IMG/VR virus record: IMGVR_UViG_3300030331_002565
Coordinates: 1-25,938 of that record
DNA: 25,938 nt
DNA from: a virus
Reading direction: 5' to 3' (one strand)
The notes under the pieces are model-generated. The model was not told where the DNA came from and did not search any database. It was given only the letters and a program-made list of their open reading frames with translations. The position numbers were made by a program, and so were the translations under genes. Below, one piece after another: positions 1 through 25,938 of the stretch. Position 1 is the first letter of the stretch; each line of letters starts with the position of its first letter.

Positions 1-78
1 CGTGGTGATATTATTAAAGGTGCAACTATGAAAAAGAAAAATGGTAGCAAAACTAGAAACAATAAGAAAAAAGCTTAG
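1..78 (+). CDS. C-terminal end of a small Lys-rich protein (5' partial)
   Basis: Reading frame 1 is open from the window edge to TAG at 76-78 and gives 25 residues beginning RGDIIKGATMKKK and ending NNKKKA. The beginning lies outside the window, although the internal ATG at 28-30 could also start a 16-residue peptide. The GATMKKK stretch resembles the repeat units of the 54-residue protein at 1105-1269, so this may be the tail of a similar basic, glycine-containing small phage protein. It overlaps the next frame (41-178) by 38 bases. No function can be assigned; a nucleic-acid-binding or packaging role is only a guess from the charge. Confidence 0.45.
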   Translation, partial: RGDIIKGATMKKKNGSKTRNNKKKA

Positions 79-178
79 AACTGGTAAAAAATTAGGTTTT
101 AGTGAAAGAGCTAGAGCAGTCAACAAGGGATTAATGCCAAGCAAAAGGAGGAAAAAACGTGTCAGCAAACGTAAGTAA
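41..178 (+). CDS. Small Lys/Arg-rich protein, 45 aa
   Basis: ATG at 41 to TAA at 176-178 encodes 45 residues with about 40 percent Lys+Arg, including GKKLGFSERARAVNKG and a basic C-terminus (SKRRKKRVSKRK). It is short but looks protein-like rather than random: an amphipathic helix-like middle and a conserved-looking GKKLGF turn. No good ribosome-binding site precedes ATG 41; the upstream bases are an A-rich run. It could therefore be translated by coupling with the upstream frame, or reached from it by a +1 shift at the A-rich run around 31-43. It overlaps the start of the 159-431 gene by 20 bases and contains that gene's Shine-Dalgarno sequence. Function unknown. Confidence 0.45.
   Translation: MVAKLETIRKKLRTGKKLGFSERARAVNKGLMPSKRRKKRVSKRK
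145..151 (+). promoter_or_regulatory. Ribosome-binding site deciding a GTG start
   Basis: AAGGAGG lies 7 bases before GTG at 159. It is a near-perfect Shine-Dalgarno sequence and fixes the GTG start of the 90-residue gene. Confidence 0.75.
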
Positions 179-431
179 AACCCTAGCTGAAAAAGCAAAG
201 AAAGCTAGAGCTAAAGGAAAAAAAGTTACAGCAGGACAATTAAGACAAGTTTACAATAAAGGACTCGCCGCTTATAAAACTGGACATCGTCCTGGAACAA
301 CACCAAATCAATGGGCGATGGCTCGTGTAAACTCTGTACTGACTGGAGGTAAAGCGGCGAAAGTAGATGCTCATATCTTTGGCAAAGGTAAAAAACCAAA
401 GAAAAAAACCACTGTTAAGAAAAAAGCTTAA
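159..431 (+). CDS. Conserved basic marine-phage protein, 90 aa
   Basis: The protein starts at GTG 159 behind a strong AAGGAGG. The N-terminal 35 residues are Lys/Ala-rich and helical-looking (TLAEKAKKARAKGKK). The middle carries the motif GHRPGTTPNQWAMARVNS, followed by a TGGKAAKVDAH segment, and the end is a run of lysines (KGKKPKKKTTVKKKA). I recognise the QWAMARVNS-type core as recurrent in small proteins of marine phages near head and connector genes, but know no function. The highly basic tails would suit DNA or RNA binding, or packaging inside the capsid; that is inference. Its TAA overlaps the ATG of the next gene (TAATG), which suggests translational coupling. Confidence 0.8.
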   Translation: MSANVSKTLAEKAKKARAKGKKVTAGQLRQVYNKGLAAYKTGHRPGTTPNQWAMARVNSVLTGGKAAKVDAHIFGKGKKPKKKTTVKKKA

Positions 432-1108
432 TGCCTTATTTAGTTAGTAATATTCCATTTTTTAAATGTTGGGTACGCAAAGAGTTTACCCATAATCATG
501 AAAAATATAGAGGTGAGTTTATTCACGCTCATGCTTTTGCTGTAACAACAATGCCTGATAGAACGTTGGGCTTCCAAGTGGTTTTTACTGGTTGTGAGGT
601 TGATGACACAGATGAAACAAATGTTCATGGTGGTGCTATGTGGGCTAGAATGCCATTGACTGCACTAGTAGCCGATATACCACTTGACACAATGCCAGAT
701 ATTATGCACCCACGCTTTGCACAACCTTGGGATTGTAGTTCACACCACCATAGTGTTGTTAAGCTAGATTATGTAAGTGTTAGTCCATGGATATGTAAAA
801 TAGATAATAAGTTGCATATCGGGAAATATTTATTTACAATAGATTATAGTCAGTCTGATTTGTCGGATGATCCAGCTCAGCATAAGCAGAGTCATGTCAT
901 ACAACTAATTAAGGCAGACAACTGGACAGGTAACATTGTTGCCTTGCCGAACAACAGGGTAAGAGTAACATCCCCTGCACTCTGGGAAACTGGAGAGGGA
1001 GCTCCCGATTTTAAACCGAGTCAATGGACTCATAATGCAGAGGAACATGAACAATATATGGATCCTGATGTAACATTTAATAATCTTTATAAGGAGAGTA
1101 AAGAATGA
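431..1108 (+). CDS. Conserved phage protein of unknown function, 225 aa
   Basis: A 225-residue soluble protein with no signal peptide or membrane segment. It is rich in aromatic residues and histidine: HNHEKYRGEFIHAHAF near residues 21-36, and a CSSHHHS cluster at 102-108. Alternating beta-type segments (GFQVVFTGCEV, KYLFTIDYS, NIVALPNNRVRVTSPALW) suggest a beta-rich fold, perhaps a virion or jelly-roll-like protein. The clustered His and Cys residues could bind metal, but no known motif is complete. The start is the TAATG overlap with the preceding gene; there is no separate ribosome-binding site. It lies between basic small proteins and the connector genes, so a structural or head-completion role is plausible but unproven. 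Confidence 0.8.
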   Translation: MPYLVSNIPFFKCWVRKEFTHNHEKYRGEFIHAHAFAVTTMPDRTLGFQVVFTGCEVDDTDETNVHGGAMWARMPLTALVADIPLDTMPDIMHPRFAQPWDCSSHHHSVVKLDYVSVSPWICKIDNKLHIGKYLFTIDYSQSDLSDDPAQHKQSHVIQLIKADNWTGNIVALPNNRVRVTSPALWETGEGAPDFKPSQWTHNAEEHEQYMDPDVTFNNLYKESKE

Positions 1109-1269
1109 TGAAGAAAAAAAGCTATGCTATGGGTGGTGCTACTGGCGACAAAGAAAAAATGATGGGTGGTGGTGCTATGAAAAAGAAAAGTTTTGCTATG
1201 GGTGGTGGTGCTAATAAGAAAAAAAGTTTCGCTAACGGTGGCAAAGTTGTGAAAGGTCCATATAGTTAA
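1105..1269 (+). CDS. 54-aa Lys/Gly repeat protein
   Basis: ATG at 1105 (or 1108) to TAA at 1267-1269, preceded by AAGGAGAG at 1091-1098. The protein consists of three imperfect repeats: KKKSYAMGGA (residues 3-12), KKKSFAMGGGA (26-36) and KKKSFANGG (38-46), joined by TGDKEKMM-type linkers and ending in VVKGPYS. It overlaps the previous stop by four bases (ATGA) and the next start by one (TAATG), so it sits exactly in the operon and is very likely real despite its size. Similar Lys-Gly-Met repeat peptides occur in marine phages beside head genes. The function is unknown; the regularly spaced lysine triplets and glycines would suit binding a polyanion such as DNA. Confidence 0.7.
   Translation: MMKKKSYAMGGATGDKEKMMGGGAMKKKSFAMGGGANKKKSFANGGKVVKGPYS
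1111..1242 (+). repeat. Tandem imperfect repeats encoding KKKS-[YF]-A
   Basis: Three diverged copies of a roughly 30-base unit (1111-1140, 1180-1212, 1216-1242), each beginning with AAGAAAA-type bases and ending in GGTGGT-type bases. They are conserved at protein level more than at DNA level. Confidence 0.7.
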
Positions 1270-1937
1270 TGACAACTTCATCCTCTACAAACTTTGAGCT
1301 TGATGTAGCCGAGTATATTGAAGAAGCTTTTGAGCGTTGTGGCTTAGAAGTTCGTACTGGCTATGACATTCAAACAGCTAAAAGGTCAATAAATATACTT
1401 TTGGCTGATTGGGCTAATAGGGGATTAAACCAATGGACTATTGAGCAAAGAACGCAAACTTTAACTTCTGGTACTGCGGAGTATAATTTAGATACAGATT
1501 TAATTGATGTATTAAATGCTGTAATTAGAAGAGGTTCTACAGATTTTACTATAAGTAGGATAGGTAGAGATCAATATTTAAATATACCAACAAAGTCTAC
1601 CACTGGTAGACCTAGTCAATATTTTTTGGATAGGCAAATAACTCCAAAATTAAAGTTATGGTCTACACCAGAAAACAGTACAGATATTTTTGTTTATGAT
1701 GCTTTGACTAGAATACAAGATGCTGATACTGCAAAAAACACTATGGAAGTACCCTTTAGGTTTTATCCATGTTTGACTGCTGGATTAGCATACTATTTAG
1801 CTATGAAAAGAGCACCAGACAGAGTGCAATTATTAAAGGCTATGTATGAAGAGGAGTTTGAAAGAGCGTCAGCAGAAGATCGTGATCGTTCTAACTTATC
1901 ATTAACTCCTAGCAGTACATATTATGGTTTTGTATGA
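1269..1937 (+). CDS. Head-tail adaptor-like protein, 222 aa
   Basis: The protein begins with ELDVAEYIEEAFERCGLEVRTGYDI, a helical N-terminus typical of podovirus adaptor (tail tubular A / gp4-like) proteins, followed by ARRSL-type helix segments (TAKRSINILLADWANRGLNQW) and a beta-rich middle. The C-terminal part has a helix ending EEEFERASAEDRDRS, a pattern common in this group. Such proteins form a ring between the portal and the tail nozzle. The start is the TAATG overlap with the 54-residue gene. Its neighbours (a second adaptor-like protein at 2248 and the nozzle protein at 11440) fit this role. The identification rests on pattern memory and context, not on a catalytic motif. Confidence 0.7.
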   Translation: MTTSSSTNFELDVAEYIEEAFERCGLEVRTGYDIQTAKRSINILLADWANRGLNQWTIEQRTQTLTSGTAEYNLDTDLIDVLNAVIRRGSTDFTISRIGRDQYLNIPTKSTTGRPSQYFLDRQITPKLKLWSTPENSTDIFVYDALTRIQDADTAKNTMEVPFRFYPCLTAGLAYYLAMKRAPDRVQLLKAMYEEEFERASAEDRDRSNLSLTPSSTYYGFV

Positions 1938-2251
1938 GTAGATATGCTTTAGGTAAAAAATCTAAATTTATATCAGACAGATCAGGGTTTGCTTTTCCAT
2001 ATCGTGAAAGAGTTATGGAATGGAATGGTAATGTTGTACATAGATCAGAGTATGAAGCAAAACACCCACAACTTACACCAAGAAAACCACCTTTTGAGCC
2101 ACAAGCTTTGTACCAACCTAGACCACAAGAAACAGATGATAATAAGAAGTTTATAGTTTATACAAATACTGGTTTAGGTATAATCGGTGCAGAGTTAACA
2201 AGTTTTAGTGCTACAGCATCTTTAGGAACTGTAACGGTGAGTGTATCATGA
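1934..2251 (+). CDS. Small virion-region protein with C-terminal SLGTVTVSVS tag, 105 aa
   Basis: The N-terminal half (SRYALGKKSKFISDRSGFAFPYRE, with EWNG and EYEAKHPQLTP following) is a pattern I know from marine phage connector regions, with no assigned function. The protein ends abruptly in ATASLGTVTVSVS, a short beta-strand-like tail that also ends the unrelated 99-residue protein at 13305-13604. The middle is Pro-rich (PRKPPFEPQALYQPRPQ) and probably extended. ATGA overlaps join it to both neighbours, so it is coupled to the two adaptor-like genes. It may be a small tail or connector component; this is inferred from position. Confidence 0.7.
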   Translation: MSRYALGKKSKFISDRSGFAFPYRERVMEWNGNVVHRSEYEAKHPQLTPRKPPFEPQALYQPRPQETDDNKKFIVYTNTGLGIIGAELTSFSATASLGTVTVSVS

Positions 2252-2895
2252 GTTTTACATTAACAACATTAACACAATCAGTACAAGACTGGACAGAAAA
2301 TGATGAGTCTACTTTTGTAGCAGAGATACCGTTTTTTATAAAAAACGCAGAAGAAAGAATATTTAAAACAGTTGATTTAGATTATTTTAGAAAAAATGTT
2401 GAGGGAACAACTACTGCTAGTAATAAGTTCTTACAAAAGCCAAGTGATTACATGGCTACTTTTTCTTTATCTTATGTAAATAGTAGTAATGAAAATGTGT
2501 TCCTTTTACAAAAAGATGTCAACTTTATACAAGAGTTTCATCCTGACCCCACTGTGACGGGAAATCCTAAATACTACGCACAGTTTGATGTTAATAATTT
2601 TATTTTAGCACCTACTCCGAGTAGTGCTTTAAGTGTTGAATTACATTATTATTATCGTCCAGCTTCACTTACAACAGATGATAGTGGAACAACTTGGATA
2701 AGTACAAATGCACCAGACGCTTTGTTATATGGTACGTTAATGGAAGCGTATACGTTTATGAAAGGCGAAAAAGACGTGTTAGACTTATACAATGGTAGGT
2801 TTTTAGAAGCACTTGGAAGACTCAAAAATTATGCAGAAGGTAGAAATTATTCTGACTCTTATCGAGAAGGCTTAGTTAGACAAAGGCAAACATGA
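2248..2895 (+). CDS. Phage adaptor protein (SU10/T7-type), 215 aa
   Basis: A 215-residue protein beginning with SFTLTTLTQSVQDWTENDE, then FVAEIPFFIKNAEERIFKTVDLDYF, then a beta-rich core with the YYYRPASLTT-type strand and a C-terminal helical part (PDALLYGTLMEAYTFMKGE, then LYNGRFLEALGRLKNYAEGR). This layout is that of phage adaptor proteins which dock below the portal in podoviruses (SU10/T7-like tail tubular A). It would form the ring connecting portal and nozzle. It starts by ATGA overlap with the 105-residue gene and overlaps the next gene in the same way. Together with 1269-1937 it implies two related adaptor layers or an adaptor plus a head-closure protein. Confidence 0.78.
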   Translation: MSFTLTTLTQSVQDWTENDESTFVAEIPFFIKNAEERIFKTVDLDYFRKNVEGTTTASNKFLQKPSDYMATFSLSYVNSSNENVFLLQKDVNFIQEFHPDPTVTGNPKYYAQFDVNNFILAPTPSSALSVELHYYYRPASLTTDDSGTTWISTNAPDALLYGTLMEAYTFMKGEKDVLDLYNGRFLEALGRLKNYAEGRNYSDSYREGLVRQRQT

Positions 2896-3614
2896 GTAAA
2901 ACTAAAAGTGTTGCGATTGTCGGTTTAGGCAATAGTTTTTGCGATTTTATTTTAGCAAAAATGAGAAGCGAAAAATTTGATGAAGTATGGGCTATAAACT
3001 CCATGTCTGGCATTATATATCATGATAAATGTTTTATGATGGATCCGCCCTCTAGGTTTTTGGATACACCTAATGCTGGAAAACAAACAAATGTTATGGC
3101 TGATAGATTAAAAACAAAACTTAATATCCCCATTTTTAGTTGTACTTTAGACAAAAGGTGTCCGGATGTTGTTGAGTTTCCTTTACAAGAAGTCATCCAA
3201 AAGACTGGATATGCTTATTTTAACAATACCGTCCCTTACGCTCTTGCTTATGCTATTACACAAAAAGTTACAAACTTACATTTATACGGTCTTGATTATA
3301 CCCATAAAGCTATAAATTTTGCAGAGGCTGGGAAAGCTTGTTGTGAATTTTGGTTAGCGATAGCAATTTCAAAGAAAATTAAAATACATATAGCTAACAG
3401 TTCATCTTTACTTGATATGAATGTTCCCGACGATCAGAAGTTATATGGATATCATAGACTCGATGACCCTCTTGTTACTACAGCAACACAAGGCGAAATG
3501 TTAATAACTAGAAAATCAAAGTTAGAACCTCCAGAACCTTTGGATGCAACACCGAATATTATAGGTAGAGAAGATCTTCCAGGAATAACTTATGAGGAGA
3601 ATAAAAATGTTTAA
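2892..3614 (+). CDS. Rossmann-like protein of unknown function, 240 aa
   Basis: The N-terminus KSVAIVGLGNSFCDFILAKM is a beta-alpha start with a GLGNS glycine loop, like nucleotide-binding Rossmann folds. Later conserved-looking segments are EVWAINSMSG, FMMDPPSRF, GYAYFNNTVPYALAYA, LHLYGLDY, EAGKACCEFWLAIA and GYHRLDDP. The order of a glycine loop, AINS, and a mid-protein LYGLDY strand resembles DUF115/6-hydroxymethylpterin-kinase-like or sialyltransferase-like Rossmann proteins, but no diagnostic motif for either is clear to me. I recognise the family as recurrent in marine phages inside the connector gene block. An enzyme in this place might modify a virion protein, glycan or cofactor; that is speculation. 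It starts by ATGA overlap. Confidence 0.75.
   Translation: MSKTKSVAIVGLGNSFCDFILAKMRSEKFDEVWAINSMSGIIYHDKCFMMDPPSRFLDTPNAGKQTNVMADRLKTKLNIPIFSCTLDKRCPDVVEFPLQEVIQKTGYAYFNNTVPYALAYAITQKVTNLHLYGLDYTHKAINFAEAGKACCEFWLAIAISKKIKIHIANSSSLLDMNVPDDQKLYGYHRLDDPLVTTATQGEMLITRKSKLEPPEPLDATPNIIGREDLPGITYEENKNV
3594..3600 (+). promoter_or_regulatory. Ribosome-binding site deciding the 3607 start
   Basis: GAGGAGA lies 6 bases before ATG 3607. The upstream in-frame ATG 3592 overlaps this site itself and has no ribosome-binding site, so 3607 is preferred. Confidence 0.7.
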
Positions 3615-3894
3615 TGTAAATGTTTCTGAAGTAGGAAGTGTAAATGTGCATACTTCCCATGATGGAGGATTAACAAACGAACAAGTGGCAGATTTATGTG
3701 TTGATAAAATAGTTACAATATCAGATCAAGCTCCTGACCACATTAGGCAACAAGCTAATCAATTTAAAGAGCATCTTAAAAAGGTAGTGTATAATTATTT
3801 GCTCTTGGCAAGAAGAGAAGAACGAGCTAGTATAGTTCACATATTAAGATCTAATGGTCAAAAAGAACTGGCTGAGTATATAAGGAGACTCTAA
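3607..3894 (+). CDS. Conserved small connector-region protein, 95 aa
   Basis: The protein begins FNVNVSEVGSVNVHTSHDGG, followed by a helical body: EQVADLCVDKIVTISDQAPDHI, then a QANQFKEHLKKVVYNYLLLA helix and a C-terminal HILRSNGQKELAEYIRRL. This small family, with a beta N-terminus, a SD-x-AP segment and a terminal IIRRL-like end, recurs in marine phages directly after adaptor genes. It has no known function that I can name. Its length and helix content would fit a connector or chaperone-like component. Start 3607 is chosen over 3592 because of the GAGGAGA site. It overlaps the end of the Rossmann gene by 8 bases. Confidence 0.75.
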   Translation: MFNVNVSEVGSVNVHTSHDGGLTNEQVADLCVDKIVTISDQAPDHIRQQANQFKEHLKKVVYNYLLLARREERASIVHILRSNGQKELAEYIRRL

Positions 3895-3895
3895 T

Positions 3896-4366
3896 ATGGC
3901 TATAACACAAGCAATGTGTAATTCCTTCAAGAAAGAGTTGTTAGAAGGAGAACACAATTTTAAAAATTCAGGTGGAGATGATTTTAAATTAGCACTTTTT
4001 GCAGAGGGAACTGGTGCAAAATCAGGAACCACAGCAACTCTTGGTTTTGGAACTACTGCCCTAGTTACAACTGGTGAGGTGCAATCTAGTGGTTCATATT
4101 CAACTGGTGGAGCTAGTTTAACAAGAGTAGACCCATCTGTTGCGACTGCTACTACTACACAAACTGCGTTTACTGATTTTGCTGATTTAAGTTTTACTAC
4201 AGCTTCAATTACTGCAATGGGTGCGTTGATATATAACGATAAAGACTCTAATCATAGAGCAGTATGCGTTTTAGATTTTACATCTAATAAGACTTCAACA
4301 TCTGGCACATTTACAATACAGTTTCCAACTGCTGACGCTTCTAACGCTATTATTCGTATAGCATAA
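3896..4366 (+). CDS. Tail/virion surface-type protein, 156 aa
   Basis: The protein opens with AITQAMCNSFKKELLEGEHNF and a FKLALFAEGTGA strand. A Thr/Ser/Gly-rich beta region follows, and it ends with AVCVLDFTSNKTSTSGTFTIQFP, then TADASNAIIRIA. I recognise this pattern (MAxTQAMCxSFKxELL at the start, FTIQFPTADAxNAIIRIA at the end) as very common in marine phages among tail genes. It is probably a beta-sandwich virion protein, either decoration or a tail component. AGGAGA at 3882-3887 precedes ATG 3896 by 8 bases. It is followed by the cupredoxin-containing fibre gene after only 11 bases. Confidence 0.75.
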   Translation: MAITQAMCNSFKKELLEGEHNFKNSGGDDFKLALFAEGTGAKSGTTATLGFGTTALVTTGEVQSSGSYSTGGASLTRVDPSVATATTTQTAFTDFADLSFTTASITAMGALIYNDKDSNHRAVCVLDFTSNKTSTSGTFTIQFPTADASNAIIRIA

Positions 4367-4370
4367 AGTA

Positions 4371-4390
4371 AACCGTTATGGCTAACGGTT
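4371..4390 (+). promoter_or_regulatory. Hairpin enclosing the start codon of the 4378 gene
   Basis: AACCGTT (4371-4377) and AACGGTT (4384-4390) are perfect inverted repeats with the start codon and second codon (ATGGCT) between them. One further A-T pair makes an 8-bp stem with a TGGC loop. No Shine-Dalgarno sequence is visible upstream, so folding could limit translation initiation. Confidence 0.45.
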
Positions 4391-5646
4391 GGGGTCAAGG
4401 CACTTGGGGTGCTGTTGGTTGGGGAGGTATAGGTAATACCTCTTTTTCTGTAACTGGTGTTGCAGGAACATCTGCCGTTGGTGATGAAGGTGCAACTGGT
4501 ACTTCAACTGTAATAGAAACTGGTTTAGAGGCAACTAGTTCTTTAGGAACAGTAATAGCTAGTAGTATTCATATTATAACAGTTTCTGGTGTACAAAGCA
4601 CAGCTACTCTAAATAGTGCAACTGCTTCGATCCCTATATCTTTTGGTGTTACTGGTTTAGAAGCTACAACTGGATTTTTATCTGGTTGGGGTAGTTCTGC
4701 TTGGGGTGACCACATATGGGGTGGTGGTGTTTTTGCAGATGTAGGGCAAACAATCACACCAACTGGTTTTGAAGCACAAGCACAATTAACACTTCCCACA
4801 ATAACTGGAACTGGTATATTTAGCGTCACTGGCGTACAAGGTGTTACTAGTGTAGGTGATGAAGCAACTACGCCACAATCAAGAGTGAGTGTAACGCAAT
4901 CAGGTTTAACTGGATCAGTGGGTAATACCACAGAAACGGGAACAGCTTTATCTTCACCCACTGGTGTTTCTGCAACAACACTTATTGCTCAAAAATCTAC
5001 ATCTACAATTACTTTTACGGTAACTGTAGTAGGTGGTAATCCTTCTAATCATCCGTATCATGGTGTAGGTTCTGCAAATAAATTTGCAATTAATGGATCA
5101 ACTGCAACAGCAGACGTTACTTTAAATTTATATGAAACTAATACTTATAGATTTGATCAAAGCCATTCTAGTAATGATGGACACCCATTAAGACTTAGTA
5201 CCACAGAAAATGGAACGCATGGTGGTGGTTCAGAGTATACAACTGGTGTAACTACAAACGGAACACCTGGACAAGCTGGAGCATACACAGAAATTACTGT
5301 TGTTTCTGGAGCACCAGACTTACACTATTATTGCACTAATCATCCAAACATGGGTTATTTTGCTTACACCCCATTTATTGGTCCAGTATTAATTGGAACA
5401 ACTGGAGCACCAGTTACAAACGTGACTGCGTTAACTTCTGCTTTAGGTAATGAAACTGTAATTGGCTCTGCTGGAGTAGCCCTTACATTAGCAGGAATGT
5501 CAATTTCAATAAACGATGTTGCAATATCTGGTGGTTCTGTGTTATCGTTAACGGGAGTTGTTGGAACAACAGCTACTGGTGAAGAACAAGTGTATAGTTT
5601 AATAGAACCAGACCAACTGGCTAATTGGATTGAAAGGGTGGCATAA
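4378..5646 (+). CDS. Virion/fibre protein with Gly-Trp repeats and a cupredoxin-like copper domain, 422 aa
   Basis: Three parts are visible. Residues 1-200 are Thr/Ser/Gly-rich beta repeats of the type VTGVxGTSxVGDE, with GWG-xxx-WG motifs at 4-16 and 103-117. Residues about 210-335 form a cupredoxin-like domain with NHPYHGVGS, GHPL (His269) and YYCTNHPNM (Cys319, His322, Met325). The spacing C-x2-H-x2-M equals that of amicyanin's type 1 copper site, with His269 as the probable upstream ligand. Residues 336-422 are further beta repeats ending NWIERVA. The domain mix suggests a tail-fibre or virion-surface protein displaying a metal-binding beta sandwich. Copper binding is inferred from the ligand pattern. 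The start codon lies in a hairpin loop and has no ribosome-binding site; TAATG couples it to the next gene. Confidence 0.8.
   Translation: MANGWGQGTWGAVGWGGIGNTSFSVTGVAGTSAVGDEGATGTSTVIETGLEATSSLGTVIASSIHIITVSGVQSTATLNSATASIPISFGVTGLEATTGFLSGWGSSAWGDHIWGGGVFADVGQTITPTGFEAQAQLTLPTITGTGIFSVTGVQGVTSVGDEATTPQSRVSVTQSGLTGSVGNTTETGTALSSPTGVSATTLIAQKSTSTITFTVTVVGGNPSNHPYHGVGSANKFAINGSTATADVTLNLYETNTYRFDQSHSSNDGHPLRLSTTENGTHGGGSEYTTGVTTNGTPGQAGAYTEITVVSGAPDLHYYCTNHPNMGYFAYTPFIGPVLIGTTGAPVTNVTALTSALGNETVIGSAGVALTLAGMSISINDVAISGGSVLSLTGVVGTTATGEEQVYSLIEPDQLANWIERVA
4384..4411 (+). repeat. GWGxGxWG-coding repeat shared by two tail genes
   Basis: AACGGTTGGGGT followed by CTTGGGGTG recurs in diverged form at 4684-4708 in the same gene and at 12025-12053 in the nozzle gene. 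It encodes the Gly-Trp motifs GWGQGTWG, GWGSSAWG and GWGAGAWG. Confidence 0.55.
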
Positions 5647-6662
5647 TGGCAACATATGGTAATAATCTAAGGCTAAAAGAAATAGCCACTGGTGATGAAT
5701 CTGGAACATGGGGTACATCAACAAACACAAATTTAGAATTAATAGGTGAAGGTTTAGGTTTTGCAACAGTAACTTTTGGATCGGATGCTGATCTTACTGA
5801 AACGGTAGCCGATGGTTCATCTGACGGAGCTAGAGCTTTATTTATTAAAGTTGCTTCCTCAACTAATTTAACGGCAACAAGAACTTTGACAATAGCACCT
5901 AATGATATTAAAAGAGTGCATATAATTGAAAATGCAACTTCGGGGTCACAAAGTATAAATATATCACAAGGTCTTGGAGCTAATGTCACAATAGGCAATG
6001 GTGACACAAAGGTGGTATATTTAGATGGAGGGGGTGGTTCAGCGGCAGTTGTTGATGCTTTTGTAGATTTAGATTTATCAGGGGGATCGGTAAACGTAGG
6101 CACAGTTAAAACAAACTCTGGTGATATGACATTTGATTCTGCTGGAGATATTATACTTGATGCAGATGGTGCAGATATAATATTTAAAGATGCTGGAACA
6201 GCCATTGCACACTTAACTAACTCAAGCAGTGATTTTGTTATAGAAACAAAAGTGCAAGATAAAGATTTTATAATAAAGGGTGATGATGGTGGCTCCGGAA
6301 TAACAGCATTGACAATAGATATGTCAAGTGCAGGAGCGGCGACATTTAATAATGATGTGACTGCTTTTTCTGATAAAAGGTTGAAAACTGATATAGAGCC
6401 CATAGCAAATGCTTTAGAAAAAGTTAAACAGATGCAAGGTGTTTACTATAAAAGAAATGATGTAGATAATGCAAAACAACAAGTTGGTGTTTTAGCACAA
6501 GATATGGAAACGGTTTTACCAGAAGTTGTACTAACTGCAGATGATGCAATGGAAACAAAATCAGTTGATTATGGTAAACTAACAGCAGTATTAATTGAAG
6601 CAATAAAACAACTTAGTGATGAAGTAACCCATTTAAAACAACAGATTATAAATGGAGGGTAA
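5646..6662 (+). CDS. Tail fibre with C-terminal S74 self-cleaving chaperone, 338 aa
   Basis: The N-terminal 35 residues (RLKEIATGDESGTWGTSTNTNLELI) are a typical marine fibre attachment segment. A Gly/Asp-rich beta-helix-like shaft follows (SGDMTFDSAGDIILDADG). Residues 241-338 are a peptidase S74 intramolecular chaperone: FSDKRLKTDIEPI with the probable Ser242-Lys247 pair, GVLAQDMETVLPEVV at 281-295, KSVDYGKLTAVLIEAIKQL at 305-323 and a coiled-coil end. In this family the chaperone trimerises the fibre and then cuts itself off before the serine, here between Phe241 and Ser242. It lies between the copper-domain protein and the glycine-rich adhesin, so together they probably form the host-recognition apparatus. 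The start follows AAAGGG and a TAATG overlap. Confidence 0.9.
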   Translation: MATYGNNLRLKEIATGDESGTWGTSTNTNLELIGEGLGFATVTFGSDADLTETVADGSSDGARALFIKVASSTNLTATRTLTIAPNDIKRVHIIENATSGSQSINISQGLGANVTIGNGDTKVVYLDGGGGSAAVVDAFVDLDLSGGSVNVGTVKTNSGDMTFDSAGDIILDADGADIIFKDAGTAIAHLTNSSSDFVIETKVQDKDFIIKGDDGGSGITALTIDMSSAGAATFNNDVTAFSDKRLKTDIEPIANALEKVKQMQGVYYKRNDVDNAKQQVGVLAQDMETVLPEVVLTADDAMETKSVDYGKLTAVLIEAIKQLSDEVTHLKQQIINGG

Positions 6663-6665
6663 TCA

Positions 6666-7982
6666 GTGACTATACCTAGTTCTGGACAATCCTTATCTTT
6701 TTCTGCATTAAGAACTGAATTTGTAGGTGGTTCTAGTGCAATAAGTCTTGGTGATCTTTACAGAGGTGGCTCAAACATTAGAGCAAAGCACCCAACTAAT
6801 AATGCCACTAATGATGCGGCGAATGTGCCTGAAAGTGGTGCTTTAGATGTAAGTGATTTTTATGATCAAGGCAAAAGTTTTACCTTTACATATTCATCCT
6901 CTGGTACAGATCAAAACTTGTCTGATTTATTTGGATCTACTGATTATGGAGTGGACTATCCAAAGAACGTTGTAATCCCAGCTTCAATAACTCTGGGAAC
7001 AGCTAGTACTTCTGAATATGCTCTTGAAGCAGATAGTGGAGGTGCTGGAACAATTACTATTACAAACAATGGTAATATAATAGGTGCAGGAGGAGCAGGA
7101 GGCTCTGCTGGAAGTGCTAATGGTGGAACTGGAGGTAATGGTTCTGCTGGAGGAGATGCTTTCAAAGCATCAGTAGCCGTTACCTTAGTTAATAATGGAA
7201 GCATGTTAGCTGGAGGCGGAGGTGGCTCTGGTGGTGGTGGCGGAGGTCAAGGTGGTGCTCTTCAACAACAATCACAACAACAGACTACCGCTCAACAAGG
7301 TCCTAGTTACCAAGCACCAGCGTCTGGTAATAAATGGACAAGATACCAACTTGAACCCGGAGCACCAACCACACCAGCGGCTCGTATAGCTCATCAAGGT
7401 CCTAATCTAACGCCTGGACAGCAAGGATCTAGAGTGCAAATGCCATCGGTCGGTGCTCCTGGTCCAAGTTTTCCAAGTAGTCTGCCTTATAATCAAACTT
7501 CTGTTACTCAAGGGCAATATACATATTATAGAGGTCCACAAAACAGTCAGGGTTATATTTATTATACTGGTATGGAAAACCCACAAGAAGTTGGAATTCA
7601 AATAGCTTATTCAGTTTATAGAAGATATCCTCAACAATCACAGCAACAAAATCAAGTATCAGGACATAGTGGTGGTGCTGGAGGTGCTGGAGGATTAGGA
7701 AGAGGTTTTCAAAATCAACCTGGAGGAGATGCTGGAGCTAGTGGATCTGCGGGATCTACAGGTCAAGCTGGAAACGGTGGTGCTGGAGGTGATGGTGGCA
7801 CTGGTGGTGGTTATGGTCAAGCTGGAGGTGCAGGTCAAGATGGGGCTACTGGAACGTCCTCTACAACATCAGGCTCTGCTGGAGGTAATGATGGTTCAGT
7901 TGGAGCCGCAGGAAATTATATTGAAGGAATATCAAACGTAACTTTTACAAATAACGGTACAGTCGCAGGAGGTACAGAATAA
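6666..7982 (+). CDS. Glycine-rich tail fibre/adhesin, 438 aa
   Basis: The start is GTG 6666 behind GGAGGG. The N-terminus TIPSSGQSLSFSALRTEF with SLGDLYRGG is a fibre-tip-type lead, and residues 70-140 are beta-rich. Two glycine-rich blocks follow (about 140-197 and 333-416; for example GAGGAGGSAG and GGAGGDGGTGGG), each introduced by NNG-type strands (ITNNGNIIG, LVNNGSMLAGG, and TNNGTVAGG at the end). Between them lies a Gln/Pro/Tyr-rich segment (198-332) flanked by QQQSQQQ and QQSQQQNQ. Glycine-rich blocks of this sort form polyglycine II bundles in T-even gp38 adhesins, and the loops between them bind the receptor. I infer a receptor-binding tip, with the central segment the likely variable part. 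The bracketing Gln repeats suggest an insertion. Confidence 0.8.
   Translation: MTIPSSGQSLSFSALRTEFVGGSSAISLGDLYRGGSNIRAKHPTNNATNDAANVPESGALDVSDFYDQGKSFTFTYSSSGTDQNLSDLFGSTDYGVDYPKNVVIPASITLGTASTSEYALEADSGGAGTITITNNGNIIGAGGAGGSAGSANGGTGGNGSAGGDAFKASVAVTLVNNGSMLAGGGGGSGGGGGGQGGALQQQSQQQTTAQQGPSYQAPASGNKWTRYQLEPGAPTTPAARIAHQGPNLTPGQQGSRVQMPSVGAPGPSFPSSLPYNQTSVTQGQYTYYRGPQNSQGYIYYTGMENPQEVGIQIAYSVYRRYPQQSQQQNQVSGHSGGAGGAGGLGRGFQNQPGGDAGASGSAGSTGQAGNGGAGGDGGTGGGYGQAGGAGQDGATGTSSTTSGSAGGNDGSVGAAGNYIEGISNVTFTNNGTVAGGTE
7263..7282 (+). repeat. CAACAATCACA-type repeat, copy 1
   Basis: CAACAACAATCACAACAACA encodes a QQQSQQQ tract. A diverged copy is at 7631-7651. The pair brackets the Gln/Pro/Tyr-rich middle of the adhesin. 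Confidence 0.55.
7631..7651 (+). repeat. CAACAATCACA-type repeat, copy 2
   Basis: TCAACAATCACAGCAACAAA is a diverged direct copy of 7263-7282 and encodes QQSQQQN at the far side of the central insert. Confidence 0.55.
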
Positions 7983-8362
7983 TGGCAACATATGCTTGGA
8001 CTATAGATTGTTTACATACTAAAAATATAACAAAAAGTGGTAAGACTTATACAGACGTAATTATTGAAGTAGAAGCAACATTGACTGGAACTAGTGAAAC
8101 TGTGGGTAGTATTTCATCTGATGCTAGTTTTGATTTAGATATGAACATAGATAATGTTGACAGCAGTTTTACTGCATATGATTCTGTTACAGAAGATAAT
8201 GTAAAAACTTGGATTGAAAATAGATTAGGCTCAACAACCCTAGCAGAGATTAAAAAAGGGATTGAAGGTGATCTTGAGTTTAAAGAAAAAGTAAATGGTG
8301 GAACTAAAAAAGGCACGACCAACAGTGATGGTGTGTTTACTGCTTCTTTTCCTTGGTCATAG
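7982..8362 (+). CDS. Small tail-region protein of the ATYxWTI type, 126 aa
   Basis: The protein begins ATYAWTIDCLHTK, and the middle has EVEATLTGTSE, DMNIDNVDSSFTAYDSV, TEDNVKTWIENRLG and a C-terminal FPWS. This layout (ATYxWxI start, a beta-sandwich-like middle with FTxYxxVTExxVxxWI, and a PW end) matches a family I recall in many phages (DUF7936-like), located beside tail fibre genes and without an established function. It may be a fibre chaperone or a small baseplate protein. AGGAGG at 7968-7973 precedes the ATG, and TAATG links it to the adhesin. It ends the fibre block, just before a terminator-like hairpin. Confidence 0.75.
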   Translation: MATYAWTIDCLHTKNITKSGKTYTDVIIEVEATLTGTSETVGSISSDASFDLDMNIDNVDSSFTAYDSVTEDNVKTWIENRLGSTTLAEIKKGIEGDLEFKEKVNGGTKKGTTNSDGVFTASFPWS

Positions 8363-8398
8363 AATTCATTTAGATTAAATATGAATTTACATTTTTTT
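8363..8398 (+). terminator. Weak intrinsic terminator after the fibre operon
   Basis: AATTCAT (8363-8369) pairs with ATGAATT (8381-8387), with an inner TTA/TAA pair around GAT. A run of seven T follows at 8392-8398. The stem is AT-rich, so termination would be partial at best. It lies at the only gap of this size after the fibre genes. Confidence 0.4.
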
Positions 8399-8414
8399 GT
8401 TAAAGTCTTATATT
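8386..8414 (+). promoter_or_regulatory. Sigma70-like promoter for the oxygenase cassette
   Basis: The -35 box is TTTACA (8386-8391, 5 of 6 to TTGACA), the spacer is 17 bases, and the -10 box is TATATT (8409-8414, 5 of 6 to TATAAT). The expected start of transcription is at about 8420-8421, that is at the ATG itself, so the mRNA may be leaderless. It overlaps the terminator hairpin. Confidence 0.5.
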
Positions 8415-8420
8415 TAATTA

Positions 8421-8963
8421 ATGCCTATAAATACTGCAATTAAATTTTTAGAAAAAGAACATGCTAAATGTTTATCTTTACATATGGCACATGTAGAACC
8501 TAGCTTAAACCCTACTAAAGAAGAAATGTTTTCAGGAACAAAAAGTGTATATGCTGATCCAGTTTTTGAATGTTTGTTAAATTTTATCAAACCAGAAGTA
8601 GAAAAGGCTTGTAAAAAAGAATTAGTCCCGACTTATTCTTTTTGGAGAACTTATTTTAAGACACAAGATTGTCCTCCACATAAAGATAGACCTTCGTGTC
8701 AAATAAGTGTAACACTTTGTATTGATGCATCTGATAAAAAAGATATGTGGGATATTAATGTAGAAGATCAAGTTTTTAAATTGAATGTAGGTGAGGGTGT
8801 TATATATAGAGGTTGTGAACAAGAACATTGGAGACATGAACTTCAATATGATTGGCACAGACAAGTTTTCCTGCATTATATAGAAAAAGATGGTGAATTT
8901 TATCCACAATATAAATATGATGAAAGACCAGACTTATATTACAATACTGAAGTATCAATATGA
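8421..8963 (+). CDS. 2OG-Fe(II) oxygenase-like protein, 180 aa
   Basis: The double-stranded beta-helix signature is visible: CPPHKDRPSCQISVTLCID gives His87-x-Asp89, the later GVIYRGCEQEHWRHE gives distal His136, and Arg147 in WHRQVFLHYI is the likely 2-oxoglutarate partner. The order HxD ... H ... R with this spacing is that of Fe(II)/2OG dioxygenases; phage homologues often have the GCE-x-EHWR signature. The substrate is unknown. It is the first gene of a five-gene cassette that is more AT-rich than the surrounding structural genes, and it has no Shine-Dalgarno sequence but a good promoter just upstream. An ATGA overlap couples it to the next oxygenase. Confidence 0.8.
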   Translation: MPINTAIKFLEKEHAKCLSLHMAHVEPSLNPTKEEMFSGTKSVYADPVFECLLNFIKPEVEKACKKELVPTYSFWRTYFKTQDCPPHKDRPSCQISVTLCIDASDKKDMWDINVEDQVFKLNVGEGVIYRGCEQEHWRHELQYDWHRQVFLHYIEKDGEFYPQYKYDERPDLYYNTEVSI

Positions 8964-9523
8964 AAAGAAATATTATTGTAGCAAAAAAAGCATTTTCTCC
9001 AGAATTTTGTGAAGAAATAATAAAGCTTCAAAAAAATACAATGGTGAAAGGTGGTGTTGGTACTGGGGGTGATGTAAACAAAAAAGTAAGAAATAGTGAG
9101 ATTTGTTTTTTCAATGGAAGTGTAAAATATTTTCAACTATATAAACCAATACTTGAACTGGTCAGTAGAGTTAATAATCAGTTTTATGAATTTGATTTAT
9201 TCGAACCAGAAACATTTCAACTAACCAAATATGATGAAAAAAATAAAGGTTTTTATAAGCCTCACGAAGATGGTTTTTATGAGAACCCACCTAATCAACT
9301 AGTGAGAAAACTATCTATGTCAGCACAACTTACATCGCCCGAGTATTATGAAGGTGGTCAGTTAGAGTTTCCAGATGATAAACATAATTTTGTGGAGGAA
9401 GATGCAAGAGAGCAAGGCACAGTTGTGTTTTTTCCATCTTATTTAAAACACGGAGTACAACCAGTTACAAAAGGTATACGATACAGTTTAGTTAGTTGGT
9501 TTGTTGGTCCATCATTTAGGTAA
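8960..9523 (+). CDS. PKHD-type 2OG-Fe(II) hydroxylase, 187 aa
   Basis: This is a clear prolyl-hydroxylase-like dioxygenase. YKPHEDGFYEN gives His102 and Asp104, KLSMSAQLTSPEYYEGGQLEF is the conserved strand, and GTVVFFPSYLKHGVQPVTKG with IRYSLVSWF gives distal His164 and Arg174 for 2-oxoglutarate. The closest pattern I know is the PiuC/PKHD group common in bacteria and cyanophages. It would hydroxylate a protein or small molecule using Fe(II), O2 and 2OG. All triad residues are present, so it is likely active. It is coupled by ATGA to the 8421 gene and followed after 6 bases by a third oxygenase-like gene. Confidence 0.88.
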   Translation: MKRNIIVAKKAFSPEFCEEIIKLQKNTMVKGGVGTGGDVNKKVRNSEICFFNGSVKYFQLYKPILELVSRVNNQFYEFDLFEPETFQLTKYDEKNKGFYKPHEDGFYENPPNQLVRKLSMSAQLTSPEYYEGGQLEFPDDKHNFVEEDAREQGTVVFFPSYLKHGVQPVTKGIRYSLVSWFVGPSFR

Positions 9524-9529
9524 AAGAAT

Positions 9530-10162
9530 ATGAATAAAAAAGAATTTTTGGAAGCATGTAAAAAACAAAAATATTTTGGAGAGTGTTACTATGCTGTATA
9601 TGATAATTTCTTACCTTATCAAGAATTTGGAGCACTACAAGATTATGTGTTTGGTCCATTAGGTTGGCATGTCAGTAGCAAAATTAATGTTAATGATACC
9701 TCTAATAAAGACTTTTATTTTGCAACTACAATATTTCATAATCAAGAATATGCTAGGCGTCAATGGAATCCTAATGAGAATGTTGATCCGTTTTTAAAAA
9801 TAACTTCTAAATTATACATAGATGCATTAATGAGAATTAAAGCAAATTTATATATTGGTTCTACAGAAAATAAAATTCATGCACCTCATATAGATTACGA
9901 TTTGCATCATACAGGTGCTTTATTTTTTGTAACTGATTGCGATGCTCCTACTTATTTAGCAGATGGTACAGAAATAGAATCAAAAGCTAACAGAGTGCTC
10001 ATATTTAATCCTGCAATACCACATTCAAGTTCCGCACCAACAAACGTGCCATACAGAGTTACAATAAATATTAATTATTTTGGACTAGGTGTTAATAGAG
10101 ATTATATTGCAGATCACCACAATAGTATTCCGACGTTAAAGTCTGATAATTACCCTTTTTGA
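9530..10162 (+). CDS. 2OG-Fe(II) oxygenase-like protein, 210 aa
   Basis: The C-terminal half has IHAPHIDYDLHHTGALFFV (His120, Asp122), TYLADGTEIESKANRVLIF, NPAIPHSSSAP (His165) and NVPYRVTININY (Arg176), which is the HxD ... H ... R set of a double-stranded beta-helix dioxygenase. The N-terminal half (YAVYDNFLPYQEFGALQDY) resembles the lead of prolyl-4-hydroxylase-like proteins, in which a 'naive' short protein places the triad late. The substrate is unknown. It starts 6 bases after the preceding stop (AAAGAAT upstream, weak site) and overlaps the QueC-like gene. Confidence 0.82.
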   Translation: MNKKEFLEACKKQKYFGECYYAVYDNFLPYQEFGALQDYVFGPLGWHVSSKINVNDTSNKDFYFATTIFHNQEYARRQWNPNENVDPFLKITSKLYIDALMRIKANLYIGSTENKIHAPHIDYDLHHTGALFFVTDCDAPTYLADGTEIESKANRVLIFNPAIPHSSSAPTNVPYRVTININYFGLGVNRDYIADHHNSIPTLKSDNYPF

Positions 10163-10821
10163 TGAGTACGTCAGATTTAATTTTATTTTCAGGTGGTCCA
10201 GACAGTACGGTTTTGTTGAAACATTTTTTACAACAAAAAATAAAAGTAAGAGTTTTGTATATTCAAATGGGTTGGGCGATAAGAACACAACCTAGAATTA
10301 AATTACAAAACATGGCAGTAAATAACGTGATGCAATATTTAAGAGAAAAATACGGAGACTTTGAATATTCACAAGCATCTATTCTTACTACTTTGAATGA
10401 GCAAAATGAAGATAAATATTTTGCAACAGATCATCAATGGTGTGCTTTTTTTGGTTCAATGTTTTGCCACAATTACAATATAAAAAGAATGTGGGCTGGA
10501 AATTACACTTACACAGACGCTGTTGTACAAAAAAGAGATGGTAAATCAGAAAACTATTTGAATGATAATGACTTAAATATGTGGATAGAATCAGCTACTA
10601 AGTTTTTTGCCAGACCTAAATATTGTACTCCTAAATCTGAATACAAAGGTAAAGGTTTAGATAGTTTTAAAAGTAAAAAAGAGGCATGGGACTCACTGGA
10701 AATAGAATTAAAAAACATGGTAAGAAGTTGTGTTTCTCATAAATGGTTTTGTGGTGATTGTCCAAAATGTTGGACAGCAAAAGAATATAACTTAAGAGAT
10801 AATAAAGGTAATCCACTATGA
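10162..10821 (+). CDS. QueC-like PP-loop ATPase with zinc motif, 219 aa
   Basis: SGGPDS (residues 10-15) is the PP-loop that binds ATP in N-type ATP pyrophosphatases. The C-terminus has RSCVSHKWFCGDCPKCW, with Cys190, Cys197, Cys200 and Cys203, close to the C-x8-C-x2-C-x2-C zinc site of QueC (7-cyano-7-deazaguanine synthase), preceded by a YCTP segment like the CT-P-x of QueC. True QueC makes preQ0 from carboxydeazaguanine, ATP and ammonia. Some phages use preQ0 to modify their DNA. No QueD, QueE, FolE or DpdA is in the window, so the product is uncertain. ATG 10162 is preferred to the TTG at 10159; TGA of the previous gene overlaps it. Confidence 0.8.
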   Translation: MSTSDLILFSGGPDSTVLLKHFLQQKIKVRVLYIQMGWAIRTQPRIKLQNMAVNNVMQYLREKYGDFEYSQASILTTLNEQNEDKYFATDHQWCAFFGSMFCHNYNIKRMWAGNYTYTDAVVQKRDGKSENYLNDNDLNMWIESATKFFARPKYCTPKSEYKGKGLDSFKSKKEAWDSLEIELKNMVRSCVSHKWFCGDCPKCWTAKEYNLRDNKGNPL

Positions 10822-11393
10822 ATCCAGTTTATACTATAATGACACCTACTAAAATTCCTATTGGTAGAATTAACAAAAGTATTAATGAACAATTTATTAA
10901 AGAATGTAAGCAGTATCCTAATGAAAACACACTAAAAACAACTGCATCAGGTTTAATAAATCCAAAATTTATATCTACTTTGAATTTACATATGGTGAAA
11001 AGTATACAAGATAAATACATAAAACCTTACTTATGTGATCTATTAATAGATTTATTTGTAGATAGCACAAATTATGCTTTTTCAAAGAGAGACATTATTA
11101 AAAGTTATGATAAAAATATAAATATAAGAGAGTTGTGGTTAGTTGAGTATGATAATCAATCATATTTTAAATCACACACTCATGTTTCCTTACCTAATCA
11201 TTACAGTTTTAGTTGGTATTTAAAATGTGAAAGTGATAGAAAAGTAATATTTATATCAGATAAACAAGAGTACGAAATAATAGTTTCAGAAGGAGATATA
11301 TTAGTATTTCCAGGATGGTTGCCACATAGAGTAGAGAGCAGTAATAGTGTTTGTTGTTCTGGTAATTTTGATGTAAGCGTAAATATGGGTTAG
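10818..11393 (+). CDS. Divergent 2OG-Fe(II) oxygenase-type beta-helix protein, 191 aa
   Basis: The C-terminal half shows a cupin-like oxygenase pattern: ELWLVEYDNQSYFKSHTHVS with His120-x-His122, FSWYLKCESDRKVIFI, then VSEGDILVFPGWLPHRVES with distal His170, and a terminal FDVSV strand. The pattern is like the 2OG-FeII_Oxy_5 family (PF13759), where HxH or HxD and a PSWLxHxV motif occur. The usual late arginine is not evident, so activity is uncertain. The N-terminal half is helical. ATGA couples it to the QueC-like gene, and it closes the cassette. Confidence 0.65.
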   Translation: MNPVYTIMTPTKIPIGRINKSINEQFIKECKQYPNENTLKTTASGLINPKFISTLNLHMVKSIQDKYIKPYLCDLLIDLFVDSTNYAFSKRDIIKSYDKNINIRELWLVEYDNQSYFKSHTHVSLPNHYSFSWYLKCESDRKVIFISDKQEYEIIVSEGDILVFPGWLPHRVESSNSVCCSGNFDVSVNMG

Positions 11394-11404
11394 TTATCCA
11401 AATA

Positions 11405-11433
11405 TTGTAATTTATCAAAAATAGTAGTATGGT
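11405..11433 (+). promoter_or_regulatory. Weak promoter-like boxes before the nozzle gene
   Basis: TTGTAA (11405-11410) and TATGGT (11428-11433) each match consensus at 4 of 6 positions, with a 17-base spacer. Transcription would begin at about 11440, the ATG, which lacks a Shine-Dalgarno sequence. The support is modest. Confidence 0.25.
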
Positions 11434-11439
11434 TTTATT

Positions 11440-13305
11440 ATGCCATTACAGTCTTTAAAATTTAAGCCTGGAATTAATAGAGAGATTACATCTTACTCTA
11501 ATGAAGGTGGCTTTTTTGATTGTGAAAAAATTAGGTTTTATACAGCGTTTCCAGAAAAAATAGGTGGTTGGGTCAAACAGTCAGACAATACTTATCTAGG
11601 TACAGCTAGAGCATTGCATAATTATATTGCTTTAGATGGTTCTGATTTCATGGGAGTTGGAACACATTTAAAGTATTATATAGAAGAAGGTGGTGCATTT
11701 AATGATATAACACCAATCCGTAAAACTTCAACAAATAGCATAACTTTTTCTGCTACAAATGGTTCTAGTACGATTACTGTAACAGATGCATCACATGGTG
11801 CAGTGGTAAATGATTTTGTAACAATATCTGGTGCTGTTAGTTTAGGTGGTCTTGTTACAGCAAGTGTGCTCAATGCAGAGCATCAAATAACAAAAATAGT
11901 AAATGGTAACTCCTATGAGATTGTCGTTAGTGTTACTGCAAACGCCTCTGATAGTGGTAATGGTGGTTCTGGTGTTGATGGTTTATATCAAATTAATGTA
12001 GGTCTTGATACCTCTGTTGGTGGTAATGGTTGGGGTGCTGGAGCTTGGGGTGGTATAAATGCTGATTTATCAGAGTTTGGTTGGGGTGAAGCCGCGTCAT
12101 CAGGGACTACGGCTACTGTAAGATTATGGACACATGATAATTTTGGTGAAGATTTACTTCTAAATCCAAGAGATAGTGGTATTTTTTATTGGGATAGGAG
12201 TAATGGTTTAAGCACTAGAGCTGTTAATTTAACAAGTTTATCTGGTGCAAGTGATGTTCCTACAATAGCAAAACAAGTTTTAGTATCTGATATAGATAGA
12301 CATATAGTTGTGTTTGGAGCTAATACTATTGGAACTTCTACACAAGACCCACTGTTAATAAGGTTTGGGTCGCAGGAGTCATTAACTAATTTTACACCAG
12401 ATACTACTAATACTGCAGGAGATTTAAGGTTAAGTAGTGGTTCTACTTTTGTACAAGCTGTAGAAACTAAGCAACAAATATTAGTGTTTACTGATAAAAG
12501 TTTATTTTCAATGCGATTTATTGGTCCACCTTTTACTTTTGGTTTACAAGAACTTTCTAAAAACATAACCATAATCAGCCCTAACTCAGCCGTAGCTGTT
12601 GATGATATTGTGTTTTGGATGGGTAAAGAAAACTTTTATGTATATACTGGTCGTACTCAACAAATAGCTTGCACTGTAAGAGATAAAGTATTTTTAGATT
12701 TTAACTTTTCACAAGCTGATAAAGTTGTTTCTGGAGTAAATTCACAATGGTCAGAAATATGGTGGTTTTATCCTTCAGCAAGTAGTGAAGAAAATAATAA
12801 ATATGTTATATATAATTATGCAAATCAAACATGGTACTATGGCACACTTGCTAGAACAGCTTGGCATGATAGAGGTATAAGAAGGTTTCCAATAGGTGCT
12901 GGATCACCTCATTTATTTGAGCATGAAAATGGCAATGATGATGATGGCAGTGCTATGACGGCATCAATAGAATCAAGTCAAATAGATATAGGTGATGGCT
13001 ATCAATTTAGTTTTATAAAACAGCTTATACCAGATATCACATTTGAAGGTTCTACCTCAACAACTGGTAATCCTTCAGCTGACTTTACATTACAAGCTCG
13101 CACTGGTCCTGGAAGTACCTATGCAAACACTTCTGGTGGCTCTAGTACAAGAACTGCAACAGCTCCAGTAGAACAGTTTACTGATTTGATTAATGTTAGA
13201 CTTAGAGGAAGATCATTTAACATGAAACTTGAATCAACGGAACAAGGTGTGGCATGGAAACTTGGTACACCAAGAGTAGATATAAGACCTGATGGTAGGC
13301 GATAA
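11440..13305 (+). CDS. Tail nozzle/hub (stabilization-type) protein, 621 aa
   Basis: The N-terminus PLQSLKFKPGINREITSYS, then NEGGFFDCEKIRFYTAFPEK and IGGW, is a well-known signature of podovirus tail hub or 'stabilization'/nozzle proteins in marine phages (equivalent in place to T7 gp12 and P22 gp10). Residues 195-205 carry a Gly-Trp motif (GNGWGAGAWGG) shared with the 4378 fibre protein. The middle has beta-propeller-like strands (IVVFGANTIGT, ILVFTDKSLFSMRFIGPP, EIWWFYPSAS). It probably forms the tube at the tail end and contacts the fibres. There is no Shine-Dalgarno sequence before ATG 11440; it is separated from the cassette by 46 bases and followed by a TAATG overlap. Confidence 0.85.
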   Translation: MPLQSLKFKPGINREITSYSNEGGFFDCEKIRFYTAFPEKIGGWVKQSDNTYLGTARALHNYIALDGSDFMGVGTHLKYYIEEGGAFNDITPIRKTSTNSITFSATNGSSTITVTDASHGAVVNDFVTISGAVSLGGLVTASVLNAEHQITKIVNGNSYEIVVSVTANASDSGNGGSGVDGLYQINVGLDTSVGGNGWGAGAWGGINADLSEFGWGEAASSGTTATVRLWTHDNFGEDLLLNPRDSGIFYWDRSNGLSTRAVNLTSLSGASDVPTIAKQVLVSDIDRHIVVFGANTIGTSTQDPLLIRFGSQESLTNFTPDTTNTAGDLRLSSGSTFVQAVETKQQILVFTDKSLFSMRFIGPPFTFGLQELSKNITIISPNSAVAVDDIVFWMGKENFYVYTGRTQQIACTVRDKVFLDFNFSQADKVVSGVNSQWSEIWWFYPSASSEENNKYVIYNYANQTWYYGTLARTAWHDRGIRRFPIGAGSPHLFEHENGNDDDGSAMTASIESSQIDIGDGYQFSFIKQLIPDITFEGSTSTTGNPSADFTLQARTGPGSTYANTSGGSSTRTATAPVEQFTDLINVRLRGRSFNMKLESTEQGVAWKLGTPRVDIRPDGRR

Positions 13306-13604
13306 TGTCTAGTCGTGACATTGCACCACCAAGATTACCACAACCAAACGGTGAATTAACTGTTGATTATATGTACGATTTGGTTACCACCCTTGATTTT
13401 TTTATTCAACAACAAGCAAATCCTGGAGAAGGTAGAAATACAAAAGTCGTTTTTACTGAACTGCCTACTAGCGATGTAGGTTTAGAGGAAGGAACCTTGT
13501 ATAGAATAGGAAATGATGTTAAGGTATCTTTATTGAATATTGCAGGAGTTAATGGGAATAGTTCAACTATGTCGTTAGGTTCTGTAACAGTTTCAGTTTC
13601 ATAA
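13305..13604 (+). CDS. Small tail-region protein with C-terminal SLGSVTVSVS tag, 99 aa
   Basis: The protein begins SSRDIAPPRLPQPNGELTVDY, then MYDLVTTLDFFIQQQANPGE, followed by a short beta segment (KVVFTELPTSDVGLEEGTLY). It ends STMSLGSVTVSVS, nearly the same as the last residues of the 105-residue protein at 1934. The N-terminal part is Pro-rich and then helical, typical of a small tail-associated protein; the family is unknown. It shares a TAATG overlap with the nozzle gene, so it may act with it. A 47-base gap follows before the internal virion genes. Confidence 0.7.
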   Translation: MSSRDIAPPRLPQPNGELTVDYMYDLVTTLDFFIQQQANPGEGRNTKVVFTELPTSDVGLEEGTLYRIGNDVKVSLLNIAGVNGNSSTMSLGSVTVSVS

Positions 13605-13651
13605 CTGACTGCACACTTGTATAAAAGTTTTTTATCTGTTAAGATGGTGAT

Positions 13652-15010
13652 ATGAGTATTGCAAGTCTTTCATATGATGTAACAAATGCCAACCCAATCG
13701 GTTTAGCTTCTTTAGAAAACGCTTCTAGAATGTTAGCTGACTTTGGTCGTAATGGTGATACTTATGTAGTACACGCAAAAGAGGGTGAAACAGTTATACC
13801 TTTAGAAGTTTTGGACAATAACCCAAAGCTTAAAGATATGCTTTTCAAACAAATGCGTGATTTGGATTTAGATCCTAATAGGTATATTGTTGGTAATGAG
13901 CTTAATTCTATAAATCCAGTAACTGGTCAGCCTGAGTTTTTTATCAAAAAATTATTTAAAGGGTTGAAAAAAGTAGTCAAAAAAACAGCTCCAATAGTGT
14001 TACCGATTGTTGCTCCATACTTATTACCTACTATGCCTTTATTTTTATCTGCAGGAATAGGAACACTTGCAGGAGGGTTAGCAGGAGGTCAAAGTCCTAA
14101 AAATGCTTTGCGTAATGCTGTTATAGCTGGAGGTCTAGCAGGATTGGGTAATGTGGCGTTTGGTGGTCAACAAGGTTTTGGATCTGGTGATTTTAGTGCT
14201 TCTGCTAGTGATCTTGGATTAACAAAAGATTATGATATTAGAAATATATTTGACCAAAAAAGTGGTGATGGTACATTAGCAGGATTTAGTGATACTGGTG
14301 CAAGCACAAACGTGAGCACTGATATGGGTAAGACTAATTTTACTGGTGGGAAACCTACTGTTGACAGTAATATTGTTAAGTCAGATAAAGGTATATTAGA
14401 AACATTAGAAGATTTGGGTGGTAAAGCTAAAGAAACATATAGTGAGTATTTAGACCCGAAACGTAAAAGTATAATGCCTTCCAAAGCAGATATTATGAAG
14501 TCAGCAAAAGAAACAGCACAAGCAAAGTATGACACTTTTAAAGAATTAGGTGTGAACTTATCAAAAGATAAAAAACAAGATATACTTATAAAAGCCTTAG
14601 AAACAGCAGAAAAAGAACTAGCTCCAAGTGCTTTACAAAAGTATGCTCCTATCGGGGGTGCTACTGCATTAGGTTTATATGGATTAGATCAAGCAGGTCT
14701 GCCAATATTTACTGTACCAGAGGAAGAAGAAAAAACTAGAATGCTTACTGGTTTAGATTTATTGGAACAAGATCCTGACAGATTTAAATTTACAGACTTT
14801 TACGGTGATAATCCTTATTACACATATAGGGCAGACGGTGGTGAGATAGTTGGTCCTGGAACATCAACCTCTGATTCTATTCCTGCTATGTTAAGTGATG
14901 GTGAGTTTGTAATGAATGCAAAAGCAGTAAAAGGTGCTGGAGGTGGCGACCGTCAACAAGGTGCAAAACGTATGTATCAAATGATGAAAAAGTTTGAGAG
15001 GGTAGCGTAA
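13652..15010 (+). CDS. Internal virion-type protein, 452 aa
   Basis: The N-terminus has MLADFGRNGDTYVVHAKEGE then TVIPLEVLDNNPKLKDMLF, a marine-phage signature. A basic segment (IKKLFKGLKKVVKK, residues 98-111) and a hydrophobic region (about 112-170, APIVLPIVAPYLLPTMPLF then AGGLAGG) follow, consistent with membrane interaction. The C-terminus (395-452) has GGEIVGPGTSTSDSIPAML, SDGEFVMNAKAV, GAGGGDRQQGAKRMYQMMKK. Such proteins sit before the ejection proteins in pelagiphage-like genomes. The role is probably internal virion or DNA-ejection, inferred from position and the hydrophobic/basic make-up. AAGATGG is a weak ribosome-binding site; it overlaps the next gene by TAATG. Confidence 0.75.
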   Translation: MSIASLSYDVTNANPIGLASLENASRMLADFGRNGDTYVVHAKEGETVIPLEVLDNNPKLKDMLFKQMRDLDLDPNRYIVGNELNSINPVTGQPEFFIKKLFKGLKKVVKKTAPIVLPIVAPYLLPTMPLFLSAGIGTLAGGLAGGQSPKNALRNAVIAGGLAGLGNVAFGGQQGFGSGDFSASASDLGLTKDYDIRNIFDQKSGDGTLAGFSDTGASTNVSTDMGKTNFTGGKPTVDSNIVKSDKGILETLEDLGGKAKETYSEYLDPKRKSIMPSKADIMKSAKETAQAKYDTFKELGVNLSKDKKQDILIKALETAEKELAPSALQKYAPIGGATALGLYGLDQAGLPIFTVPEEEEKTRMLTGLDLLEQDPDRFKFTDFYGDNPYYTYRADGGEIVGPGTSTSDSIPAMLSDGEFVMNAKAVKGAGGGDRQQGAKRMYQMMKKFERVA

Positions 15011-16020
15011 TGGCAGAAGAACAAACCGTAATACAAAGAGAAGCCCCTGAAATAGAAGCCTATAAACTAGGGTTAATGGAACAAGCTAAACAGTTAGCAG
15101 GAACAGCTCCTACTGAAGAAGATTTAGCAAAACTAATACCGACTGAATTAGGTCTAAGTGGTCTACAGCAAGACGCAGTAGATGCTTTGACTAATGTAGG
15201 TACTAGTGGTATTGGCGGATATAAAGATTATTTAACTGATGCTGGAACACAATTAGATACAGCAGGAGAAACATTAACCAGTGCTTTAGGTACTTTAGGT
15301 AGAGCAGAAGATGCTGGAGCCTTGTCTACTGGTATATTCGATCCTAGTATGACACAAGAGTTTATGAACCCATATCAAAAAGCAGTAACAGAACAAGCTT
15401 TAGCTCAGCTTAATAAACAATTTGCAGAACAACAAGCTATGAGGGGTGCATCAGCCATTGGTGCTGGAGCGTTTGGTGGCTCTCGTCAAGGTGTTCTAGA
15501 AGGTATAGCACAACGTGAATTAGGTGATGTTACGAGTAGAAGAATATTTGAGGACTTAGCTAGAAACTTTGGTCAAGCTCAACAGTCAGCTATGACATCA
15601 TTTGAAAATCAACAAAGACGTCAAGCTAATCAAGCTTCACTAATAGGTCAACTAGCAGGACAAGAAGCAGGAATAGGTGGACAACAAGCAAGTCAAGCTA
15701 TGCAAACAGCAGGACTTGGTGAGTTGGCACAAAACCAAGCATTGAAAGATATTAATGCGTTAACCACAGTTGGTGGTATTGAACAGCAACAAAGAATAGC
15801 TGATGAACAAGCTAGGTTAGAAGGCGAAAGGTTTAAATTTTTAGAACCACAACAAAGACTTAGTTTTTATAGTGATATATTAAGAGGTGTTCCAAGTACA
15901 CAAATACAAACTCTCACTGGTGGTGGCGGAGCACAAGTGCCGTTGTTTCAACAAGCGTTAGGAGCAGGGATTACTGGCTTAGGTTTATACGGTGCTGGAA
16001 ATAAACTGGGGATTTTTTAA
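15010..16020 (+). CDS. Internal virion/ejection-type protein, 336 aa
   Basis: An Ala/Gln-rich, highly helical protein. The motifs MNPYQKAVTEQALAQLNKQ (119 onward) and GAGAFGGSRQGVLEGIAQRE (151 onward) are recurrent in marine phage proteins of this position. The C-terminal part has LSFYSDILRGVP and a Gly-rich end (GLYGAGNKLGIF). Long helices with many glutamines are typical of proteins stored in the capsid and ejected with DNA (T7 gp14-16 or P22 gp7/16/20 equivalents). It lies in a TAATG chain with its neighbours. I assign the role from context and composition; there is no enzymatic motif. Confidence 0.72.
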   Translation: MAEEQTVIQREAPEIEAYKLGLMEQAKQLAGTAPTEEDLAKLIPTELGLSGLQQDAVDALTNVGTSGIGGYKDYLTDAGTQLDTAGETLTSALGTLGRAEDAGALSTGIFDPSMTQEFMNPYQKAVTEQALAQLNKQFAEQQAMRGASAIGAGAFGGSRQGVLEGIAQRELGDVTSRRIFEDLARNFGQAQQSAMTSFENQQRRQANQASLIGQLAGQEAGIGGQQASQAMQTAGLGELAQNQALKDINALTTVGGIEQQQRIADEQARLEGERFKFLEPQQRLSFYSDILRGVPSTQIQTLTGGGGAQVPLFQQALGAGITGLGLYGAGNKLGIF

Positions 16021-18491
16021 TGAATGAACTACAAAGAGCTATGTTACAAAATCAACAAATGGGTGGGATTACTTCAGGTTTGGAAGATGAGAGTATGCAG
16101 TCAGCTGAGGCTCTCGGTGGAATCGCGTCTGGTATTGAAACACTTTTTCAAAACATTGATAAGGCAGAAAACCCAAAAGAAATTATGGATGCTATCAGAG
16201 GTGATGAAGCCTCGGTGGAGGAGCGTCGTAATGAGTTGGGGCAGTTGGTCGGTAAAGCAGATGCTGACAAAACTCCGGAATCTGTTTTAACTATGGTGCA
16301 ACCGTTGATGACGGTAATAGAATCTACTGGTGGTATAGCTAGTTTGGACACAGAGGAAACACCAGTTGCACCAAATGTTAGTGAAGCTAAACAAATGGAA
16401 GCTATGACTAGAATGCAAAGTGGTGAAGCACCAGTTATGTTAAGAACTGGTTCTGTAAATGCAGTAAATGCAAACCCGACTGGCAATCCAGCTAGTAATG
16501 CTAATTTGTTAGCATTAGCGTTACAAAAGGGTGGAATGTTTGGTCAGCTTGATCCTATCAAAGGTATAGAAATAGCTAAACGATTAACGCCGATGCCAAA
16601 ACGTTCTGATTATACTGGTTTATTTTCTGACCGTCCAAGTGCGTATAAGGATTATGCAGAAACACTTCCAGGACTTACTTTAGCAAAGTTTGGTCAAATA
16701 GTAGGTAGAAGTCCTACTTTGATTGATGCAGTTTTAGATCCACAAACAGCACAATTAGCTGATCCTATTATGAAGCTCTCTTTATTACAAGCTCAGGAGA
16801 AACAAAAAGCGTTAGATAAAGAAGCTACTGCTTTTACAGAAGCTAAAAAAGAAGCACAGAAGTCAAGATCAGAAATGATAAAACCTTTGATCACACAAAT
16901 AGGTACACCTAATACAGAAATTTTTAAAGCAGATGATGGAACAACATTTTTAGTTAATAAAAAGACTGGGGCATCTTCATCATTAGCTCCAGGAGCACCG
17001 AAAGTACAGTTTTTTCAAGGGTTAGGTTTAGCAACAATACAACCTGATGGTAAAACTACATTCCAAAAAGCTGACTTACAAATAGTAGAAGATAAAAACA
17101 CTGGTAGAAAAGTGGCTTTCAATCCATTAACAAAAACAATAGGTCAAGAAATTATCCCAGGACGAGTAAAGTTAGAAACTTTTGGAAGTGATCAGTTTGG
17201 TTACTATACTCGTGATCCTTTTAATAATACAATTATGCAACTTGTTGAAGGTAAAATACCATTAAGTGATTCACAAAAATTAATACGAGATTTTACTAAA
17301 AACAGAGCTGTATTAGCTGATGCTAAGTCTTCGACAGAAGCTAAATTGACTGCACAAACAAACTTAGAAGCTTTACGCCCTAAAATATTTGGACAAGATA
17401 CCGAGTTTATAAAAGTTGTTAACGAAATGACTGATAACTTTAGGAAAAGCATGAGTGAAGATGATTTAGATGGTATGGAACAAGCTGATGTTGAACAAAG
17501 TGTAAGGGATTATAGACAAGCATTATTTTCAAAATACTTTGATGCAAAAACAATATCACAATCTAGATATGATCCTCGTTCTGATGAAAAGAAAACATTT
17601 TTAGATATACTGAAAAAGAAAATAGAAAGACGTGATGAAGGGTTAGAAAATGTAACAAAGATGGGTGAACTTGCTAGTGAATCTGGTAAACTGGCTCAAA
17701 ACTTTAAAACTGGTTTATTTGCACCACAAAGATTATTTTTAGGCAAGTTATTAGATGCTTTCCCACCGATGAAAGCATATATGGAACAAAACACTGACCC
17801 TGATATGTACAAAGAGTTTTTTGGTGGTGGTATAGCTTCTGGTGAAGCTTTGAAATCTGTATCAACACAATTTGCATTAGCTTTTGCTCAGTTCCTCCCT
17901 GGAAACTTAAACACTGAAGAAATCAACATGATACAGACTGCCGCTCCAGGATTGACTAATACTAAAGAAGGTATTGAGTTACTTACTAAAATGTTTACAA
18001 GACAGTCAGCTAGACTACAAAAAGAGAAAGATTATTCAACTAAGGTGTTAGCTGAAACTGATTTACAAGGTAAAGATTTATATGTTCATCATGAAAAAAT
18101 GATGAGAGAGTTTAGAAGAAAGAACCAAATACTCAGTAAAGAAGAAGCAAACATTGTAAAAGAAGCAGGACAAAATATACAACCTAATGAGTTTTTCCAA
18201 TTTAAAGGTGGTAATAAAGCAGGACTCCCTGCGACACCAACTAATAAGGCTATAGCTAATATATCAAAAAGTGTGATTGATGCTACACCGAGTGGAAAAG
18301 ACCCATTTAAGAATTTTCTAGCACAAGCTGTACCAAGAATTAAAGACGTATTGGCTAAAAATTTCCAAGAAAGGTTTGGTCAGCCTGGAGATGTAGATGC
18401 TTACTTAGACCCTAATACTCCTGAAGGTATGAGTATACTACAACAAATGTTTAGAATGGGTGGTTTAGATTTAATTGTAAAGGATAATTAG
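16020..18491 (+). CDS. Large internal virion/ejection protein, 823 aa
   Basis: A long, charged, largely helical protein. The N-terminal part is Gln/Met-rich (NELQRAMLQNQQMGGITSG), the middle has Lys/Glu-rich stretches (EAKKEAQKSRSEMIKPL) and a small beta portion (FKADDGTTFLVNKKTGASS), and the C-terminal third has helical blocks (ELLTKMFTRQSARLQKEKDY). There is no Walker, protease or glycosidase motif I can name. By its size and its place before the 1014-residue protein and the lysozyme it is probably one of the two large ejectosome proteins of a podovirus. TAATG couples it to the previous gene. Confidence 0.7.
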   Translation: MNELQRAMLQNQQMGGITSGLEDESMQSAEALGGIASGIETLFQNIDKAENPKEIMDAIRGDEASVEERRNELGQLVGKADADKTPESVLTMVQPLMTVIESTGGIASLDTEETPVAPNVSEAKQMEAMTRMQSGEAPVMLRTGSVNAVNANPTGNPASNANLLALALQKGGMFGQLDPIKGIEIAKRLTPMPKRSDYTGLFSDRPSAYKDYAETLPGLTLAKFGQIVGRSPTLIDAVLDPQTAQLADPIMKLSLLQAQEKQKALDKEATAFTEAKKEAQKSRSEMIKPLITQIGTPNTEIFKADDGTTFLVNKKTGASSSLAPGAPKVQFFQGLGLATIQPDGKTTFQKADLQIVEDKNTGRKVAFNPLTKTIGQEIIPGRVKLETFGSDQFGYYTRDPFNNTIMQLVEGKIPLSDSQKLIRDFTKNRAVLADAKSSTEAKLTAQTNLEALRPKIFGQDTEFIKVVNEMTDNFRKSMSEDDLDGMEQADVEQSVRDYRQALFSKYFDAKTISQSRYDPRSDEKKTFLDILKKKIERRDEGLENVTKMGELASESGKLAQNFKTGLFAPQRLFLGKLLDAFPPMKAYMEQNTDPDMYKEFFGGGIASGEALKSVSTQFALAFAQFLPGNLNTEEINMIQTAAPGLTNTKEGIELLTKMFTRQSARLQKEKDYSTKVLAETDLQGKDLYVHHEKMMREFRRKNQILSKEEANIVKEAGQNIQPNEFFQFKGGNKAGLPATPTNKAIANISKSVIDATPSGKDPFKNFLAQAVPRIKDVLAKNFQERFGQPGDVDAYLDPNTPEGMSILQQMFRMGGLDLIVKDN

Positions 18492-18493
18492 AA

Positions 18494-21400
18494 GTGGAAG
18501 ACTTTAAAGATTTTACTAGTGAAGCAGGACCAAAATTTCCTCCTGGAAGCCCAGCGATAGGTCAACGACAAACCCTTCCGTTTGATTTTGATTTAGATCT
18601 TGAAAACATAAAACCAATATATAGAAAAGCAACTGAGGAAGAAAGAACACCAAAAACGACTCAAGGCACTTCATTATTAGAAGTTCCAGACTCTGATGTT
18701 TTTTCATTATTAGATGCAGTAGTCCCAGATGCCAGTACAACATCAGATTTTCTTAGCAGTCCATTACTTTTTTCATACACCGTATTACCTGATAAAGTAG
18801 AAGGATATAGTGAAGGTATTGATAAAGTCCTTGTAAGTATGAAACAAGAACAAGACCGTGTTGAAAATGTATTGAAAGATGTGTTAGGTGAAAGATATCA
18901 AGGCATCAATGCAAATACTCTAGAAGGTTTTGATTTAGGTAGGACTAGAGATCAACTAGCTAGAAAAGACTTTTTTGAAGATAGAAAAAAATACTTTGAG
19001 GATAAATATCCAGGATCAGAATACTTCCGTATACAAGTAGGTAATAATAAAAGAGAAGAAGTATTTAGTCTAGTTGCTGACGGTGAAGTTTATAGGGTAG
19101 ATCCAAAAGGTGGTTTTGGTGATATAATGGGAGATATAGGTGACATTACTGGAACTGTTGGTACTCTTTCCACTGCTGGTGCTATTATTGGTTCTTATCT
19201 GCATGCTCTTTTTGGTACTGCTGGAGGATACGTAATAGGAGATATGATAGATAAACAACTTGCTCAGGAAGGTATTGATGAAAGTAGAGATGAATTTTTT
19301 GAGCAGTTTACTGGTAGTCAAGCATTGCAAGGATTAGTAGAAGGTGTAATAAATCAGTTCGCTCCTGGAGCTGGTAAGTATATCGTAGCTAAATTAAAAG
19401 GTGATGAAGCTGGAGTGCCTTTTAACATGTTACTTAAAAAAATACCTGAGGAAGGATTAGAAGCACAAAAGTTTGCAGTAAAAGAAGGTTTACCATTATT
19501 GGGGGTAGCTCAATTAGCGACACAAAGCACACTTGGAACAAAGCTTTATGGTCAAGCATCATTTATCTCTCGTAAAGTCACGGACTTGAGACTTAACCAA
19601 CAAGAAAAAATATTAAAAAAGTTAGAAGCTAAAGCAAATGCTCCTGGAGGATTTAATGCTTTTAGTCAAGCTGAATTAGAAAATTATGTTGTTATGAAAG
19701 GTAATCAATACAATAATGATTTATTAAAATTTATGGATGAAACATTTAACTTGAATGTAAAACCTGACAGTACAAAAGTTTTCCAAAAAATTACAGAAGA
19801 TGCTACAAACCTTAAAAAAGCGTTAGACTTACAAATAGAAAAAAAGTTTTTACAAGCATCACAAAAGGCAAACTCAGCTGGAGCAACATTTGACTTGACT
19901 CCTGCCGTAGCTAAAGCTAAAGAGATATTATATGGTATAAGAACAAGAGCTAAACCAGACCCAAAAAATCCAGCAGATAAAAAAACAATAGGTTTAAATA
20001 TTCCTGGAGGTGATTTAGGTAATCAACTACAAAGGCTTGTTAATGTATTAGACCCTACTGTATCAAAATTAGTAACAACTGATTTAGGTGTACCAAAAAC
20101 TTTTTCAGCCTTAAAACAAATTACTACTATAAGAAATGATTTATCGGACTTGATACAAGAAGGTGGCTCAGTAGGCAGACAAGCAAAAGAGATAGTAGAA
20201 TTACTTGATGAACAAATAACCAGTCCTACTGTAAAAAATAATGTGTTCGGTAAGGACATGGTCAAGTTTATGAATGAAGGTAAAAAATTATTTGAGTTGC
20301 GTACTGGTGTTGTACATAGAAGTAATTTTAAAGAGTTTTTTACTGCTAACGGTAGATTACAACCTAGAAAAGTAGTCAGTCGTATATTTAATGGTGATGT
20401 TGATGAAGAATCATTTGGTTTGTTTTTAGACTTTGTAAAAAATGCTTCTAAAAATAAAACTATGGATTTAGTATCACAAAAAGTGTTAAAGGATGATTTT
20501 GCTAATGCTTTTATAAATTATGCTACTCATAATCCAGGACAAGCTGGAGAAGTAATCGGTAAACTAATAGAAAAACAACCAAATTTAATTAAAGAATTAT
20601 TTCCATCACAACAAGCTCAAGAAAAATTAAGAACTTTTTCAAAAAATATTGAGTTTTTAGATGGGTCTGTGTTTAAAGAATTACAAAAAAAGGGATTAAA
20701 AAATCTTGAAACTGCTAAAAGTTTTGTTGAAAGAGCATCAGCAAAAGAAATAGAAGACTTCGTAGCTACCACCAAAGGGTTTAATGACCCAAGAGTTGCA
20801 GAACTTAGACATGCTGTTTTAGATAATATATTCAAGAACCCTAGTATTAAAGGCACATCTCCAATGGCTCCTGGAGTAGAGGTCGTAAATGCCAAAACAT
20901 TAGTTGATGAAATGAATCAATTAATAAATTTTAGTACTGATAAATATGCAAAACTAAAACCATTGTTTGTCAATAAAGCTAATCCTAAAGAAGCTAGTGA
21001 TTATCTTAAAAATCTAAAAAACATTAGGAACTACACACATTTTACACAAGAAGCATTAGATGCTGGTGGTCAAATATCTGGTGGTGCTAGAGTGGGTGCG
21101 TTGATTAACAATTTAGATCTTGGTGCTATAGCCACTATTATGAAGTCAGATTTATTGGCTAAAGCTTTATCTACTCCGCCAACAGTTGCACAGTTAGAAA
21201 AAGTATTTGGTAAATCAAAGTTTAGTATTTTAAATATAGAAAAACTTACTCCAATATTTAATGCCATCGCTCGTGAGTATGGTTTAACAGATTTTGGTGA
21301 TCCTGCAGGAAAAGAAGCTCCTGTTGAAGAAATTAAAAGAACTGGTGAACCAATACAAACATCTGAAGTACAAACAAATACAATTACACCAAACACATTA

Positions 21401-21538
21401 AACCTGAATCTTCCTGCAGTGTCAGGTGGTGGTTCTGTTGGTAGTCCTCCATCTAACACGAACTTTGCCTCTCTGTTTCCATTTGACACTACGGGAAGTG
21501 CCATATCAAGTAGAGCAGGGATAGGCGGATTAGTATGA
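18494..21538 (+). CDS. Large internal virion/ejection protein with glycine-rich hydrophobic segment, 1014 aa
   Basis: The start is GTG 18494, with AAGGA 10 bases upstream. Residues 1-200 are acidic and end in the segment FSLVADGEVYRVDPKGGFGD. About 205-255 is a hydrophobic, glycine-rich stretch (IMGDIGDITGTVGTL, AGAIIGSYLHALFG, GGYVIGDMIDKQLAQ) that could insert into a membrane. The remaining 750 residues are helical and charged, ending with a Thr/Asn/Ser-rich tail. Such a membrane-active segment within a huge helical protein suits a component of the ejection channel through the cell envelope. No lytic transglycosylase motif is evident. It overlaps the lysozyme gene by ATGA. Confidence 0.72.
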   Translation: MEDFKDFTSEAGPKFPPGSPAIGQRQTLPFDFDLDLENIKPIYRKATEEERTPKTTQGTSLLEVPDSDVFSLLDAVVPDASTTSDFLSSPLLFSYTVLPDKVEGYSEGIDKVLVSMKQEQDRVENVLKDVLGERYQGINANTLEGFDLGRTRDQLARKDFFEDRKKYFEDKYPGSEYFRIQVGNNKREEVFSLVADGEVYRVDPKGGFGDIMGDIGDITGTVGTLSTAGAIIGSYLHALFGTAGGYVIGDMIDKQLAQEGIDESRDEFFEQFTGSQALQGLVEGVINQFAPGAGKYIVAKLKGDEAGVPFNMLLKKIPEEGLEAQKFAVKEGLPLLGVAQLATQSTLGTKLYGQASFISRKVTDLRLNQQEKILKKLEAKANAPGGFNAFSQAELENYVVMKGNQYNNDLLKFMDETFNLNVKPDSTKVFQKITEDATNLKKALDLQIEKKFLQASQKANSAGATFDLTPAVAKAKEILYGIRTRAKPDPKNPADKKTIGLNIPGGDLGNQLQRLVNVLDPTVSKLVTTDLGVPKTFSALKQITTIRNDLSDLIQEGGSVGRQAKEIVELLDEQITSPTVKNNVFGKDMVKFMNEGKKLFELRTGVVHRSNFKEFFTANGRLQPRKVVSRIFNGDVDEESFGLFLDFVKNASKNKTMDLVSQKVLKDDFANAFINYATHNPGQAGEVIGKLIEKQPNLIKELFPSQQAQEKLRTFSKNIEFLDGSVFKELQKKGLKNLETAKSFVERASAKEIEDFVATTKGFNDPRVAELRHAVLDNIFKNPSIKGTSPMAPGVEVVNAKTLVDEMNQLINFSTDKYAKLKPLFVNKANPKEASDYLKNLKNIRNYTHFTQEALDAGGQISGGARVGALINNLDLGAIATIMKSDLLAKALSTPPTVAQLEKVFGKSKFSILNIEKLTPIFNAIAREYGLTDFGDPAGKEAPVEEIKRTGEPIQTSEVQTNTITPNTLNLNLPAVSGGGSVGSPPSNTNFASLFPFDTTGSAISSRAGIGGLV

Positions 21539-21993
21539 ACATAGATCAATTACAAGAAGAATTAAAACGAGATGAGGGTTGTGTAAACGCCATATATCTA
21601 GATCATTTAAATCTACCGACTTGTGGTATAGGTCATCTAATTACTGAGTGGGATGAAGAGTATGGCAAACCAGTTGGTACACAAATATCAGATGATAGAG
21701 TAAACGCTTTGTTTAAAGAAGATATTAAAGTTACATTAGAAGAATGTAAGGTGTTGTATGAAAACTTTGATGATTTACCTGAAGAAGCACAACTTATATT
21801 AGCAAACATGATGTTTAATATGGGTAGACCAAGACTCAGTAAATTTAAAAAAATGAATAAAGCCATTGCTGATGAGGATTGGATTGAAGCCTCATTACAA
21901 ATGGAAGACTCTAAGTGGTATCGTCAAGTAACAAATCGTGCAGAACGATTAGTAGAAAGAATGGCTAATCTGCAAAAGTTTCCAATAGGTTAG
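21535..21993 (+). CDS. T4-type lysozyme (endolysin, GH24), 152 aa
   Basis: The catalytic triad is arranged as in T4 lysozyme: Glu14 (KRDEG), Asp23 and Thr29 (LDHLNLPTCGIGHL), with identical spacing to T4 Glu11/Asp20/Thr26. LILANMMFNMG and the C-terminal WYRQVTNRAERLVERM match the family. It hydrolyses the glycan strands of peptidoglycan to release progeny. There is no signal peptide, so a holin is needed; two membrane proteins follow directly. It is short and complete. ATGA overlaps the ejection protein gene, and GGAGG follows its stop for the next gene. Confidence 0.95.
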   Translation: MNIDQLQEELKRDEGCVNAIYLDHLNLPTCGIGHLITEWDEEYGKPVGTQISDDRVNALFKEDIKVTLEECKVLYENFDDLPEEAQLILANMMFNMGRPRLSKFKKMNKAIADEDWIEASLQMEDSKWYRQVTNRAERLVERMANLQKFPIG

Positions 21994-22004
21994 CGGAGGA
22001 TGTC

Positions 22005-22484
22005 ATGGATCCAGCAACCATTGGAGTAGCAATCACAGCCGCGAACACAGCATTCAATGCGATTAAGAAAGGCTTCCAGGCTGGACGTGAAATAGAATCT
22101 ATGGGTAAAGATCTTAGTCGTTGGATGACGGCTATCAGTGATATAGATAATGTTGAAAAATCTGCCAAAAAAGCATCTCCCTTGATGAAGTTATTCAAAG
22201 GCAACGAACTACAAGCAAGTGCAATTGAAGCATTTACTGCAAAAAAGAAATTAGAAGCACAAAGACAAGAACTTAAAACTTTTATAAACTTTTATCACGG
22301 TCCTAATTCTTGGAATGAAATATTACACATGGAAGCTGAAATAAGATTACAACGAAAAAAAGAAATATATGATAGACAACAATTTGTTAGAAAAATTTGG
22401 GAAGTGATTGGTTGGGTGTTTTTAGCTTGTACCGTCGTTGGATTTTTATTTTTTCTTGCTTGGATTTATAAGGAAAATAGATGA
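22005..22484 (+). CDS. Membrane-anchored lysis-region protein, 159 aa
   Basis: A long cytoplasmic helical domain begins DPATIGVAITAANTAFNAIK, with KGFQAGREIESMGKDLSRWM following. It ends in one transmembrane helix (about 131-154: IWEVIGWVFLACTVVGFLFF) and a short basic end. The family recurs in marine phages beside endolysin genes, without an assigned role; it may be a lysis regulator, a spanin-like factor or a holin partner. The single C-terminal helix suggests a tail-anchored protein. GGAGG at 21995-21999 gives a strong ribosome-binding site. It overlaps the EF-hand gene by ATGA. Confidence 0.75.
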   Translation: MDPATIGVAITAANTAFNAIKKGFQAGREIESMGKDLSRWMTAISDIDNVEKSAKKASPLMKLFKGNELQASAIEAFTAKKKLEAQRQELKTFINFYHGPNSWNEILHMEAEIRLQRKKEIYDRQQFVRKIWEVIGWVFLACTVVGFLFFLAWIYKENR

Positions 22485-22801
22485 CACAAAAACAATTACA
22501 AAAAGAATCTATCTATGCTGAGTATGATGAAGATGGTGACGGTATAGTAACCGATGCAGAACTTAGTCATGTAAAAGAAATAAAAGAAACAGAAACTAAG
22601 TTACGCAAAAATCTAGCACAATTACGCATGGCAAGATACACATTAATCGGCATGGGTGTGTTTACTTTAGCTATGTTCATAGTTCCTATTGAAAGAGTAG
22701 AAGCTTTGGCTGATATAAGCAATTTATTCTATATTTCTGGGGCTGGGATAGTAGGAACTTATATGGGGACTACTGCCTACATGACCAAGAATGGGAAGTA
22801 A
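22481..22801 (+). CDS. EF-hand, two-helix membrane protein; putative holin, 106 aa
   Basis: Residues 16-27 (DEDGDGIVTDAE) form a textbook 12-residue EF-hand loop: Asp16, Asp18, Asp20, Gly21, Val23 and Glu27. Charged coiled coil follows (KEIKETETKLRKNLAQ), then two hydrophobic helices (about 52-70 and 80-100). The size, helix number and position after the lysozyme suit a small holin. The calcium loop lies on the N-terminal cytoplasmic side if the N-terminus is inside; that topology is inferred. Calcium control of pore formation would be novel, but the loop might also only stabilise the fold. It is the last rightward gene before the terminator at 22838. Confidence 0.7.
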   Translation: MTQKQLQKESIYAEYDEDGDGIVTDAELSHVKEIKETETKLRKNLAQLRMARYTLIGMGVFTLAMFIVPIERVEALADISNLFYISGAGIVGTYMGTTAYMTKNGK

Positions 22802-22837
22802 TTTAGGGGTACAAACATACACGGAACCCTTGCTCTC

Positions 22838-22872
22838 ATGACTGTATCGAGCTTATACGGAGTCATTTTTTT
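22838..22872 (+). terminator. Intrinsic terminator of the late operon
   Basis: ATGACT (22838-22843) pairs with AGTCAT (22861-22866), followed by an internal GTAT/ATAC pair across a CC bulge and a CGAGCTT loop. Seven T follow at 22866-22872. It lies between the convergent lysis and helicase genes; there is no A-run on the far side, so it should act on the rightward transcript. Confidence 0.6.
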
Positions 22873-22873
22873 A

Positions 22874-24310
22874 CTAAACTATCCAATCTGTAACATTTTC
22901 CTGCAAAACAACACTTGCTATGTCAATTTTACTTCTTAAGGCTTGTAACACTTTTTCATCTACTGTTTTCTCTGCAATAATGTCTATGTATGTTACTTTA
23001 TTCACTTGACCAATGCGATGTGCTCGGTCTTCACTTTGTAATCTAACTTCAAGGTCATAACTGTTACTATAATATATAACAGTAGATGCTTGAGTAAGAG
23101 TTAGACCATAACCACCAGTTCTAGGTTGTCCTACAAAAAACCTTACTGGGCTATCTGGGTTTTGGAAAGATGACATAGCATAATCTCGTTGGTCAGTGCT
23201 AGTAGCACCATAGTAAGATACCACACTATCTTCGCCATACATATTTGTTAGCAACTCTACAATGCTCTCAATATCGTGTGTAAAGTTAGCCCATATAATA
23301 GCTTTGCCATTTATCTCTTCAACAACTGCTTCTAACTCTTTTATTTTAGCTGATGAAAAAGTTTTTATTGTACCATCATCTAATTTTACATGTCCAGAAC
23401 AAACTTGTTGTAGCCTAAGTAATTGTGTCAATATTGTGGTGGGAGTAACTGTACCCTCTTCACATATACCAAGTGCTATCTTTTTTAAGTCGCTATACAT
23501 TTTAGCTTGTTCAGGTGAAAGTTCTACAACTCGCTTTGTATATACTTTGTCTGGCAAGTCCAAACAATCTTGCTTTCTAACTCTATAACTAAAATTATCT
23601 AACAAACCATTTAACTCCTTTAGGTTTTTGTATCCTACTATTTGGTTAAAACTATATGAACCTAAGTTACGTCTTTTTATTATCGCATACTCATATTGAA
23701 AACTATAAAAACTTTTATGACCAAGTAACTCTGGATTTAAAAATTCACATTGTGTGTACAAATCCATAGGGCTTTTTGTTATCGGACTACCAGTCATAAT
23801 TCTACGGTACTTTGCCATTTTACCAAGCTTCACTATTGACTTAGTGCGTTTAGCATTCTTACTTTTTATTGTGGTACTTTCATCTATAGCCATAAGTGTG
23901 CTATGAGCCAACAAAAACTTTTCTGCTACTTCTACACCTTTGCGTGTGCTAAATGCCTCAATGTTCATCAAAAATATTTTTAAATTGTAATTATCCTCAA
24001 ACAACTTTTTCCAAGTCGTTAAAAACTTTTGTGTGTGATTAGGTTGCCATATACAAATGTCTGCTAACACATGTTCTGGCATATGGGTAGGTATCTCATT
24101 ACTAGACCAGTTTCTGTACACACCTTTTGGTGCGATAATAAGAACACCACCTATATGACCTTTGTCATACAGCACACTAAAATTATCTATTAAAACTTTA
24201 GACTTACCAGTTCCCATATCCATAAAATATGCAAACTCATCTAAGTTCCAACCTTTCCTTAGAGCAGTCAACTGATGCTCATAGGGAGGCATCTTAAATT
24301 TATATTTCAT
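22874..24310 (-). CDS. SNF2/DEAD-like superfamily 2 helicase, 478 aa
   Basis: Helicase motifs appear in order: FMDMGTGKSKVLI (Walker A, Lys36), IIAPKGVYRNW (Ia), LMAIDEST (motif II, Asp143-Glu144 in a DEST variant), RRIMTGSPITKSP (III), IIWANFTHDIESI (IV), GGYGLTLTQASTVIYYSN (V) and EVRLQSEDRAHRIGQ (VI, with the arginine finger). This is an SNF2-family ATPase of the short phage type. Such proteins remodel or unwind DNA during replication, recombination or takeover. The catalytic motifs are complete. It is transcribed leftward, opposite to all other genes, from a TATAAT-type promoter at 24331-24359. AAGG precedes its ATG at 24308-24310. Confidence 0.92.
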   Translation of the reverse strand: MKYKFKMPPYEHQLTALRKGWNLDEFAYFMDMGTGKSKVLIDNFSVLYDKGHIGGVLIIAPKGVYRNWSSNEIPTHMPEHVLADICIWQPNHTQKFLTTWKKLFEDNYNLKIFLMNIEAFSTRKGVEVAEKFLLAHSTLMAIDESTTIKSKNAKRTKSIVKLGKMAKYRRIMTGSPITKSPMDLYTQCEFLNPELLGHKSFYSFQYEYAIIKRRNLGSYSFNQIVGYKNLKELNGLLDNFSYRVRKQDCLDLPDKVYTKRVVELSPEQAKMYSDLKKIALGICEEGTVTPTTILTQLLRLQQVCSGHVKLDDGTIKTFSSAKIKELEAVVEEINGKAIIWANFTHDIESIVELLTNMYGEDSVVSYYGATSTDQRDYAMSSFQNPDSPVRFFVGQPRTGGYGLTLTQASTVIYYSNSYDLEVRLQSEDRAHRIGQVNKVTYIDIIAEKTVDEKVLQALRSKIDIASVVLQENVTDWIV

Positions 24311-24330
24311 TACCTTAACTTTCTGACTTT

Positions 24331-24359
24331 ATTATATACAAACTGTTTTAAAAATTTAA
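24331..24359 (-). promoter_or_regulatory. Leftward promoter of the helicase
   Basis: On the minus strand the -10 box is a perfect TATAAT (24331-24336), with a 17-base spacer and a weak -35 box TTAAAT (24354-24359, 3 of 6). The predicted leader is about 15 bases and includes AAGG before the ATG. Confidence 0.5.
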
Positions 24360-24384
24360 GCTCTTTTTTGTCGGTGTGATATTC

Positions 24385-24454
24385 TTCGCGAAACGGAAAA
24401 TATATCGATATCTGATATTACAATATCTGATTTATCAAGTAGACTAAATTTAGT
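24385..24454. promoter_or_regulatory. Cluster of palindromes and repeats, possible operators
   Basis: TTCGCGAA (24385-24392), ATATCGATAT (24402-24411) and ACTAAATTTAGT (24443-24454) are perfect palindromes. ATATCTGAT is repeated directly at 24408-24416 and 24423-24431, 15 bases apart. The cluster lies between the two divergent promoters and is a natural site for a phage repressor or activator, or for replication initiation. No protein binding is demonstrated. Confidence 0.4.
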
Positions 24455-24482
24455 TTTACTACTATATATAAAAGTATATATT
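24455..24482 (+). promoter_or_regulatory. Rightward early promoter
   Basis: The -35 box is TTTACT (24455-24460, 4 of 6), the spacer is 16 bases, and the -10 box is TATATT (24477-24482, 5 of 6). Transcription should begin near 24489, which coincides with the first base of the long inverted repeat at 24488. Confidence 0.5.
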
Positions 24483-24487
24483 TAATA

Positions 24488-24600
24488 GTTGCTAATGCTT
24501 AGTAGCGTGACATGCTAACCGTTCACTAGGCTAACACCAAGAACCACCAAGTTTCTAGGCAAAGGTGGTGAGGTGGCGACAAGGGTTAAGTATTAGCAAC
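24488..24600 (+). ncRNA. Structured 5' leader RNA (riboswitch-like candidate)
   Basis: The ends pair over 14 positions: GTTGCTAATGCTTA (24488-24501) with TAAGTATTAGCAAC (24587-24600), with one G-U pair, and two more G-U pairs are possible. Inside are a hairpin TAGC-gtgacat-GCTA (24503-24517) and a larger one in which CACC (24535-24538) pairs with GGTG (24572-24575) and ACCACC (24543-24548) with GGTGGT (24564-24569). Together these make a closed three-way junction beginning at the predicted transcription start and ending 8 bases before AGGAGA. I cannot match it to a known riboswitch class. Confidence 0.45.
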
Positions 24601-24608
24601 AACGGCAT

Positions 24609-24614
24609 AGGAGA
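24609..24614 (+). promoter_or_regulatory. Ribosome-binding site deciding the 24619 start
   Basis: AGGAGA lies 4 bases before ATG 24619 and just past the leader structure. It argues against the GTG at 24565, which lies within a stem of the leader. Confidence 0.7.
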
Positions 24615-24618
24615 AAGT

Positions 24619-24936
24619 ATGACGGTCTTTATAACGCAGGAAGTTCCAGGGAGAGATATTACAAAAGCCTCTGAGTATGGTGATTTGCAAATATTAATTC
24701 CAGCAAAAGAACAAGTAGCCTTATCAGCACAACCAACAGTTAGGCGGATAAATAGGTTACTGCGTAAGTTTAATGACAATGATTACTTGCTACTTTCAGG
24801 GGATCCCGTGATTATTGGCATCTCTTGTGCCGTTGCCATGTCTAATAATGTAGGCAAATTAAATATATTAAAGTGGGATAGGCAAGATGAAGAGTACTAT
24901 CCAGTAACAGTTGACATCTATGACAAGGAGGTATAA
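24619..24936 (+). CDS. Conserved early protein of marine phages, 105 aa
   Basis: The protein starts at ATG 24619: TVFITQEVPGRDITKASEYG, then DLQILIPAKEQVALSAQPTV, RRINRLLRKFNDNDYLLLSG, DPVIIGISCAVAMSNNVGKL and ILKWDRQDEEYYPVTVDIYD. I recognise the QEVxGRDIxKAxEYGD, QPTVRRxNRxLRxFNDxDYLLLxGDP and LKWDRxxxxYYPV pattern as conserved in many phages early in the genome; its function is unknown. The fold looks alpha/beta and small. It is the first gene behind the early promoter and structured leader, so it is probably made soon after infection. The next gene begins immediately after its stop, behind AAGGAGG (24926-24932). Confidence 0.8.
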   Translation: MTVFITQEVPGRDITKASEYGDLQILIPAKEQVALSAQPTVRRINRLLRKFNDNDYLLLSGDPVIIGISCAVAMSNNVGKLNILKWDRQDEEYYPVTVDIYDKEV

Positions 24937-25482
24937 ATGGATTTTGAAACAACTGCAAACGAACTTACTAAGGTAAGCGAACAAGGATTGAGTAATGTCA
25001 GTTCTTTGTGTAAAAAACAATTACAACTTGAGGACAGAGTAAAAGAACTCAAGGCTGAATTAAAAGAAACTGAGGGAACACTAAGAGAAATATCACAAGA
25101 CTTGTTACCCTCTGCTATGCAAGAACAAAACTTAAAAACTTTGCAAACAGAAGATGGACATGAGATTACGGTTACTGATTTTGTTTCGGCACACATATCA
25201 GAAGCTAATCGTAAAGATGCACATGATTGGTTAACTTCTAATGGTTTTGGAAGTTTGATAAAGAATACTGTTACGGCTTCATTTGGTAGGAACGAAGATA
25301 ATAAGGCTAAAGATTTATTAGCTGACTTACAAGGTCAGGGCATGGCAGTTACAAATAAAGTTTGGGTAGAGCCACAAACTTTAAAGTCGTTTGTTAAGGA
25401 ACAAACTGGAAAAGGTGAAAATATACCTCATGACTTGTTTGGTGTATTTTTAGGTTTACAAACTAAAATAAGGAGAAAGTAA
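24937..25482 (+). CDS. Conserved early protein with coiled coil, 181 aa
   Basis: Residues about 20-55 form a coiled coil (QLQLEDRVKELKAELKETEG). The body then runs LLPSAMQEQNLKTLQTEDG, ITVTDFVSAHISEANRKDA, HDWLTSNGFGSLIKNTVTAS, FGRNEDNKAKDLLADLQGQG, VWVEPQTLKSFVKEQTG and DLFGVFLGLQTKIRRK. This organisation (coiled coil, then HDWLxxNGFGxLIKNxVTxxFGR, then EPxTLKxFVxEQ, then LFGVFxG) is recurrent in early regions of marine and other phages, next to DNA-replication genes. It may be a nucleic-acid-associated protein; no activity is known to me. AAGGAGG lies just upstream of its ATG. Confidence 0.8.
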   Translation: MDFETTANELTKVSEQGLSNVSSLCKKQLQLEDRVKELKAELKETEGTLREISQDLLPSAMQEQNLKTLQTEDGHEITVTDFVSAHISEANRKDAHDWLTSNGFGSLIKNTVTASFGRNEDNKAKDLLADLQGQGMAVTNKVWVEPQTLKSFVKEQTGKGENIPHDLFGVFLGLQTKIRRK

Positions 25483-25938
25483 ATGGCTGAAGTAGTCAAA
25501 AAACAAGAAGGAGCACTTGTCAACGCTTCATTTGAAGAAATGTCTGGTCTTGGTTTTGCTGAGACAACAACACAAGATATGTCAATACCTTTTTTAAGAA
25601 TACTTGGAGCACAAAGCCCACAAGTAGATGAAAACGAAGGTGCATATGTTTCAGGTGCAAAGGCAGGAATGATATATAACACAGTAGCAAATGCAGTTTA
25701 CTCTGGTGCAAGTGATAAAGGTATTACAGTCGTGCCTTGTTATTACAATAGAAGGTTTGTTGAGTGGAAACCAAGAGATCAGGGTGGTGGGTATGTAGGC
25801 AGTTACTTGCCTGATGACCCAATAGTAGCAACTGCTACACGCAACGATAACAATGATGAGGTATTGCCAAATGGTAATCTACTTACCAACACGGCTCAAC
25901 ACTTCGTTATGTTGTTAGAGGGGGAGCAATATAGCAGA
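25483..25938 (+). CDS. Conserved early phage protein, 3' partial
   Basis: ATG 25483 follows AGGAG at 25471-25475 and the frame is open for 152 codons to the window end. The protein contains TTQDMSIPFLRILGAQSPQV, then AKAGMIYNTVANAVYSG, GITVVPCYYNRRFVEWKPRD and TAQHFVMLLEGEQ. I know this pattern from phage early/recombination cassettes, where it follows the previous coiled-coil family; single-strand DNA binding or a DNA-metabolism role is suspected but not shown here. The rest of the gene lies outside the window. Confidence 0.75.
   Translation, partial: MAEVVKKQEGALVNASFEEMSGLGFAETTTQDMSIPFLRILGAQSPQVDENEGAYVSGAKAGMIYNTVANAVYSGASDKGITVVPCYYNRRFVEWKPRDQGGGYVGSYLPDDPIVATATRNDNNDEVLPNGNLLTNTAQHFVMLLEGEQYSR

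Follow-up and report, generated by a model that had tools for sequence, protein, structure and literature searches.

A cassette of predicted 2OG-Fe(II) oxygenases and a QueC-like enzyme is exchanged together with a gp38-like adhesin among phage tail genes

Five enzyme genes lying between the tail genes of a marine phage were found to be exchanged as one unit with the two genes upstream of them, a predicted gp38-type adhesin and a DUF7936 protein, and without the flanking fibre and stabilisation genes. That the enzyme set travels with an adhesin suggests, without proving it, a chemical finishing of the part of the virus that contacts the host. The window analyzed is the viral sequence IMGVR_UViG_3300030331_002565 from IMG/VR (positions 1 to 25,938). 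The cassette consists of five plus strand ORFs, P0001 to P0005 (8421-11393), and the translational coupling described in the initial annotation was confirmed, with gaps of -4, +6, -1 and -4 bases between successive ORFs (Table 1).

Table 1. Features of the adhesin and enzyme region, in window positions.
Feature	Position	Strand	Assignment	Support or remark
P0008	5646..6662	+	S74 (intramolecular chaperone) tail fibre, left flank	PF13884 7.6e-18
P0006	6666..7982	+	Predicted gp38-like polyglycine-sandwich adhesin with hypervariable insert	
P0007	7982..8362	+	DUF7936 (PF25590), small tail-associated protein	Pfam 1.6e-11
Gap with sigma70-like promoter site	8363..8420	+		TTTACA 8386, TATATT ending 8414
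P0001	8421..8963	+	Predicted 2OG-oxygenase-like, phrog_2954 (label ferrochelatase)	E 1e-40
P0002	8960..9523	+	Predicted 2OG-Fe(II) oxygenase, prolyl-4-hydroxylase-like	PF13640 1.6e-15
P0003	9530..10162	+	Predicted 2OG-Fe(II) oxygenase, phrog_274 (label DNA endonuclease V)	1e-36
P0004	10162..10821	+	Predicted divergent QueC-superfamily PP-loop/zinc enzyme	ATG 10162; TTG start possible 10159
P0005	10818..11393	+	Predicted 2OG-Fe(II) oxygenase-like (2OG-FeII_Oxy_5 type), HxH...H	phrog_81 6.5e-19
P0011	11440..13305	+	Phage stabilisation/virion structural protein, right flank	phrog_3287 1e-61

The AF2 model of P0006 matched the gp38 proteins of S16 (6f45, Z 18.2) and PP01 (9v85, Z 17.8), and the next, unrelated match scored 6.6. 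On the basis of this model P0006 is predicted to be a gp38-type adhesin, sharing with the gp38 of these T-even phages the polyglycine sandwich scaffold and a hypervariable receptor-binding part (Z ~18). It differs from S16 and PP01 gp38 in having one large hypervariable insert (~108 aa) between glycine-rich halves, and in a podovirus-like gene context, where it precedes DUF7936 and enzymes. The insert, at approximately residues 213-330 (window ~7302-7655), had a mean identity of 37%, compared to 77% and 76% in its flanks. The tip was enriched in proline (9.3% vs 2.5%) and also in tyrosine and glutamine. P0007 overlaps the stop codon of P0006 by 1 base in most relatives.

The order gp38-like adhesin, DUF7936, P0001, P0002, P0003, P0004 was present in at least 40 contigs (21 non-redundant). 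The initial annotation had looked to marine phage genomes for the cassette order, and it was indeed present in many of them through P0004, with 05 or 02' in the last slot; the full order was 06-07-01-(x)-02-03-(x)-04-(05 or 02'), on differing downstream backbones and with four to eight enzymes per module (P0001-P0005 and relatives). From locus to locus the oxygenases showed strong turnover and paralogy. This turnover, together with glycine-rich repeats that favour recombination, would fit variable filler, in which oxygenase genes simply collect in a tail-fibre region that recombines readily, with selection on them weak or unrelated. Such an origin is distinctly unlikely, as the order 07-01-02-03-04 was fixed across the 21 non-redundant loci and the metal ligands and PP-loop/zinc residues were invariant.

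Pairwise identities of the tip covaried with those of P0001 (0.66), P0002 (0.59), P0003 (0.74) and P0004 (0.48; Mantel p 0.001), although with 17-21 related taxa both Mantel and partial Mantel tests are liberal, and linkage can also yield covariation. P0007 likewise covaried with P0001-P0004 (rho 0.61-0.75), whereas the flanking genes P0008 (rho ~0) and P0011 (rho -0.13 to 0.05) did not follow the enzymes. The signal between the tip and P0001-P0003 survived control for the adhesin N-terminal scaffold and P0007 (partial 0.32-0.63, p <= 0.005); for P0004 it was lost on control for either (p ~0.08). The adhesin C-terminal scaffold, located between the tip and the enzymes, was nearly uncorrelated with P0004 and P0007. 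Presence and absence of a glycine-rich adhesin and of oxygenases were associated across all backbones (23/10 vs 4/27, p 4e-6), a comparison confounded by phylogeny; the association was found on distant backbones (p 6e-5) and was not significant on close backbones alone (p 0.40). The four apparent cases of a glycine-rich protein without oxygenase were read from ORFs that had been listed with no prior gene calling.

A moron-type module, opened by a terminator-like hairpin and a 5/6-5/6 promoter and low in G+C, had initially been proposed. The promoter-like site, TTTACA-17-TATATT ahead of P0001, is present. Taken alone it is unremarkable, since 39 such sites were observed and 56 expected in shuffles; its position, however, recurs in relatives (18 gaps, summed score 173 vs 144 +/- 4 shuffled), and the match reaches 12/12 in locus L120. 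The enzymes are probably transcribed from a promoter of their own in addition to read-through. The hairpin was not above chance (z -1.1), and no terminator of the cassette's own was matched in a scan of the block start or listed at the block end. Total G+C was 26.4-31.9% in the cassette genes vs 33.3-44.0% in the other genes measured, except for a P0002-like overlap at the edge, and the lower G+C read from single lines (22-30 vs 28-57%) thus holds per gene. GC at fourfold-degenerate third positions (4-16%) nevertheless overlapped the range in the neighbouring genes (9-24%); a large part of the difference is therefore due to amino-acid content, and the synonymous composition is not clearly foreign. 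What stands is a coherent, exchangeable cassette with a position-conserved promoter-like site. A classical stand-alone moron is not supported, because the adhesin and DUF7936 upstream belong to the exchanged unit, and because most close relatives have an oxygenase set of some kind in the slot.

P0001, P0002, P0003 and P0005 are predicted from sequence to be 2OG-Fe(II) oxygenases or oxygenase-like proteins. The metal triad and the 2OG-binding Arg/Lys of the superfamily were found in P0003 and P0002, and in part in P0001 and P0005. P0002 scored 58 bits, above the Pfam cut-off for PF13640, and matched the bacterial prolyl 4-hydroxylases 3itq and 5hv0 over the whole domain with HxD...H...R, at an E of 7e-5 only. 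In P0003, H120xD122...H165...R176 was invariant across 18 homologues, and its profile matched the P0005 family with a probability of 93%. P0005 had been singled out as a divergent HxH protein, and its H120xH122...H170 is invariant in 18 homologues, hence a family trait and not decay. Three clear HxD...H...R oxygenases had been claimed; this holds for P0002 and P0003 but not fully for P0001, in which H87xD89...H136 was invariant in 25 homologues and the distal Arg usual in such enzymes was not conserved, with R147 variable but R138 and R76 invariant. No match was obtained when profiles of the P0001 and P0003 families were searched against PDB sequences, and profile comparison did not join the P0001 and P0002 families; the fold of P0001 is therefore read from motif conservation only.

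Two labels used in ecological interpretations are called into question. P0001 (180 aa) had no Pfam family at E<=1 and therefore no ferrochelatase match; with its oxygenase-type triad, the phrog_2954 label 'ferrochelatase' looks wrong. The phrog_274 label of P0003, T4 endonuclease V, also looks wrong, as no pyrimidine-dimer glycosylase Pfam match was obtained and HxD...H...R is invariant.

The fold of the P0004 model (AF2, pLDDT 92) was closest to Cap9 (Z 16.0), QueC (14.8 and 14.4) and QatC (13.6), followed by the next PP-loop family at 13.0, in agreement with the earlier description as QueC-like. The PP-loop and zinc site described with it were also recovered, as an SGGxDS phosphate loop and a C-x6-C-x2-C-x2-C motif in 18/18 homologues, the spacing being x6 compared to x8 in canonical QueC. 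P0004 is thus modelled as a divergent QueC-superfamily fold (PF06508 superfamily). It shares the phosphate loop and the four-Cys zinc site with QueC, Cap9 and QatC, but has ~18% identity, has lost the CDG-recognition motifs and lies outside a preQ0 operon, CBASS or Qat locus. When P0004 was aligned with two QueC proteins and two of the Cap9-like type, the QueC substrate motifs YPDC, VPxRN and YxQxHxxE were absent, as were the RN and YxDC motifs of Cap9 / type IV CBASS. In 11 partial P0004-bearing records, probably fragments, no homologues of QueD, QueE, FolE or TGT (PTPS, radical-SAM, GTP cyclohydrolase I) were found, and no TGT-family match that could serve as a Cap10-like partner. DNA base modification of the 7-deazaguanine type, with the QueC-like enzyme acting before oxidation by the 2OG enzymes, would draw on the fold of P0004 and on the 7-deazaguanine DNA made by phages (available text of PMC6884629); with partners and motifs missing, it is very improbable. 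The P0004 family adds a divergent branch to the QueC superfamily that is so far virus-only, all relatives being from viral contigs. A tblastn search gave no match in 50,697 phage records and only PP-loop fragments were found in 84,980 prokaryote genomes, so a host origin is not traceable. Searching PDB sequences with P0004 gave BtuF matches only, regarded as chance.

The cassette may supply the tailoring enzymes of an exchangeable receptor-binding module that also comprises the P0006 adhesin, with its hypervariable tip, and P0007. This reading is tentative, at slightly less than an even chance; enzyme activity, the adhesin as substrate and the kind of modification are all inferred. Late in infection the oxygenases would act on freshly synthesised adhesin, oxidising its side chains by hydroxylation or in another way. 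The likeliest sites would be the Pro/Tyr/Gln-rich variable tip or the polyglycine-II scaffold, which is similar in geometry to the polyproline-II helices recognised by prolyl hydroxylases. P0004 would use ATP to activate a carboxylate, and an amide- or nitrile-type group could be added to the adhesin, or to a small group attached to it. The binding surface would thereby be tuned or protected. Cap9, and probably QatC, modify proteins and not free nucleobases (PMC13279940). A more specific proposal, which we regard as improbable, is that P0004 is a phage counterpart of Cap9/QatC and attaches a small carboxylate to one of the virion proteins (the adhesin or the DUF7936 protein), which is then tailored by the 2OG oxygenases; if true, the receptor-binding tip would be chemically diversified beyond the 20 amino acids. 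The conserved gene order, the gp38 fold, the covariation of tip and enzymes, the arrays beside glycine-rich fibre proteins in other phages, the prolyl 4-hydroxylase likeness of P0002, the proline-rich tip and protein modification by Cap9 and probably QatC were counted for adhesin tailoring; the loss of the P0004 signal under control, the lack of significance on close backbones, oxygenases without a glycine-rich protein in some phages, and a PLP enzyme that fits metabolism better, were counted against it. Among the substrates first suggested, a modified base is disfavoured by the lack of partner genes in the 11 partial records, a virion protein fits best and a small molecule is possible.

The covariation with the tip is also predicted if the enzymes modify a host receptor or envelope matching the adhesin type, as a form of host-surface or superinfection control. 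With a possible promoter of its own the cassette could be expressed before the tail genes, and the oxygenases of HTVC027P are on the opposite strand. However, 2OG oxygenases require cytosolic 2OG and Fe(II), and inspection of the sequences by eye gave no hint of secretion signals or membrane anchors; such control is unlikely.

Oxygenase arrays adjoined glycine-rich fibre-tip proteins, mostly PF21722, in 11 of the 14 other marine phages examined (HTVC023P, HTVC033P, Mosig, S-CAM8, ACG-2014g, S-MS29, S-SSM5, S-RIM50, Sf-FR1, syn9 and S-CREM1). Oxygenases occupied the slot without a glycine-rich protein in HTVC027P, S-SKS1, AG-345-E08 and about nine close-backbone contigs. Such arrays count among the frequent unexplained genes in abundant marine phages and are generally assigned to metabolism or to iron: the oxygenase and 'ferrochelatase' genes of HTVC023P-type pelagiphages have been described as clusters of partner AMGs tied to iron metabolism (available text of PMC9599517; see also PMC12753301), and seasonal enrichment of such clusters has been reported (PMC11561400). 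Accordingly, the cassette could be auxiliary metabolic, its oxygenases and PP-loop enzyme making or degrading a small molecule, such as an amino-acid derivative or one of iron or sulfur metabolism, with the adhesin sharing only a variable tail location. The varying gene content and the Cys/Met PLP enzyme (PF01053, 6e-97) in the L009 and L101 group cassettes agree with this. Yet P0001-P0003 track the tip, no covariation with the cassette is seen for the fibre and stabilisation genes on either side, although these are equally close, no pathway is recognisable and the 'ferrochelatase' beneath the iron story looks mislabelled, which makes a metabolic role rather unlikely, though less so than the other alternatives.

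The HTVC023P-type clusters resemble the present cassette in their families (phrog_61, phrog_81, phrog_2954), in adjacent genes and in belonging to the same kind of podoviruses. In the available text of PMC9599517, however, no adhesin link is made, no QueC-like member appears and ferrochelatase is accepted as labelled, whereas the HxD...H of this protein indicates an oxygenase fold. Pelagiphage oxygenase clusters are thus already published, while the adhesin linkage and the QueC-like member appear new; a search of the open-access literature gave no earlier account that connects oxygenase arrays with glycine-rich fibre proteins or describes hydroxylation of phage tails. The link to a gp38-like hypervariable adhesin leads to the simple idea that the receptor-binding tips of phages are tailored after translation, which is testable on the cultured phages HTVC023P, HTVC033P and S-SSM5. 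T4-like cyanophages and pelagiphages (syn9, S-CREM1, S-SSM5, Mosig EXVC030M) have similar tandem arrays of P0001- and P0003-type genes beside glycine-rich fibre proteins, but in another virion type and without P0004; some of these arrays carry tryptophan halogenases or heme oxygenase-type genes.

The five tightly coupled open reading frames described in the initial annotation, P0001-P0005, were present at 8421-11393. The divergent HxH noted in the oxygenase-like P0005 was confirmed and, since it was kept as HxH...H throughout the homologues, the unusual second histidine is a family trait. The window (a 25,938-base virus record) is probably a fragment. P0011, the stabilisation protein on the right flank of the cassette, was 39% identical to its counterpart in phage DSL-LC04 and 30-34% identical to counterparts in phages of Pelagibacter (HTVC023P, HTVC027P), Roseobacter and Planktothrix. 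Two other genes were observed in the window. P0009 (2892-3614) is Rossmann-like without a clear family (weak DUF685), lies amid structural genes and was kept in 22 loci. P0010 (4378-5646) is tail-fibre-like and had no Pfam match; part of it (HPLRLS ... YYCTNHPNMG) resembles cupredoxins and hints at a copper site.

Positions and features of the upstream adhesin gene and the five cassette genes
Gene	Position	Features
P0006	6666-7982	two conserved glycine-rich halves flanking an insert of ~108 residues
P0001	8421-8963	phrog_2954; HxD...H in 25/25 homologues
P0002	8960-9523	Pfam-level 2OG-Fe(II) oxygenase; similarity to bacterial prolyl 4-hydroxylase over whole length
P0003	9530-10162	phrog_274; HxD...H...R in 18/18 aligned homologues
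P0004	10162-10821	SGGxDS and four cysteines in 18/18 homologues
P0005	10818-11393	HxH...H in 18/18 homologues

About 120 contig stretches, some overlapping, were gathered by scans with P0011 and P0004. The order adhesin, DUF7936 protein (P0007), P0001, P0002, P0003, P0004 was found in 40 loci, 21 of them non-redundant, with clearly different backbones. In some loci, additional oxygenase genes or a gene for a DUF6445 protein, an Asp/Arg-hydroxylase-like protein or a Cys/Met PLP enzyme had been inserted. One locus (L009) was 92% identical to the window in P0011 and 55% in P0004, and another (L089) 63% and 82%, respectively. Pairwise identities of P0007 and P0001-P0004 intercorrelated (rho 0.56-0.80), whereas those of the immediate flanks, P0011 and the S74 tail fibre P0008 on the left, gave rho -0.13 to 0.07 against the same genes. 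The adhesin, the DUF7936 protein and the enzymes move as one module.

Within P0006, the N and C halves had mean pairwise identities of 77% and 76%, respectively, and the insert had only 37%. An AlphaFold2 model was confident across the glycine-rich parts, and its only good structural matches were gp38 of S16 (Z 18.2, 213 residues) and of PP01 (Z 17.8, 192 residues); the next-best structure had a Z of 6.6. In T-even phages, gp38 forms the tip that binds the receptor, and its polyglycine-II sandwich carries hypervariable loops (PMC12892980); P0006 likewise has a hypervariable part on a glycine-rich scaffold. Since its model matches a receptor-binding tip, P0006 is most likely a receptor-binding protein. 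Other glycine-rich fibre proteins were paired with a small phrog_7759 protein (L030:6288-7803, L008:3230-7302), comparable to P0006 and its DUF7936 neighbour; this protein is a possible alternative chaperone or adaptor.

The hypervariable tip of P0006 correlated with P0001-P0004 (0.48-0.74, p 0.001) and, after control for the P0006 N half or P0007, still with P0001-P0003 (0.32-0.63, p <= 0.005) but no longer with P0004, all from few taxa and by Mantel tests, which are liberal. The C half, located between the tip and the enzymes, was nearly uncorrelated with P0007 (0.03) and P0004 (0.06) but gave 0.39 with P0001 and 0.42 with P0003, so simple linkage is probably not the full explanation, given the same few taxa and liberal tests. 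The most economical reading is that the cassette and P0006 form a receptor-binding module with its own putative finishing enzymes, which would modify the adhesin. Prolyl-hydroxylase-like enzymes act on polyproline-II-type chains, whose geometry is near that of polyglycine II. The cassette may instead have a metabolic role, especially as some cassettes add a Cys/Met-metabolism PLP enzyme (PF01053; L009:5590-6738, 6e-97; L101:11262-12398; and relatives).

A receptor-binding module also fits the neighbourhood in other phages, where a glycine-rich protein lay beside the oxygenase cluster in 11 of the 14 other examined records with a P0001 homologue, a non-random set picked from the best matches. 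The stretch examined in HTVC033P, a Pelagibacter phage (4-53 kb), had just two glycine-rich ORFs, both directly preceding the cluster. Mosig, a T4-like phage of Pelagibacter, had a single glycine-rich ORF among 156, and this was one gene from a six-gene cluster. Glycine-rich neighbours, mostly PF21722, accompanied the clusters of HTVC023P, S-CAM8, ACG-2014g, S-MS29, S-SSM5, S-RIM50, Sf-FR1, syn9 and S-CREM1. S-PM2 was a partial case, with a 582-aa structural protein containing a glycine-rich stretch. No glycine-rich protein was found beside the cluster in S-SKS1 and the fragment AG-345-E08 among the 14 records, and HTVC027P had oxygenases without one. In Mosig EXVC030M, a very large cluster of modification-type enzymes (54.7-71.3 kb; Asp_Arg_Hydrox, MoaA-like, carbamoyltransferase, methyltransferases, nitroreductases) adjoined tail-fibre genes.

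The database labels of phrog_2954 ('ferrochelatase'; 156 phage records matching by tblastn) and phrog_274 ('DNA endonuclease V'; 220 records) look wrong. Conservation of HxD...H, the short length and the lack of a ferrochelatase domain match for P0001 or its family all point to phrog_2954 being oxygenase-like. The same is argued for phrog_274, which has an oxygenase-type HxD...H motif and, like P0003, no match to its named domain. In published work, 2OG oxygenases clustered with 'ferrochelatases' in HTVC023P-type pelagiphages (Wittmers et al., PMC9599517), and seasonal viruses were enriched in both (PMC11561400). The HTVC023P-type clusters share gene families with the window cassette, but neither adhesin linkage nor a QueC-like member was found in the passages of PMC9599517 consulted. 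Within the portions of the open-access literature covered by a targeted search, no prior report of the adhesin linkage, its covariation or the QueC-like member was found.

The promoter proposed before P0001 was unremarkable in the window alone, but the P0007-P0001 gaps of 18 loci, which are kin and thus non-independent, gave a summed best promoter-like score of 173 against 143.8 +/- 3.8 for shuffled gaps. One of these gaps (L120) contained a perfect TTGACA-17-TATAAT. Other junctions in the relatives were mostly overlapping or nearly abutting; the gap before P0011 in seven loci, likewise kin, also scored higher than its own shuffles (63 against 54.3 +/- 2.2). Transcription likely starts separately at P0001, and the cassette may also be transcribed by read-through from the tail genes. 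The terminator-like hairpin placed at the start of the block was no better than shuffled sequence. The low G+C ascribed to the cassette held for total composition (26.4-31.9% against 32.9-44.0% in the other genes measured), whereas third positions of fourfold codons overlapped.

P0004 had been described as a QueC-like enzyme. Its model (mean pLDDT 92) was closest to Cap9 (Z 16.0), QueC (14.8 and 14.4) and QatC (13.6), with other PP-loop families at 13.0 or below. Compared with published QueC signatures, the ATP loop and zinc site were retained and the three substrate motifs were absent, as they are in QatC (PMC13329287). The predicted fold and retained sites, together with the lost motifs, indicate a divergent QueC-superfamily enzyme and not a QueC. 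Within the superfamily, Cap9 is protein-modifying by experiment, and the QatC branch has been proposed to be so (PMC13279940). A search of 11 P0004-carrying records, which are probably fragments, for four families of the 7-deazaguanine pathway gave no homologue. Members of the P0004 family were found in viral contigs alone. A distant homologue (L107, 41%) had a different context: it lay with oxygenases and tail-collar proteins, and its other neighbours were a methyltransferase, a ParB-like protein and a periplasmic protein of the amino-acid-binding type. Cap9-like proteins were also observed at L137:1255-1827 and L138:1273-1824 (Cytobacillus and a Euryarchaeota MAG), each followed by a protein of ~325 aa, the size expected for a TGT-like Cap10.
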